57,253 nucleotides of DNA from Sulfuricella sp. T08 (GTDB taxonomy: Bacteria; Pseudomonadota; Gammaproteobacteria; Burkholderiales; Sulfuricellaceae). The notes under the pieces are model-generated. The model had not been told where the DNA came from. It was given only the letters and a program-made list of their open reading frames with translations, and did no database searches. The stretch lies in the NCBI RefSeq assembly GCF_000971475.1, contig NZ_DF967557.1:1-57253 (forward strand), given 5' to 3'. This document shows, piece after piece, positions 1 to 57,253 of this stretch (the stretch's first letter is position 1; each line of letters begins with the position of its first letter). The position numbers were made by a program, and so were the translations under genes.

Positions 1-28
1 CGTGGGGTAATGCTTTTGGTACGGTCAT
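1..28 (-). CDS. 5' end of an ORF running off the window, probably a transposase
   Basis: An ATG at 28-26 is preceded by AAGGAG with a five-base gap, the clearest Shine-Dalgarno in this part of the window. Nine codons are visible (MTVPKALPH) before the edge. The position just inside an insertion-sequence-like end suggests a transposase, but nine residues cannot identify a family. Only the 5' end is present. Confidence 0.4.
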
Positions 29-92
29 TATCGCTCCTTGCAATACGGCAGTTTCCTGCCAAATGACCGTTTACACAAAAATTCTTACACCC
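1..92 (-). mobile_element. Terminal end of an IS256-like insertion sequence (partial)
   Basis: Read on the minus strand, the segment starts with GGGTGTAAG, continues with a TTTTTGTGTAAAC stretch and leads over about 60 bases into a strong ribosome binding site and a start codon at 28. That layout, with a terminal repeat containing TTTGTGTAAA followed closely by a transposase start, is typical of IS256-family elements. The outer boundary is placed near 92, because immediately beyond it the sequence becomes the hairpin arm of an attC-like site. The rest of the element lies outside the window, so neither the second terminal repeat nor the target duplication can be checked. The family assignment is from memory of terminal-repeat style and is tentative. 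Confidence 0.45.
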
Positions 93-130
93 TCCTGCCG
101 CTAAGCGTCCCTCTTGACGCCATGTTAGAG
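93..130 (-). other. Truncated attC-like site behind the 131-residue cassette gene
   Basis: On the minus strand the box CTCTAAC (130-124) contains the TAA stop of the upstream gene. It is followed by a small hairpin, GCGTC-AAGAGG-GACGC, the usual beginning of an attC arm. The matching second arm and closing GTTRRRY box are missing, because the sequence switches to the insertion-sequence-like end near 92. This is most simply read as an attC interrupted by the insertion. Confidence 0.45.
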
Positions 131-520
131 CCCTTTCTTTTGTGCATGCTCAAGCGCCTCCAGAAGTTCACCCTTCCAGATGGCTACAAAAGCTTGGTAA
201 CCCTCTTTCAACGATGAGTCTTCGTCAAGTATGGTCTTGACTTCGTGTTCACGCCGCATGAGCAGCAGGTCAATATAGTTGAACCAGTCACCGAACTGAA
301 TACCGCGCATACCAACGAGCTGACTAAGTAACCTCCGGATATTGGAATGGCGCAAGTTTTCTGCTAGCTCTCTGTCAGGTTGCGGAAGGCTCGAATCTTC
401 AAGAACTAGATCAACAAGCTCAAGCGCCTCTTCTAGTGCGATAAACTTTCGTGAGGGGTCTGTTTTGCCTTCAGACTGTTCGAATAATCTGAGGGCATCG
501 TTCAAGTAAGGATGCATCAT
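125..520 (-). CDS. Small hypothetical protein, integron-cassette type
   Basis: A 131-residue, acidic, mostly helical soluble protein with no signal peptide or membrane segment. I recognise no family. The two adjacent ATG codons (MMHP) lie a few bases after the GTTAGAG box of the preceding attC-like site, and no good Shine-Dalgarno is visible. The TAA stop is inside the CTCTAAC box of the next, truncated site. A start just after one attC and a stop inside the next is the typical shape of a mobile gene cassette. No function can be stated. Confidence 0.7.
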   Translation of the reverse strand: MMHPYLNDALRLFEQSEGKTDPSRKFIALEEALELVDLVLEDSSLPQPDRELAENLRHSNIRRLLSQLVGMRGIQFGDWFNYIDLLLMRREHEVKTILDEDSSLKEGYQAFVAIWKGELLEALEHAQKKGL

Positions 521-526
521 GTTGGG

Positions 527-593
527 CTCTAACTTTTGAATTCATCGCCCTGCGCGGTTTTTCGCGCAGGTCCAGTGGAATAAGAGGTTAAGG
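527..593 (-). other. attC-like recombination site between two cassette genes
   Basis: The site is bounded by GTTAAGG (587-593) and CTCTAAC (527-533) on the plus strand. On the minus strand these are CCTTAAC and GTTAGAG, each one base off the RYYYAAC and GTTRRRY consensus. Between them is a perfect 8-bp stem, CCTGCGCG (549-556) with CGCGCAGG (563-570), around a six-base loop. The TAA stop of the 213-residue gene (590-588) lies inside the first box, and the next gene starts seven bases beyond the second. Size (67 bp), stem and gene placement fit an integron attC. Confidence 0.6.
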
Positions 594-1229
594 CGCATTT
601 CGGCCACCAAGTGCGTTACGGAGTTCGGTAGCGACTGCGGCATGCCCTCGCGATTCTGCGAACGAGAGGAGAGATGCTCCCTCTGGCGTCAGAGACCCCG
701 CGTCAGCGCCTTTGCTGAGTAACGCCTGCACTGCCTTGATGTCACCGCGACGAACGGCGTTGTACAGCTTGGCTGTGGCTGCTGTGGCGACGCGCTCCCT
801 ATCTTGCAACTGGCGCTCGTAGTCTCGTTGGACTCGTTCAGCAGTTCGCCTGTCTATCTGAGTCTTCGAGAGGTCATACTCTTCGACGGAGCGGGCTCCG
901 TGTGCGTAATACCAATAGCTCGTTGTGTTTCGAAGAATCCAATCAAGAAGGCTTCGCTCCGAGTCGGAGACAAGCGCCAAAAGACGCTTCAGGTGAGTGA
1001 CGCTTCCACGACCGCCGACCTGATGCTCAAGAACGGCGACGGACTTGATGAGCGCGATGCGATCATTCGCAGCGAGTCCTTCAACGTATGGCACTAACTC
1101 GTCACGGCACCGATCCAAGAGCTGAACGACGGCCATGTTTGGACAGAGCTCCGGCAGTTGGGCAATGTCAGCAAACGCTTCGGTTCGCCCAACTTGCAGC
1201 AAGCGATCAAGAACGAGGTCAAGTTGCAT
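588..1229 (-). CDS. Ankyrin-repeat-containing protein, integron-cassette type
   Basis: A 213-residue soluble protein. About residues 150-210 hold two ankyrin-type repeats (a repeat containing AVRRGDIKAVQALLSKGAD, then one around SFAESRGHAAVATEL), normally a protein-binding scaffold. The N-terminal 145 residues are helical and unassigned, with a charged Arg/Gln/Glu segment just before the repeats. The ATG at 1229 lies ten bases after the GTTAGGG box of an attC-like site, and the TAA stop sits inside the next such site. The gene is therefore probably a cassette expressed from an array promoter outside the recognisable part. Partner and function are unknown. Confidence 0.75.
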   Translation of the reverse strand: MQLDLVLDRLLQVGRTEAFADIAQLPELCPNMAVVQLLDRCRDELVPYVEGLAANDRIALIKSVAVLEHQVGGRGSVTHLKRLLALVSDSERSLLDWILRNTTSYWYYAHGARSVEEYDLSKTQIDRRTAERVQRDYERQLQDRERVATAATAKLYNAVRRGDIKAVQALLSKGADAGSLTPEGASLLSFAESRGHAAVATELRNALGGRNAP

Positions 1230-1239
1230 TGCGAGTGCG

Positions 1240-1309
1240 CCCTAACGACCAAGCTCACCTGATGCGAACCGCGTAGCGGTGAGCGGTCTGGTGTAGCGCC
1301 TTGTTAGAC
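1240..1309 (-). other. attC-like recombination site behind the 181-residue cassette gene
   Basis: On the minus strand the site opens with GTCTAAC (1309-1303), an exact RYYYAAC box, and closes with GTTAGGG (1246-1240), one base off GTTRRRY. Inside, GACC plus GCTCACC pair with GGTGAGC plus GGTC (1247-1250 and 1253-1259 with 1278-1284 and 1285-1288), leaving a two-base bulge on one strand only. That asymmetry is the hallmark that gives attC its orientation. The 70-bp length is usual. This is the best preserved of the three sites here. Confidence 0.65.
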
Positions 1310-1319
1310 CTTGGTTCAT

Positions 1320-1865
1320 CTATTTCTCCTTACTACCACCAAGCTTGGCCAAGAGAGCCTGAACCATTTCTGGATCGTTTGATTCTCTCCGTAACCACAT
1401 GCTTTGAAATTTCACTACGTCTTTTCCAAACAACAACACCTGATGTGTTCGATCTCCTTTTTCTGGAAATCCCGGATTTCCTCTACCACTCATAAATCTC
1501 TCCAGAACGGTAATTTCCATATGTACAGGCTCTGCGTCAGGAGGATAGATTCGATACCCAAACGTTATGCCCGGCCCCTCGACATGCCATAGCCTCCAGA
1601 AATAGTGAGTACCGTAGGAACCGCGCATTTTCGTTAAAACGCCCTCAGCCGATTCATTTGCTTGGTCAAAATGCCATATCATCGTTTCGTGCTTCGGAAG
1701 GAAGATCATTGACATGACTCGGCCATCCTGACCTTGAATCGAGTATATTTCCGGCGTTTTCGGGGAACTCCAGATAGTTACTACACAACCCTTCAAGCCC
1801 AAAAATAAGAAGGCGACTACGAAGATACCTATTCCAATCTTGCTTGCTATATCCTTCGCAGTCAT
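1320..1865 (-). CDS. Hypothetical membrane-anchored protein, integron-cassette type
   Basis: A 181-residue protein starting at the ATG at 1865, preceded by AAGGAAA. A longer in-frame reading to 2012 lacks support and crosses a low-complexity AT-rich stretch. Residues about 9-30 form one hydrophobic segment (IGIGIFVVAFLFLGLKG) with few basic residues after it, so the protein is probably anchored in the inner membrane with the bulk outside the cytoplasm. Tryptophans and aromatic residues are frequent in the soluble part. I recognise no family. The TAG stop is followed within a few bases by an attC-like site, so this is the first visible gene of the cassette array. Confidence 0.65.
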   Translation of the reverse strand: MTAKDIASKIGIGIFVVAFLFLGLKGCVVTIWSSPKTPEIYSIQGQDGRVMSMIFLPKHETMIWHFDQANESAEGVLTKMRGSYGTHYFWRLWHVEGPGITFGYRIYPPDAEPVHMEITVLERFMSGRGNPGFPEKGDRTHQVLLFGKDVVKFQSMWLRRESNDPEMVQALLAKLGGSKEK

Positions 1866-2186
1866 AGAGGTGTTTCCTTGAGGGCTAGTTATTAGACGGA
1901 TCCACCGGTCAGTACTATTGATAATAATGAAGCGTGCTGATTTTTGATAAGTTGTGGATTCATTGTGGTTGCCATTAGGATGTCTGCCGCATATGTAACA
2001 ATAATACTGCAAATCAATAACGCCCGTGCTTACCGTAGGAGATTAACCATCACAAGGAACGATACTTATCAAACTGTATGACCGTTCTTGTGTGCTTTAC
2101 GGACCCTTGACGACAAGGCGGTAACGGTCTCTTAAAGGGTCGTCGGAAGTTGCAACAAGCTCAGGTGCCAAGTCTAGATAGCTGTG
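1866..2186. other. 321-bp gap without a supported gene
   Basis: No convincing gene lies here. On the plus strand there are two inverted repeats: CACAAG-g-AACG (2051-2061) with CGTTCTTGTG (2083-2092), which has one unpaired base in the stem, and GACCCTT (2102-2108) with AAGGGTC (2135-2141). The first resembles an eroded recombination hairpin but lacks proper outer boxes. Neither is followed by a T-run, so they are not obvious terminators. No integrase or recognisable attI was found, and this gap marks the boundary between the cassette array and the chromosomal genes. Confidence 0.5.
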
Positions 2187-2741
2187 CTACCCCAGAAACG
2201 CTTCCTTCGAAGCCAGATACTCGATTTCCTCGGGTGTGCTTTGCCGCCCAAGTACGCTGTTGCGGTGAGGGAAGCGGCCGTATTTCCGGATCAGTTCCCG
2301 ATGATGTTGCGCAAAACGCAGGTTGCTTTCAAGTTTCGCCGCTTCGAACAGCCTGACTGAAAGATCCTGGTCGGCAAGGTTCTCGCTGTGCATCAACGGC
2401 ATGTACAGAAAGGCCAGGCGCTCTGCCGGCAAGCGCTGGTTGTAGCCTTCGTCGATAGCGTGTTTGGCGATTTCGACCGCCTGTTGCTCGGTGCTGAAGC
2501 TCTCCGCCTTGCCGCGAAACATGTTTAGCGGGAACTGGTCGAGCACGATGGCTAAGGCCAGGCAGCCCTCTGGCGTCTCTTTCCATCCGTCGAGTTCCCC
2601 TGCGGCGGCCTCGCGCCACAGTGCCTCGAATCGGCTGCGGATATCCTCATCCAGCGCCGGCGTTGATGAAAACCAGCGGCCTTGCATCTCTTTCGAGTAC
2701 CAGAAGTCGAGAATGTTTTGTGGAGTTATCCGTGCTGACAT
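2187..2741 (-). CDS. DUF924 family protein
   Basis: A 184-residue soluble protein with the features of the DUF924 family: the N-terminal ILDFWYS segment, a central LDQFPLNMFRG motif, a YMPLMHSEN motif and the C-terminal YGRFPHRN motif followed by STPEE. The family is a helical, TPR-like fold found widely in Proteobacteria with no established biochemical role. Length is as usual for the family. It appears monocistronic, between the cassette array and a small secreted protein gene. The family assignment is firm and the function unknown. Confidence 0.9.
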   Translation of the reverse strand: MSARITPQNILDFWYSKEMQGRWFSSTPALDEDIRSRFEALWREAAAGELDGWKETPEGCLALAIVLDQFPLNMFRGKAESFSTEQQAVEIAKHAIDEGYNQRLPAERLAFLYMPLMHSENLADQDLSVRLFEAAKLESNLRFAQHHRELIRKYGRFPHRNSVLGRQSTPEEIEYLASKEAFLG

Positions 2742-2787
2742 TTTTCCTGCCCTATTTGCCCCGGTTGTTTCCCGGTCGCTTGTGTTC

Positions 2788-3078
2788 TCATTTTAGCGGC
2801 GAAGTGAATTGTTTCTGATCAACGACTTCCCCGATGGCTTTGCCTGGCCTGACTCGGCCTTGGTATCGGAGATAGTATCCATCGGGAATCCGGCCAACTG
2901 GGGGTGTTGAAACCCACTCCCAGAGATAGCCCTCTTTCGTGTCGATGATGACGACTGACTGTGATATGTCATTGTTGGACCTGGGGAGCGGTATGGCCTG
3001 GTATCGTCCAACCTCATCTGCTGCACTCACCGCATGTGCGGCAATCGACAATAGAAACGCGACCGATAAATTTCGCAT
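2788..3078 (-). CDS. Small exported hypothetical protein
   Basis: A 96-residue protein with a clear signal peptide: a basic N-terminus, the hydrophobic core VAFLLSIAAHAV and a probable signal peptidase I site after AVSA, around residue 19. The mature 75 residues contain an EGYLWEW segment and many prolines and glycines, suggesting a small beta-rich periplasmic protein. No family is recognised. It lies 46 bp upstream of the DUF924 gene on the same strand and could be co-transcribed with it, although the two products share no obvious role. Confidence 0.65.
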   Translation of the reverse strand: MRNLSVAFLLSIAAHAVSAADEVGRYQAIPLPRSNNDISQSVVIIDTKEGYLWEWVSTPPVGRIPDGYYLRYQGRVRPGKAIGEVVDQKQFTSPLK

Positions 3079-3262
3079 ACATCCTCCCTGATTTGAAATT
3101 AGGCACCATAAATCCGCCCATTAGACCAACATCCACATGTATTCAGCAGGTCGCTGAATACGGTTTTATTCGACAAACCAGAACAACCCGTGCGCAAAAT
3201 AATCCTATGTCGTTTGGGTTTGACGCGTTTATTTCTTTCCCGGCAAGCAGCTGGTTGCTACC

Positions 3263-3688
3263 ATGGGCAGCATGATACGGATTACTTCACAACTCGCCAT
3301 CGACGAGAACGAAATCGAACTGCAGTTCATCCGCGCTTCCGGGCCGGGCGGGCAGAACGTCAACAAGGTGTCGACTGCCGTGCAGCTGCGCTTTGATGTA
3401 GCCCGTTCTCCTTCGCTACCCGAGGATGTTCGGACCCGTCTGATGAAGCTGGCGGGCAACCGCCTGACCAACGAGGGCGAGCTGCTGATCGAGGCCAAGC
3501 GCCATCGCACCCAGGAGCGTAACCGGCAGGATGCAATCGCTCGTCTGGTGGAGCTGATCCGTCACGCCACCGAGAAGCCCAAGCCGCGCATTGCCACCAA
3601 GCCGACCAAGGCATCGAAAAAACGCAGGCTGGAAACCAAACGGCAGCGTAGCGAGACCAAGCAGGCGAGGGGAAAAGTCGCGGACTAG
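3263..3688 (+). CDS. arfB: Alternative ribosome-rescue factor ArfB (peptidyl-tRNA hydrolase)
   Basis: ArfB (YaeJ) binds the A site of ribosomes stalled on truncated mRNA and hydrolyses the peptidyl-tRNA. The 141-residue length fits. The GGQ catalytic motif is in RASGPGGQNVNKVSTAV (around residues 25-40), as in class I release factors. The C-terminal 40 residues are a Lys/Arg-rich tail (KASKKRRLETKRQR) that in this family inserts into the empty mRNA channel. The second Met (position 4) could also be the start, and neither has a clear ribosome binding site. The stop codon overlaps the stop of the convergent nitroreductase gene in the palindrome CTAG at 3685-3688. Confidence 0.93.
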   Translation: MGSMIRITSQLAIDENEIELQFIRASGPGGQNVNKVSTAVQLRFDVARSPSLPEDVRTRLMKLAGNRLTNEGELLIEAKRHRTQERNRQDAIARLVELIRHATEKPKPRIATKPTKASKKRRLETKRQRSETKQARGKVAD

Positions 3689-4296
3689 CCCTTTACTGGT
3701 ACGCCCCAGGCGCCCTCGAAAAAGTGTACGCCCAGTGGGGTTCTAGCGCGAGCAGCCAGTTCCAGTTCCTTCAGTTCCTCATTGTCGTTAAGTACTTCCG
3801 GCTCGCCCTGGTAGCCCACCGCGATCATCGCCATCAGAGCGAATTCTTTGGGAATGCTGAAAGCGCTGCGTGTTTTTTCCACATCGAAGCCGCCCATCTG
3901 GTGCGCCATCAGCCCCGAGGCCACGGCTTGCAGGCACAAATTCTCGGCGGCAGCACCGGTGTCGTACTGGCCCCAGCGGTTAGGGCTGCCATCTCGTCGG
4001 AACAGGCTGTTGGCAGTGGTCAGTATCAACACTGGGGCATTTTTCACCCAGTTCTGGTTCCATTCTCCCAGGCAGTCGAAGGCTTTTTGCCAGGCTGCTG
4101 CATCCGCGTTCCTATCCCAGACGATGAAGCGCCACGGCTCGTCGCCGAAGCAGGAGGGTGACCAGCGCGCGGCTTCCAGCAATGAAACGATCTGTTCCCG
4201 GCTGACTTTTTTGGTTGTGTCGAAGGCGCGGCAGCTCCAGCGCTTGGCGATGATGTCGTGAACGTCAACCTGGGTTGAGGCGGTCTTTGTCTGCAT
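3685..4296 (-). CDS. Nitroreductase-family FMN oxidoreductase
   Basis: A 203-residue soluble flavoprotein of the nitroreductase superfamily. The N-terminal RWSCRAFD motif contributes to FMN binding, ARWSPSCFGDEPWRF matches the family's ARxAPSxxNxQPWxF pattern, and a glycine-rich C-terminal segment (MIAVGYQGEPE) binds the flavin phosphate. Such enzymes use NAD(P)H to reduce nitro compounds or quinones, and the physiological substrate cannot be read from the sequence. It follows the Old Yellow Enzyme gene by 18 bp on the same strand, so the two probably form a small reductase operon. Its end overlaps arfB by four bases. Confidence 0.9.
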   Translation of the reverse strand: MQTKTASTQVDVHDIIAKRWSCRAFDTTKKVSREQIVSLLEAARWSPSCFGDEPWRFIVWDRNADAAAWQKAFDCLGEWNQNWVKNAPVLILTTANSLFRRDGSPNRWGQYDTGAAAENLCLQAVASGLMAHQMGGFDVEKTRSAFSIPKEFALMAMIAVGYQGEPEVLNDNEELKELELAARARTPLGVHFFEGAWGVPVKG

Positions 4297-4314
4297 TTCT
4301 GTTCCTTGATGTTT

Positions 4315-5394
4315 TTAAGAGAAAAACGGATAGTCGGTATAGCCTTTTTCGTCACCGCCGTAGAAGGTGTTTGGGTCGGGCTCGTTGAGTGCGGCATTCT
4401 TGGCGAAGCGTTCCGGCAAATCCGGGTTGGCGATGAACAATGCGCCGAAGGCCACCAGGTCGGCATAGCCCGTGGTCAGGGCTTCCTCGGCGAGCGCCTT
4501 GTCGTAGCCGCCGTTGGCGATATAGGTGCCCTTGAAGCAGCGCCGGAAGGGCGTGAAGTCGAATTCCTGTGGGGCATGTTTGCTCTCGCCGATGGTGCCT
4601 TCCATGCCATGCAGGTAGGCCAGGCCGAAGGGGCTCAGCGCCGTTGCCGCGAACTCGAAGGTTTTCTGCGGGTTGGAGTCGTGCATGTCGTTGAACGGGT
4701 TGAGTGGGGAAAGCCGTACGCCGACGCGGTTTGCCCCCCAAACATCGGCGACGGCCCGGGTGACTTCCAGCAGCAGGCGGCAGCGGTTTTCCAGCGAGCC
4801 GCCGTAGGCGTCGGTGCGCTGGTTGGAGCCGTCGCGCAGGAACTGGTCGAGCAGGTAGCCATTGGCCGCGTGGATTTCGACGCCGTCGAAGCCGGCCTCC
4901 AGCGTGTTCTGCGCCGCCTTGCGGTAGTCCTCGACGATGCCGGGCAGCTCGGATGTTTCCAGGGCGCGCGGCGTGACGAAGGGTTGTAATCCCCGGTAGG
5001 TGAAAGCCTGTCCTTCCGGCTTGATGGCGGAGGGAGCGACCGGCAGCGTTCCGGTGTCCAGCAGCGAGGGGTGGGAAATCCGGCCGCAGTGCCACAGTTG
5101 CAGGAAGATGCGCCCGCCGCGGCCATGCACCGCGTCGGTTACCCGCTTCCAGCCGGCGATTTGCTCTGGACTGTGGATGCCGGGCGTGGCCGGATAGCCG
5201 ACAGCGGCAGGCGAAATCTGCGAACCCTCGGTGATGATCAGGCCGGCCGAGGCGCGCTGGCGGTAGTATTCCACGCTCATCGGCTGGGGTACATTGCCGG
5301 CGCCTGCCCGGTTCCGGGTCAGCGGCGCCATGACGATGCGGTTGGTCAGGATATAGGGGCCCATTTGCAGCGGCGTGAAAAGATCGGTGGTCAT
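4315..5394 (-). CDS. nemA: Alkene reductase, Old Yellow Enzyme family (NemA-like)
   Basis: A 359-residue TIM-barrel FMN enzyme. It begins with the typical LFTPLQMGPYILTNRIVMAP segment and carries the substrate-binding HAAN pair in GVEIHAANGYLLDQFL, then the family signature DAYGGSLENR. Length and order match the NemA/OYE class that reduces activated alkenes, maleimides and nitrate esters with NAD(P)H. It heads a two-gene unit with the nitroreductase downstream, and the pirin gene lies 39 bp upstream on the same strand. The three together suggest an electrophile or oxidative stress module. No repressor such as NemR is adjacent. Confidence 0.92.
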   Translation of the reverse strand: MTTDLFTPLQMGPYILTNRIVMAPLTRNRAGAGNVPQPMSVEYYRQRASAGLIITEGSQISPAAVGYPATPGIHSPEQIAGWKRVTDAVHGRGGRIFLQLWHCGRISHPSLLDTGTLPVAPSAIKPEGQAFTYRGLQPFVTPRALETSELPGIVEDYRKAAQNTLEAGFDGVEIHAANGYLLDQFLRDGSNQRTDAYGGSLENRCRLLLEVTRAVADVWGANRVGVRLSPLNPFNDMHDSNPQKTFEFAATALSPFGLAYLHGMEGTIGESKHAPQEFDFTPFRRCFKGTYIANGGYDKALAEEALTTGYADLVAFGALFIANPDLPERFAKNAALNEPDPNTFYGGDEKGYTDYPFFS

Positions 5395-5433
5395 GTTTAT
5401 TCCTTGGCTAAGCGCCCTTGATTGAGTTTATGG

Positions 5434-6132
5434 TCAGGCCAGATCGAATAGCAAAATTTCTGCCGAACTATTAGATTCTAGACGAATTTTGCTTTCACTC
5501 TCGATGCGCGCTCCGTCACCCGCCTCCAGCACCTCGCCGTTGAGGCTGGCCGAGCCGCGCGCGACGTGGAGATAGGCGCGCCGGCCCGGCAGCAGGGCAT
5601 GCTCGGCCGGGTGCCCGGGGTCGATCAGGCTGGCATACAGCTTCGCATCCTGGTGGATGGTGACCGAACCGTCACTGCCATCTGGTGAGGCGACCAGGCG
5701 CAGTTTGCCGAGCTTTTTGGCGTCGTCGAAGAATTTCTGCTCGTAGCTCGGGGTCAGGCCGCTACGGTCCGGCATGATCCAGATCTGCAGCAGGTGCACC
5801 TCCTCGCTGGGCGAAGCATTGAATTCGCTGTGGCGGATGCCGGTGCCTGCACTCATGCGCTGCACCTCGCCGGGGCGGATCACCGTGCCGTTGCCCATGC
5901 TGTCCTTGTGCTCCAGCGCGCCAGACAGGACATAAGTCACGATTTCCATGTCGCGGTGGGGATGGGTGGGGAAGCCGCCGCCCCCCGCCACCCTGTCGTC
6001 GTTGATGACGCGCAGGCTGGAGTAGCCCATCTGCTCTGGGTCGTAGTAGTCGGCGAAGGAGAATGTATGCCAGGTGTTCAGCCAGCCGTGGTCGGCATGG
6101 CCGCGTTCCTGGGCTTTGCGGATAATGATCAT
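5434..6132 (-). CDS. Pirin-family bicupin protein (YhhW-like)
   Basis: A 232-residue pirin-like protein of two cupin halves. The N-terminal cupin has the metal ligands in THPHRDMEIVTYVL and the later Glu/His of ALEHKDSMGN. Bacterial members such as YhhW bind iron and show quercetin dioxygenase activity in vitro, but the cellular role is uncertain. The ATG at 6132 is chosen because GGAGGAG lies just upstream, and a longer reading from a TTG at 6144 would swallow that ribosome binding site. It is divergent from the GluQRS gene with only 34 bp between starts, so the two promoters must overlap. Confidence 0.9.
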   Translation of the reverse strand: MIIIRKAQERGHADHGWLNTWHTFSFADYYDPEQMGYSSLRVINDDRVAGGGGFPTHPHRDMEIVTYVLSGALEHKDSMGNGTVIRPGEVQRMSAGTGIRHSEFNASPSEEVHLLQIWIMPDRSGLTPSYEQKFFDDAKKLGKLRLVASPDGSDGSVTIHQDAKLYASLIDPGHPAEHALLPGRRAYLHVARGSASLNGEVLEAGDGARIESESKIRLESNSSAEILLFDLA

Positions 6133-6166
6133 GGTCTCCTCCAATTGTTATTTGTTATGATCTGAA

Positions 6167-7111
6167 ATGGGACTGAACCCCACGATTTTCAAGATGCCAG
6201 AAGATAAACCCCCTACTCGTTACCGCGGCCGCTTTGCGCCTTCTCCGACCGGTCCGCTGCATTTCGGCTCGCTGGTGGCGGCGGTCGGCAGCTTTCTGGA
6301 AGCGCGCAGCCGCGGTGGCGAGTGGCTGGTGCGGATGGAGGACCTGGATCGGCCTCGCACCGTGCCCGGCGCGGCGGACGACATCCTGCGCACGCTCGAC
6401 ATCTTCGGCTTGCACTGGGACGGGGAGATGATGGTCCAGAGTGCCCGCAACGAGGCTTACCGCGCCGCCCTCGCCGAGATGGAAAAACTCGGAGCGGTTT
6501 ACCCCTGTGCCTGCACTCGCAAGGAGATCGCCGATTCAGTCGTCAGCGGCATCGATGGCCCGGTTTACCCCGGCATATGCCGGGCCGGCTTGCCGGAAGG
6601 TCGAACCCCGCGTGCGATGCGAGTGCACACTGACTCCAGGCCGGTCGGCTTCGACGATGCGTTGCAGGGGCGCATCAGCCAGAACCTGGAAACGCAGGTA
6701 GGTGACTTCGTCGTCCGCCGTGCCGATGGCCTGTTCGCCTATCAGCTCGCAGTGGTGGTGGACGATGCCGAGCAAGCGATCACTCACGTCGTGCGCGGTG
6801 CCGATCTGCTCGATTCCACCCCGCGCCAGATCTACCTGCAAGAATTATTGAGCCTGCCAACTCCGGCTTACCTGCACCTGCCAGTTGCAGTGAATGAGCG
6901 TGGCGAAAAGCTCAGCAAGCAGACCCTCGCGCCGGCGGTGAACTTGGCTAACACGGTGGCGCAATTGTGCGAGGTGCTGGCGTTTCTCAACCAGGCACCG
7001 CCGGAGGAACTGAAGAACGTCGATCTGGATGATTTCTGGCAGTGGGCGATCGCTCACTGGCGGGCGGACCATCTGCCAGCGGTCAGGTCGAGGCAGCTAT
7101 CCGGGATATAA
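6167..7111 (+). CDS. gluQ: Glutamyl-Q tRNA(Asp) synthetase (GluQRS)
   Basis: This class I synthetase paralogue lacks an anticodon-binding domain. It activates glutamate without tRNA and attaches it to queuosine-34 of tRNA-Asp. The HIGH-type motif is in RFAPSPTGPLHFGSL near residues 23-37, the zinc site is formed by YPCACTRKEI and YPGICR, and the KMSKS-like loop is EKLSKQT. The 314-residue length is that of GluQRS rather than GluRS (about 470). The ATG at 6167 is used, but 6194 (MPEDKP) is equally possible, and neither has a good ribosome binding site. In E. coli the gene lies next to dksA, but here it stands alone. Confidence 0.93.
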   Translation: MGLNPTIFKMPEDKPPTRYRGRFAPSPTGPLHFGSLVAAVGSFLEARSRGGEWLVRMEDLDRPRTVPGAADDILRTLDIFGLHWDGEMMVQSARNEAYRAALAEMEKLGAVYPCACTRKEIADSVVSGIDGPVYPGICRAGLPEGRTPRAMRVHTDSRPVGFDDALQGRISQNLETQVGDFVVRRADGLFAYQLAVVVDDAEQAITHVVRGADLLDSTPRQIYLQELLSLPTPAYLHLPVAVNERGEKLSKQTLAPAVNLANTVAQLCEVLAFLNQAPPEELKNVDLDDFWQWAIAHWRADHLPAVRSRQLSGI

Positions 7112-7189
7112 AGTGCTTGAATAGCCGCAAGGGTTCGCAGAGGAAAAGCTCGTGCGGGGGTTTGCCTGCATTATTGGGCAACACTATTC

Positions 7190-7921
7190 CTAAGGTAGCC
7201 ACAGCGTAAACACCGCACCCCCCAAACTGCCACCGTTACTCAGTTCGATGTGCCCGGTCTTGTCCTTGTTGGTATGCAGTCGAGCGCAGACCGCGGAGAA
7301 ATACAGACCGAGGCCGGTCTTGCCGCCGGAGAGGTCGAGGTTTTTCATGCTCCCGCCGTTTTCCAGGATTTCCTGCGGGAAGCCGTCGCCGTCATCTTCC
7401 ACGTGAATCGCGAGGAAGCTGTTTTCTACAGTGACACTGAGCCGGATTTCCGATTTGGCGCAGTGGAGTGCGTTGTGGATGGCGTTGTTGAGCACGCCGG
7501 TGGCGAGGTCGCGGTCGAAGAACCAGCACAGCCCCGTTTCGACATCGCTGCTGATAGCGATGGATCGGGCGCCGAGCAGCGGTTTGGCTTCGGCGACGAC
7601 TTCTTCGATCAGCTCTTCCACCGGCCGGTAGGCGATGTCGATCACATACGGTCCTTCTGCGATGCGGAACAGGGAAAGCATCTGGATCAGCTTGTCGTTG
7701 ATCAGCTGACCGTTGTATTTCAGCAGCGCCAGATTGGGCGGGCCTTCGTCGTTAGTCCCGGAACAGGTGCGGCAGTTGTTCAGGGTCTCATCAAGGGAAT
7801 TGAGCAGCAGGAACAGGAGGTTCTTGAGGTCGTGGATTTGCGCTGCGAACAGGGCGGCAAAATCGATGGCATCGAGTTCCTCTTGAGCAGCCAGCTGGCG
7901 TTTTCCTTCCGGGGAGGTCAT
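7190..7921 (-). CDS. Soluble sensor histidine kinase without input domain
   Basis: A 243-residue cytoplasmic kinase reduced to its catalytic core. A helical phosphoacceptor region includes IHDLKNLLFLLL, whose His is the likely phosphorylation site. It is followed by an HATPase domain with the N box LNNAIHNALHC, the G1 box VEDDGDGFP and the G2 box GKTGLGLYFS. A CXXC-like pair (CRTCSG) lies in the linker and might bind metal or respond to redox, which is speculation. Its ATG overlaps the stop of the upstream TPR response-regulator gene in ATGA, so the two are translationally coupled and almost certainly partners. Confidence 0.85.
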   Translation of the reverse strand: MTSPEGKRQLAAQEELDAIDFAALFAAQIHDLKNLLFLLLNSLDETLNNCRTCSGTNDEGPPNLALLKYNGQLINDKLIQMLSLFRIAEGPYVIDIAYRPVEELIEEVVAEAKPLLGARSIAISSDVETGLCWFFDRDLATGVLNNAIHNALHCAKSEIRLSVTVENSFLAIHVEDDGDGFPQEILENGGSMKNLDLSGGKTGLGLYFSAVCARLHTNKDKTGHIELSNGGSLGGAVFTLWLP

Positions 7922-9585
7922 GTCAGGAGTCCGTGATGCTTTGCGGTTTCCTTGTACAGATCTGCAAGCATCAGGTATTTCCGGTTATCGGGATCCTGGT
8001 TCCTTACTGTGGTCAGGTATTCTTTCGCCGATTTTCCCAATTCCTCGTCCCAGCCATGCGTCTGCATATAAGCCAGGATGGCATGGACGGCGTTGAGCAC
8101 GATGACCGTGTTTCCCTGATATTTCGTCACTGCCTGCATCAATAGTTCCACGGAGCCTCTCAGGTCGCCCGCCTGAGCCATCCGGACAGCCTGGTTGTTG
8201 AGGGCGATCACTTCGCGCGAGGAATTGGTGATGATTTCCTTGCCCTTGTCGTGCATGCCGATTTTTCTGAACATGTCTTCGGCATGGAGGTGAATTTTCT
8301 TGTCGTCATGATTGTTCTGGATGAAATCCTGGATGACCTTCTTGCCGGTTTCCTCGTCCCCGAGCTGGAAGCAGGAACGGGCGATATCCAGGGATACGCT
8401 GCCCTGCCTGTTGTCGCAGGCTTCGAAGTGCTCCAGTGCCTGTTTCAGCGCCGCTTCAGCCGCTTCAGTGTTGCCCGATTTCTGGTGGGCCAGGCTGTCC
8501 ATGACGGCGCCGTGCATCAGGGACTCCGGCGAGTTTTTAAAGGTCTTGCGGGCATCCTTCATCAACGTCATGGCCTGGTCGCACTTGCCCTGGTCGATGA
8601 ATACCCGGCTCAGGTTGGCGTAGTCTTCCGGCGAGGTGAGGGCGGAGTTCTTGCCGAATTCGAGCACCGCCTCATAGGAGTCTTGCGCTGTTTCAAGGTC
8701 GTCGTTGCGGTAGGCGACTTCACCCAGCGTCTTGCGCCGCTGCAACATGCGCGGCGACTTTTCCGCCGCCGCCATCAGCGTGCGTTGCGCCGCCTGCTCA
8801 TCGCCGGCAGCGGAATAGGATTTTGCCAGCCAGTCGTAGGCTTCCATGTAATTCGGGGTGCTTTCCGTGACCTTCTTGAAGGTTTCCACCGCATTGCCGA
8901 AATTGTTTTGGTGGTACATGGACTTGGCGAGACCCATGCGCGCCCAGGGAATCTCTCTTATCGCCAGGATTTGCTCGTACAGTTCACCAGCGGTGCCGTA
9001 GTCGCCCAGTAGCAGGCAGATTTCAGCCTTCAGCCGTATCAGGTCGATCTTGTACTGGCTGGGGGAATTCAGCAATTCGTCGCAGACCTGGATCGCGCGG
9101 CGGTAATCCTGTGCGTCCATGAGGGCGAACACCGGTGAGAAATAGGCTTTTTTCTGTGACAGGTTTTCCAGCCGCAGGCGCAGGACTTCGCCGGCGAAGG
9201 GCTTGATCAGGTAGTCGTCGGGCGCCAGTTCGGCGGCGCTGACGACTTTCTCGTAGCTGCGTTCAGCAGTGACCATCATGAAAATAGTGGAGTTTTTTAC
9301 CAGTTTGCGGCGCTTGATTTCCTCCAGCAGCTGTTGGCCATCTTTGCCGCCACCCAGATCATAGTCGCACAGGATGATGTCATAAGTGCGCTGTTCCAGG
9401 CGGTTGATGGCCTCGATGCCATTCCCAGCCATGTCGATGCGCGTGCCGCCCAGAGTGCTGATAGTGTTGCGCAGGGATGCGCGCATGCTGACGACGTCGT
9501 CGATGACCAGAAAAGTCTTTTCCTGAAAGTTGGTGGGCTCGCTACCCGCTCTGGATGCCTTGGCTTGGAAATTTTCCGCGTTCAT
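7918..9585 (-). CDS. Response regulator with REC domain and TPR array
   Basis: A 555-residue protein. Residues about 24-145 are a receiver domain with the acidic pair in FLVIDDVV, the phosphoacceptor Asp in IILCDYDLGG and the conserved Lys in YLIKPF. The rest is a long array of tetratricopeptide-type helical pairs (for example ARMGLAKSMYHQNNFGNAVE and the repeats that follow), a protein-interaction scaffold. No DNA-binding or enzymatic output is present, so signalling probably works by protein contacts. The small kinase downstream overlaps by four bases and is the likely phosphodonor. Related REC-TPR proteins occur widely in Proteobacteria without a settled role. Confidence 0.88.
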   Translation of the reverse strand: MNAENFQAKASRAGSEPTNFQEKTFLVIDDVVSMRASLRNTISTLGGTRIDMAGNGIEAINRLEQRTYDIILCDYDLGGGKDGQQLLEEIKRRKLVKNSTIFMMVTAERSYEKVVSAAELAPDDYLIKPFAGEVLRLRLENLSQKKAYFSPVFALMDAQDYRRAIQVCDELLNSPSQYKIDLIRLKAEICLLLGDYGTAGELYEQILAIREIPWARMGLAKSMYHQNNFGNAVETFKKVTESTPNYMEAYDWLAKSYSAAGDEQAAQRTLMAAAEKSPRMLQRRKTLGEVAYRNDDLETAQDSYEAVLEFGKNSALTSPEDYANLSRVFIDQGKCDQAMTLMKDARKTFKNSPESLMHGAVMDSLAHQKSGNTEAAEAALKQALEHFEACDNRQGSVSLDIARSCFQLGDEETGKKVIQDFIQNNHDDKKIHLHAEDMFRKIGMHDKGKEIITNSSREVIALNNQAVRMAQAGDLRGSVELLMQAVTKYQGNTVIVLNAVHAILAYMQTHGWDEELGKSAKEYLTTVRNQDPDNRKYLMLADLYKETAKHHGLLT

Positions 9586-9608
9586 GGCTTGATTTGGCGT
9601 CTTTGCGG

Positions 9609-9628
9609 CCCTATTTGTAATAATAGGG
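9609..9628. repeat. Perfect inverted repeat upstream of the REC-TPR gene
   Basis: CCCTATT (9609-9615) and AATAGGG (9622-9628) pair perfectly around six bases, 24 bp upstream of the REC-TPR start in the divergent region. It could be an operator for that operon or a short leader hairpin. There is no evidence to choose. Confidence 0.35.
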
Positions 9629-9672
9629 AAATCTTACCACGCAGCATAGATAACACAAGGAAGCGTATCGGC

Positions 9673-9700
9673 TTGCCTGCGGCCCCAAGCCCGTTATAAT
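9673..9700 (+). promoter_or_regulatory. Probable sigma-70 promoter of the 75-residue protein gene
   Basis: TTGCCT (9673-9678) and a perfect TATAAT (9695-9700) are 16 bp apart, and the -10 box ends 35 bp before the start codon at 9736. This is the best housekeeping promoter match noticed in the intergenic regions of the window. The likely transcript covers the 75-residue gene and the following Cys-rich gene. Confidence 0.5.
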
Positions 9701-9735
9701 TCATTTATTACTCAAGAAACTGTCAGGAGCTTCAC

Positions 9736-9963
9736 ATGCCCTATTTCGTTTATAAAATCACTCCGCCCTTCAAACAACTGGAGAAAATCGATTCCTTCCC
9801 CAATTTCAAGGAAGCCAGTGCGTTTGCCAAAACGGTGCGCACCGGCATGTCGGCGGGCGATAACTACACCGTCAAGGTGATTTTTGCCGAGAACGAGCTG
9901 CAAGCCGAAGACCTGCTGAACCAGGTGCGTGAGCCGGAACCGATGACCGGCGAAGATTATTAA
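9736..9963 (+). CDS. Small conserved hypothetical protein
   Basis: A 75-residue soluble protein with an aromatic N-terminus (MPYFVYKITPPFKQLE) and an acidic C-terminus. The pattern of charged helices around a VKVIFAENELQAEDLL segment looks like a small alpha/beta fold. I believe such proteins recur in Betaproteobacteria but cannot name a family. It has a good promoter and TCAGGAG as ribosome binding site 11 bases ahead of the ATG. The Cys-rich gene follows 21 bp downstream on the same strand, and co-transcription is likely. Confidence 0.7.
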   Translation: MPYFVYKITPPFKQLEKIDSFPNFKEASAFAKTVRTGMSAGDNYTVKVIFAENELQAEDLLNQVREPEPMTGEDY

Positions 9964-9984
9964 ATAATCGACGGATCCGACGTA

Positions 9985-10440
9985 ATGGACGAGCGAGCTT
10001 TTCAGGATGCCTATCGGGCGACCAATCCGCTCGCCTGTCCGTTCGAAAAGGCGATCCTGATTTGCCGGTATGCATGCCGTGAAGCCACGCGTATCAATAT
10101 CGCGGAGCGGGATACCGTCAACTGCCGCGATGCCCTGGCGCAGGGGGATTGCTCATTGTTGGTCGGGATGCTGCGGCACAATGCGGCGTTCGCGCTCAAG
10201 CTGACCCATGCCGATGCGGTGCTGCCCCATGCCAAGTATGTGAAGGTGCAATGCGGCGGACTGCTGGGTCTGCAGGCCGCGCTGCAGCCTGAATATACCG
10301 GGGAGGCACGGGTGGAGGATATCCGTGGCTTGGTGCTGGAGGCGCAGGAGCGGTTCGGAGGCCTGCAGGATCTGCCCTACAGCGAGATTGTCAGAGGCAT
10401 AGCCGGATTTGAGTTCAGGCGCAGGTCCGGGCCGAAATAA
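9985..10440 (+). CDS. Conserved cysteine-rich hypothetical protein
   Basis: A 151-residue soluble protein with cysteines at about 18, 27, 31, 47, 56 and 90. The first five lie within forty residues (CPFEKAILICRYAC, then NC and DC), a spacing that could bind an Fe-S cluster or zinc. The C-terminal third (VEDIRGLVLEAQERFGGLQ) is helical. I recall related proteins with the CPFEKA start in Beta- and Gammaproteobacteria but no described function. It follows the 75-residue gene closely and converges on the next small minus-strand gene with a 4-bp gap. Metal binding is inferred only from cysteine spacing. Confidence 0.72.
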   Translation: MDERAFQDAYRATNPLACPFEKAILICRYACREATRINIAERDTVNCRDALAQGDCSLLVGMLRHNAAFALKLTHADAVLPHAKYVKVQCGGLLGLQAALQPEYTGEARVEDIRGLVLEAQERFGGLQDLPYSEIVRGIAGFEFRRRSGPK

Positions 10441-10444
10441 ACGC

Positions 10445-10681
10445 TCACCAGCAGGTGCCGTCTTCCTGATAGACGGCCATGATGGACTTGAGCTCATTCA
10501 AAACAGCCTGGCGTTCGTCCTCGTTGAGCTCCTGCACCTCTGTCATGAGGTCGCCCCGCTCCAGGGTGAGAATAACCAGGGAAACCTCCTTGCAGCCTTT
10601 CTGGCACAGAACTTCGATGCAATGGGCGATTCTGGATTGGTCCATATTCAAGACGTTGAGGTCAAAGCTGTACAATGACAC
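10445..10681 (-). CDS. Small hypothetical protein
   Basis: A 78-residue helical protein if the GTG at 10681 is the start, or 66 residues from the ATG at 10645 (MDQSRI). Neither start has a clear ribosome binding site. It contains three cysteines (HCIEVLCQKGC) and a coiled-coil-like acidic middle. I recognise no family. It is divergent from hslO with 38 bp between the starts, in a region holding the palindrome AAATGCATTT (10693-10702). It may share regulation with hslO, but that is only suggested by position. Confidence 0.55.
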   Translation of the reverse strand: MSLYSFDLNVLNMDQSRIAHCIEVLCQKGCKEVSLVILTLERGDLMTEVQELNEDERQAVLNELKSIMAVYQEDGTCW

Positions 10682-10719
10682 GATTTTAATGCAAATGCAT
10701 TTTTGCCACGAGGAATAGT

Positions 10720-11598
10720 TTGAAGCAATCTGATAGCCTGCAACGTTTTATGTTCGAGCACGCTGCGGTGCGCGGAGAGATCGTTCATCTGGATGCGACC
10801 TGGAAGGCCGTGCTGGATCGGCGCGATTACCCGCTGGCGTTGCGCACCGTGCTCGGCGAGCTGATGGCGGCCGCAGCGCTGCTTTCCGCCACACTAAAAT
10901 TTTCGGGTTCGCTGATCATGCAAATTCAGGGAGGCGGGCCGGTCAGGCTGCTGGTCGTGGAATGCGGCGCCGACCTGACGATGCGTGCTATGGCTCACTG
11001 GGATGGCGATCTGGCCGAAGGAGCGGCCCTGCCCGAACTGGTGGGTGAAGGGCGGTTCGTGATCACCATCGATCCGAAGAAGGGCCGGCAGACTTATCAG
11101 GGCATTGTCGACCTGGAAGGCGGCAGCGTGGCGGCCGTGCTGGAAAACTACATGCGGCGCTCCGAGCAGCTCGATACGCGGATCTGGCTTGCTTCCGACA
11201 ACCACGGCGCGGCGGGCATGCTGTTGCAGAAAATGCCCGACGGTCCTGAGGCCGATACGGATGCCTGGAACCGCGCCGTGCATTTCGGCGCTACCATCAA
11301 GTCCCGGGAACTGCTGGATTTGCCAGCACGCGAGATCATCCACCGCCTGTACCATGAGGAAGACATCCGCCTGTTCGACAGCACGCCCGTGCATTTCGGT
11401 TGCACCTGCTCGCGCGAGCGGGTTGCCAATACCTTGCGCATGCTGGGCTACGATGAGGTCCGCTCCCTGCTGGATGAAATCGGCTACATCGAAGCCGACT
11501 GTGAGTTCTGCAACCACCATTACGTGTTCGACGCAGTGGATGCGGAGCAGGTATTCGCCAGTGATATCGTTGAACCGGTTGGCCACACCCGGCATTGA
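10720..11598 (+). CDS. hslO: Redox-regulated chaperone Hsp33
   Basis: Hsp33 is a cytoplasmic holdase activated by oxidative unfolding. The 292-residue length and the N-terminal core (LQRFMFEHAAVRGE) fit. The C-terminal zinc and redox switch shows all four cysteines in the expected pattern, C-x-C in FGCTCSRERV and C-x2-C in DCEFCNHHY. The start is a TTG at 10720 with AGGAA upstream, and no ATG lies close enough to keep the conserved N-terminus. The P-loop protein gene begins two bases after its stop, so the two are probably co-transcribed. Confidence 0.95.
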   Translation: MKQSDSLQRFMFEHAAVRGEIVHLDATWKAVLDRRDYPLALRTVLGELMAAAALLSATLKFSGSLIMQIQGGGPVRLLVVECGADLTMRAMAHWDGDLAEGAALPELVGEGRFVITIDPKKGRQTYQGIVDLEGGSVAAVLENYMRRSEQLDTRIWLASDNHGAAGMLLQKMPDGPEADTDAWNRAVHFGATIKSRELLDLPAREIIHRLYHEEDIRLFDSTPVHFGCTCSRERVANTLRMLGYDEVRSLLDEIGYIEADCEFCNHHYVFDAVDAEQVFASDIVEPVGHTRH

Positions 11599-11599
11599 C

Positions 11600-12937
11600 A
11601 TGACCGCCACCCGGAAAGCCGTGATTCTCGGTGCGGCAGGGCGCGACTTCCATAATTTCAACGTGTTTTTCCGCGACCATGCCGGTTACGAGGTGGTCGC
11701 CTTCACCGCCACCCAGATTCCCTACATCGAGCATCGCACCTACCCTGCTACCTTGGCGGGGCCGCGCTATCCTGCCGGCATCCCGATTTTCCCGGAAAGC
11801 GAACTGCCCGGCCTGATCCACCGTTTTGGCGTGCAGGACGTGTTTTTCGCCTATAGCGACGTGCGCCACGAACAGGTGATGCACCTTGCTGCGCTGGCCT
11901 TCTCCTGTGGCGCCTCGTTTCACCTGCTCGGGCCCAACGACACCATGCTCAAGGCCAGCAAGCCGGTGATCGCGGTGGTTGCGGCCCGCACCGGTGCGGG
12001 CAAGAGCACTGTCACCCGCTACCTGCGTTCTGCGCTTGCCGCATCGGGCCGGAAGGCAGTGGCGGTGCGGCACCCGATGCCCTATGGCCGCTTCGACAAA
12101 GCGGTCGAGCGCTATGCCACGACGGAGGACGTGGTTCGCTCCGGCATCACCGTCGAGGAAATGGAGGAATACCAGCAGCATGTCGACGAGGGCGGCGTGG
12201 TGTTCGCCGGCGTGGATTACGGCCAGGTGCTGGCGCGTGCCGAGGCCGAGGCGGATATCATCCTGTGGGACGGCGGCAACAACGACATGGCCTTCTACCG
12301 TCCCGATCTCACCATTGCCGTGCTCGACCCGCTGCGGCCGGGAGAGGAGGCGGGGTATTTTCCGGGCGAGGCCAACGTCCGCGCGGCGGACATCATCGTC
12401 ATCAACAAGGTCAATGCCGCATCCGGGGCCGATGTCGAGCGCGCCAGGGCGGCCGCGCAGGCGCTCAACCCCGCCGCACCGGTGGTGTTGATGGCCTCGC
12501 AAGCGACGCTGGACCGGCCGGAACTGGTGCGCGGCAAGAATGTGCTGGTGGTGGAGGACGGGCCATCGGTGACGCACGGCGGCCTGCCCGAGGCAGTGGG
12601 AGCCTGGGCGGCGCGCCGCCTCGGTGCGAATCTGGTGGATCCGCGCCCCTACGCCGTCGGCTCACTGCGCGAGGTATATGAAAAATATCCACAGCTGGGT
12701 TCGGTGCTGCCCGCCCTGGGCTACAGCGCCGGGCAACTGGAGGAGCTGCGTCTATCCATTGATCAGGTGCCGTGCGACGCGGTGGTGCTGGGTACACCGG
12801 CCAATCTGGCCGCGGTGGTGGAGATAGCAAAGCCAGTGGCGCGGGTCAGGTTCGTGGCTGAAGACGCATCGTCCCCTACGTTGCAGGCGCTTGTCATTTC
12901 CATCCTTGGTGGAAGCTGCATTCATCAGCAATCCTGA
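11600..12937 (+). CDS. P-loop protein of the cyclic 2,3-diphosphoglycerate synthetase type
   Basis: A 445-residue protein. Residues about 1-125 resemble a Rossmann-like nucleotide-binding domain (AVILGAAGRDFHNFN). They are followed by a P-loop, AARTGAGKSTVTRYL, near residue 133 and a DGGNNDM segment. This layout matches the family named after the archaeal cyclic 2,3-diphosphoglycerate synthetase, which bacteria also carry with unknown function. The ATG at 11600 is chosen because it begins the conserved domain two bases after the hslO stop. An in-frame upstream extension to 11105 only shadows hslO. Whether it makes cyclic diphosphoglycerate in bacteria is not known. Confidence 0.85.
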   Translation: MTATRKAVILGAAGRDFHNFNVFFRDHAGYEVVAFTATQIPYIEHRTYPATLAGPRYPAGIPIFPESELPGLIHRFGVQDVFFAYSDVRHEQVMHLAALAFSCGASFHLLGPNDTMLKASKPVIAVVAARTGAGKSTVTRYLRSALAASGRKAVAVRHPMPYGRFDKAVERYATTEDVVRSGITVEEMEEYQQHVDEGGVVFAGVDYGQVLARAEAEADIILWDGGNNDMAFYRPDLTIAVLDPLRPGEEAGYFPGEANVRAADIIVINKVNAASGADVERARAAAQALNPAAPVVLMASQATLDRPELVRGKNVLVVEDGPSVTHGGLPEAVGAWAARRLGANLVDPRPYAVGSLREVYEKYPQLGSVLPALGYSAGQLEELRLSIDQVPCDAVVLGTPANLAAVVEIAKPVARVRFVAEDASSPTLQALVISILGGSCIHQQS

Positions 12938-13035
12938 AGAAGAACGCAAGCAAACCGAAGACACATATCAGGAAAAAATGGCCGATGCGATTCTTTCCGG
13001 CATAATCCTATGTATGCCAAATAAGAGTAACTAAA

Positions 13036-14838
13036 ATGGAACCCTCCCAAGAGCAACTCTCCATATATAAAGCCCTGTTAATGGCAACCAAAAGCCTGGC
13101 TCAGGGAAATACGCCCGATGAAGTATTGCGGGCGGCCTGTGATGCGATCGTGGCAGCATCTGAGCGTGTTTGCCTGGCATGGATGTACTTGGGTAATCCA
13201 GATTCTGAAACGATCAGACCTTCTTATTCAGTAGGAAGAGCTTCAGAATATACCCGTGGTCTGGTGGTTGATCTTTCTCCGGAAGCGATGAAAGGCCCCG
13301 GCCGATGTTCCCTGGCAAAAAATAAACCTATTCTGGTGCAAGTCAATTCAGATTCAAGCTTTGGTATCTGGCGTGAAAAGGCGATTCGATATGGTTTTCA
13401 GGAAGGGCTGACCTTGCCGATTGGTGACCCGGACCAGCCCTTCAGGGGGCTGATTGTGATCTTTGTTGATACACAGGATTACTTTGAGCAGATCGGGATG
13501 GAGCCTTTCGTTGCTTTTGCCCAGTTGGCTACGGTGTCCTTGGATCAGGCCCGGTTGAAGGTCTCTTTAGAAGCAATGGTTTCGATTGATCCTTTGACCA
13601 ACCTGCTTAATCGGAGGGCATTTCAAGAGGTGATCAACCGTGAGTATGCGTGCGCAAAAAGATCGGCAAAACCTTTTAGTATGCTTCTGATCGATCTGGA
13701 TCGGTTCAAGATGCTCAATGACAATTATGGTCATGATATCGGCGATAAGATTCTGCTCGGAGTCAGTGACGTTGCAACGCAAACACTACGCACAAGCGAT
13801 TGGTTGAGCAGGTGGGGAGGCGAAGAATTTCTGGCCCTCCTGCCCGATACTGATGAGAATGGTGCACTCAATATAGCTGAACGGCTAAGGCAAGAAATCG
13901 AAGAATTCTCAATTCAGCTCAATACCCAAAAAATCAAAACTTCTGCAAGTATCGGGATTGCCAGTTACCCCCGCGACGGTGATACCCCGGATTTTCTGAT
14001 GAAGGCAGCAGATGCCGCGCTTTATGAAGCAAAGAAATCCGGGCGAAATCGTGTGGTGGAAGCCAGGGACAAGCGCGAGGTTTATTCCATCGCGGCTAAA
14101 CTTAACACGGCCATTGAAACCAACAGACTGGTGCCAGCATATCAGGTGATTGTAGACCTGAAAACCAGAAAGCCGGTTGCTGAAGAAGCATTGGCCAGAT
14201 TAATTGATGAATCCGGAAACGTAATTGCGGCTACCGACTTTATTTCGGCGGCAATGGAATTGCAGCTGACACACTTGGTCGATTACCAGATCATTAAACA
14301 AACCATGAGTCACTGTGCAGCTAATATTGCCAGCGGTGGCCAAGATTTAGCACATTTCGTCAATATCTCGGCGGACCTTTTGCTTCATCAGGATTTGATT
14401 CAGGGTTTGTTTGCCGAAGCTCAGGCAGCCTGCATATCGTGCGGGGTGGATTTGGGTCCCACCAAACCTTTGGTGCTGGAAATTACAGAAAGACAATTGC
14501 TCGGTGATGCCAATGCAGTCAAAGCCAAGCTTGCCCCTTTCATTGATTTTGGAATGCGGTTGGCCATTGATGATTTTGGTAGCGGTTATTCCTCATTTCA
14601 GTATCTGGCTGACCTGCCGATTTCATTTCTAAAAATCGAAGGAAGCCTCATTAAACAGGTGAAAGACAAACGCATCAGACAGATTGTCAAACGGATTAGT
14701 GATATCGCAAAAGATCTGCAGTTGACTACGATAGCCGAGTTTGTCGAAGATGCCGATACCGCTGATATCCTCTGTGAGCTGGAAATAGACTGGGCACAAG
14801 GCTATTTATTTGGGCGCCCTGTTCTGGCAAAACAATAG
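13036..14838 (+). CDS. GAF-GGDEF-EAL c-di-GMP turnover protein
   Basis: A 600-residue cytoplasmic protein. Residues 1-175 are a GAF-like sensor. The GGDEF domain follows with DLDRFKMLND near 221, the active motif GGEEF at 261-265 and an I-site RxxD (R252-D255) that permits product inhibition. The EAL domain (about 355-600) keeps its key residues: EALAR at 384-388, VNIS, EITE at 482-485, DDFG at 512-515, the Lys in FLKIE, the Glu in IAEFVE and a QGYLFGRP end. Both activities may be intact. Codon use is visibly more AT-rich than in the neighbours. No membrane segment was seen. Confidence 0.92.
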   Translation: MEPSQEQLSIYKALLMATKSLAQGNTPDEVLRAACDAIVAASERVCLAWMYLGNPDSETIRPSYSVGRASEYTRGLVVDLSPEAMKGPGRCSLAKNKPILVQVNSDSSFGIWREKAIRYGFQEGLTLPIGDPDQPFRGLIVIFVDTQDYFEQIGMEPFVAFAQLATVSLDQARLKVSLEAMVSIDPLTNLLNRRAFQEVINREYACAKRSAKPFSMLLIDLDRFKMLNDNYGHDIGDKILLGVSDVATQTLRTSDWLSRWGGEEFLALLPDTDENGALNIAERLRQEIEEFSIQLNTQKIKTSASIGIASYPRDGDTPDFLMKAADAALYEAKKSGRNRVVEARDKREVYSIAAKLNTAIETNRLVPAYQVIVDLKTRKPVAEEALARLIDESGNVIAATDFISAAMELQLTHLVDYQIIKQTMSHCAANIASGGQDLAHFVNISADLLLHQDLIQGLFAEAQAACISCGVDLGPTKPLVLEITERQLLGDANAVKAKLAPFIDFGMRLAIDDFGSGYSSFQYLADLPISFLKIEGSLIKQVKDKRIRQIVKRISDIAKDLQLTTIAEFVEDADTADILCELEIDWAQGYLFGRPVLAKQ

Positions 14839-14848
14839 TCGTATTGTT
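14831..14848 (+). repeat. Inverted repeat spanning the stop codon of the GAF-GGDEF-EAL gene
   Basis: AACAATA (14831-14837) and TATTGTT (14842-14848) pair perfectly around GTCG, with the TAG stop inside. It is too weak and lacks the T-run of an intrinsic terminator, but it could slow 3' decay or read-through toward the next gene. Confidence 0.3.
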
Positions 14849-14931
14849 GTAACAGGTTCATGCCTGAAGATATTTCACCTCCCATTGCAGGCACTGGAAC
14901 TGGAATGGCTCAAAGAGAGGATGGCGTAACC

Positions 14932-16158
14932 ATGGGGAACCAGACTTACATTGGCCGACAGCCGGTACTCGACCGGGAACGCAAGATTATCGGCTATGAG
15001 CTGTTTTGTCAGGATAGTGCAGAATCCATGGCCGCCAAGGCGGAAGATAGCCTGAGCGCCAGCGCACAAATCCTGGTCAGCTTGCTTAACAACCTCGATT
15101 CGGGCTGGTTGCCGGAAGGCAAGCTGGTCTTCATCAACGTTGACATTGCCATGATGCTGGACCCAGATTTTCTGGCGCTGTTGCCGGATGGGGGCATCGT
15201 GCTGGATATCTATGGCAAGGCAGCCATTACCCCTGAGCTGCTTGCTGCTTGCGATGGGTTGCGTGCCCGTCGCATTGGTCTGGCACTGGACGATGCGGGT
15301 CTGATTCAGGAAGACGATGCGCTACTTGGCAAGGCCGATTTTTTCAAGGTCGACGTCAATGAGCACGATGCAACCCAGCTATTCGAGGTGCTGGGTCGTC
15401 TGGAGAAGTTTCCGGCCCGGCGGGTTGCCAAAAAGGTCGAGACCGGGCGTGATTTCAAGTTCTGTCACGATGCCGGCTTCGATTGTTTTCAGGGTTATTA
15501 TTTCGCCCGTCCGGAAACGGTGTCGGAAAAGGCCATCAATCCCGGCCAGATGAATCTGACCGAGTTGCTTAACCTGATCGGACGCAACGCTGAGGCGGCG
15601 GAGATCGAGGCGGTGTTCAAGCGCGATCCCGTGCTGATGGTCAAACTGCTGGGCTATATCAATTCTCCGGCGATGGGGCTGTCGCGCAAGGTGACGGCCA
15701 TCCCCCAGGCGCTTGCCCTGGTCGGCTACCGCCAGCTTTATCGCTGGGTGGCGCTCCTGCTTTACACCGCGGGCAGCAGCGTTATTCCACCCGCATTGAC
15801 CCTGACCGTGCTGACCCGCAGCCGGTTCATCGAGCTGTTGGGCAAGACCAAACTGCCCAGGCAGGAACAGGACAACCTGTTCATCGTCGGCATGCTGTCC
15901 ATGCTCGGGATTATTCTGGAAACACCGCTGGAACATGTGGTCGAGAAACTGCATGTCCCGGAGTCGATTTCACAGGCATTGCTGAAACACGAGGGCGTTT
16001 ATGGGCCGTTTCTCGAGCTGGCTGAAGCCTGCGAGAATTGCGACGCGCAGCGCATGACCGAAGTCGCTGCCAGACTGGGACTCACGGCGGAAGATGTTAA
16101 CGGCGCCCACCTGGCAGCGATTTCCTGGGCGGAAGCCTTGAGCGGCGGAGCTGCCTGA
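14932..16158 (+). CDS. Degenerate EAL plus HDOD signalling protein (YuxH-like)
   Basis: A 408-residue protein starting at MGNQTYIGRQPV, the usual beginning of this family; an in-frame ATG at 14860 would add 24 residues. The N-terminal EAL-like domain is inactive by sequence: YELFCQ replaces the ExLxR motif, DDAG replaces DDFG and no ELTE motif is visible, though the C-terminal FQGYYFARP remains. Residues about 205-400 are an HDOD domain (VFKRDPVLMVKLLGYINSPAMG, VALVGYRQL). Such proteins are thought to bind c-di-GMP or partners rather than hydrolyse it. It follows the active GAF-GGDEF-EAL gene by 93 bp and precedes hslR by seven. Confidence 0.9.
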   Translation: MGNQTYIGRQPVLDRERKIIGYELFCQDSAESMAAKAEDSLSASAQILVSLLNNLDSGWLPEGKLVFINVDIAMMLDPDFLALLPDGGIVLDIYGKAAITPELLAACDGLRARRIGLALDDAGLIQEDDALLGKADFFKVDVNEHDATQLFEVLGRLEKFPARRVAKKVETGRDFKFCHDAGFDCFQGYYFARPETVSEKAINPGQMNLTELLNLIGRNAEAAEIEAVFKRDPVLMVKLLGYINSPAMGLSRKVTAIPQALALVGYRQLYRWVALLLYTAGSSVIPPALTLTVLTRSRFIELLGKTKLPRQEQDNLFIVGMLSMLGIILETPLEHVVEKLHVPESISQALLKHEGVYGPFLELAEACENCDAQRMTEVAARLGLTAEDVNGAHLAAISWAEALSGGAA

Positions 16159-16165
16159 GGTTGCT

Positions 16166-16555
16166 ATGAACGAAGACAGCACGAAATTGCGCATCGACAA
16201 GTGGCTGTGGGCGGCACGTTTTTTCAAGACGCGCTCGCTGGCGGCGGAGGCGGTCGAAGGCGGCAAGGCGCATCTCAACGGGGTGCGCGTCAAGCCGGCG
16301 AAAGCCGTCAGCATCGGCGACACGCTCGAAATCAGAATAGGTCCGTTCCAGTTCATCGTCGTCGTATGCGGACTTTCCCCGCGCCGCGGTCCGGCCAGCG
16401 AGGCGGCGAAGCTTTACCAGGAAACCGGAGAAAGCCGCTCTGCGCGCGAGGCGCTGGCGGCGCAGTTGAAGGCGGAGGCCGTTCATGGCGAGATACGCCA
16501 GGGTCGCCCCACCAAGCGCGACCGGCGGCATATCGTCCGCTTTACAGGGGGCTAG
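16166..16555 (+). CDS. hslR: Heat-shock protein 15, S4-domain ribosome recycling factor
   Basis: Hsp15 binds free 50S subunits carrying a nascent chain on tRNA and helps to recycle them. The S4 RNA-binding domain occupies the first 60 residues (LRIDKWLWAARFFKTRSLA, then KAHLNGVRVKPAKAV). The C-terminus is basic (RQGRPTKRDRRHI) as in E. coli HslR, and the 129-residue length matches. The gene starts seven bases after the EAL-HDOD stop and may be read from the same transcript. It converges with the small exported protein gene downstream. It is functionally related to hslO, also in this window but not adjacent. Confidence 0.9.
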   Translation: MNEDSTKLRIDKWLWAARFFKTRSLAAEAVEGGKAHLNGVRVKPAKAVSIGDTLEIRIGPFQFIVVVCGLSPRRGPASEAAKLYQETGESRSAREALAAQLKAEAVHGEIRQGRPTKRDRRHIVRFTGG

Positions 16556-16582
16556 AGGCGGGGCGATTTTTCATGTTTGCTG

Positions 16583-17044
16583 CTATTTGGCAACGATCCG
16601 GTTGAAGAAAAATACATAGCCCTGCTGAGTGGTTTCGCTGTACTTGAGACTAATTGAGGCTCCATCAGAGGTTGCCCACATATAGCTCGTCCCAGCACTA
16701 CCGATTTTGGTGGTATCTCCATAGGTCGTCAGAAGATGGGTTTTGGCTTTTTCAAAATTTGCCTTGCTTTCGAATTCAATCAGCACGGAATAGAACTTGT
16801 CTTTGTAAAAGCCATAGGAAATCCGCTTCAATTCTGCCTTGCCGAGGCTTAGTGAGTCGCCCGTCCGGCGGTAGTATTTCACCTGTCCGGAGTCGTCGGC
16901 TACGACCATGCCGGTCAATTTTGACAGCGGTGTTCCCCAGGTAATGTCGCGGAAACCGTTCGGTGCTTCAACAGTCCAACCTGGCTGGGGAAATGAGAAA
17001 ACCAGCACAAGCAGGAACAGGGAGGGAGGGATACGCTTGAACAT
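16583..17044 (-). CDS. Exported hypothetical protein
   Basis: A 153-residue protein starting at the ATG at 17044, which has AAAGGA nine bases ahead. The longer in-frame reading to 17122 lacks a ribosome binding site. The N-terminus is a signal peptide (MFKRIPPSLFLLVLVFSFP, probable cleavage near the Trp-Thr-Val segment). The mature part contains an NGFRDITWGTPLSKL motif, common at the start of small periplasmic proteins of Proteobacteria, and alternating beta strands. No enzymatic motif is visible. It stands alone between hslR (convergent) and prfC (same strand, 183 bp upstream). Confidence 0.7.
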   Translation of the reverse strand: MFKRIPPSLFLLVLVFSFPQPGWTVEAPNGFRDITWGTPLSKLTGMVVADDSGQVKYYRRTGDSLSLGKAELKRISYGFYKDKFYSVLIEFESKANFEKAKTHLLTTYGDTTKIGSAGTSYMWATSDGASISLKYSETTQQGYVFFFNRIVAK

Positions 17045-17169
17045 GGCAATTCCTTTATCGGGGAGGAATAAATGATTAGGCGCATGATGTCCGGAAAAGT
17101 TTCCACCGGGACCAGATGGCAAATATGGCGGCTGTAGGGTGCGTCCTTTCTTCCTATTTCGCTATGCAT

Positions 17170-17186
17170 GGTGCGCATGGCGCACC
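17170..17186. repeat. Intergenic palindrome of the GGTGCGCATGGCGCACC type
   Basis: GGTGCGC and GCGCACC pair perfectly around ATG. A further related GTAGGGTGCG lies near 17134 and the right arm continues as CACCCTGCC, so the unit is part of a larger, imperfect inverted repeat. Short repeats of this style are common between genes in Beta- and Gammaproteobacteria. It lies downstream of prfC and may double as a 3' end structure. Confidence 0.5.
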
Positions 17187-17227
17187 CTGCCTTTACCTCG
17201 CACAAGCATAAGCGCGAATTAGTTGGC

Positions 17228-18799
17228 CTAGAAAATCTCCCGCGTTTCCAGGAATTTGATCTCGGGAAACCGTTCCTGGGTCAGGTTCAGGTTGACGCGG
17301 TTCGGTGCCAGGTAGACGTAATCGTCGGCGTTATCCAGAGCGACATTGAAGCCGTGCTTGTCGGCGAGTTTCTTCAGCTCCGCTTCCGGGCCACGCAGCC
17401 AGCGCGCGGTGGCGACATCGTAAGGCTCGAACAACACGTCGACCCCATATTCGAATTGCAGGCGGTGCGCCACCACGTCGAACTGGAGCATGCCGACCGC
17501 GCCCAGTATCAGGTCATTGCTGGCGATGGGCCGGAACAGCTGGGTAGCGCCTTCTTCCGCCAATTGATGCAAGCCCTTCTGCAATTGCTTCATCTTCAGC
17601 GGGTTCCTGATCCGGGCACGGCGGAAGATTTCCGGCGCAAAGGAAGGAATTCCGGTGAATTTCAGGTCCTCGCCTGCGCTGAAGGTGTCTCCCAGCTTGA
17701 TCGTGCCATGGTTGGGGATGCCGATGATGTCGCCGGCATAGGCCTCGTCGGCGGTATTACGGTCCTGCGCCATAAAGGTGATGGCGTTGCTCACCGTGAA
17801 CAGTTTGCCGCTCGCCACCTGCTTGAGTTTCATGCCGCGGTCGAAGCGCCCGGAGCAGATGCGGATGAAGGCGATGCGGTCGCGGTGCTTGGGATCCATG
17901 TTGGCCTGGATCTTGAACACGAAGCCGCTGAACTTGGCTTCGTCGGGTTCCACTGCACGACTTTGCGCAGGGCGTGGCAGGGGCGCGGGGGAGAGCTCGA
18001 CAATGGCGTCCAGCAAGGATTGCACGCCGAAGTTGTTCATTGCCGAGCCGAAGAACACCGGCGTCTGCTTGCCGGCGAGATAGGCCTCGCGGTCGAAGGT
18101 GTGGGAGGCGCCGCGCACCAGCTCGATGTCGATGCGCAGCTCGTCGGCCTGGTCGCCGATCAGCTCGTCCAGGCGCGGATTGTCTATGCCCTGGATGGTT
18201 TCCGAAGTGCCTTTCTCGGCATTCGGGTCGAACACCGATACGACATCGTTGTAAAGGTGGTAGGTGCCGCGGAAGCGCTTGCCCATGCCGATCGGCCAAG
18301 TCATCGGTGCGCACTGGATTTGCAGTACCGACTCGATTTCGTCCAGCAGGTCGATGGGTTCCTTGCCTTCGCGATCCAGCTTGTTGATGAAGGTGAGAAT
18401 GGGCGTGTCGCGCAGGCGGCAGACGTTGAGCAGCTTGATGGTCTGGGCCTCGACGCCATTCACCGAGTCGATCACCATCACCGCCGAATCTACCGCCGTC
18501 AGGGTGCGGTAGGTATCCTCGGAAAAGTCTTCGTGGCCGGGGGTGTCGAGCAGGTTGACGATGCAGTCGCGATAAGGGAACTGCATTACCGACGAGGTCA
18601 CCGAAATGCCGCGCTGCTTTTCCAGTTCCATCCAGTCCGAAACCGCATGGCGGTCAGACTTTCGTGCACGCACTGCGCCAGCCATCTGAATTGCGCCGCC
18701 GAACCAGAGCATTTTTTCGGTCAGCGTGGTTTTGCCAGCGTCTGGATGGGAGATGATGGCGAAGGTGCGGCGGCGGCGGATTTCTTCTTGCAGGGTCAT
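17228..18799 (-). CDS. prfC: Peptide chain release factor 3
   Basis: RF3 is the translational GTPase that removes RF1 or RF2 from the ribosome after peptide release. The 523-residue length matches. The G1 motif is [12 protein letters not shown] near residue 18, G3 is DTPGHEDF and G4 is FINKLDRE. A beta-barrel and C-terminal domains follow, with conserved [18 protein letters not shown]. The start at 18799 gives the usual N-terminus ([19 protein letters not shown]). It is monocistronic and divergent from the small proline-rich protein gene. Confidence 0.97.
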
Positions 18800-18910
18800 G
18801 GCAACAGGCTGTTTTGGAAAGTAAAAGAGGCGGAATTATAGCGTTTTATCGGGTTGATAGACAGCCCACGTGAGACTATATTTAAAGTCGGGAGTTCAGA
18901 GGATTTTGTG

Positions 18911-19243
18911 ATGCGTTTCGTACCCAGCCTGCCGCCACTTCCATCGCCGGTTGAAGAGGAAGAACCCAAGCCTCTACGCGCTATCCGGCCAGTCAGGCCG
19001 GTGGAGCCGCGCGCACGCGCACCCCGCGTGATTCAATATTTCGGGCCAAAAGCCAGGGCTGAGAAGGGGGCTGGCGGTCCCACGGCTGTCCGGCCGGATG
19101 AACGCACTACAATCGATCGGCGTGAATTATGCCGTCGCCTGCAGCACGGGCAAGCTTTTCTGAATACTCGCAGCGCCGAGGATAGGCGGAAGCATGCGCG
19201 GCGCGATAGCGATATCGCCACCACACTGGATGAAGAGGGTTAA
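18911..19243 (+). CDS. Small proline- and arginine-rich hypothetical protein
   Basis: A 110-residue, probably disordered protein. The N-terminal half is Pro/Glu/Arg-rich (LPPLPSPVEEEEPKP, then several RPV repeats), and the C-terminal part has a charged helical segment (RRELCRRLQHGQAFLNTRS). The ATG at 18911 is chosen because AGAGGA lies eight bases upstream; an in-frame ATG at 18854 has no such signal. No family is recognised. It converges with the PilZ gene with a six-base gap. Confidence in the gene is moderate because composition bias alone can keep a frame open. Confidence 0.55.
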   Translation: MRFVPSLPPLPSPVEEEEPKPLRAIRPVRPVEPRARAPRVIQYFGPKARAEKGAGGPTAVRPDERTTIDRRELCRRLQHGQAFLNTRSAEDRRKHARRDSDIATTLDEEG

Positions 19244-19249
19244 TCTGGC

Positions 19250-19642
19250 TTATTCACGGATTTTCAAAATTGCCGTGCCGATTTCATAGCTGCGGCTTGA
19301 GCCCTGCTTGACGCAGCGCCTGACCTGGACCAGTGCGCGTAGCGGCTTGATGGTCGAGCCTTGGGGCGGCAGCACATGGATGTCGAGCAGCTGGCCAAAA
19401 CGCGGGACATAGTCGGTTATCAGTGAAACGCCGTCGACACTCAGGTCCTTGGTGGTTCCATAGACCGTTTCGCCGCTTTCCGTCACCCGGATTTTTACCT
19501 GACAGTTGATGGGGATGCGCCGCGCATTGCGCATCTCGCCTTTGTGTTGCCGTCGTCCGCCGGGAAGAAGCCGAAGTTTGGCGGGTTGGTCTTCCTGCGC
19601 AGCTGATTGCTCTGCCGCGAAAAATGCCTTGGCTTGTGGCAT
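19250..19642 (-). CDS. PilZ-domain protein, putative c-di-GMP receptor
   Basis: A 130-residue protein whose last 95 residues form a PilZ domain. The c-di-GMP-binding signature is recognisable as NARRIPINCQVKIR (the RxxxR-type segment) and DLSVDGVSL (the D/NxSxxG segment), followed by the beta-barrel strands. The first 35 residues are a probably flexible, charged leader. It would act as a stand-alone cytoplasmic receptor for c-di-GMP made or degraded by the many GGDEF and EAL proteins in the window. Its target is unknown. It is transcribed alone, downstream of the ygiQ terminator. Confidence 0.85.
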   Translation of the reverse strand: MPQAKAFFAAEQSAAQEDQPAKLRLLPGGRRQHKGEMRNARRIPINCQVKIRVTESGETVYGTTKDLSVDGVSLITDYVPRFGQLLDIHVLPPQGSTIKPLRALVQVRRCVKQGSSRSYEIGTAILKIRE

Positions 19643-19741
19643 AACACTCCTCCATGCTTGATTTTATTTATAATTCTCTGACCACAATATATGGTTGAGA
19701 GGTTTTTATTTATATCAACATATGGTGGTAGAGTCTAAAAC

Positions 19742-19780
19742 AAAAAAATCCATTCGGCAATATGCCGAGGTGATTTTTTT
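19742..19780 (-). terminator. Bidirectional intrinsic terminator behind ygiQ
   Basis: CGGCA and TGCCG form a short hairpin (about 19755-19767) flanked on the left by a seven-A run and on the right by a seven-T run. On the minus strand the hairpin is followed by ATTTTTTTGTTTT, giving a good intrinsic terminator 16 bp after the ygiQ stop. The symmetric A and T runs make it usable in both directions. Confidence 0.7.
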
Positions 19781-19795
19781 GCGGGCAGGGTTGAG

Positions 19796-21928
19796 TTACT
19801 TGGTGCGGCGAGTTGCTCTTGGTCGATCCAGAGTGTGCTGGGTGCGGGCAGTGCCTCTGCCGGTTTCGGGGCGACGGTTGTTGGCTGGCGCGCGGCCTGT
19901 TACTACAGGCTGCCAGGCTGGCACCAAGTGCTTTTTGCTGGCGCCGATCAGGTCGGCGCGGCCCATTTGCTTGAGTGCCTCACGTAACAGCGGCCAGTTC
20001 TCGGGATCGTGGTAGCGCAGGAATGCCTTGTGCAGCCGCCTGGCCCTTCCACTTTTCGGGATAGTCACTTCTTCACCATCGCGGCTGACCTTGCGTAGCG
20101 GGTTTCTGCCGGTGTGGTACATGGTGGAGGCCATCGCCATCGGCGTGGGAGTGAAGTTCTGCACCTGGTCCAGGCGGAAACCGTTGGCCTTGAGCCATAA
20201 CGCCAGTTCCAGCATGTCCTCGTCGGTGGTGCCGGGGTGGGCCGAAATGAAGTAGGGGATCAGGTACTGTTCCTTACCGGCTTCCTTGGAAAATTTCTCG
20301 AACAGTTCCTTGAACTTGTAATAGGCGCCCATGCCCGGCTTCATCATCTTCGACAAGGGCCCTTCGGCGATGTGTTCTGGCGCGATCTTGAGATAGCCGC
20401 CGACATGGTGGCTGACCAGTTCCTTGACATATTCCGGCGACTTCACCGCGAGGTCGTAGCGCACGCCCGAGCCGATCAGGATTTTCTTGATGCCGGGCAG
20501 CGTCCGCGCCTTGCGGTAGAGCTGGATCAGGGGGCCATGGTCGGTGCCCATGTTTTCGCAGATGTCCGGGAAGACGCAGGAAAGCCGGCGGCAGGAGGAC
20601 TCGATCTTCGGGTCGCGGCACTTCAAACGGTACATGTTGGCGGTGGGGCCGCCCAGGTCGGAAATAATGCCGGTGAAACCCGGTGTCTTGTCGCGAATTT
20701 CCTCGACCTCGCGCAGGATGGAGGCTTCCGAGCGGTTCTGGATGATGCGTCCTTCGTGCTCGGTGATTGAGCAGAAGGTGCAGCCGCCGAAGCAGCCGCG
20801 CATGATATTGACCGAAAAACGGATCATTTCGTAGGCGGGAATCTTCGCCTCGCCGTAGACCGGGTGTGGTCGGCGGTTGTAGGGCAAGTCGAAGACGCCG
20901 TCCATCTCTTCGGTGGTCAGTGGTATTGGGGGAGGGTTGATCCATACGTCGCGGTCGCCGTGGGCCTGCACCAGTACGCGGGCGTTGCCTGGGTTGGCTT
21001 CGAGATGCAATACACGGTTGGCGTGAGCGTACAGGACGGGGTCATCTCGCACCTGTTCGAATGAGGGCAGCCGGACCACGCCTTGGGTGCGATCTGCCCT
21101 CTTTGACGGGTGAAATTGCACCGGCTGAGTTTCGCTCTGCTTTTCACCTTCGGTCGCACAGGCAACAGCAGACGTTTCTGCGTAAGGATTAACGTGCGTC
21201 GCCACCTTGCCCGGCGTGTCCACCGAGGTCGAATCAATGACTTGCCGACCTTCGGGAATGCCCTTGAGCAAGATGGCTGTGCCGCGCAGGTCGGTGATGC
21301 TGGCGATGGGTTCGCCCTTGGCAAGGCGATGGGCCAACTCCACCAGCGCCCGTTCGGCGTTGCCGTAGAGCAGGATATCGGCTTTGGAATCCGGCAGGAT
21401 GGAGCGGCGTACCTTGTCTGACCAGTAGTCGAAGTGGGCGATGCGGCGAAGTGATGCCTCGATTCCGCCAATCACCACCGGTACGTCGGCGTAGGCCTCG
21501 CGGCAGCGCTGTGAATAAACGATCACCGCGCGGTCCGGGCGCTTGTTGCCTTCGGCGTTGGCCGTATAGGCGTCGTCGGAGCGGATTTTGCGGTCGGCGG
21601 TGTAGCGGTTGACCATCGAATCCATGTTGCCGGCAGTGACGCCATAGAACAGGTTGGGCTTGCCCAGCGCCTTGAAGGCAGCCGGGCTGTGCCAGTCAGG
21701 CTGGGCAATGATGCCGACACGGAAGCCCTGGGCCTCCAGCAGCCGCCCGACCAGCGCCATGCCGAAGCTGGGGTGGTCAATATAGGCGTCACCAGTGATC
21801 AGGACGATGTCGCAGCTGTCCCAGCCGAGCTGATCCATCTCGGCGCGCGACATCGGCAGCACGGGGGCCGTGCCAAAGCGCTTGGCCCAGTATTTGCGAT
21901 GGGAAAATATGTTGCGGGCGGTTTCCAT
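19796..21928 (-). CDS. ygiQ: YgiQ-family radical SAM protein
   Basis: A 710-residue protein of the YgiQ family. The radical SAM cluster motif CxxxCxxC is present in [18 protein letters not shown] in the middle of the chain. N-terminal signatures such as [19 protein letters not shown] and the [18 protein letters not shown] segment match the family, and the C-terminus is Pro/Arg-rich and disordered. The family is widespread, but no reaction has been firmly assigned. The gene is monocistronic with a clear terminator. Length is typical. Confidence 0.95.
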
Positions 21929-21999
21929 GGAGGGCTATTTTACGCGTGTAAAGGAGACGGCGATATGGACACGCCAGATTCGACTAGGTTCCGTTGCGA

Positions 22000-23400
22000 T
22001 CAGGTTGGCGTATCCGGCGTGCTGGAACGGATCGGGAAACGCACCTGCACCAATGAGCCTTGGCCAGAAGGCGGCGTGCTGATCCCCACTGTGGCGTTAT
22101 GGCTGTGGGCGATCTCCTCAACGATAGCCAGTCCCAGCCCGCAGCCATCGCCCGGACTGCCGGCAATGCGATGAAAACGTTTCAGCACCTGTTCGCGCTC
22201 ATCTGGCGGGATGCCGGGACCGTTGTCTTCTACTTCGAGCAGTGCGGCGTCCTTGAGCAGTGAGGTACGTACAGTGATCTGCCCTCCTGTCTGTGTGTAC
22301 CGCAGGGAATTGTCGATCAGATTGGCGAGCATCTCGCCCAACAATAGGGGTTCTCCAGAAATCGGTGCCGCTTCAAGTTCGAAGCCCAGGTCTATGGTTT
22401 TTGCCAGAGCCTGTGGCATCCAGTCGGCGGCGGTACTGCGCACCAGTTCGGCCAGATCGATGGGTTGTGGCTTGGTTGGGGCCTGACCACCGGGCTCCAC
22501 GCGGGCCAGGGTGAGCAGTTGATGGGTGAGGTGGGCGGTGCGCCCGGCGCTGGCGTGGATGCGCTGCAGGGAGGCTCGTAGCTCGTCTGGATCTGTCTCT
22601 CGCAAGGCGGCATCCAGCTGCGCCTGCAAGGCGGCGATCGGGGTGCGGATCTGGTGGGCGGCATCGGAGATGAGGCGCCGCTGCGCTGTCAGTGTTCCAT
22701 TCAGCCGGTCCAGCAGTGCGTTGAGTTCATGCACCATCGGGCGCACCTCTTCGGGCGCATGGCCTTCCGGCACTGGGCGCATATCCTGCGAGGAACGGGT
22801 CGCGATTGCCTGACGCAGTAGGTTGAGCGGCGCCAGACCGTGGCCGACACCGAACCAGACCAGGGCGATGGCCGCCGCTGCGAGCAGGCTTTCAGGTATC
22901 AGCATCCCTAGCAGAATTTCATCCATCAGATTGTGGCGCTTGACCAGCGTTTCCGCGACCATTACCTTGATGTCGCCATTTACTGTCGGGGAGTACAGGG
23001 CGGCTATACGTACCGCTTGGCCGCGGTAATGGCCATCATAATATGCCCGGTTCTTTTCCTGCGGCAGGAAAGGGGGTGGCGGCAATCCTCGGTGACCGGC
23101 GATGAATTCGTCGTGAGGGCCAAGGATCATGAAATAAATATGATCATACTTGTCGGCCAGAAGTACCTGCTGCGCCACCGCCGGCAAATCAAGGGTGGTA
23201 TGGCCTGGCGTACTGCGAATCTGTGCCGCAATGGCCATGGCGGAATCCTGAAGCGCACGGTCATAGGCGTGGTTGGCGAAACCCAGGGCGATGCGGTAGG
23301 AGGCCAGCGCACCCAAGATCAGCAGAGCCAAGAGCGAGGGGATCAGCCTGCTGAGCAGGCGGCGGCGCAAGCTTCGGTTGCTATGAGTCAAATTTTTCAA
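22000..23400 (-). CDS. TctE-like membrane sensor histidine kinase
   Basis: A 466-residue inner-membrane kinase. The first membrane segment (LIPSLLALLILGALASY) is followed by a periplasmic domain of about 130 residues of the 2CSK_N type seen in TctE, then a second segment (LLAAAAIALVWFGVGHGL) and a HAMP-like region. The H box is ISDAAHQIRTPIAAL, the N box is LANLIDNSLRYTQ and the G boxes are VEDNGPGIPP and GDGCGLGLAIVEE. It overlaps the upstream response-regulator gene by 20 bp, so it is its partner. TctE homologues respond to tricarboxylates, but no transporter is adjacent, so the ligand is unknown. Confidence 0.92.
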   Translation of the reverse strand: MKNLTHSNRSLRRRLLSRLIPSLLALLILGALASYRIALGFANHAYDRALQDSAMAIAAQIRSTPGHTTLDLPAVAQQVLLADKYDHIYFMILGPHDEFIAGHRGLPPPPFLPQEKNRAYYDGHYRGQAVRIAALYSPTVNGDIKVMVAETLVKRHNLMDEILLGMLIPESLLAAAAIALVWFGVGHGLAPLNLLRQAIATRSSQDMRPVPEGHAPEEVRPMVHELNALLDRLNGTLTAQRRLISDAAHQIRTPIAALQAQLDAALRETDPDELRASLQRIHASAGRTAHLTHQLLTLARVEPGGQAPTKPQPIDLAELVRSTAADWMPQALAKTIDLGFELEAAPISGEPLLLGEMLANLIDNSLRYTQTGGQITVRTSLLKDAALLEVEDNGPGIPPDEREQVLKRFHRIAGSPGDGCGLGLAIVEEIAHSHNATVGISTPPSGQGSLVQVRFPIRSSTPDTPT

Positions 23401-24052
23401 GGTAGTAACCTAGTCCGCGCACGGTGCTGATAACGATACCCGCCGGTTCAAGTTTGGCGCGCAGGCGCGATACATATTGTTCGATGGCATTGGGTGTGAT
23501 TTCTTCATCCCAGCCGCACAGGGCCTGGAGCAACTGTTCCTTGCTGACAATACGGCCGGCGCGCAGCAGGAAAAACTCCAGCACCGCCCATTCCCGTGCC
23601 GAAAGGTCGATCGGTTGATCATCCAGATAGGCGCGCTTGCCGACCGTGTCGAGCATGAGTGGTCCATGGCGCAATTGTGGATTGAGCTTGCCCTGGCTGC
23701 GCCGTATCAGCGCGCGTATCCGGGCTTCGAGTTCGGCGTAGGCAATGGGCTTGACGACATAATCGTCGGCCCCGAGATCGAGTCCCTGGACGCGATCTTC
23801 CAGCGCGTCCAGGGCAGTCAGAATCAGAACCGGAACGGGCTGCTCGCGGCGCCGCAAGCGGCGCAGCACTTCCATGCCGTTTAGCCCGGGCAGGCCCAGA
23901 TCGAGAATCGCCAGGTCGTAATTTTCCTTTTTTAGCCAGGCATCGGCCTGTTTGCCATTGGCGGCATGGTCGACCGCATAATCCGACTGGCGCAGGGCGC
24001 GGCATAGCCCATCTGCCAGTTCGGCATCGTCTTCGGCAACCAGAATGCGCAT
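23381..24052 (-). CDS. OmpR-family response regulator (TctD/QseB-like)
   Basis: A 223-residue transcription factor. The receiver domain (1-115) has the acidic pair in MRILVAEDDAELA, the phosphoacceptor Asp in AILDLGLPGLNG and the Lys in DYVVKPI. A winged-helix Trans_reg_C domain follows (LSAREWAVLEFFLLRAGRIV, then NAIEQYVSRLRAKLEPAG, ending in VRGLGYYL). It is the first gene of a two-gene operon with the kinase, overlapping it by 20 bp. Targets cannot be predicted from the window; self-regulation is usual in the family. Confidence 0.94.
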   Translation of the reverse strand: MRILVAEDDAELADGLCRALRQSDYAVDHAANGKQADAWLKKENYDLAILDLGLPGLNGMEVLRRLRRREQPVPVLILTALDALEDRVQGLDLGADDYVVKPIAYAELEARIRALIRRSQGKLNPQLRHGPLMLDTVGKRAYLDDQPIDLSAREWAVLEFFLLRAGRIVSKEQLLQALCGWDEEITPNAIEQYVSRLRAKLEPAGIVISTVRGLGYYLEKFDS

Positions 24053-24106
24053 GGGGTGTCAGGTCAGAATAATTGGGGAGATGTCCGTCTTTAGGGTGGT
24101 CTGGAG

Positions 24107-24934
24107 CTAGCGAACGCGGTAATACTGCATCAGACCCCATTCAAAGAGGCGGGCGGGCAATAGGGCTTTCATGGCCACGACCATTTGCTCTATGAGCGAA
24201 CCGACCCGGTAGCGCAGGCGGGGCGAAGGCGCAAGGATGATGTTTTCTACCCGCTGAGCTACCACTGAAGGCTGCGGACCTTCTGCTTCGTCTCGGGCCA
24301 TGATGTTCAGCGCGGCAGTGTGATTGGCCCGGTATGCCGGATTGCAGGCCGATTCCCGCGTCTCCAAGCCATGGGCAGACATGGCAGTGTTGATGTCACC
24401 CGGTTCTACCAGGCTCACGTGTATGCCGTGGGATTTCACCTCCATCCGTAACGTTTCGCTTAGACCTTCCAGGGCGAACTTGGTGGCGCAGTAGAGTCCG
24501 TTGAAGGGTACCCCTACCAATCCGGCCACCGAACTGATATTGATGATGTGGCCGATGCCCTGCGCCCGCATCACGGGCAAGACTTGCCGACAGACGCGCA
24601 GTACACCGAAAAAATTAGTTTCGAACTGGGCTTTGGCCTCGTCGAGGCTGGTATCTTCCACTGCTCCTGAAATGCCTATTCCGGCATTGTTCACGACTAT
24701 GTCAATACGATTTTCTTTGGCCAGGATCAGGTGGATACCCTGTTCTACAGAGTCGTTGTCATCCACATTCATGCGCATCATGGTGTAGGCGAATGCCGGC
24801 AGTTCGTCGGGATTGCGTCGCGTAGTGCCGTAAACTCGGTATCCCCGCCGGTGCAGATGTTCTGCACAAGCCTTCCCGATGCCGGAGGACGCACCTGTGA
24901 TTAGAACGACCTTGTCCTTATTTTTGTTTCCCAT
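24107..24934 (-). CDS. Short-chain dehydrogenase/reductase
   Basis: A 275-residue classical SDR. The cofactor motif TGASSGIGKA is near residue 14, followed by NNAG and the catalytic Ser in NISSVAGLVG with YCATK supplying Tyr and Lys. Arg residues in YGTTRR after the second strand suggest NADPH. The C-terminal 30 residues contain a hydrophobic stretch (MVVAMKALLPARLFEW) as in SDRs acting on lipids or steroids. The ATG at 24934 is chosen, four bases downstream of the SMR stop codon, so the pair is co-transcribed. The substrate is unknown; the divergent oxoamine synthase suggests a keto-lipid as one possibility. Confidence 0.9.
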   Translation of the reverse strand: MGNKNKDKVVLITGASSGIGKACAEHLHRRGYRVYGTTRRNPDELPAFAYTMMRMNVDDNDSVEQGIHLILAKENRIDIVVNNAGIGISGAVEDTSLDEAKAQFETNFFGVLRVCRQVLPVMRAQGIGHIINISSVAGLVGVPFNGLYCATKFALEGLSETLRMEVKSHGIHVSLVEPGDINTAMSAHGLETRESACNPAYRANHTAALNIMARDEAEGPQPSVVAQRVENIILAPSPRLRYRVGSLIEQMVVAMKALLPARLFEWGLMQYYRVR

Positions 24935-24936
24935 AT

Positions 24937-25266
24937 TCAATGGATAACCGATTTGGAAAAAATATTCAGAACGAGGGCGCCCGCAGTGATAAGAGCGATG
25001 CCGATGATGGCCGCTAGATCAAGCTTCTGGTCATAGAGCAGCCAGCCCGCGATTGTAATGAGTACTACACCCACGCCAGACCATATTGCGTAAGCAATGC
25101 CGAGGTGGATCGTACGGATAGTTAACGACAGGAAATAAAAAGCGGAGCTATATCCGACGATAACAATCATCGAGGGAGCCAGCCGCGTAAAGCCCATTGA
25201 TGCTTTCAGCGCGGTTGTTGCGCAGACCTCAGAGACAATGGCGATTAAGAGATAGAGCCAGTTCAT
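24937..25266 (-). CDS. Small multidrug resistance (EmrE-type) transporter
   Basis: A 109-residue inner-membrane protein with four membrane helices, the size of EmrE. The essential membrane Glu is at residue 13 (LLIAIVSEVCATTALK), and AYAIWSGVGVVLI matches the Qac/EmrE class rather than the guanidinium exporters, which carry a different motif there. It would export cationic hydrophobic compounds using the proton gradient. The ATG at 25266 (MNWLYLL) is chosen because the longer reading adds a non-conserved polar tail. No guanidine riboswitch was recognised upstream. It shares an operon with the SDR. Confidence 0.9.
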   Translation of the reverse strand: MNWLYLLIAIVSEVCATTALKASMGFTRLAPSMIVIVGYSSAFYFLSLTIRTIHLGIAYAIWSGVGVVLITIAGWLLYDQKLDLAAIIGIALITAGALVLNIFSKSVIH

Positions 25267-25474
25267 ACAAGTGAGCAATGAGTTGTTAAAATAATGCGGT
25301 ACCGCTCTAGTATACACGCCGGGTCACTCAAGCGATTTATGGGGGAGATCAAGGCTGCCGGGTATGGCAAATTTTGTTTGTCTGTCATTTGGTTGTCCAG
25401 TCAGTTTCATGTCAGCTTCAACACTTATGCTTCACGCTTCCTCGTGTTGACTTGAAAATATAAGGCTGATAATT

Positions 25475-26743
25475 GTGAAAGAATTCGAAGATATTGCTCA
25501 ATGGCTGGGTACGCAGAACGCCCATCACGAGATTCCCACCGCAAGCACCCTGCCCGACCCCACCTTCATCAGCGAAGGCCGGGAATATGTTTCTTTCAGC
25601 ACCAACAATTACCTGGCGCTGGCCACCAGCAAGAGGCTGATCGGCAAGGCAAGACTCGGACTCGATCAGTTCGGCGTGGGTAACTGCGAATCCCGCTTGC
25701 TGGGCGGCGACCTTGAGATTTATCGGGATCTGGAAGCGAAATTGGCTGGCTTGAAACACAAGGAATCTGCGCTGCTCTTTGCTACCGGCTACCTGACCAA
25801 CCTGGGGGTGTTGTCTGCCCTGGTGAAAACTTCCCAGCTTGCACGCTTGTATGGTTTCAAGCCTGTACGCCGCTACAGCTATACTTACTTCTCGGACGAA
25901 TACAATCACATCAGCATACGTGAGGGCATCCGCATGTCGGGCGCCGACAAGACGTCTTATCGCCACCTCGACCTCGATCATCTGGAGAGTAAGCTGAAAG
26001 CCTGTATTGACCGGGATAAGATCATCGTCAGCGACGGTGTGTTCAGTCAGGATGGGGATATTGCGCCGCTGCCCGGATTGCTTGAACTGGCCGAGCGTTA
26101 CGATGCCACGGTCTATATCGACGACGCGCATGCTACCGGCGTACTGGGCGAGCATGGCGGCGGTACCTCGGAATACTTCAACGCCTACAGCCCAAGGTTG
26201 ATCCAGATGGGCACCCTGAGCAAGGCGTATGGTGCGATCGGCGGATTCATCGCGACAGAAAGTCATATTTCCGAAATTTTAAGGCTGACCAGTTCCGCTT
26301 ATGGATTTACTTCGACCTTGCCGCCAGATCAGGCCTTCGCCGTGTCCGAGGCGATCGACATGTCTCTGGACGAGCCCGATCGCAGAAAGCGGTTGTGGGA
26401 CAATCAGCGCTATTTTGTCAGCCGAGTGGAAAAACTGGGTTATCACATCGTTTCCAAAGCCACTCCGATTGTTCCCGTATTCATCGGTGACGAACGGGAA
26501 TGCGACCGGATTGCCGCGCTGCTCAAGGAAGAGGGCATCCATGTGGATGCGGTCAAGTTTCCGGCGGTAGGGCTGAAACAAAGTCGTTTGCGTTTCATCA
26601 TGAATGCCAATCACACCCGGATGCAGATCGACAAGCTAGTTGGCATTCTCGAGTCATTGGCAAAATCATTCGCGATACCTGTTGAATTACGGTCGAAAAC
26701 AAGCCGTCGTATTGATGCCGCGCTGGCTGTGGATGTCGAATAG
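25475..26743 (+). CDS. Alpha-oxoamine synthase family PLP enzyme
   Basis: A 422-residue PLP-dependent enzyme of the family holding BioF, 2-amino-3-ketobutyrate ligase, serine palmitoyltransferase and CqsA. Diagnostic segments are the substrate His in YNHISIREG, VSDGVFSQDGDIAPL, IDDAHATGVLGEHG with the cofactor Asp, and the Schiff-base Lys in GTLSKAYGAIGG. A non-BioF insertion (ARLYGFKPVRRYSYTYFSD) precedes the His motif. No biotin gene is nearby, so biotin synthesis is unlikely. The enzyme should condense an amino acid with an acyl-CoA or acyl-ACP, but the product is unknown. The start is a GTG, and the gene is divergent from the SMR-SDR operon. Confidence 0.88.
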   Translation: MKEFEDIAQWLGTQNAHHEIPTASTLPDPTFISEGREYVSFSTNNYLALATSKRLIGKARLGLDQFGVGNCESRLLGGDLEIYRDLEAKLAGLKHKESALLFATGYLTNLGVLSALVKTSQLARLYGFKPVRRYSYTYFSDEYNHISIREGIRMSGADKTSYRHLDLDHLESKLKACIDRDKIIVSDGVFSQDGDIAPLPGLLELAERYDATVYIDDAHATGVLGEHGGGTSEYFNAYSPRLIQMGTLSKAYGAIGGFIATESHISEILRLTSSAYGFTSTLPPDQAFAVSEAIDMSLDEPDRRKRLWDNQRYFVSRVEKLGYHIVSKATPIVPVFIGDERECDRIAALLKEEGIHVDAVKFPAVGLKQSRLRFIMNANHTRMQIDKLVGILESLAKSFAIPVELRSKTSRRIDAALAVDVE

Positions 26744-26860
26744 TCAGGCGTTCCGGAGGGCTACTCTTTAATGGAAGCCCATTTCCTTTGCTTCGGCCTT
26801 TTCCTTACATGACACGAGTGGGTTAAGGACGCGGCGGAATGCGCCGTCAGACTAAGACCT

Positions 26861-27352
26861 TCAATCGTAGTGCAGGAAATTTTCCGCCACAGTGTTCTGG
26901 CCGTAACGGCTGATCAGGGTTTCGATTTCTTCCTGCAGGGTTTCATCTTCGTCGGGGTCAATGATGCCATCCCCGACCAGGCGCGCTACCAGTCCATGCA
27001 GCATAGCCTCCCGCACCATGCCCAGGGTCGGCGGGCTGCTGGCGCCGGTGTCCATCAGTGCCGAGATGATGCGGGTCAGGCTCTCGCTGGCCTTGACGGT
27101 GACGAAATCGATGGCGGGGGCATCGTCGCCGAATTGCTCGATCAGGTCGTCTATTTCCTCGAGGTATGAACGGTTCTGGTCGAAATGCAGGTGATCGGCT
27201 TCGAATGGTTCACCATTCGTCGTTCTGGCGATAATCTTCCGAACAGAACCGAGTGTAGGTGCTTCGTCGGCGTCAGGGTCGTTGACTGCAGCTTCCAGGA
27301 TTTGTGACAACTCATCGCTCACACTGCTGGCGATATCGATAAACGGCTTCAT
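26861..27352 (-). CDS. Hypothetical protein with an internal duplication
   Basis: A 163-residue acidic soluble protein that I cannot place in a family. It consists of two similar halves. PTLGSVRKI (about 32-40) recurs as PTLGMVREA (108-116), and EIDDLIEQFGDD (66-77) recurs as EIETLISRYGQN (142-153), with the same 33-residue spacing in both. Each half has a DPDxDE-type acidic stretch (DPDADE, DPDEDE). The fold is probably helical. It is monocistronic, convergent with the oxoamine synthase gene and upstream of the signalling operon. Function is unknown. Confidence 0.75.
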   Translation of the reverse strand: MKPFIDIASSVSDELSQILEAAVNDPDADEAPTLGSVRKIIARTTNGEPFEADHLHFDQNRSYLEEIDDLIEQFGDDAPAIDFVTVKASESLTRIISALMDTGASSPPTLGMVREAMLHGLVARLVGDGIIDPDEDETLQEEIETLISRYGQNTVAENFLHYD

Positions 27353-27490
27353 GCTCTATCCTTCTGGTAGTCCCCATTAATTTCATTGTAGGACAAACAG
27401 GGGCATTGTGATGAAGGCAGGGGGCTGTTTGTTCCCAGCCACCCGGTTTGCCGATTTTATGTTTATACGGCGATTTATAAACCGTGACTC

Positions 27491-29263
27491 TCAGGCGTCA
27501 GCACGCTTGATTGGCAGCCACACGCGGAACGTGGTTCCCTTGCCGATTTCACTCTCCATCTCGATGTGTCCATGATGCTTCTGGATGATGCCATATGAGA
27601 GCGACAGCCCCAGCCCCGTGCCCTTGCCTACCGGCTTGGTGGTAAAGAACGGCTCGAAAACTCGTGTGAAGTGTTCCGGTGCTATGCCTTTGCCGCTATC
27701 GGTAATCTCCACCCAGACCTGCTCGGCTTCTGCCCCGGTGCGGATGGTGAGAGTGCCTCGGGTTTCGATCGCATGCCCCGCGTTGACGAACAGGTTCATG
27801 AACACCTGGTTGAGCTGGGAGGGGAAACACTCGATCTCAGGCAGGTTGCCATACTCTTTGACTACTTCGACCTTGTACTTGAGCTCGTTCCACACGATGT
27901 TGAGCGTGCTGTCGAGGCCATGATGCAAGTCGCTCCACTGCCATTCGGATTCATCCACATGGGAAAAATCCTTGAGATCCTGGACGATTTTTTTCACTCG
28001 CGTAATGCCATCCCTGGATTCCGATAGCAGGGCGGGTATGTCTTCCCTGAGAAACGCCAGGTCGAACTGCTTCCTGACTGCCTGCAAGCGTGGCAGGCAC
28101 GCACTTTCTGGTTGATAGTCGCCCTCCGCCGCTTCATAGGCGCTGACGATGGCGAACAGGTTGTCGATGTATTTTTCCAGACTTCCCAGGTTGGAATGCA
28201 CGAAGCCGATCGGATTGTTGATTTCGTGCGCCACTCCGGCGGCCAGTTGACCGATGGAGGCCATTTTCTCCGATTGCAGCAACTGGCTGTGGGCGTTGTG
28301 CAGTTCCGCGATCAGTTTGCGTTGCTCTGCCTGTTCCTGCTGGAGCCGGATTTCGATTTTGCGCCGCTGTTCGATATCCGCCTCGAGAAGTACCATGATT
28401 TTATGCAGTTCGACGGTGCGTTCTTCTATTCGCTGTTCCAGCTGCTCGTTAGCCGCCCGCAATTCTTCTTCATATTGCTTGAGGGCCGTGATCTCGGTGC
28501 GGACGCCAACGTAATGGTAGCCACTCCCGCCGGGTGCCGGAGATGGAACGATGGTGGTTTCCACCCAATACAGCTCTCCGTTCCTCCGGCGGTTGCAGAT
28601 TTCCCCGCTCCAGGTGCTGCCACTGCGGATGGTCGCCCACATCTCGGCGAAGAAGGCCGGGGGATGGTAGCCGGAATTGACGATGCTGTGTTTCCGGCCC
28701 ATCAGGTCGTCGAAGGAATATTGCGACACTTCGCAAAACTTCTCGTTGGCGTAGGTAATGACGCCGTTCTCATCGGTCATGCTGATGATGGCGTGCTGAT
28801 CCACAGCGAACACCTGCTGCATCAAGCGCTGGACGGTGGCGGTGTAAAATTCCATTTCCTGCAGGCTTTCCGCCCGACGGCGCAATTCCGCGATACCGAG
28901 TGACAGGGTTTGCACCACCAATTCCAGCCAAGCCCTGGTCTCGTCATCGAAAGCGGTGTTTTCCCCGGCGCAAAGGCAGAGCATACCGCTAACAGATCCG
29001 CTAAGCGGCAACGTCAGACAGGGCAAATCGCCGCAATTCTGCGGATCGAGTCCGGACTGGGCGGCGATGTGGGTATTCTGCCCTTGCTCTGCGCCACCCA
29101 GGCCAATCCAGGCGGCACGGTAGTTTCCCGTTGCCATCAGGGCGCGGCAGAAATTATCGCGAAATTCGGTCTCATCCCGCGCCTGGTAAAACGCTTGTTG
29201 GCATTGATCGATCAGGGTGCGCCAGAAGCTGGCGCAAGTTTGGGTTAAAACCGTATTTTGCAT
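27491..29263 (-). CDS. Soluble PAS-domain hybrid-type sensor histidine kinase
   Basis: A 590-residue cytoplasmic kinase. The first 150 residues look like a degenerate GAF domain. A PAS domain follows (about 160-275, with DENGVITYANEKFCEVSQYS), then a long coiled coil. The H box is in GQLAAGVAHEINNPIGFV, the N box is NLFVNAGHAIE, and the G boxes are ITDSGKGIA and GKGTGLGLSLSYG. The stretch VKKIVQDLKDFSHVD between H and N boxes is nearly identical to the kinase at 52247-53719, so the two are paralogues. It is the last gene of the minus-strand signalling operon, downstream of a palindromic repeat. No receiver is attached; the REC-PAS protein upstream is a likely partner. Confidence 0.9.
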   Translation of the reverse strand: MQNTVLTQTCASFWRTLIDQCQQAFYQARDETEFRDNFCRALMATGNYRAAWIGLGGAEQGQNTHIAAQSGLDPQNCGDLPCLTLPLSGSVSGMLCLCAGENTAFDDETRAWLELVVQTLSLGIAELRRRAESLQEMEFYTATVQRLMQQVFAVDQHAIISMTDENGVITYANEKFCEVSQYSFDDLMGRKHSIVNSGYHPPAFFAEMWATIRSGSTWSGEICNRRRNGELYWVETTIVPSPAPGGSGYHYVGVRTEITALKQYEEELRAANEQLEQRIEERTVELHKIMVLLEADIEQRRKIEIRLQQEQAEQRKLIAELHNAHSQLLQSEKMASIGQLAAGVAHEINNPIGFVHSNLGSLEKYIDNLFAIVSAYEAAEGDYQPESACLPRLQAVRKQFDLAFLREDIPALLSESRDGITRVKKIVQDLKDFSHVDESEWQWSDLHHGLDSTLNIVWNELKYKVEVVKEYGNLPEIECFPSQLNQVFMNLFVNAGHAIETRGTLTIRTGAEAEQVWVEITDSGKGIAPEHFTRVFEPFFTTKPVGKGTGLGLSLSYGIIQKHHGHIEMESEIGKGTTFRVWLPIKRADA

Positions 29264-29304
29264 TCTGCGGCTCGATCTCTCTGAATTTATTTATCCAATA
29301 ACGG

Positions 29305-29355
29305 GTAGGAGCGGCGCCCTCGCCGCGATAATCGCGGCGAGGGCGCCGCTCCTAC
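29305..29355. repeat. Perfect 51-bp palindromic repeat (REP pair type)
   Basis: Two 25-base arms beginning GTAGGAGCGGCGCCCTCG pair perfectly around a single base. The same arm recurs at 30966-30990 and 42644-42668. The GTAGGAGC head and GC-rich palindrome are typical of REP/BIME elements dispersed by RAYT transposases. The right arm supplies the TAG stop of the HDOD gene (29354-29352). As RNA it would be a very stable hairpin between the HDOD and kinase genes. Confidence 0.85.
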
Positions 29356-30176
29356 ATCAGTTTCTTTGCGGCTTCCAGTTGCCCCGGTTGCGGCAAACAC
29401 TTGCGGAGCCTGTCCCAGTCCAGTTTCAAGGCGTCGCGCAGGGTCTGGGAAATTCGAGCAAACCATTCGTCCTCGGGACGGCCTTCCTCACTGGACAGAG
29501 CTAGCATCCTGGCGACCTGTACAACGCCTGTCAGGATCTGGAAAGGCTGGTGTTCGGTCTGATAGTGGTAACGAATGGCATCCTCGATGGCGGACGGAAA
29601 TTTCCAGCGGCGTGCCACTTCCGCACCCAGTTCCGCATGATCGAAGCCGAATGTTGCGCGTTCTGCCTGAATTAGCCTATCTCCATCTCCACCTTGCGTG
29701 TTTTGCCATGCCACGGCAAAACGTTCGTGGGCGCACACGTCCAGCACCATGATGCCGATGTCGTGCAACAGGCCGGCAGAGAAAGCCATTTCAGAATCCT
29801 GTCGCAGACATTTCGCCACGGCTCTGGCGTAGGTGGCGATGGTCAAGCTGCGCTGCCAGTAGTGCTCGCGATCAACACAGGCCGTTGGCGTGGCGGCAGA
29901 AAAAGCATCGATGAATCCGGCGGAAAGCACCAGGCTGCGAACAGTGCTGAATCCCAGCACCACTACGGCTTCCTGAGTGGAACCGACCTGGCGCGGCAAG
30001 CCGTAGAAAGCGGAGTTGGCAATCCGAAGCACTTTGGCAACCAGCACCTGGTCCTGGCTGATTTTTTGCGCCAGATACTGGCTATCCAATCCCGGGTTGT
30101 CGAAGTTCTGGATAAGTTCCTGCACCACGGCAGGAATGGCAGGTAGCTGGTGCAGATTGTCCAGTATTTCATGCAT
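29352..30176 (-). CDS. HDOD-domain signalling protein
   Basis: A 274-residue single HDOD domain. Typical segments are LPAIPAVVQELIQNF, SQDQVLVAKVLRIANSAFYG and the degenerate HD centre GLLHDIGIMVLD near residues 135-146. HDOD proteins are HD-like folds usually lacking phosphohydrolase activity and serve as signalling adaptors. Here some HD residues (LLHDIG) are retained, so residual metal binding cannot be excluded. The start overlaps the end of the REC-PAS gene by eight bases, so the two are translationally coupled. Its stop codon lies inside the downstream palindromic repeat. Confidence 0.9.
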   Translation of the reverse strand: MHEILDNLHQLPAIPAVVQELIQNFDNPGLDSQYLAQKISQDQVLVAKVLRIANSAFYGLPRQVGSTQEAVVVLGFSTVRSLVLSAGFIDAFSAATPTACVDREHYWQRSLTIATYARAVAKCLRQDSEMAFSAGLLHDIGIMVLDVCAHERFAVAWQNTQGGDGDRLIQAERATFGFDHAELGAEVARRWKFPSAIEDAIRYHYQTEHQPFQILTGVVQVARMLALSSEEGRPEDEWFARISQTLRDALKLDWDRLRKCLPQPGQLEAAKKLM

Positions 30177-30948
30177 CGCGACTCGCCTGTTCTATTTGCT
30201 GTTGCGGGGCGAATGCCAGCACCACGCCATGCGAATGAGACAGGCGCCCCATTGTGGTTTGCCAGCAGTGAAAAAGCACGCCATCGGGCATGGTGACGAT
30301 GGCATCTCCGCTGCAACCCAGCAGCTGGTCAGGGATTATTTCCCTGGCCAGTTCTCCCAGCAGCGGCCGTTCTCCGCCCGGGTCAAGCAGGTGGTGGGCC
30401 ATGGAATTGGCAAGGGCAATGTAGCCATCGTCGTCGATGCCGATGACGGCTACCGGCAGAGACTCAAGGATTTCCTGGGAAACCTGCAAGGTTTTCAGGT
30501 TGCGTGTCACTTCGCGCGTTTTCTCTTCCACCCGCTTTTCGAGCTCATGGTTGAGGCGGTCGTTTTCCCGCTTCATTTCGTGGCGTTGGAAAGCCTCTTC
30601 GATATTGGTTCGCAGCAGGTCATCTTCCCACGGCTTGGTGAGAAATTTATAAATGGCGCCATGGTTGATGGCATCGGTGACGGAGTTGAGATCGGTGTAA
30701 CCGGACAGCACGATGCGTACGGTATCGGGATACAGTTCATGTGCCTTGCGCAGGAATTCCACCCCGGACATTTCCGGCATGCGCTGATCGGAAACGATCA
30801 CCCCGATTTCTTCGTGCTGCGCTAGCAGCTCCAGTCCTTCCCGTCCGCTTCCAGCGCGCAGGATGTTATAGCCTGCCGGGCGCAGCAGGCGTGTCAGAGC
30901 GGAAAGGATATTGGCTTCATCGTCCACCAGCAGTATCGTGCGATCCAT
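30169..30948 (-). CDS. Response regulator with REC, coiled coil and PAS domain
   Basis: A 259-residue cytoplasmic protein. The receiver (1-120) has LLVDDEANIL, the phosphoacceptor Asp in VIVSDQRMPEMSG and the conserved Lys in YKFLTKPWED. A coiled coil follows (NHELEKRVEEKTREV) and then a PAS domain from about 150 (ESLPVAVIGIDDDGYIALAN). No DNA-binding or catalytic output is visible, so output is presumably through dimerisation or the coupled HDOD protein. The receiver closely resembles the C-terminal REC of the protein at 53983-57204. It sits between the GGDEF-EAL gene and the HDOD gene in one operon. Confidence 0.9.
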   Translation of the reverse strand: MDRTILLVDDEANILSALTRLLRPAGYNILRAGSGREGLELLAQHEEIGVIVSDQRMPEMSGVEFLRKAHELYPDTVRIVLSGYTDLNSVTDAINHGAIYKFLTKPWEDDLLRTNIEEAFQRHEMKRENDRLNHELEKRVEEKTREVTRNLKTLQVSQEILESLPVAVIGIDDDGYIALANSMAHHLLDPGGERPLLGELAREIIPDQLLGCSGDAIVTMPDGVLFHCWQTTMGRLSHSHGVVLAFAPQQQIEQASRDA

Positions 30949-30965
30949 GCCTGTTTCCTTGTGTC

Positions 30966-31028
30966 GTAGGAGCGGCGCCCTCGCCGCGATTGTGGATGCG
31001 ATTATCGCGGCGAGGGCGCCGCTCCTAC
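30966..31028. repeat. Palindromic repeat pair, second copy
   Basis: The same 25-base arm as at 29305 occurs at 30966-30990 and, inverted, at 31004-31028, around a 13-base loop. It fills the gap between the globin-GGDEF-EAL gene and the REC-PAS gene. The right arm again provides a TAG stop codon (31027-31025), this time for the GGDEF-EAL gene. Confidence 0.85.
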
Positions 31029-33226
31029 AAAATTTGCGCGGACATTTCCGCGCGCAGATATTGCGCGAGAGCTTCCGCCGTCAGTGGGCGGCTGAAATAA
31101 TAGCCTTGTATCTGATCGCAACCGCCGTGGCGGAGAAACTCCAGTTGCGGCACCGTTTCCACCCCCTCGGCGGTGACTTCCAGGCGCAGACTGTGGGCCA
31201 GCGCAATTACGGCACTGGCGATGGCGGCATCATCCTGGTTGGTGTCGATCTCGCGGACGAAGGTACGGTCGATCTTGAGCCGATTGAGGGGAAAGCGCTT
31301 GAGATAGTTGAGGCTGGAATAACCGGTGCCGAAATCGTCCACCGCCAGGCTCACGCCCATCTCTTTGAATTTGTTCAGCGTGGCGGCAGCCTCCTCCGGG
31401 TCATGCATGATCGCGGATTCCGTGACCTCCAGTTCCAGCCAGCGCGGATCCAAACCGCTGGTGGCGAGGGCGGAAGCCACCATGTTTTCCAGGTGTTCCT
31501 GATGGAACTGCCGGGCGGACAGGTTGACCGCCATTTTCACTGGCGGCAAACCCATTTCCTGCCACTCCCGGTTTTGCCGGCATGCCGTATGTAGCACCCA
31601 TTCGCCGATCGGCACGATCAGCCCGGTTTCCTCGGCCAGCGGGATAAAATTGTCGGGTGCGATCATCCTGCCGTCGCTGCGCTGCCAGCGCAGCAGCGCC
31701 TCGACGCCTGAGGTGCGCCCGCTGGCAAGATCCACCTGAGGCTGGTAATGCAGCACAAATTCGCCCCGCTTCAGTGCGCGACGCAGTTCGCCTTCCATAT
31801 CCAGGCGTTCGATGGCCCGGTCGTTCATCTTGCTGGAATAGAATTGAAAATTCTGGCCGCCCTTTGCCTTGGCGCGGTACATGGCGACATCGGCATTCTT
31901 CAGCAGGCTGGTGACATCCTTGCCGTCGCGGGGATAGAGGCAGATACCGATGCTGCCGCCGGTGGTCAGTTCATACCCGGCGATGGAAAGTGGTTGCGCC
32001 AGAAGCGCGAGGATTTTCTGCACCACCGGGAGCAGGTCTTCCTGGCGCGTCAGCTCAGGGAGCATCACCACGAATTCGTCGCCCCCCAGTCGTGCCACGG
32101 TATCGCCGTTACGCACGGAGTGAGACAGAGCAATGGCGATCTGGCTGAGAAACTGGTCGCCAACCTCATGCCCCAGGCTGTCGTTGATCCGCTTGAAACG
32201 GTCCAGATCGAGAAACATCACGCCCACCTGGAGGCTGCTGCGTTCTGCCGCCCCCAGCGCCTGCCGCAGGCGGTCCTGGAACAGGTTGCGGTTGGGCAGG
32301 CCGGTCAGGCTGTCATGCGTGGCAAGCTGGATCAGCTCCTCTTCGGCCTGTTTGCGCTGGCTGATCTCTTCCACCATGATCAGCAATACCTGCTGGCCCT
32401 CGATGGTCGTCGCCGAAAGGTTGAATTCAAAGTAGCGCGTACCGGCATCTTTGTGCAAGGCGATTTCCACATCATGCCGCGGCATACCTGTAGCGAGCAC
32501 CTCATTTGCCACCAGCTGGAGTGCACTATCAGGGAAAAATCTCACCAGCGGCTGTCCGGCGGAGAATCGCTCTTTTCTCAACCCCAGCATGCGCAGTGCG
32601 GCGCTGTTGGCGGAGATAACGTTCAGGTCGGAATCGGTCGAGAAAAAACCGGCAGGCATGTGGCTTACGATGCGTTCGGCGTAGTCCCTGGCCTCCCGCA
32701 ACGACTTGTGGTCCGCCTGGAAATAGGTGTCCAGCGCCAGTCCCATGTCGAACAGTGCAACCTTGAGCAGGGCATTGAAAACATCGAGGAATCTGACGGT
32801 GTCGCCAGCGCACAATTCCCACACCGTGGGCATCAGCAGCGCCATGTATTTGCGGTAGGCGCCGATGTACCACTGCGGTTCGAGGCCGATCATCTGATGT
32901 ACCACACCGACGCGCAAACGGTCGTGAACGTAATCCTCGCCGTACTCGCCAGCGGTGAGGCTGCTGAAATAGGCCGACTGGGTCTTCTTGAGGCGCTCTA
33001 TTGTCTCGCCGGGCAACAGGGCGCGCAGTTCGTCGAAAGACAGGAAATAATCGTAAAATGCGGCGGTGAAATCCGAGCGTTGAGACTCTAGCTGATCGTG
33101 GATAGCCCGAAGATGGTCAACATCCGCCGCGCCAAATTCGAGAAAACGCTTGCGCAAGGCGATGCCGCGCGCATCCAGACCCAAGTCTTCGGCAATGGTG
33201 GTGGCGGTTTGGCTGACATTCTGCAT
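31025..33226 (-). CDS. Globin-coupled GGDEF-EAL c-di-GMP protein
   Basis: A 733-residue cytoplasmic protein starting at the ATG at 33226, preceded by GGAG; an in-frame extension to 33346 lacks support. Residues about 20-175 are a protoglobin-type haem sensor with the proximal His at 110 in [24 protein letters not shown] domain spans about 185-290. The GGDEF domain has [15 protein letters not shown] at 381-385 and an I-site RNGD just before it. The EAL domain has VEALLRW near 508, [23 protein letters not shown] and GYYFSRP, all intact. Oxygen or another haem ligand probably tunes c-di-GMP synthesis or breakdown. It heads the operon that continues with REC-PAS, HDOD and kinase genes. Confidence 0.94.
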
Positions 33227-33421
33227 GCAACGACGCTCCGTGGAAACTGGTAAGGGATAACAATTACCAGCAACGGGAGTTGGGTTGCCAATTAAATTAT
33301 AGTGTATGAAATTAGCATGGAACAGGCAATAGGATGATTTTTGCATCGAGAAAATCTACCCATGAACCTCAAGCTGGCTATAGGTTTGGGAGGGGCGCCA
33401 GAGGAAACTCGCCGGTTACCG

Positions 33422-33817
33422 TTATTGCAGAACCCTCACCTCTGGCATGGCGCCAATGCTGCCGGCCAATTTCCCTAGCGATTTGTCGAAGGTGCAAAAT
33501 CCGTCATCATCGGCACTCATGGCGAGGTGCAGTGCATCCCCGAAATCCATCCCTTCTTCATGCCAGCGGACGGCATAGCATAGCGCCTCGAATTCCTTGG
33601 GTTTGAAGTTGGGTAGCCCCAGCAACAGGCGCAACCCCCTGGTGATTTCTTCCCGTGTGCAGCCGTTCACCTTGAGCACCCAAGCCAGCTCCAGGATGAC
33701 AGTCGGCGGGGCGGTATAATCCCTGTCCTGAGTAAGCAGGGCGGTGGCAAGCTTTGATTGCTCCGGATCGTCATTGAGCAGATAGCGCGCAAGGAGGTTG
33801 GTATCGAGTGCGATCAC
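33422..33817 (-). CDS. vapC: PIN-domain toxin, VapC type
   Basis: A 131-residue PIN-domain ribonuclease. The first catalytic Asp is in MIALDTNLLARYLL, a mid-chain acidic residue lies in VILELAWVL and later Asp residues are in DFGDALHLAMSADD, as expected for the Mg-binding centre. VapC toxins cut specific tRNAs or rRNA, but the target here is unknown. Its ATG overlaps the stop of the upstream antitoxin gene by four bases, the classic toxin-antitoxin order. The pair separates two signalling clusters. Confidence 0.9.
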   Translation of the reverse strand: MIALDTNLLARYLLNDDPEQSKLATALLTQDRDYTAPPTVILELAWVLKVNGCTREEITRGLRLLLGLPNFKPKEFEALCYAVRWHEEGMDFGDALHLAMSADDDGFCTFDKSLGKLAGSIGAMPEVRVLQ

Positions 33818-34083
33818 TGTTTGGTTGCCTCATCGGCTTTCTGGAGCATTTGAGCAATAGCCCTATCCGTTTCTTCATCGGTCAACGGCTTCCGCCCCGG
33901 TTTTGCGAGCGCGCCAGCGCCATCCTCTACCTGGGTACGCGGAAAAATGGGAACGGGCATCAGCCGGATTTCATCCCCCAGGAATGAAACGATGAACTCG
34001 GTTCCAGCAGCCAAATGCCGGGATTCCCTGATTTCTTTGGGAATAACGATTTGACCCTTGCTGGATAATTTGACGGTTTCCAT
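33814..34083 (-). CDS. vapB: AbrB/SpoVT-type antitoxin (VapB)
   Basis: An 89-residue antitoxin. The N-terminal swapped-hairpin AbrB domain carries the diagnostic KLSSKGQIVIPKEIRESR, and the acidic C-terminus (TDEETDRAIAQMLQKADE) would wrap the toxin. The ATG at 34083 is chosen because GGGAG lies six bases upstream; a reading from 34095 would begin with a TTG inside that signal. It overlaps vapC by four bases. Such antitoxins repress their own promoter, alone and with the toxin, so the 163-bp gap upstream should hold the operator, although no clear palindrome was noticed. Confidence 0.9.
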   Translation of the reverse strand: METVKLSSKGQIVIPKEIRESRHLAAGTEFIVSFLGDEIRLMPVPIFPRTQVEDGAGALAKPGRKPLTDEETDRAIAQMLQKADEATKQ

Positions 34084-34246
34084 AATGGCTCCCAAGCCGG
34101 TAAGGCGAAAAGTAAGACAGTATTATACTAGCATGGTTCTGAGTGCCTTCAAGGAGAGAAAGCTAGCTCTTGATCCGGCACAGTGAAATCTCAATAGTGA
34201 AGGTCATTCGCCCTGTCGAAGGGTGGGCGCGGGCTTCGGTAGCCTC

Positions 34247-36499
34247 CTATTGCTGTTTTTTCGCGTCACTAATCACCGGCGGCATCAGGACGATTTCGGC
34301 CATGAAGCCTTTTTCGTCGCAAGCCAGAGACAAGGTGGTGCTTTGCCTCGGCAATAACATCCTGACCAGTTCGAGTCCCGTACCGGAACGGATGTCCGGG
34401 TTCGGCTCCTGCACCGGGTTGGTGATGCGCACCACGACGCGATCGACCTCGCCATCGAGTGTGATTTGCGCGGCCCCCGAACCATGCTTGGCCGCGTTCA
34501 TGATCAGTTCGTTAAGGGCCAGGGCGATTGGCACGGCCTCTTTGTGAGTAATACGGGGAACGAATGTGAGTGTGTTGTTCAGGGCGGCGTCAAATCCTGA
34601 TAGCACCAGGCCCCTGAAGCCGGCCGCAATCGCCGTCAGTATGTCCGGCAAGGAGATAGCGCTATCGGCATCCCTGCCCTGCAGTCCGTGGACTATGGCC
34701 ACTGAACTGATTTGTGTAATGGCTTCCTCGATCGTGGAGCGGCATAGTGGTTCGTTGGGTATGTGTTGGCGCAATAGCCCTATCACGCCCTGCAGGTGGT
34801 TCTTGATGCGGTGATGAACTTCGCGCACCAAGGCGTTGCGTTGCTCGGCCTCATGGGCCAGGAGCAAGGATTCCGCCTGCTTGACCTGGTCGATGTCCTC
34901 CACCATGCCCAGAACATACATCGGTTGCCCTAGCTGATCGCGGATGACCGCCGCGTGCAGTTTGCCCCAGAAACTCTCGCCATCCTTCCTGACATAGCGT
35001 TTTTCCAGGGTATAGCTGGAAATTTCACCCGAAAAAAGTTGCTGGACCAATTCCGTGCCGGATTGCAAATCTGCGGGGAGGGTGATGTCGGCTATGGTCT
35101 TGTCTCTCAGTTCTTCCATGCCGTAACCGAGCATGGCGCAAAAAGCCGGATTAATTTCCATCAGTCCGAGTTCTGGGGAAACCAGCGAAATGCCGATGGG
35201 TGAACTCTGGAACAGTCGGCGAAATTTTTCCTCACTCAGTCGCAGCGCTTCCCCGTGCTCCTTGGAGACGGTAATGTCCTCGGTGATGGCGCCGATGCGG
35301 TAAGCCTGCCCTTGTTCGTCATTGATGGGAAACGTCTGCATCCGCAGCCAGCGCACGCGGCCATCGGCATGGAGCAATCGGTATTCCAGTTCCATTCTGC
35401 ATGGTTCTGCCCAGAGCTGTTGCATCGCGCGAGTCATGAATTCGCGATCATCGGGGTGAAGGTCGGCCAGAAGCAGGCGCGGCCGCTCATAGACCGCGGC
35501 ACAGGGACGCTCCCAGATTTTCTCGAAAGCGGGGCTGATGTAGAGCAGGGCTTGAGTTTTGATATCCCTGATCCAGAGCACTTGCTGCATGCTTTCCGCA
35601 AACTGGCGGAATTGTTCCTCGCTTTCGCGCAGCGATAGCTCGGTCTTTCTTTTCAGGGTTACGTCGCGAGCGATGGCCACCATAATCAGACGCCCCTCCG
35701 ATTCCAGTGCACGCAACCTGATTTCTACCGGAAATATTTTTCCTTGCCTGGATTTGTGGAAGGTATCAATTCTTCCGCTGCGTCCCGGGCTGCGGTCGAT
35801 TTCATCAAAACTCTGCTCCAGCATCGGCTGGTTATAAAAGGGTTTGATATCCTGTGGCCCCAGGGCAAGCAGCTCTTCGCGGCTGTAACCGAGGCTTTCG
35901 CAGGTGGTTTGGTTGAAGTCGATGAAACGCATCGTGGCACGGTCAATCAGAAAAATGGCATCGGGTGAATGATCGAGCATAGCGCGAAAACGTTGCAGGG
36001 CGGTGTGGGTGGTTTGCTGTTCCGCGATCTGCTGTTGCAAGGCTTGATTGGCCGCCACAAGTTCGGCGGTGCGTTGCGCGACCTGTTTCTCCAGCTCATC
36101 CTGCGTATGCAGCAACTGCACTTTGTTGCGGTGGTGCGATAGCGCCAGCTCCAGAGTAAGCAGCAGTTCATGTTCCTTGAGGGGCTTCTGCAGGTAGGCG
36201 AAGGGCGCTGTGGCGAAGGCACGTTTGACCAGTATTTCGTCCGAGTAGGCGGTGAGAAACACCACTGGAACATCGAGGCTATCCTGGATTTGTCGTGCCG
36301 TCTCGACTCCGTCGATAGCGCCATCGAGCATGATATCCATCAGGATCAGGTCGGGGTTCAGCGCCATTCCCTGCTGCAGCAACTCTTCCCCCCGTGCCAG
36401 GACGCCGGCAACCTGGTAGCCCAGCGCCTCGACATGCAGGGCGATAGCCTGCGCCAGCAAGGGGTCGTTTTCAACAATCAGTATGCGTGCCGGGCTCAT
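34247..36499 (-). CDS. REC-PAS-PAS-PAS sensor kinase of the HisKA_2 type
   Basis: A 750-residue cytoplasmic protein starting at MSPARILIVENDPLL; the longer frame to 36787 only shadows the ANTAR gene. Order: receiver (1-120, Asp in LILMDIMLDGAIDG, Lys in YLQKPLKE), coiled coil, three PAS domains (about 165-300, 300-420 and 420-550), a HisKA_2 phosphoacceptor domain (EVHHRIKNHLQGVIGLL) and an HATPase domain. The N box LNELIMNAAKHG is good, but the G1 region reads RITNPVQEPNP instead of D-x-G-x-G, as in some kinases paired with ANTAR regulators. The ANTAR protein gene lies 28 bp upstream in the same operon and is the likely phosphotransfer target. Confidence 0.9.
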   Translation of the reverse strand: MSPARILIVENDPLLAQAIALHVEALGYQVAGVLARGEELLQQGMALNPDLILMDIMLDGAIDGVETARQIQDSLDVPVVFLTAYSDEILVKRAFATAPFAYLQKPLKEHELLLTLELALSHHRNKVQLLHTQDELEKQVAQRTAELVAANQALQQQIAEQQTTHTALQRFRAMLDHSPDAIFLIDRATMRFIDFNQTTCESLGYSREELLALGPQDIKPFYNQPMLEQSFDEIDRSPGRSGRIDTFHKSRQGKIFPVEIRLRALESEGRLIMVAIARDVTLKRKTELSLRESEEQFRQFAESMQQVLWIRDIKTQALLYISPAFEKIWERPCAAVYERPRLLLADLHPDDREFMTRAMQQLWAEPCRMELEYRLLHADGRVRWLRMQTFPINDEQGQAYRIGAITEDITVSKEHGEALRLSEEKFRRLFQSSPIGISLVSPELGLMEINPAFCAMLGYGMEELRDKTIADITLPADLQSGTELVQQLFSGEISSYTLEKRYVRKDGESFWGKLHAAVIRDQLGQPMYVLGMVEDIDQVKQAESLLLAHEAEQRNALVREVHHRIKNHLQGVIGLLRQHIPNEPLCRSTIEEAITQISSVAIVHGLQGRDADSAISLPDILTAIAAGFRGLVLSGFDAALNNTLTFVPRITHKEAVPIALALNELIMNAAKHGSGAAQITLDGEVDRVVVRITNPVQEPNPDIRSGTGLELVRMLLPRQSTTLSLACDEKGFMAEIVLMPPVISDAKKQQ

Positions 36500-36527
36500 G
36501 GCTGAGGGTCCGTTGGGGAGAGAGGTT

Positions 36528-37103
36528 TCAGTCAACCGGTTTGCCCGCAATGATTTCCACCGCGATTTCGGCTGTCTTGCGGCGCTGGTTGCGGGCGCTG
36601 CCGCGCAGCAGTTCGAACGCTTCCTGCTGGTTGATATGGTTCCGTTCCATGAGTATTCCCATGGCAAGGCTAATGTCGCGGCTGCTTTTGAGAGCCATGT
36701 TGAGATGCTGCTCGCTCTGTTGAAGCTGGTGCATATCCTCCGCCCGTGCCAAGGCAGCCTGGATCGTCGGCAGGATGCGGTCGACATCCAGCGGTTTGAC
36801 CAGGTAGCCGAGAGCGCCGCTGTCGGTTGCCTGCCGCATAGTGGCCTGATCGTTATAGGCGGAAAGGAAGATGAATGGCGTGCAGGTATGTTCCTTCAGC
36901 CATTGCCCGACTTCCAGGCCTGACAGGCCGGGCATGTGTATATCCAGTACAGCCAGATCGGGCGAGATATCCGCGCACATTTCGATCGCCTGTTCTCCGC
37001 TATCCGCCTCGATTACGGTATAACCCGCATCGCGCAGCCCCTTGGCCAGGGTGAACAGAATCAGGCGGTCATCATCCACGACCAGTATGGTAGCTGGATT
37101 CAT
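36528..37103 (-). CDS. ANTAR-domain response regulator (RNA antiterminator)
   Basis: A 191-residue protein. The receiver has ILVVDDDRLILF, the phosphoacceptor Asp in LAVLDIHMPGLSG and the Lys in YLVKPLD. After a helical linker, the last 55 residues are an ANTAR domain (LAMGILMERNHINQQEAFELL). ANTAR proteins dimerise on phosphorylation and bind paired RNA hairpins to prevent termination, as in EutV and NasR. No convincing paired hexaloop hairpins were found in the flanking gaps, so its RNA targets are probably elsewhere. It precedes the HisKA_2 kinase gene in a two-gene operon and is divergent from the NarX-like kinase. Confidence 0.92.
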   Translation of the reverse strand: MNPATILVVDDDRLILFTLAKGLRDAGYTVIEADSGEQAIEMCADISPDLAVLDIHMPGLSGLEVGQWLKEHTCTPFIFLSAYNDQATMRQATDSGALGYLVKPLDVDRILPTIQAALARAEDMHQLQQSEQHLNMALKSSRDISLAMGILMERNHINQQEAFELLRGSARNQRRKTAEIAVEIIAGKPVD

Positions 37104-37348
37104 CTACTCACCCTGAATAAACAGTATTATCAAAGTGGGTATTTTGACGCCAAAATTCAATTTTGGATAGAGAGAATTTCGCTTGCTGGGTTCCGCTTTC
37201 ATGCGAATGTGCGGTTCAGGGGGCTTGATATGTATGAAAAGTATGACAGAGACCCCTCCATGGGAGAGGGGATGTGAGACCAGCCGGGAAACTCACCAAA
37301 CCGAGCCCGGAGTGGTTACAATCGCGATTATTTTATTCGGTTTTGCCG

Positions 37349-39889
37349 ATGAACAATCTTTCGGTTTCATGGGACGGCCTCGGCCTGCGTGGACGCTTGC
37401 TGGCGATGATCGTGCTGCTGCTTGTGTTAAGCGGAGTGGTGTCGCACAGCGTTCAGTTGTGGCGTGAGGCGGACGATTATCGGGCGGACCTCTCGCACGA
37501 TATGAATCACACCATGGATTTGCTGGAAATAAGTTTGATGGAGCATGCCATCACGGGTGACTTTGCTGCTATTCAGCGGGCCCTCACCCTGCGGGCGCAG
37601 TATTCCCTGATAGCCGAAATCCAGTGGCGGGATCCTTCCGGTGTAGTGGTCAAGGCTCAGGCAATTAAACCCGAAACAGCGGCTTATCCTCCCTGGTTTC
37701 ACCGCTTGTTTGGCTTCAACCCGAGCGAACAATTGCGTGGCGTGGTGGTGGGCGAAAGAAATTATGGCGTCATTGCGGCCACATTCAGCAGCGTTCCTCT
37801 GGAAAATCGCCTATGGCGAGAAGCCACGAGCCAGTTGTGGCAGTCCAGTCTGGGGCTGGCTCTGCTGATGCTGGTGGTTTACCTGCTGCTGGGGCGGTGG
37901 CTGAAACCCCTGAAGAGCATCACCGCGATGGGACATCACCTGTTGGCGGGAGATTACAGGGGGGGTATCGCCGGTTCTTCTCGCTTCGTGCCGGAAATCC
38001 GCGACATGGCCAGAATTCTCGACCAAGCGGCAACCGAGGTAGGCAGGCTGGTGCTTTCCCTTTCCGAGCAGCGGCGCGCCATCGATAACGCGGTGGTCGT
38101 GATTGAATCGGATCTCAAGGGGATCATTAGCTATGTTAATGACAAGTTTTGCGAGGTCAGTGGCTACAGCCGTGAGGAGGTGATTGGGCATGACCATCGT
38201 TTCCTTAATTCGGGTCTGCACCTACGAGAGTTTTTCGATGGCTTGTGGGAAGACCTTCGGCGCGGCGAGGTCTGGCATGGGGAAGTTTGCAACCGTACCA
38301 AAAGCGGCGGCCTTTTCTGGCTTCTGACCACCATTACGCCCATCTTGGGGCCGGATGGCAAGCCGCTTAAATACATCTCGGTCAGGGTCGATATCACTCA
38401 GCGCAAGCTGGTGGAAGGCGTCATGTCCCAGCAGGCCCAGATTATCAATCAGACGCATGATGCGGTGTTTTCGACTGACTCCAAGGGAACGCTGGTGAGC
38501 TGGAACAGGGGCGCGGAATTGCTGTTCGGCCATGACGGTGATGGTGCCATCGGCGAGCCGGTACAATTCATTGCCTTGCCTGGCGAGCAGGAGCGTTTTT
38601 ATCGCCAGGTATTCCTCGGCCTGATCCGTTCCAGTGGCGGTGCGCTGGAAACCCGGCTGGCGAAGAAATCAGGGGAGCCTTTCGATGCCTACTTTTCTTT
38701 ATCCCTGCTCAAGGACAAGGAAGGAATGGAAATCGGCGTTGCCTGTTACGTGACCGACATCAGTGCGCGCAAGCGCATGGAACACAAATTGCGCGAAAGT
38801 GAAATGAGGTTGGCCAAGGCACAGCAGATGGCACGACTCGGGAACTGGGAGTGGGAGATCGCGACGGGCGAAATTCAATGGTCGGACGAGGTGTACCGCA
38901 TCTTTGGCGTGGATCGGGATACTCCGGTCACTTTTGATCTTTTTCTGAGCCGCGTGCATCCCGAGGACCGCGAGCTGGTGGAGAAATCCCTGACTGCGGC
39001 GTTGGCGAGAGAAGTGAATTACAATGTGGATGTGAGGCTTTTTCCTGCTGGCGGTGAGGTGCGTTTTATCCACGCCGAAGCGGAAGTGGAATTCGATGGC
39101 GGGGGTAAGGCACTGCGCATGTTTGGTACGGTGCAGGACATTACCGAGCGCAAGGAGATTGAACAGGAAATTCGCGCTTCACGCGAGCAGCTACGAGAGC
39201 TGTCGAGCCACCTTCAGGCAGCACGGGAAGAGGAAAAGGCGACTATTGCACGGGAAATTCACGACGAACTGGGCGGCAACCTGACTGCCCTGAAAATGGA
39301 TATTTTCTGGCTGGCGCGCAAACTGCCGCCGGAAATGGAAGCCGAGCTTGAGAAGACTAGATCCATGGCCGATCTGGTGGACACTTCGGTCCACGCCATG
39401 CGCCGCATTGTGACCGAGCTGCGGCCAACCGTGCTGGACGATCTCGGCCTGCTCGCCGCGATGTGCTGGCAGGCTTCCGAATTCACCAAACGCTACGGTA
39501 TCCAGTGCAAGGTCGTGATGCATGGGGAAGAAATTGCCGTAGAGGGGGCATATCGTATCGCCCTGTTCCGCATTTTTCAGGAGTCGCTGACCAATGCGGC
39601 ACGCTATTCCAAAGCTGACCTGGTGCTGGTGGATGTGTGGCGGGAGCATGATAAGATCGCCATGGATATTGTCGATAACGGAATCGGCCTACCTGAAGAC
39701 AAAGCCATGGATCCCACTTCGCATGGTTTGCGCGGCATGATGGAGCGCGCCCGCACTTTGGGCGGGACGTTGGAAGTCGGCAGCGCGCCGGGCGAGGGTG
39801 TGGCCATCAGCGTGCGTATCCCATTCCCATCCCGTTCCCAGCCGATGAGGAGTTTTCAACAGGAGATGAGGGGGGGGCAACATGATTAG
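37349..39889 (+). CDS. Membrane sensor kinase with PAS repeats, NarX/NarQ class
   Basis: An 846-residue inner-membrane kinase. The first membrane segment (LLAMIVLLLVLSGVVS) and second (LALLMLVVYLLLGRWL) frame a periplasmic domain of about 130 residues. HAMP and three PAS domains follow (one with VIESDLKGIISYVNDKFCEVSGYS). The HisKA_3 phosphoacceptor is in EKATIAREIHDELGGNLTALK, the N box is FQESLTNAARYS, and the G boxes are IVDNGIGLPE and HGLRGMMERA. The ATG at 37349 keeps the transmembrane start; a GTG at 37274 is possible. The NarL-type regulator overlaps its end by eight bases and is its partner. The signal is unknown. Confidence 0.92.
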   Translation: MNNLSVSWDGLGLRGRLLAMIVLLLVLSGVVSHSVQLWREADDYRADLSHDMNHTMDLLEISLMEHAITGDFAAIQRALTLRAQYSLIAEIQWRDPSGVVVKAQAIKPETAAYPPWFHRLFGFNPSEQLRGVVVGERNYGVIAATFSSVPLENRLWREATSQLWQSSLGLALLMLVVYLLLGRWLKPLKSITAMGHHLLAGDYRGGIAGSSRFVPEIRDMARILDQAATEVGRLVLSLSEQRRAIDNAVVVIESDLKGIISYVNDKFCEVSGYSREEVIGHDHRFLNSGLHLREFFDGLWEDLRRGEVWHGEVCNRTKSGGLFWLLTTITPILGPDGKPLKYISVRVDITQRKLVEGVMSQQAQIINQTHDAVFSTDSKGTLVSWNRGAELLFGHDGDGAIGEPVQFIALPGEQERFYRQVFLGLIRSSGGALETRLAKKSGEPFDAYFSLSLLKDKEGMEIGVACYVTDISARKRMEHKLRESEMRLAKAQQMARLGNWEWEIATGEIQWSDEVYRIFGVDRDTPVTFDLFLSRVHPEDRELVEKSLTAALAREVNYNVDVRLFPAGGEVRFIHAEAEVEFDGGGKALRMFGTVQDITERKEIEQEIRASREQLRELSSHLQAAREEEKATIAREIHDELGGNLTALKMDIFWLARKLPPEMEAELEKTRSMADLVDTSVHAMRRIVTELRPTVLDDLGLLAAMCWQASEFTKRYGIQCKVVMHGEEIAVEGAYRIALFRIFQESLTNAARYSKADLVLVDVWREHDKIAMDIVDNGIGLPEDKAMDPTSHGLRGMMERARTLGGTLEVGSAPGEGVAISVRIPFPSRSQPMRSFQQEMRGGQHD

Positions 39890-40520
39890 AGTCCTGATTG
39901 CCGACGATCATGCCATTGTGCGCAGCGGCCTGAAGCAGATTCTGACCGATTCCGGCAGCATGATGGTGGTCGCCGAGGCGGAGAATGGCATCGAGGCAGT
40001 GCAAAAGGTGCGTGCTCTGGAAGGCGGCGTGGATGTCGTGGTGCTGGACATCTCCATGCCCGGCACGAGCGGGATCGATGCACTGAAAATGATCCGGGAC
40101 GTGGCGCCCAAACTGCCGGTACTGATTCTCAGCATGTACCCCGAGGAACAGTACGCGGTGCGCCTGATCAAGTCGGGCGCATCGGGCTACATGACCAAGG
40201 AAACCGCGCCGCAGGAACTGGTGGACGCGATCCACAAAGTGGCTGCGGGCAAAAAATACATCAGCCCCAGCGTGGCGGAAATGCTGGCCGAGGAAGTCGG
40301 CGGCGGTAACAGCAGTCTGCTTCACGCCAGCCTTTCCGACCGGGAATACCAGATTCTGCTCAAGCTTGCATCGGGGAAGACCGTGTCCGGCATTGCCGAT
40401 GAGATGGCGCTTTCGGTCAAGACCATCAGCACTTACCGTAGCCGCATTCTGGGCAAGATGCGCATGAAAAACAACGCAGAACTCACTCACTACGTGATTT
40501 CTCACCAGCTGGCCGAATAG
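39882..40520 (+). CDS. NarL/FixJ-family response regulator
   Basis: A 212-residue transcription factor. The receiver has VLIADDHAIVRSGL, the phosphoacceptor Asp in VVVLDISMPGTSG and the Lys in GYMTKETAP. The LuxR-type helix-turn-helix is in LSDREYQILLKLASGKTV and MALSVKTISTYRSRIL near the C-terminus. It overlaps the kinase gene by eight bases. A perfect 19-bp palindrome lies 47 bp downstream (40568-40586), in front of the chemosensory cluster, and is a natural candidate target. That link is positional only. Confidence 0.94.
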   Translation: MIRVLIADDHAIVRSGLKQILTDSGSMMVVAEAENGIEAVQKVRALEGGVDVVVLDISMPGTSGIDALKMIRDVAPKLPVLILSMYPEEQYAVRLIKSGASGYMTKETAPQELVDAIHKVAAGKKYISPSVAEMLAEEVGGGNSSLLHASLSDREYQILLKLASGKTVSGIADEMALSVKTISTYRSRILGKMRMKNNAELTHYVISHQLAE

Positions 40521-40567
40521 GAACCGTCGCTGCCCGCCCTTCAGTTTTTCACAGGCGCCAGGCCGAT

Positions 40568-40586
40568 GTCCTACATCATGTAGGAC
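40568..40586. promoter_or_regulatory. Perfect palindrome, candidate operator before the che cluster
   Basis: GTCCTACAT and ATGTAGGAC pair perfectly around one C in the 200-bp gap between the NarL-type regulator and the first chemoreceptor gene. There is no T-run, so it is not a typical terminator. The size and symmetry fit a dimeric regulator site. The half TGTAGGACAAAC recurs once at 27391-27402 upstream of the duplicated unknown protein gene. Confidence 0.45.
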
Positions 40587-40720
40587 AAACACCGACAAGC
40601 CGGTTCTTCCATCGCTTACCGCAAAATCAGCCTCTCCCCTATGTTGTTCTCCCGTGTTTCCGCGCACCATGAAGTTGTGAAAAGTGTTGCATGGTAGACC
40701 GAAAGAGGGGGAATGGAATC

Positions 40721-41926
40721 GTGCAGACGATGAGCAATAACGCATGGGTGTGGACGCTGCCGCTGATTGCCGGCACTGCCGGCGCCGTGGCGCTGCAGGT
40801 TACGGCCGGGGTGGGCAGTCAAAGCATTTTTCTGGCGGCAGGGGTAATGGCTGTGGCAGCCACCTGCGGCTGGTGGGGAGCAGGGCGGCACCGCGCTGCA
40901 CTCAACCGCGCTGCCGAGGATGCCCGGTCTCAGGCTCAACAGGAATGCCGGGAAGCGGCGGTGAGAAGCCATGTCGAAGGCCTGGAGCAGGTTTGTGACC
41001 AGGCTTTGCCGATCTGGGTGAAGCAGATCGAAACCGCACGCAGCCAGACCGAAGAAGCCATCATGGCGCTGTCCGAGGAGTTCTCCGGCATTGTCAGCAA
41101 GCTGGAAGCCTCCGTCGTCGCTTCCCAGAAAACGGCAGGCGGGGTGAGCGGCGACGGCGAGGGTGGCATCGTCGCGGTGCTGGCCCATAGCGAGGCTGAA
41201 CTCAAGGCCGTGATCCATTCACTGGCAGAGGCGCTGGAAAGCCGTCGTGCCATGGTGAAAGAGGTGCGGGAACTGACTGGGTATACCGACGAGTTGAAGA
41301 AAATGGCGGCGGATGTGGCGGCAATCGCTTCCCAGACCAATTTGCTGGCGCTCAATGCCGCCATCGAAGCGGCGCGGGCTGGTGAAGCCGGCCGGGGGTT
41401 CGCAGTAGTGGCGGACGAGGTGCGCAAGCTGTCCAATCTGTCCAGCGATACCGGCAAGAAAATGGCGGACAAGGTCGGTGTCATCAATTCCGCGATCACT
41501 TCCGTTTTCGAGGCTGCGGAAAAATCCGCCGATGAGGACGTCCACTCGGTGGCTGATTCCGACGCAGCGATCCGCGACGTGCTGTCACGGTTCCAGGATG
41601 TGACCGGGCGCCTGTCCGATTCAGCCGATCTGTTGCAGCGCGAGAGCGATGGCATCCGCGAGGAAATTTCCGATGCCTTGGTACACATGCAGTTCCAAGA
41701 CCGGATGAGCCAGATTCTCTCCCATGTATGCGGCAACTTGGGTAGCCTGCACCAGAACCTCAAAACAAATCAGGCCCAGCGCCAGAACGGCCAGGCAGCT
41801 CCGCTCGATGTCGCTGGATTACTGGGCGCGATGGAACGTAGTTACACCACACGGGAACAGCGCCGTAACCATCATGGTGTGGCAGCCAGCAGCGCTGCGG
41901 CTGATGCAGAAATCACTTTCTTCTAG
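40721..41926 (+). CDS. Short chemoreceptor with CheZ-like motif
   Basis: A 401-residue protein from the GTG at 40721, nine bases after GAGGGGG; an ATG at 40691 would add ten residues and lacks such a signal. Two hydrophobic segments at about 10-29 and 36-52 are separated by only a few residues, so no periplasmic sensor exists. The receptor signalling tip ([19 protein letters not shown], then [13 protein letters not shown]) lies near 204-238. Downstream at 325-331 is FQDRMSQ, which matches the CheZ active-site pattern FQDxxxQ with Asp327 and Gln331. The chain ends in DAEITFF. It is ten bases upstream of cheY. Both receptor and phosphatase roles are plausible. Confidence 0.85.
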
Positions 41927-41935
41927 GAGGTAATC

Positions 41936-42304
41936 ATGTCTAAAACCGTCATGATCGTGGATGATTCCGCTTCACTGCGGCAGGTGGTCGGTATCGCGCT
42001 GCGCGGCGCGGGCTACGAGGTGATCGAGGCTTGCGATGGCAAGGATGCCATCTCCAAACTGATCGGGCAGAAGGTGCACCTGATCATCAGCGACGTCAAC
42101 ATGCCTAATATGGACGGCATTACTTTCGTCAAGAACGTCAAGCAGATGCCGAACTACAAGTTCACGCCGGTGATCATGCTCACCACCGAATCTCAGGATG
42201 GAAAAAAGCAGGAAGGACAGGCGGCGGGCGCCAAGGCTTGGGTGGTCAAGCCATTCCAGCCGGCGCAACTGCTGGCGGCGGCATCCAAGCTGATTTTGCC
42301 GTAA
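41936..42304 (+). CDS. cheY: CheY-type single-domain response regulator
   Basis: A 122-residue receiver with no output domain. The acidic pair is in VMIVDDSASLRQ, the phosphoacceptor Asp is in LIISDVNMPNMDG, the Thr is in IMLTTES and the Lys is in WVVKPFQP. The ribosome binding site AGGAGG is strong. It sits between the CheZ-like receptor gene and the STAS gene and would be phosphorylated by the CheA encoded downstream. Its output may be motor control or another process, since no flagellar or pilus gene lies in the window. Confidence 0.93.
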   Translation: MSKTVMIVDDSASLRQVVGIALRGAGYEVIEACDGKDAISKLIGQKVHLIISDVNMPNMDGITFVKNVKQMPNYKFTPVIMLTTESQDGKKQEGQAAGAKAWVVKPFQPAQLLAAASKLILP

Positions 42305-42319
42305 AGCGAAGGGGGCAAG

Positions 42320-42628
42320 ATGATCTCGCACGACGTGGATAACGGCATCTACCGGGTCAAGGTGGAAGGCGAAATGACCATTTACCATGCGCTCGAGCAT
42401 AAGCAGGCGCTGCTGGAGTGCCTGGGCCACTGCACCGAGATGGAAATCAACCTGTCCGGGGTAAGCGAGATGGATACCACCGGTTTCCAGTTGCTGGTGC
42501 TGGCCAAGCGTGAAGCAGAGAAGATCGGCAGGCCGATGCGCTTGGTTAAACACAGCCCGGCAACGCTGGAAGTGATGGATTTGTTCCACATGGCGGCCTA
42601 CTTCGGCGACCCGGTGGTGATGCCGTAA
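42320..42628 (+). CDS. STAS-domain protein (anti-sigma factor antagonist type)
   Basis: A 102-residue single STAS domain of the SpoIIAA type. The segment EINLSGVSEMDTTGFQLLVL is the conserved phosphorylation loop, with Thr residues where SpoIIAA has Ser in DSSG. No partner anti-sigma kinase is encoded nearby. STAS proteins of this kind recur in chemosensory clusters of Proteobacteria, where their role is unsettled. It starts 15 bp after cheY and precedes cheA, from which it is separated by a palindromic repeat. Confidence 0.9.
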   Translation: MISHDVDNGIYRVKVEGEMTIYHALEHKQALLECLGHCTEMEINLSGVSEMDTTGFQLLVLAKREAEKIGRPMRLVKHSPATLEVMDLFHMAAYFGDPVVMP

Positions 42629-42643
42629 TGATTAATCCTATTT

Positions 42644-42696
42644 GTAGGAGCGGCGCCCTCGCCGCGATGCAATCGGCTCGAGAGCGGGTCTCCTGC
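42644..42696. repeat. Palindromic repeat pair with a decayed right arm
   Basis: The left arm (42644-42668) is identical to the arms at 29305 and 30966. The right arm (42672-42696) is an inverted copy with several mismatches (ATCGGCTCGAGAGCGGG against the perfect ATCGCGGCGAGGGCG). It lies in the 98-bp gap between the STAS gene and cheA, and as RNA would still form a stable hairpin. Confidence 0.75.
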
Positions 42697-42726
42697 GACG
42701 AATTTGAATAACAAGGGGGAACCGGC

Positions 42727-44961
42727 ATGAACATGGATGATGCCCTGCAGACGTTCTTGATCGAGTGCCGTGAACTGTTGCAGGCGATGGAAGAGGCGCT
42801 GCTCAACCTGGAGTCCGAACCGGACGACAAGGAAGCGATCGGTGCGGTGTTTCGCGCTGCGCACACCATAAAGGGATCGGCAGGATTGTTCGGTCTGGAC
42901 ACGATCGTTGCCTTCACTCATGTTGCTGAGAACGTGCTCGACAAGGTGCGCAATGGAGAGGTGCCGGTCGACAGTAATCTGATCGCTCTTCTGCTTTCTT
43001 CGGGCGACCATATCGCCATCCTGGTGGAGCAGATCGCAGGGCAGGGTGTAGAGCCGGATGAGGCTACCTGCGCCGCTGGGGAGGCCTTGCTGCAACAGTT
43101 GAAAACTTACCTTGCGGGGGAGGGTCAGGGTGTCCAGATCACCCAGTCCAGCGTGACGCAGCCGCATGATGCCCCGCTGCAGTCCAGCGGCGGCGGCCTG
43201 GTGGGTAGCGATACCTGGCACATCTCGCTGCGCTTCGGCCATGACGTGCTGAAGAACGGCATGGACCCGCTCTCGTTCCTTCGTTACCTTGCCACCCTGG
43301 GCGAGATCGTCAGCGTCACTACCCTGCCCGACGCCATGCCCCTCGCCGAACAGATGGACCCCGAATGCTGCTATCTTGGTTTCGAGATCGATTTTCGCAG
43401 CACTGCCGACAAGACGATGATCGAAGGGGTGTTCGAGTTCGTGCGCGACGACTGCAATCTGCGCATCCTGCCGCCACACAGCCGGGTGACGGAATATATT
43501 CAGTTGATCAATGATCTGCCCGAGGACAAGGTGCGCTTGGGCGATATCCTGATCAACAGCGGCGTTGTGACGCAGAAGGAACTGGACGAGATGCTGATAT
43601 GTCAGGCCATGCGTTCCTGCATAGCGGAAGATGCACAGTCTGGCGAGCATGTTCCACCGGTGCCGCCGCTCGGCGAAATCCTGGTGCAGGAAGGGATGGT
43701 GCAGAAGGAACTGGTGGACGCGGCGCTGGGGAAACAGAAGCAGGCGCGGGATAACAAGGCGCAGGAAAGCCGCTACATCCGTGTCCACGCCGACAAGCTC
43801 GACGACCTCATCAATCTGGTCGGGGAACTGGTCATCGCCAGCGCTTCGGCTGCTCTGCTGTCACAGCGTTCGCGCGACACGATGCTGCACGAGGCAACCT
43901 CGACCATGTCACGGCTGGTGGAAGAAATCCGCGATGGCGCATTACAGCTGCGGATGGTGCCGATCGGCGAAACCTTCAATCGCTTCCACCGCGTGGTGCG
44001 CGATGTCAGCAATGATCTGGGCAAGGAAATCGGGCTGGAGATCGGTGGCGCCGAAACCGAGCTGGATAAATCGGTGGTGGAGAAAATCGGCGACCCGCTG
44101 ATGCACTTGGTACGCAACTCCATGGACCATGGCATTGAATCCGCAGAATTACGCCAGCAGCGCGGCAAATCGGCAAAGGGAACAGTCCGGCTTAACGCCT
44201 TCCACGAGTCGGGCAGCATCGTGATCGAAGTTGGCGACGATGGCGGCGGGTTGAACCGCGACAAGCTCCTCGCCAAGGCTATCGAGCGCGGCCTGGTTGG
44301 CCCCAATCAGAGCCTCACCGATCAGGAAGTGTATGCGCTGATATTTGAAGCCGGCTTTTCTACCGCCGATGCCGTCACCAGCATTTCAGGGCGCGGCGTC
44401 GGCATGGACGTGGTGCGGCGCAACATCGAGGCGCTGCGCGGCATGATCGAGATCGATAGCGTGCAGGGCGTCGGCACCACTATCCGTATCCGCCTGCCGC
44501 TGACCCTGGCGATTATCGACGGCTTCCTTCTGGGAGTGGGCAGCGCTTCCTACGTCGTGCCGCTCGACATGGTGATGGAATGCATCGAGCTCAGCGAAGC
44601 GGAGCGCCAGGAAACCCGCGAGCGCAACTACATCAACCTGCGCGGCACGGTGCTGCCGTTCATTCGTCTGCGCGATCACTTCCGCGAGCAGGGCAAGGCC
44701 GGGCGGCGCGAGAACATCGTGGTGGTGCAATACGCCGGGCAGAAGGCAGGTCTGGTGGTGGACGAACTGATGGGCGAATTCCAGACCGTGATCAAGCCGC
44801 TGGGAAAGATATTCGGCAACCTCAGGGGAGTCAGCGGCTCGACCATCCTCGGCAGCGGCGAAGTGGCGCTGATCCTGGACGTGCCGGCGCTGATCCAGCG
44901 CTCGGTGAACCAGGAAGCAAAATCGGCGGGACAGGAAAAATTGGTAGCATTGCTTAAGTAG
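42727..44961 (+). CDS. cheA: Chemotaxis histidine kinase CheA with MshEN-like linker
   Basis: A 744-residue CheA. The HPt domain has the phosphoacceptor His46 in [12 protein letters not shown]2-like region spans about 160-260. The dimerisation domain starts near 350 ([15 protein letters not shown]). The ATPase domain has the N box LVRNSMDHG (461-469), G1 at VGDDGGGLN and G2 at GRGVGMDVV, and a CheW-like domain ends the chain. Between P2 and P3 lie two repeats matching the MshEN c-di-GMP motif: R270, L271, G272, L275, G279, L286, L290, Q293 and L315, G316, L319, G323, L334, Q337. No receiver is attached. It is the kinase of the surrounding chemosensory cluster. Confidence 0.95.
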
Positions 44962-44987
44962 TTCAATCGTGTGAGAGGGGTAACACC

Positions 44988-46640
44988 ATGTTCAAAAACA
45001 TGAAAATCGGGATGCGTTTAGGATTGGGATTCGGAGTGCTGTTGCTGATAATGGTGGGCATCATCCTGATCGCCCTCAGCCGCATGTCCGTTATGTATGA
45101 CGGGGTGAACAATATAACCAAGGTAAACAACGTCGAGCTCAAGCATGTCGTTGAGATGCGTGGTGCAGTGCGCAACATTTCCGTGGCGGTGCGCAACATT
45201 GCCTTGTTGACCGAAATGTCGGAGATGCAGAAGGAAAAAGACCGCATCGATGCGCAACGAACGAAGTATTCCGAGGCACGGGACAAGCTGGAAAAAATGT
45301 TCAACGAACTGCCCGGCACCTCGGCGGAAGAAAAGCAGCTCCTGGCCAAGATCGGTGAAGACTTGAAGGCCGCCAAACCCCTGGTGGACAAGGCAATTCA
45401 GCTGGGGATGGAGAACAAGGCGGCGGAAGCCACGGCTACTCTGCTCAAGGAAGTGCGGCCTGCCCAGCGCAAGCAACTGGATGACCTGGATGCCTTGGCG
45501 GAATTGGAAACGAAGCTGAATGACGAGGCTGCCGATGCGGCGGAAAAAGCCTACATTTCGGCCCGTAACCTGATTATTTCCCTGGGGGTGGCCGCCTTGA
45601 TTCTGGGTGCTTTGGCCGCCTTCATCGTCAGCCGTGCCATCACCCTGCCCATCGGCAAGGCGCTGGGGGTGGCCAACCAATTGGCCGAGGGTGATCTGGC
45701 GGTGAAGATCGAGGTCACATCGAGGGACGAAACCGGCCAGTTGCTGGAGGCGATGCGGAACATGGTGGCCAAGCTGACAGAGATCATTACCGAGGTGAGG
45801 GGGTCGGCAGACAGCCTTTCCAGCGCATCGGAAGAAGTCAGTGCCACGGCACAGTCGCTGTCCCAGGGCTCCTCAGAGCAGGCGGCGAGCGTGGAAGAAA
45901 CCAGTGCCTCGATCGAACAGATGAGTGCCTCGATCAGCCAGAATACCGAAAACGCCAAAGTGACTGACGGCATGGCCTCGAAGGCGGCGAAGGAAGCTAC
46001 CGAGGGCGGTGAGGCGGTGAGGTCCACGGTCGCTGCCATGAAGCAGATCGCCGCCAAGATAGGCATCATCGACGACATCGCCTACCAGACCAACCTGCTC
46101 GCGCTCAACGCCGCAATCGAAGCGGCGCGCGCCGGCGAGCACGGCAAGGGCTTCGCGGTGGTGGCGGCGGAAGTGCGCAAGCTGGCCGAGCGCAGCCAGG
46201 TAGCGGCGCAGGAAATTGGCGAAGTGGCTTCCAGCAGCGTGCAGCTGGCAGAGAAGGCGGGCAAGCTGCTGGACGAGATCGTGCCCTCGATCAACAAGAC
46301 TTCCGACCTGGTGCAGGAAATCACCGCCGCTTCGGAAGAGCAGTCATCCGGCGTCGGCCAGATCAACACCGCCATGAACCAGCTCAACCAGACTACGCAG
46401 CAGAACGCCTCCGCTTCGGAAGAGCTGGCGGCCACCGCCGAGGAAATGAGCGGCCAGGCCGAGCAGCTGCAGCAACTGATGGCCTTCTTCAAGCTCGAGG
46501 GGGGCGCCGGTTCCGCATCGAGGCAGCCGGTGAAAAAGGCTGCCGGCAAGAGCAGGCAGTCGGTCGCGCACATGACCGACAAGCTGTCGCAAAAGGTGCA
46601 CGGTGCCGCACCGAGCGAGCTTGAATTCGTTAAGTTCTAG
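44988..46640 (+). CDS. Transmembrane methyl-accepting chemotaxis protein
   Basis: A 550-residue chemoreceptor. The first membrane segment ([19 protein letters not shown]) is followed by a periplasmic four-helix-bundle ligand domain (about 32-190), a second segment ([20 protein letters not shown]), a HAMP domain and a long coiled-coil signalling domain. The tip is [20 protein letters not shown] near 365-385. Methylation-type Glu/Gln pairs occur ([17 protein letters not shown] and [10 protein letters not shown]). The C-terminus ends in EFVKF, which fits the aromatic-xx-aromatic pentapeptide used to tether CheR and CheB. It lies between cheA and cheW and is probably the main ligand-sensing receptor of the cluster. 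Confidence 0.95.
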
Positions 46641-46649
46641 GAGGTGGCC

Positions 46650-47195
46650 ATGGGTGCAATCATACAGGCGGAGCAGCATCAGCTTGATGCCGGCGAGGAA
46701 GGGCATAACCAGTACCTGACTTTCCTGCTGGGCGGGGAAATGTTCGCCATTCCCATCCTCAACATCAAGGAAATCATCGAATACGGCAGCCTGACCACGG
46801 TGCCGATGATGCCGGAGTTTATCCGCGGCGTGATCAACCTGCGCGGCAGCGTGGTGCCGGTGGTGGATCTGACCGTGCGCTTCGGCAGGCAAACCACCCC
46901 GGTCACCAAGCGTACCTGTATCGTGATCATCGAGATCGAGTCCGATGGAGATAAGCAGGATGTCGGCGTGGTGGTGGATACCGTTAACGAGGTGCTGGAG
47001 ATTCCGCGTGCCGAGATCGAGCGGGCTCCCTCATTCGGCGCCAAGATCCGCGCTGATTTCATCAGCGGCATGGGCAAGATCGCCGGCAAATTCGTGGTTA
47101 TCCTCAACGTCAACCATGTGCTTTCAATTGATGAAATGGCGATGCTCGGGCAGGTGGGCGGCACCGAACCGGAAATGATGGCATTGCCGGCATAA
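46650..47195 (+). CDS. cheW: Chemotaxis coupling protein CheW
   Basis: A 181-residue CheW linking receptors to CheA. The conserved core reads YLTFLLGGEMFAIPILNIKE, then MPEFIRGVINLRGSVVPVVDL and VVVDTVNEVLEI. The ATG at 46650 is preceded by AGGAGG; an upstream in-frame GTG at 46644 lies inside that signal. The C-terminus is slightly longer than in E. coli. It is nine bases after the receptor gene and upstream of a 66-bp intergenic repeat. Confidence 0.95.
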   Translation: MGAIIQAEQHQLDAGEEGHNQYLTFLLGGEMFAIPILNIKEIIEYGSLTTVPMMPEFIRGVINLRGSVVPVVDLTVRFGRQTTPVTKRTCIVIIEIESDGDKQDVGVVVDTVNEVLEIPRAEIERAPSFGAKIRADFISGMGKIAGKFVVILNVNHVLSIDEMAMLGQVGGTEPEMMALPA

Positions 47196-47200
47196 AATCA

Positions 47201-47266
47201 GTAGCCCGGATGAAGCGCAGCGAAATCCGGGAGTTCCTCGATTCCGCTGCGCTGCATCGAGGCTAC
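47201..47266. repeat. Intergenic inverted repeat starting GTAGCCCGGATG
   Basis: The left arm (47201-47231, GTAGCCCGGATGAAGCGCAG and onward) pairs imperfectly with the right arm (ending ATCGAGGCTAC at 47266). This is a well-known type of dispersed intergenic repeat in Proteobacteria with a GTAGCC head. It lies between cheW and the receptor-tip gene, so the transcript would carry a long hairpin there. Confidence 0.75.
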
Positions 47267-47301
47267 ATTGCCGTGGGCTTGATGAGAAGAAAGAGGTTGT
47301 C

Positions 47302-47910
47302 ATGGGAGAGATCAAGGACGATACCGCCGACCAGGCAGCCGACCTGCGCCGTGTGGTGATGGTCAACGAGGATATCAAGAAAGTGATCCGGATTTCATCC
47401 GAGGTGAATCTGGTTGCCCTCAATGCGATGCTGGTCGCCAAACGTTCAGGCGAGAAGTCGCGCGGCTTCGCGGTGGTTTCCTCGGAGCTAAGGGTGTTCA
47501 GTCGCAAGCTGGAAGTCGCGATGACCGGTCTGGGCGCCTTGATTTTCGGGCTGGTACGCGATGCAGCCGCAATGCAGAAGCAGAGCCGCGAGCGGCGTCA
47601 TTGGCTGAATACCGTGGCGCATGGCGGACCTGGTGCCGACCTGGTGGCGCCGATGCTGGCGCGCAAGGAAGAGACAATGGGATCGACCGGGCAGGAAATC
47701 AGAAGCGATTGGCACAAGCTGCAAATCCAGCTTGGCCGCGTCTTGCAGATGTGCGAAACCGGCGGCGCACTATCGCGTAGCGCCAAGATCGAGGCGGTGT
47801 ACGGTGGCGACATGAGCGCCACCCTGAAGCAGGTGGCAAACCAGATCGAGGAAACGGTAAACGAGATTTTCTCCACTCTGAAATTGCTGCGCACGCAACT
47901 GGCGGAATAA
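47302..47910 (+). CDS. Soluble receptor-tip protein lacking a sensor domain
   Basis: A 202-residue cytoplasmic protein. Residues about 31-70 match the chemoreceptor hairpin tip (SSEVNLVALNAMLVAKRSGE, then GFAVVSSELRVFSRKL), but the classical [13 protein letters not shown] is altered at several positions. There is no membrane segment, HAMP or ligand domain, and the remaining residues are helical (ADLVAPMLARKEETMGST and a final amphipathic helix). Its stop overlaps the start of the di-iron protein gene in TAATG, so both are made together. By analogy with Treponema it may connect the di-iron sensor to CheA, which is inference. Confidence 0.82.
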   Translation: MGEIKDDTADQAADLRRVVMVNEDIKKVIRISSEVNLVALNAMLVAKRSGEKSRGFAVVSSELRVFSRKLEVAMTGLGALIFGLVRDAAAMQKQSRERRHWLNTVAHGGPGADLVAPMLARKEETMGSTGQEIRSDWHKLQIQLGRVLQMCETGGALSRSAKIEAVYGGDMSATLKQVANQIEETVNEIFSTLKLLRTQLAE

Positions 47911-48653
47911 TGAAAAAACTTGAATTCATCTACGAAAATGGCCCCCACAAATGGGCTGCGATTTCACGTGACCCAGAAAAGCCCAACTATTTGATCGATA
48001 CCAACGAATACCTGGTGATCAATGGTAACGAAGCGATCCTGACCGATCCGGGCGGGATGGAAATCTTTTCTGCGGTGTTTTCCGCGATCAGCGCGGAATT
48101 CGATCCTTACCGCATCAGCCGGTTATTTGCCTCGCACCAGGACCCGGACATCATTTCCGCACTGGCGCTGTGGCTGGATTTCAATCCCGACCTGAAGTGC
48201 TACCTGAGCTGGCTGTGGGCGACATTTGTTCCCCATTTCGGTGGCAAGGAGGATACCTTCATTCCCATTCCCGATGAAGGCATGAGTATTCCACTCGGCA
48301 ATCTCACTCTGGAGGCGGTGCCGGCACATTATCTGCACTCTTCCGGCAATTTCAATCTTTATGACGCCAAGGCAAAAATCCTGTTTTCTGGCGACGTTGG
48401 CGCGGCTATGCTGCCGCCGGGCGAAGATAGCCTGTTCGTTGAGAATTTCGATCGTCACATCCGACATGCCCAGGGTTTCCACCGCCGCTGGATGGGGTCG
48501 AATTCGGCCAAGCTGAACTGGTGCGAGCGTGTCAGTCGTCTCGACATCGACATGCTATGTCCACAGCACGGTGCGATTTACCGTGGCGAGGACGTGAAGA
48601 GATTTATCGATTGGTTCTCCGAGCTGGAAGTCGGCTCCGGCATCAAGGATTAG
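47910..48653 (+). CDS. Metallo-beta-lactamase-fold di-iron protein, ODP-like oxygen sensor
   Basis: A 247-residue metallo-beta-lactamase-fold protein without a flavodoxin domain. Likely iron ligands are His76, Asp78 and Asp80 in ASHQDPDI, His140 in VPAHYLHSSGNF, Asp162 in FSGDVGAAM and His220 in LCPQHGAIY. These match the FprA-type di-iron centre, with Asp where FprA has Glu. The closest described protein I know is Treponema denticola ODP, a di-iron oxygen sensor that acts on chemotaxis through a sensorless receptor. The neighbour here is exactly such a receptor, overlapping by one base. An oxygen or NO sensing role is inferred, not shown. Confidence 0.85.
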   Translation: MKKLEFIYENGPHKWAAISRDPEKPNYLIDTNEYLVINGNEAILTDPGGMEIFSAVFSAISAEFDPYRISRLFASHQDPDIISALALWLDFNPDLKCYLSWLWATFVPHFGGKEDTFIPIPDEGMSIPLGNLTLEAVPAHYLHSSGNFNLYDAKAKILFSGDVGAAMLPPGEDSLFVENFDRHIRHAQGFHRRWMGSNSAKLNWCERVSRLDIDMLCPQHGAIYRGEDVKRFIDWFSELEVGSGIKD

Positions 48654-48663
48654 AAGAGTCGCG

Positions 48664-49470
48664 ATGGCTACGATCAATATCAGCGATCAGGAGTTCAGCC
48701 AGTTCCAGGGCTTGATCCACAAACTGGCCGGCATCTACCTGTCGCCGGCGAAAAAGGCGCTGGTGTGCGGGCGGCTGGCAAAGCGCCTGAACCAGCATCA
48801 ACTTGGCAGCTATGCGGAGTACTTCAAGTTGCTCACCGGTCAGCACAATACGGCTGAACTGCAGGTAGCGGTGGACCTGCTCACCACCAACGAGACCTAT
48901 TTTTTCCGCGAGCCCAAGCATTTCGATTTTCTGAGCACCAAGATTCTGTCCAGCCACAAGCCGGGTCGCAGTTTCAGGGTGTGGAGCGCAGCCTGTTCCA
49001 GCGGCGAGGAGCCCTACAGTATCGCCATGGTGCTTGCGGACCATCTGGGCGAAGGGCCGTGGGAGGTGGTAGCCACGGATCTCAGCACGCGGGTGCTGGA
49101 CAAGGCTCGTGCCGGGCATTACCCCATGGAGCGGGCCAGCGGCATTTCCCGTGAGCATCTGTCCAGCTATTGCCTGAAAGGGGTGGGCTCGCAGGAAAAT
49201 ACCCTGCTGGTGGATAAGAAACTGCGCAGCCGGGTGAATTTCATGCAGGTCAACCTGAATCAGTCATTGCCGGCACTGGGCGAGTTCGACCTCATTTTTC
49301 TGCGCAATGTGATGATCTATTTCGATATGGAAACCAAGCGCCAGGTGATGCAACGGCTCCTGCCCCTGCTCAGGCCGGGTGGACATTTTCTGATCAGCCA
49401 TTCGGAAAGCCTGAACGGTGTCGTGGATACGTTGCAAGTGCTGTCGCCGTCCATTTATCGCAAGCCATGA
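48664..49470 (+). CDS. cheR: Chemotaxis methyltransferase CheR
   Basis: CheR methylates glutamates of chemoreceptors using S-adenosylmethionine. The N-terminal helical domain is followed by the SAM-binding domain with VDLLTTNETYFFREP, the signature VWSAACSSGEEPYSIAM and LIFLRNVMIYFD. The 268-residue length fits a CheR without TPR extension. It starts ten bases after the di-iron gene and overlaps cheD by four bases. The EFVKF tail of the receptor at 44988-46640 is a possible docking site. Confidence 0.95.
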   Translation: MATINISDQEFSQFQGLIHKLAGIYLSPAKKALVCGRLAKRLNQHQLGSYAEYFKLLTGQHNTAELQVAVDLLTTNETYFFREPKHFDFLSTKILSSHKPGRSFRVWSAACSSGEEPYSIAMVLADHLGEGPWEVVATDLSTRVLDKARAGHYPMERASGISREHLSSYCLKGVGSQENTLLVDKKLRSRVNFMQVNLNQSLPALGEFDLIFLRNVMIYFDMETKRQVMQRLLPLLRPGGHFLISHSESLNGVVDTLQVLSPSIYRKP

Positions 49471-49961
49471 GTCAGGCCACGTTGCAGACGGTTGCTCCAG
49501 TTGAAATCTACCTGAAGCCGGGAGAGTTCCAGTTTGGTGGCGGCAGCACTCGCATGCACACCCTGCTGGGATCCTGCGTGGCGATTACGCTATGGCACCC
49601 GGTTTTGCATATCGGTGGCATGTGTCATTTCATGTTGCCCAGCCGGGGTGGACAGCAATCATCCGGGTTAGACGGTCGTTATGCCGACGAGGCGATGCAA
49701 CTGTTCATGCAGGAAATCAGGCAGCGCAATACCCGCCCGGATGAATACCAGACCAAGCTGTTCGGCGGCTGCCGCATGTTTCCTCAAATAACCGGCAAGA
49801 AGGCTTCCGAGGTGGGCATACGGAATATTGAGGCAGCCAGAAGTCTGCTGTCGGCTAACGCTTTTCGCATCCAGAGCGAAGACGCTGGCGGCAGCGGACA
49901 TCGCCGCGTTATCCTGGATTTGCGCGATGGTAACGTCTGGGTAAAGCATGAAAAAATTTAA
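49467..49961 (+). CDS. cheD: Chemoreceptor glutamine deamidase CheD
   Basis: A 164-residue CheD. The catalytic Cys is in HTLLGSCVAITLW and the His is in GMCHFMLPSR, with a Thr expected later. It deamidates receptor glutamines and in some systems also binds CheC-type phosphatases. It overlaps cheR by four bases, so the two are translationally coupled. The presence of CheD together with CheB gives this system two routes to deamidation. Confidence 0.94.
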   Translation: MSQATLQTVAPVEIYLKPGEFQFGGGSTRMHTLLGSCVAITLWHPVLHIGGMCHFMLPSRGGQQSSGLDGRYADEAMQLFMQEIRQRNTRPDEYQTKLFGGCRMFPQITGKKASEVGIRNIEAARSLLSANAFRIQSEDAGGSGHRRVILDLRDGNVWVKHEKI

Positions 49962-50009
49962 GTATTCAGTGCTCCTGCAACCTGTTTATCAGGCACCTGG
50001 AATATTTTC

Positions 50010-51083
50010 ATGAAAAAAATCAAGGTAATGGTGGTGGATGATTCGGCCGTGGTGCGCCAAGTGGTACAGGCCATCCTCGATCAGGAGCCAGACATCGAGG
50101 TGATCGGCGCGGCCTCCGACCCGATCTTCGCGATCGATCGGATGAACAAGCAATGGCCGGATGTGATCGTGCTCGACATCGAGATGCCGCGCATGGACGG
50201 CATCACCTTCCTGAAGAAAATCATGGCTGAACACCCCACCCCGGTGGTGATCTGTTCCTCGCTGGCTGAAAAGGGGGCTGCGACGACGATGCAGGCGCTC
50301 GAGGCGGGTGCCGTGGAGATTATCACCAAGCCGCAAGTTGGTCTCAAGCGCTTCCTCGAAGAATCCTCTCATGAGTTGGTGACGGCAGTGCGCGCTGCGG
50401 CTATGGCCAACGTCAAGCGGCTGAAAGCCGCGCCGATCGCTGCGGTGAAGATGGCGCCCGCACCAAAACTCAATGCCGATGCCATTTTGGCCGCTCCCGG
50501 TAGCCATGCCATGGCGCAGACTACCGAGCGTATCGTCGCCATCGGCACCTCCACCGGCGGCACCCAGGCGCTGGAAGCGGTGCTCACTGCGCTGCCGAGG
50601 GTTTGCCCCGGCATTGTCATCGTCCAGCACATGCCGGAGAAATTCACGGCTTCATTTGCCGCGCGCCTCAACGAACTGTGCCAGATTGAGGTGCGCGAGG
50701 CACGGCACAATGACCGGGTCATTCCGGGACTCGCGCTGATCGCACCGGGCGGCAAGCACATGCTGTTGAAGCGTAGCGGTGCCTACTACCATGTCGAAGT
50801 GGTAGACGGCCCACTGGTCAACCGCCATCGTCCCTCGGTGGATGTGCTGTTCCGCTCGGTGGCGAAATTCGCCGGCAAGAACGCTACCGGCTTCATCATG
50901 ACCGGCATGGGTGACGATGGCGCCAGGGGGATGAAAGAGATGCACGAGGCCGGTGCGCCCACTATCGCTCAGGATGAGGCAACCTGCGTGGTGTTCGGGA
51001 TGCCGAAGGAAGCGATCAAGCTGGGAGGTGTTGACCGGGTGATGGGGTTGCAGGACATTCCACGGGCGATTTTGTCGGGTTAA
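50010..51083 (+). CDS. cheB: Chemotaxis methylesterase CheB
   Basis: A 357-residue CheB. The N-terminal receiver has [12 protein letters not shown], the phosphoacceptor Asp in [13 protein letters not shown] and a Lys later, and is joined by a linker (about 130-170) to the methylesterase domain. The catalytic triad is visible as the Ser in [12 protein letters not shown], the His in IVQHMPEKF and the Asp in [12 protein letters not shown]. It removes methyl groups from receptors when phosphorylated by CheA. It lies 48 bp after cheD and 17 bp before the FIST gene. Confidence 0.96.
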
Positions 51084-51100
51084 CGCGGGCATGGAAATCT

Positions 51101-52243
51101 ATGAAAATAGAACAACGTTACTGGACGGAAAGCGATGGCTGGCAGACTGAAGGGGTAAGTACCCTGAATGGCGGCGATGCACAATGGGTGCTGGTTTTTG
51201 GCGGTGTGGAGAAATTGCGCGAGGCGGCGTGGCTGCAGGATACGAAACAGCGCTACCCCAAGGCGCTGATCATGGGCTGCTCCACTGCGGGCGAGATTTG
51301 CGCCACGCGGGTGCGCGACGAATCGCTCGTCACCACTGCCGTACAGTTCGAGCACACCCGGATTGAAATGGCGCAGGCTGATATCGGGCAGATGCAGGAC
51401 AGTTACGATGTCGGCGTGCGTCTTGCGCAGTCACTTGATCAGGAGGGGCTGACGCATGTGCTGGTACTGTCGGACGGCCTCAGGGTGAACGGTAGCGAAC
51501 TGGCGAAAGGATTGCGTGAGAATCTGCCCCTAAGGGTAGCGGTCACGGGCGGGCTGGCTGGCGATGGTGGCCGTTTCCAGCATACCCTGGTGTGTGCCGA
51601 TGGCCATGTGGCGGAAGGAAAAATCGTGGCGCTGGGTTTCTATGGCGAGCGTCTCAAGGTGGGTTATGGCTCCCTCGGGGGCTGGGACGTTTTCGGCCCG
51701 GAGCGCCTGGTCACGAAATCCAGCGGCAATGTCCTGTACGAGCTGGACGGCCAGTCGGCGCTGGGGCTGTACAAGAACTACCTGGGCGATCATGCGGCGG
51801 GCCTGCCTGCCACAGCTTTGCTGTTTCCTCTGGAGTTGCGCAACGCAGAAGGAGGCCACAGCCTGGTGCGCACCGTGCTTGGAATCGACGAGGCAGCACA
51901 AAGCATGACCTTCGCCGGGGATATGCCGGAAGGCGCTCACGCCCGTCTGATGAAGGCTAATTTCGATCGACTGGTGGACGGTGCGAGCGGTGCGGCCAAG
52001 GCGAGCCATGAAGCGCTGGGGAGTACGCCCCCTGATCTGGCGATCCTGATCAGTTGCGTGGGGCGCAAACTGGTGCTCAAACAGCGCATCGAAGAAGAGG
52101 TTGAAGGCGTGCGCGAGGTATTGGGATCGCACGCCGTGCTGACCGGTTTCTATTCCTACGGCGAGATTTGCCCCCACGATGCGATCACCGGCTGCGAGCT
52201 GCATAATCAGACCATGACCATCACCACTTTTTCGGAGAATTAG
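51101..52243 (+). CDS. FIST-domain sensory protein
   Basis: A 380-residue soluble protein consisting of FIST N- and C-terminal domains. Typical features are ALIMGCSTAGEICATR, VAVTGGLAGDGGRFQHT and the ending GFYSYGEICPHD. FIST domains are predicted small-molecule (possibly amino acid) sensors found next to chemotaxis and two-component genes. No output domain is attached, so it probably signals to the kinase encoded three bases downstream, with which it is co-transcribed. The ligand is unknown. Confidence 0.93.
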   Translation: MKIEQRYWTESDGWQTEGVSTLNGGDAQWVLVFGGVEKLREAAWLQDTKQRYPKALIMGCSTAGEICATRVRDESLVTTAVQFEHTRIEMAQADIGQMQDSYDVGVRLAQSLDQEGLTHVLVLSDGLRVNGSELAKGLRENLPLRVAVTGGLAGDGGRFQHTLVCADGHVAEGKIVALGFYGERLKVGYGSLGGWDVFGPERLVTKSSGNVLYELDGQSALGLYKNYLGDHAAGLPATALLFPLELRNAEGGHSLVRTVLGIDEAAQSMTFAGDMPEGAHARLMKANFDRLVDGASGAAKASHEALGSTPPDLAILISCVGRKLVLKQRIEEEVEGVREVLGSHAVLTGFYSYGEICPHDAITGCELHNQTMTITTFSEN

Positions 52244-52246
52244 ACC

Positions 52247-53719
52247 GTGCATCGTTTGCTACAGAGGCAGATCAGCCGCTTTCTCGATGGCCAGGCCGCC
52301 ATGCCGGAGGGGTTGTCGCTGTTCCTCGCTGCGGTGAACGAAGCCTATGAAAGTGCCGATGCCGATCGTTTGCTGATCGAGCATTCGCTGGAGCTGATGT
52401 CGCAGGAACTCACCGAGCGCAACACCGACCTGCGTACTCAGCTCGTCGAGCGGCAGCATGCCGAGGAGCAACTGGAAAATCTTCTGTCGTTGCTGGGCAC
52501 CACTCTGGAATCTACCGCCGATGGCATTCTGGCGCTGGACAAAGAGACCAGGGCCGTGCGCTTCAATCAGCGTTTTGTCGAGATGTGGGGCGTGCCGGAT
52601 GAAGTCCTCTCTTTCTGGAGCCATGATTCCTTGATGCAGCATCTGTTGGGGCAGGTTACGGATCCCGATGCATTTATGGAAAAACTAAGTTATCTGTGCC
52701 AGCACCCTGAAGCGGAATGCTATGACACCTTCAACTGCATCGATGGCAGGGTGATCGAGCGCTATTCCCTGCCTCAGCCGCTGGGCGTGGATAACGTGGG
52801 CAGGGTGATGAGCTTCCGCGATATCACCGCGCGCAAGCAGGCCGAAGAAGCGCTGCGGCTGGAAAAGGAAGAGCAGAAAGCCCTGATCAAGAAGCTCGAA
52901 GAAGCGCATAACCAGTTGCTGCAATCGGAAAAAATGGCATCCATTGGCCAGCTGGCGGCGGGGGTGGCGCACGAGATTAATAATCCCATCGGTTACATCA
53001 ATTCCAACTTCCGTACCCTCGGGGAATATGTGGAAAAACTGTTCCGGGTAACAGATGCCTACGAGCGCACCGAGTCGGCGCTGGCTGGGCAGGCTCTGCT
53101 GGACGAAATCCGAATGCTGAAGCAGGAGGCGGATTGGGAATATCTGAAACAGGATGTTCGCGACCTGCTCAGGGAGTCCGGCGAGGGAATCGGACGGGTG
53201 AAGCAGATTGTGCAGGACCTCAAGGATTTCTCACACGTCGATCAGGCGGAGTGGCAATGGATGGACTTGCATAAGGGCATCGACAGCACGCTCAACATCG
53301 TTCACAGCGAAATCAAGTACAACGCCGAAGTGATCAAGGAATTTGGCGTTATTCCACAGGTAGAGTGTCTGGTTTCCCAGCTCAATCAGGTGTTCATGAA
53401 CATGCTGGTGAACGCCTCCCATGCCATTGGCGATAGTGGCCGTGGCAGCATCACAATCCGCACTGGCGCGGAGGATGAAATGGTCTGGGTCGAATTCACG
53501 GATACCGGTAAAGGTATTCCGCCAGAAAATTTAAAGCGGATTTTTGACCCCTTCTTTACCACCAAGCCGGTGGGCAAGGGAACCGGGCTGGGTTTGTCCC
53601 TTTCCTACGGCATCATCGAGAAACACCAGGGCAGAATCGAGGTGGAAAGCGAAGTCGGCAAGGGTACGACTTTTCGCTTGAGATTGCCTGTCAGCCAAGG
53701 GTTGCCCAACACTTTGTAA
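52247..53719 (+). CDS. Soluble PAS sensor histidine kinase, FIST partner
   Basis: A 490-residue cytoplasmic kinase starting at a GTG with CGGAGAA upstream. After a helical N-terminus, a PAS domain spans about 85-205 (STADGILALDKETRAVRFNQ), then a coiled coil. The H box is in IGQLAAGVAHEINNPIGYI, the N box is NMLVNASHAIG, and the G boxes are FTDTGKGIPP and GKGTGLGLSLSYG. Much of the catalytic region parallels the kinase at 27491-29263. It follows the FIST gene by three bases. The REC at the end of the next protein is a candidate phosphate acceptor. Confidence 0.92.
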   Translation: MHRLLQRQISRFLDGQAAMPEGLSLFLAAVNEAYESADADRLLIEHSLELMSQELTERNTDLRTQLVERQHAEEQLENLLSLLGTTLESTADGILALDKETRAVRFNQRFVEMWGVPDEVLSFWSHDSLMQHLLGQVTDPDAFMEKLSYLCQHPEAECYDTFNCIDGRVIERYSLPQPLGVDNVGRVMSFRDITARKQAEEALRLEKEEQKALIKKLEEAHNQLLQSEKMASIGQLAAGVAHEINNPIGYINSNFRTLGEYVEKLFRVTDAYERTESALAGQALLDEIRMLKQEADWEYLKQDVRDLLRESGEGIGRVKQIVQDLKDFSHVDQAEWQWMDLHKGIDSTLNIVHSEIKYNAEVIKEFGVIPQVECLVSQLNQVFMNMLVNASHAIGDSGRGSITIRTGAEDEMVWVEFTDTGKGIPPENLKRIFDPFFTTKPVGKGTGLGLSLSYGIIEKHQGRIEVESEVGKGTTFRLRLPVSQGLPNTL

Positions 53720-53982
53720 AGAGTCATTGTTTACTTCGAATGTCTGACCTCAACGGAATGGTAAGCCAGTGCTCTGACTTGCAAGCTGCCGTTGGCCGCA
53801 AGTAATATCGCCGAGGAAGCCTACCAGCGGTGCACAATTTCCTTAGGGCGGTGTCGTCCTGGGGATTTCATGCGACTTCAGTCAGGGTTTTCCCTGAAAA
53901 GAGTCGGATTTGTGTGTGTTTAAGTAATTATGAATTAAGATGGAATCATACTTGCAGCTGAACCAATAATAATGGGAGAGGT

Positions 53983-56900
53983 ATGTTTCGGCTGATTCTT
54001 GGTCTGCGCTGGCGGTTGATGTTGCTGATCCTGGTGGCCGTATTGCCGGCCTTTCTGCTGGTGCTCTATTCTACCTTTGAGCAGCGGCGGGAAGTGGCGG
54101 AATCTGCGCAGAAAGAGGCGTTGAAGATGGCCCAGACCGTTGCCGAGGGACACCGGGCCACATCCTCCTCCGTGCGCCAGTTGCTGAAGGGTCTTTCGAC
54201 CCTGGCGGAAATTCCGGATGCCCAATCGGCGGGTCCCTGCAACAAGGTGATGGCGAATATCCTGCGTTACAGCTCGGATTATGCCAATGTCGGTGTCGCG
54301 CTCAGCAACGGCGAAGTGGTGTGCAGCGCGCTGCCGTTGCCCGGGCCGGTAAACGTGGCGGATCGTGTCTTTTTTCAGCGAGCTGTATCGACTAGAGAAT
54401 TTTCCATTGGTGACTTTCAGATTGGCCGTATCGCTGCCAAACGCGGCATTCATTTTGGCTATCCGCTCCTCAATGCCGACAAACAGGTTTGGGGGGTGAT
54501 ATTCGTTCTTCTCGACCTTGACCCCTTGAATGAGAGCCTGGCTGGAACCCCGCACCTGGAAACAGGGGATGTTGCCATCTTGCTCGATGGCGGCGGGAAG
54601 ATTCTGGCCCACCATCCCGATCCTGCAAATTACGTCGGCAAGTCGATGGCCACCCTGCCGCTGTACAAGCAAATTCAGCAGTTGCAGGGTGAGGGAACTT
54701 ATGACGGTGTCGGTCTTGATGGCGTCCGGCGGATATTTGCGTTTGCTCCCTTGTTCAGTCGGCCCAGCTGTTGTGCCTATGCGGTGGTGGGCATTCCCGC
54801 CGAGAGGGTGTATGCGAAAGCCAATCATGCATTTGTCCGCAATGTCTTGCTGATGCTGGGGATGGGCCTGCTGGTGCTTACGCTGGCATGGGTGGGCGGT
54901 GACATGCTGGTGCTGAAGCGTGTTCGGGCTCTGTCCAGTGCGGCCAGGAGAATGGGCCAGCGCGATCTTACTGTCCGCTCCGGGCTGCCTCATGACGAAG
55001 AGGAACTGGGCCAGCTGGCGCGCTCGTTCGACGCGATGGCGGATAACCTGGAGGAATGGCAAAAGCAGGTAATGCAGTCCAGCCATGAACTCGAGAAGCT
55101 CGGCTACCGCAATCAGCTGATTCTGGATTCCGCCGGAGAAGGAATTTGCGGGGTGGACAGGGAAGGCATGATTACCTTCGTCAATCCTGTGGCTGCATCC
55201 ATGCTGGGTTATCAGGTGGACGAGTTGCTTGGTTTGTCCCTTCATCACACCGTGCATTGCAGGAAGGCTGACGGCACACTGTTTCCGCATGAAGAATGCC
55301 CGATGCATGCGGCGATTGAGGACGGCATTAGCCATCAAGGCAGCGATGAGATGCTCTGGCGCAAGGATGGCAGCGGTTTTTATACGGATTATGCGGTCAT
55401 TCCCATGCTTGAAGGCGAGAAGGTTACCGGTGCCGTAGTGACCTTCAAGGACATCACCGAGCGCAAACGCCACGAGGAGCAACTGGCGCATCAGGCCACG
55501 CACGATACTCTGACCGGTCTGGCCAATCGTACCATTCTCAACGACCGCATCGGTCTGCTGATCGAACGGGCGGCCCGGGAAAAATCTGTGGTGGCTCTGT
55601 TGCTGCTCGATCTTGACCGCTTCAAGGAAATCAATGACAGCCTGGGTCATGGTGCAGGCGATGAACTGTTGCGTGGCATGGCGGTGCGCCTGACCGATCT
55701 GATGCGCGACAGCGATACGGTGGCTCGCCTGGGGGGCGACGAGTTTGTCATTCTGGTGGAAATGGATATAGCCGATAGCGCGATTCCGGTTGCCCAGAAG
55801 ATTCTCGATGCCCTGACCAGACCCTTCAGTATTTCCGGTCGAGAGGTATTCATTGGCGCCAGTATCGGCATCAGCTTGTACCCCAAGGACGGTGATAGTG
55901 GTGAAGAATTGCTGAAGAATGCCGACGTGGCGATGTACCGCGCCAAAAAGCGCGGCCGCAACACTTTCCGTTTCTATAACGAGGGTATGAACACCAATTC
56001 TGTCGAGAGGCTGAGTCTGGAAACCAGTCTGCGCCATGCGGTGGATAACGGTGAACTGCTGCTGTATTACCAGCCGCAGGTTAATCTGCATAGTGGCGAG
56101 ATCATCGGTGCCGAGGCATTGATCCGCTGGCAGCATCCGGAAATGGGGCTGGTTTCTCCGGCGAAATTCATCCCGCTGGCGGAGGAAACCGGTCTGATAT
56201 TTCCGATCGGTGAATGGGTGATGCGGACGGCCTGCGCTCAAATCAAGGCCTGGCAGGGTGCCGGGGTGATGACGCCGCCCGTGGCAGTGAACCTGTCAGC
56301 GCATCAGTTCAGGCAGCGTCATCTGGTCAAGATGACGACCGGAGTGTTGCTGGACTCGGGTATCGACGGGCGCTATCTGGAACTGGAGATGACTGAAAGC
56401 GCGATGATGGAGGATGCGGACCGGGTAATCAAGGTGCTGCGGGAACTGAAAGATGCAGGGACTTCAATTTCGATTGACGATTTCGGCACCGGCTATTCTT
56501 CGCTCAGCTACCTGAAGCAATTCGCCATCGACAAGCTGAAAGTGGATCAGTCTTTCGTCCGGGAGATTACACGAGACTCCAAGGATGCCGCCATCGTCGT
56601 CGCCATTATCACTATGGCGCACAGCCTGGGGTTGAATGTCATTGCCGAAGGGGTGGAAACGGAAGGGCAGCTGGAGCACCTGCGCAGCCATGGCTGCGAC
56701 GAAATGCAGGGTTATTTTTTCAGTCGCCCGGTTCCAGTCGGTGATTTCGAGCAGATGCTGCGGAGTGGGCGAAAGCTGACGCTGAGTGGCCAAGCTGACG
56801 AGAGCTGGCAACGTACGCTGTTGCTGGTGGACGATGAGTCGAATGTTACGGCTGCCTTGACCCGTCAGTTCCGCCACGAGGGTTATCGTATTCTGGTTGC

Positions 56901-57204
56901 TCATAGTCCGACCGAGGCGTTTGAGCAGCTAGCCAGCCATCGGGTCGGCGTGATCCTGTCAGATCAAGGAATGTCGGAAATGAGTGGCATCGAATTCTTG
57001 AGCAGGGTCAAGCGGCTTTACCCCGAGGTGATGCGTATTGTTCTTTCCGGCTACACCGACCTGAAACTGATCGCTGAGGCCTTCAATCAAGGCGCAATTT
57101 ACAAATACATCACCAAGCCCTGGGATGACAGGGAAATGCTCAACTCAGTCAAAGAGGCATTTCTGGAGCACGAAGGCCTTTGTTCCAGGAAGTTGCGTAC
57201 CTAG
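53983..57204 (+). CDS. Cache-HAMP-PAS-GGDEF-EAL-REC multidomain protein
   Basis: A 1073-residue inner-membrane protein. Membrane segments at about 11-29 and 286-306 enclose a dCache-like periplasmic sensor. HAMP follows (to about 360), then PAS (about 372-492, with two Cys in HCRKADGTLFPHEECP). The GGDEF domain has DLDRFKEIND, GGDEF at 584-588 and an I-site RDSD before it. The EAL domain has AEALIRW near 710, [23 protein letters not shown] and GYFFSRP, intact by motif. The C-terminal REC (from about 945) has LLVDDESN, the Asp in ILSDQGMSEMSG and the Lys in YKYITKPWDD. A REC at the C-terminus of an EAL domain is unusual. It has a 263-bp leader. Confidence 0.95.
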   Translation: MFRLILGLRWRLMLLILVAVLPAFLLVLYSTFEQRREVAESAQKEALKMAQTVAEGHRATSSSVRQLLKGLSTLAEIPDAQSAGPCNKVMANILRYSSDYANVGVALSNGEVVCSALPLPGPVNVADRVFFQRAVSTREFSIGDFQIGRIAAKRGIHFGYPLLNADKQVWGVIFVLLDLDPLNESLAGTPHLETGDVAILLDGGGKILAHHPDPANYVGKSMATLPLYKQIQQLQGEGTYDGVGLDGVRRIFAFAPLFSRPSCCAYAVVGIPAERVYAKANHAFVRNVLLMLGMGLLVLTLAWVGGDMLVLKRVRALSSAARRMGQRDLTVRSGLPHDEEELGQLARSFDAMADNLEEWQKQVMQSSHELEKLGYRNQLILDSAGEGICGVDREGMITFVNPVAASMLGYQVDELLGLSLHHTVHCRKADGTLFPHEECPMHAAIEDGISHQGSDEMLWRKDGSGFYTDYAVIPMLEGEKVTGAVVTFKDITERKRHEEQLAHQATHDTLTGLANRTILNDRIGLLIERAAREKSVVALLLLDLDRFKEINDSLGHGAGDELLRGMAVRLTDLMRDSDTVARLGGDEFVILVEMDIADSAIPVAQKILDALTRPFSISGREVFIGASIGISLYPKDGDSGEELLKNADVAMYRAKKRGRNTFRFYNEGMNTNSVERLSLETSLRHAVDNGELLLYYQPQVNLHSGEIIGAEALIRWQHPEMGLVSPAKFIPLAEETGLIFPIGEWVMRTACAQIKAWQGAGVMTPPVAVNLSAHQFRQRHLVKMTTGVLLDSGIDGRYLELEMTESAMMEDADRVIKVLRELKDAGTSISIDDFGTGYSSLSYLKQFAIDKLKVDQSFVREITRDSKDAAIVVAIITMAHSLGLNVIAEGVETEGQLEHLRSHGCDEMQGYFFSRPVPVGDFEQMLRSGRKLTLSGQADESWQRTLLLVDDESNVTAALTRQFRHEGYRILVAHSPTEAFEQLASHRVGVILSDQGMSEMSGIEFLSRVKRLYPEVMRIVLSGYTDLKLIAEAFNQGAIYKYITKPWDDREMLNSVKEAFLEHEGLCSRKLRT

Positions 57205-57253
57205 GAGCCTGTCGGGAGCGATGGATTGAAAGGTTATCTTTTTTCCCAAGATA

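Follow-up and report, generated by a model that had tools for sequence, protein, structure and literature searches.

As far as is known to us, c-di-GMP reaches chemotaxis by way of adaptors, receptors or the motor. The MshEN domain, a c-di-GMP receptor of ATPases, is built on a motif of 24 residues, RLGxx(LVI)(LVI)xxG(LVI)(LVI)xxxxLxxxLxxQ, that occurs as two copies in tandem. The Gly of MshE and the residue that follows it bind the guanine via backbone amides, the Gln binds ribose and phosphate, and the Arg stacks on the base; the isolated MshEN_N region binds c-di-GMP at 0.35 uM, and XpsE represents an MshEN that has lost binding (PMC5013675). Among the related domains of PilF, GSPII-B carries Lys and Leu at the first positions and binds c-di-GMP at 6 nM, and GSPII-C, in which Pro335 at position 1 of motif II is the sole deviation from the consensus, has an affinity similar to that of MshE (PMC11731258); 324 nM is one of two values reported for PilF (PMC12002112). 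Loss of the Arg is thus tolerated in other MshEN domains, as both GSPII-B and GSPII-C bind without it. Since the Pro-bearing motif is the middle one of three in GSPII-C, it belongs to either of the neighboring pairs. In GSPII-A, changes of the Gly and Gln contact residues go with lost binding, and in constructs of this domain a Ser at position 1 of motif II abolished the restored binding, which implies that this position can matter (PMC12002112).

Here we analyze a window of 57,253 nucleotides from Sulfuricella sp. T08 (contig NZ_DF967557.1), whose preliminary description had proposed that c-di-GMP could gate a CheA directly. The idea is less new than it may seem, as Wang et al. 2016 list 'chemotaxis protein kinase CheA' among the associations of MshEN (PMC5013675), which by its name in the text is the domain combination described here. 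In the open-licence literature, supplements excluded, we found no measured binding of c-di-GMP to CheA and no function of an MshEN-CheA protein beyond one sentence in the same paper, and we found no description there of the position, spacer range, invariant ligand residues and loss reported below.

The motif pair between P2 and P3

The gene cheA (42727..44961, + strand) encodes a protein of 744 residues that is identified as a CheA chemotaxis kinase by Hpt, H-kinase_dim, HATPase_c and CheW-like domains, all four above the Pfam cut-offs. P1 (Hpt) spans residues 6-102, P3 (H-kinase_dim) residues 349-407, P4 residues 456-593 and the CheW-like P5 residues 599-725; Pfam reports no P2, and a P2-like domain at about residues 160-250 is inferred from the structural model described below and a listed fold match to 1u0s. 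Residues 270-337, outside all the Pfam domains, form an MshEN_N-type motif pair. Its placement between P2 and P3 in the preliminary description is borne out by the Pfam limits of P1 and P3 and the model-inferred P2-like fold, and inspection of the sequence bears out its reading of the motifs as well. Motif I (43534..43605, + strand; residues 270-293) keeps every fixed position, and motif II (43666..43737, + strand; residues 314-337) departs from the consensus by a Pro in place of the Arg at position 1 and a Val in place of the Leu at position 17, so that Arg heads motif I alone. A stretch matched by the NF053729 model begins at the same base as each motif. The motifs are separated by a spacer of 20 residues (43606..43665, + strand; residues 294-313), and a junction of 11 residues (43738..43770, + strand; residues 338-348) leads from motif II to P3.

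As Pro at position 1 is allowed by the relaxed motif in the paper that defined the domain (PMC5013675), the pair consists of one strict and one relaxed copy in tandem. A six-frame translation of the window (stop-free stretches of at least 30 residues; 89,110 residues in total) contains a single strict match, namely motif I of this CheA, and two relaxed matches, both in the same protein. From the composition of this CheA, 1.5e-7 strict and 0.0016 relaxed matches are expected per protein, and on these counts we rejected a chance origin of the match.

Profile comparisons point in the same direction. NF053729 (NCBIfam c-di-GMP_motif, described as 'cyclic di-GMP-binding domain-containing protein, MshE-related') models exactly such a motif pair, and the segment scores 44 bits with it (cut-off 38), the full-length protein 37.1 bits, slightly below that cut-off, and the two halves together 44.6 bits in a search of the organism's own genome. 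The model also matches all 81 segments of the alignment described below at E <= 10, a threshold distinct from the cut-off of the model, with a best value of 9.7e-18. A PDB search with the profile of the 81 segments recovered PilF (3.4e-18), PilB (3.9e-9 and 1.8e-8) and MshE (1.0e-4), all as whole-sequence values; the best single stretch was 1.6e-9 for PilF, located in GSPII-C, and 0.01 for MshE, and further matches were titled 'c-di-GMP binding domain of the ATPase enzyme PilF'. In single-sequence searches PilF ranked first both with a relative bearing a 6-residue spacer (L060; 5e-12) and with the window CheA (6.8e-5), for which no single stretch was better than 0.21. When 232 genomes of the class were searched with the segment profile, 21 matches of at least 73.8 bits were obtained in 15 genomes, the next match being at 46 bits; ten of the 21 (the window protein and L106-L114) are CheA proteins with the segment, and the other 11 are known by frame length only. 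From the weaker matches 16 stretches were taken, 12 of which showed the pattern; of the ten of these that were scanned (L126 and L128 were left out), nine proved to be ATPases with T2SSE and MshEN. The same profile retrieved no other protein at E <= 1 from the organism's own genome, although that genome has MshEN ATPases. In the frames read of the paralogues L002, L003 and L004 and the Hpt protein L007 from this genome (981 residues of a 1903-residue frame for L004), no relaxed motif was found. The first of these paralogues, a CheA of 759 residues (G000:C74), displays repeated GYGFF/GFGFF peptides in its P2-P3 region instead of the MshEN segment.

The Pfam family that bears the name MshEN, PF05157, does not match the window CheA and is absent among the 25 listed of 33 families for the 81 segments. 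In three proteins of the same genome (G000:C67:30354-30785, C74:102618-103028 and C50:56374-56778) the PF05157 match lies beside the NF053729 pair, adjoining rather than overlapping it. We therefore set this family aside as a test of membership; because it adjoins the motif pair and does not cover it, Pfam alone would miss receptors that consist of MshEN_N only.

An AlphaFold2 model of the segment built from the 81 sequences (alignment A1; pLDDT 75, pTM 0.58) predicts helices at residues 271-278, 283-302, 315-321 and 327-349, that is, two per motif and in register with the motifs, with the spacer as its least confident part. Two helices per motif have been reported for MshEN (PMC11731258). A Foldseek search with this model gave 26 matches, none at E <= 0.001 and none to MshEN. 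A second model covering residues 160-410, from 80 sequences (alignment A2, L040 left out; pLDDT 85, pTM 0.53), yielded no MshEN chain among the 50 listed of 1032 matches; those listed consist mainly of small alpha/beta domains of other kinds, with 1u0s, a CheA P2 domain, at rank 23. In the larger model a single helix spans residues 327-381, from the last motif helix through the first helix of P3. The pLDDT averaged in blocks drops to 77 at residues 350-359, near the junction, and the continuous helix may be an artefact of predicting a monomeric fragment.

It could be argued that the match reflects coincidence, or a general helical repeat with no kinship to MshEN, given the outcome of the fold searches, the lack of a PF05157 match and the modest single-sequence support for the window protein. 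We regard this as highly improbable in view of the 1.5e-7 strict matches expected per CheA, the NF053729 score above the cut-off on the segment and the profile match to PilF; moreover, the CheA profile also retrieves T2SSE-MshEN ATPases, and PF05157 covers the part that follows the motif pair. Hence, the interpretation of the segment as an MshEN-type motif pair in the preliminary description is well supported by NF053729, the PDB profile search and conservation, and by these sequence comparisons the segment is almost certainly kin to MshEN.

Conservation, loss and compaction of the module

To assess conservation we aligned the window segment with those of the best 80 of at least 586 relatives from GTDB genomes, giving 81 segments in all; as one of the six search peptides lies in motif II, the presence of the segment in 81 of 81 is biased towards presence. 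Gly-3 and Gln-24 are found in all 81 sequences in both motifs, and motif I additionally shows Thr-13, Glu-16 and Leu-21 in all 81 and Leu-17 in 80. Positions 22-23 of motif I, immediately next to the invariant Gln-24, are variable. Motif II has Val at position 17 in 69 of 81 sequences and Leu at position 21 in 70, and its Gly-10 is kept in 31. The Arg at position 1 of motif I is present in 58 of 81 segments, that of the window included, and position 1 of motif II is most often Pro (54), with Lys in 8 and Arg in 4. In a further sample of 17 distinct relatives, found with the segment profile or a P2-P3 profile (L106-L114 and L132-L140, one pair being identical), Gly-3 is kept in 17 of 17 in both motifs, Gln-24 in 16 of 17 in motif I and in all in motif II, the exception being L140 with a His in place of the motif I Gln; at the head of motif II, 12 of these relatives carry Pro and 2 carry Arg. 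The ligand-contact Gly, Leu and Gln residues are thus kept across the relatives. Conservation of the fixed positions, which the preliminary description had proposed as a check, therefore holds for most of them and fails for the Arg residues (58 of 81 in motif I, 4 of 81 in motif II).

The same description had cautioned that the gap of 20 residues between the motifs might indicate a different fold. The gap is indeed 20 residues in the window CheA, but the concern is largely removed because the spacers of the relatives range from 5 to 28 residues (5 in one sequence, 6 in eight, 9 in 19 and 20 in two) with the motifs unchanged. Judged from this alignment, the 20-residue spacer is ordinary variation, a longer loop between unchanged motifs.

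To examine the distribution of the module we searched 299 genomes of the phylum with a P2-P3 profile at E <= 1e-30, and the same class contributed 15 matches in 13 genomes, other classes 28 matches in 27 genomes. Ten of the 15 same-class matches, the window included, were read and have the full segment, and a further two, not read, align over the full length of the profile. The remaining three (L141-L143), all of one genus, lack the segment and keep both flanks. In a FastTree tree of CheA from which the segment had been removed (rooted on the paralogue L002; L022, L040, L052 and L074 left out), these three join a segment-bearing, plasmid-borne Pseudomonas CheA with support 1.0, and the resulting group falls, again with support 1.0, within a clade of 13 tips that otherwise consists of segment-bearing proteins; they are nested in the same way in a tree computed without the plasmid sequences. 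As the three segment-less proteins nest among segment-bearing ones, the module was lost in them and is separable from the rest of CheA. Segment-bearing CheA proteins in similar che clusters occur on plasmids of Pseudomonas sp. HR96 (L161) and Aeromonas sp. BC14 (L167), scoring 28 and 31 bits with NF053729, below the cut-off of 38. The presence of such clusters on plasmids suggests horizontal spread; homologues on plasmids of Azospirillum, Methylosinus, Rhizobium, Methylobacterium and Vibrio have no module.

Among the matches from other classes, the 17 of 28 that were read (L144-L160) have the two motifs in compacted form; all 17 retain the Gln of motif II and 2 retain that of motif I, and two of the six scanned (L144 and L145) pass NF053729. 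By its sequence, this second CheA branch carries a degenerate MshEN-like pair. That degeneration occurs in the family, with 15 of the 17 compacted proteins lacking the Gln end of motif I, bears on the alternative that the segment derives from MshEN and no longer binds c-di-GMP in the branch of the window CheA, acting instead within the P2-P3 linker as a helical spacer or as a surface for protein docking. Such a loss, for which XpsE provides a precedent (PMC5013675), would be consistent with the scarcity of Arg-1 in motif II and its partial loss from motif I, the variable Gly-10 of motif II, the 20-residue spacer of the window CheA and the His at the motif I Gln in L140. Against it stand the invariance of Gly-3 and Gln-24 in both motifs of all 81 segments and the binding by domains with first residues other than Arg (PMC11731258). 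We consider lost binding unlikely and c-di-GMP binding by the window CheA probable.

Gene neighborhood and proposed function

Upstream of cheA and on the same + strand are genes for a CheY-like receiver (41936..42304) and a STAS protein (42320..42628), both identified with Pfam, as are the products of the genes downstream (44988..51083, + strand), namely an MCP, CheW, a short MCP-like protein, an ODP-family protein, CheR, CheD and CheB. The order MCP, CheY, STAS, CheA, MCP, CheW, followed by CheR, CheD and CheB, is common among the loci of the relatives; a CheY-like protein is found in 72 of 80 of these loci, STAS in 76, the downstream-type MCP in 72 and CheW in 57, many loci ending at contig ends. 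The short MCP-like protein adjoins the ODP-family (PF19583) protein at 47302-48653, and ODP occurs in 7 of 80 relative loci; we presume that the two could form an oxygen or iron sensor pair. Following the che cluster on the same strand, 51101-57204 encodes a FIST protein, a PAS-histidine kinase and a Cache-HAMP-PAS-GGDEF-EAL-receiver protein, and a Protoglobin-PAS-GGDEF-EAL protein, likely an oxygen-sensing c-di-GMP enzyme, is encoded on the opposite strand at 31025-33346.

The preliminary description had also invoked a cluster full of GGDEF-EAL proteins, an argument that weakens on inspection, 2 of the 20 other scanned proteins of the window being of this type. Such a neighborhood was rejected as support for c-di-GMP binding: GGDEF/EAL genes are found in 7 of 80 relative loci, in a partial test that covered flanks of at most 5 kb per side, the GGDEF/EAL gene of the window beginning 9 kb downstream of cheA.

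Taken together, these observations favor a c-di-GMP receptor of the MshEN_N type in the P2-P3 linker, a module that, on clamping its ligand, would alter the position of P1 and P2 relative to the kinase core and thereby kinase output; we assign this reading a probability of roughly 0.6. By analogy with MshEN, the two motifs would form a bundle of four helices in which one c-di-GMP is clamped, each motif taking half of the molecule. Such clamping would shift the placement of P1 and P2 against the P3-P4 kinase core; a possible route is the last motif helix, which in the larger model extends into the first helix of P3. The nucleotide would then raise or lower phosphotransfer to the response regulators of the cluster, with no sign predicted. 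For an effect of c-di-GMP on kinase output, taken by itself, we see even odds. A more specific version, in which c-di-GMP gates the kinase directly, each subunit clamping one c-di-GMP in a bundle whose last helix continues into the P3 dimerisation helix, so that output is set with no need for a PilZ adaptor, and in which spacer changes or deletion of the module let lineages adjust or abandon this input, is put forward tentatively, at somewhat less than even odds.

The segment might instead bind c-di-GMP and act on the location of the kinase or its choice of receptor array rather than on phosphotransfer. Its position outside the Pfam domains, its loss while both flanks stay and the presence of three MCP-type proteins in the che cluster would be compatible with such a role. 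However, the module borders P3, with only residues 338-348 between them, and we view a localisation function as quite improbable. If the reading of the module as a receptor that alters kinase output is correct, a receptor in the kinase linker would connect the signal for the switch from motile to sessile life with the central kinase in a single step. The family lends itself to comparison, as it includes natural proteins whose spacer is short or long, whose motifs are compacted or which have no module.

The candidate resembles MapZ, with CheR, and the Cbp1 receptor in providing c-di-GMP input to chemotaxis; however, MapZ acts on CheR and Cbp1 is itself a receptor, both by means of PilZ, whereas the candidate site described here is part of the kinase. 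MshEN_N of MshE (Vibrio cholerae; PDB 5htl) shares with this CheA the two 24-residue motifs, motif I of CheA fitting all of the fixed positions. In MshE the MshEN_N region is at the N-terminus of the ATPase, the spacer is 5 residues long and a C-terminal subdomain follows the motif pair, whereas in CheA the pair lies between P2 and P3, the spacer has 20 residues, motif II contains the Pro and the Val, and P3 takes the place of the subdomain. GSPII-C of PilF (Thermus thermophilus), the best-scoring stretch of the CheA profile search, likewise has Pro at position 1 of motif II. It contains three motifs as against two in the CheA segment, the first two being 7 residues apart by our own count in the profile alignment as against 20 in CheA, and it binds c-di-GMP by ITC.
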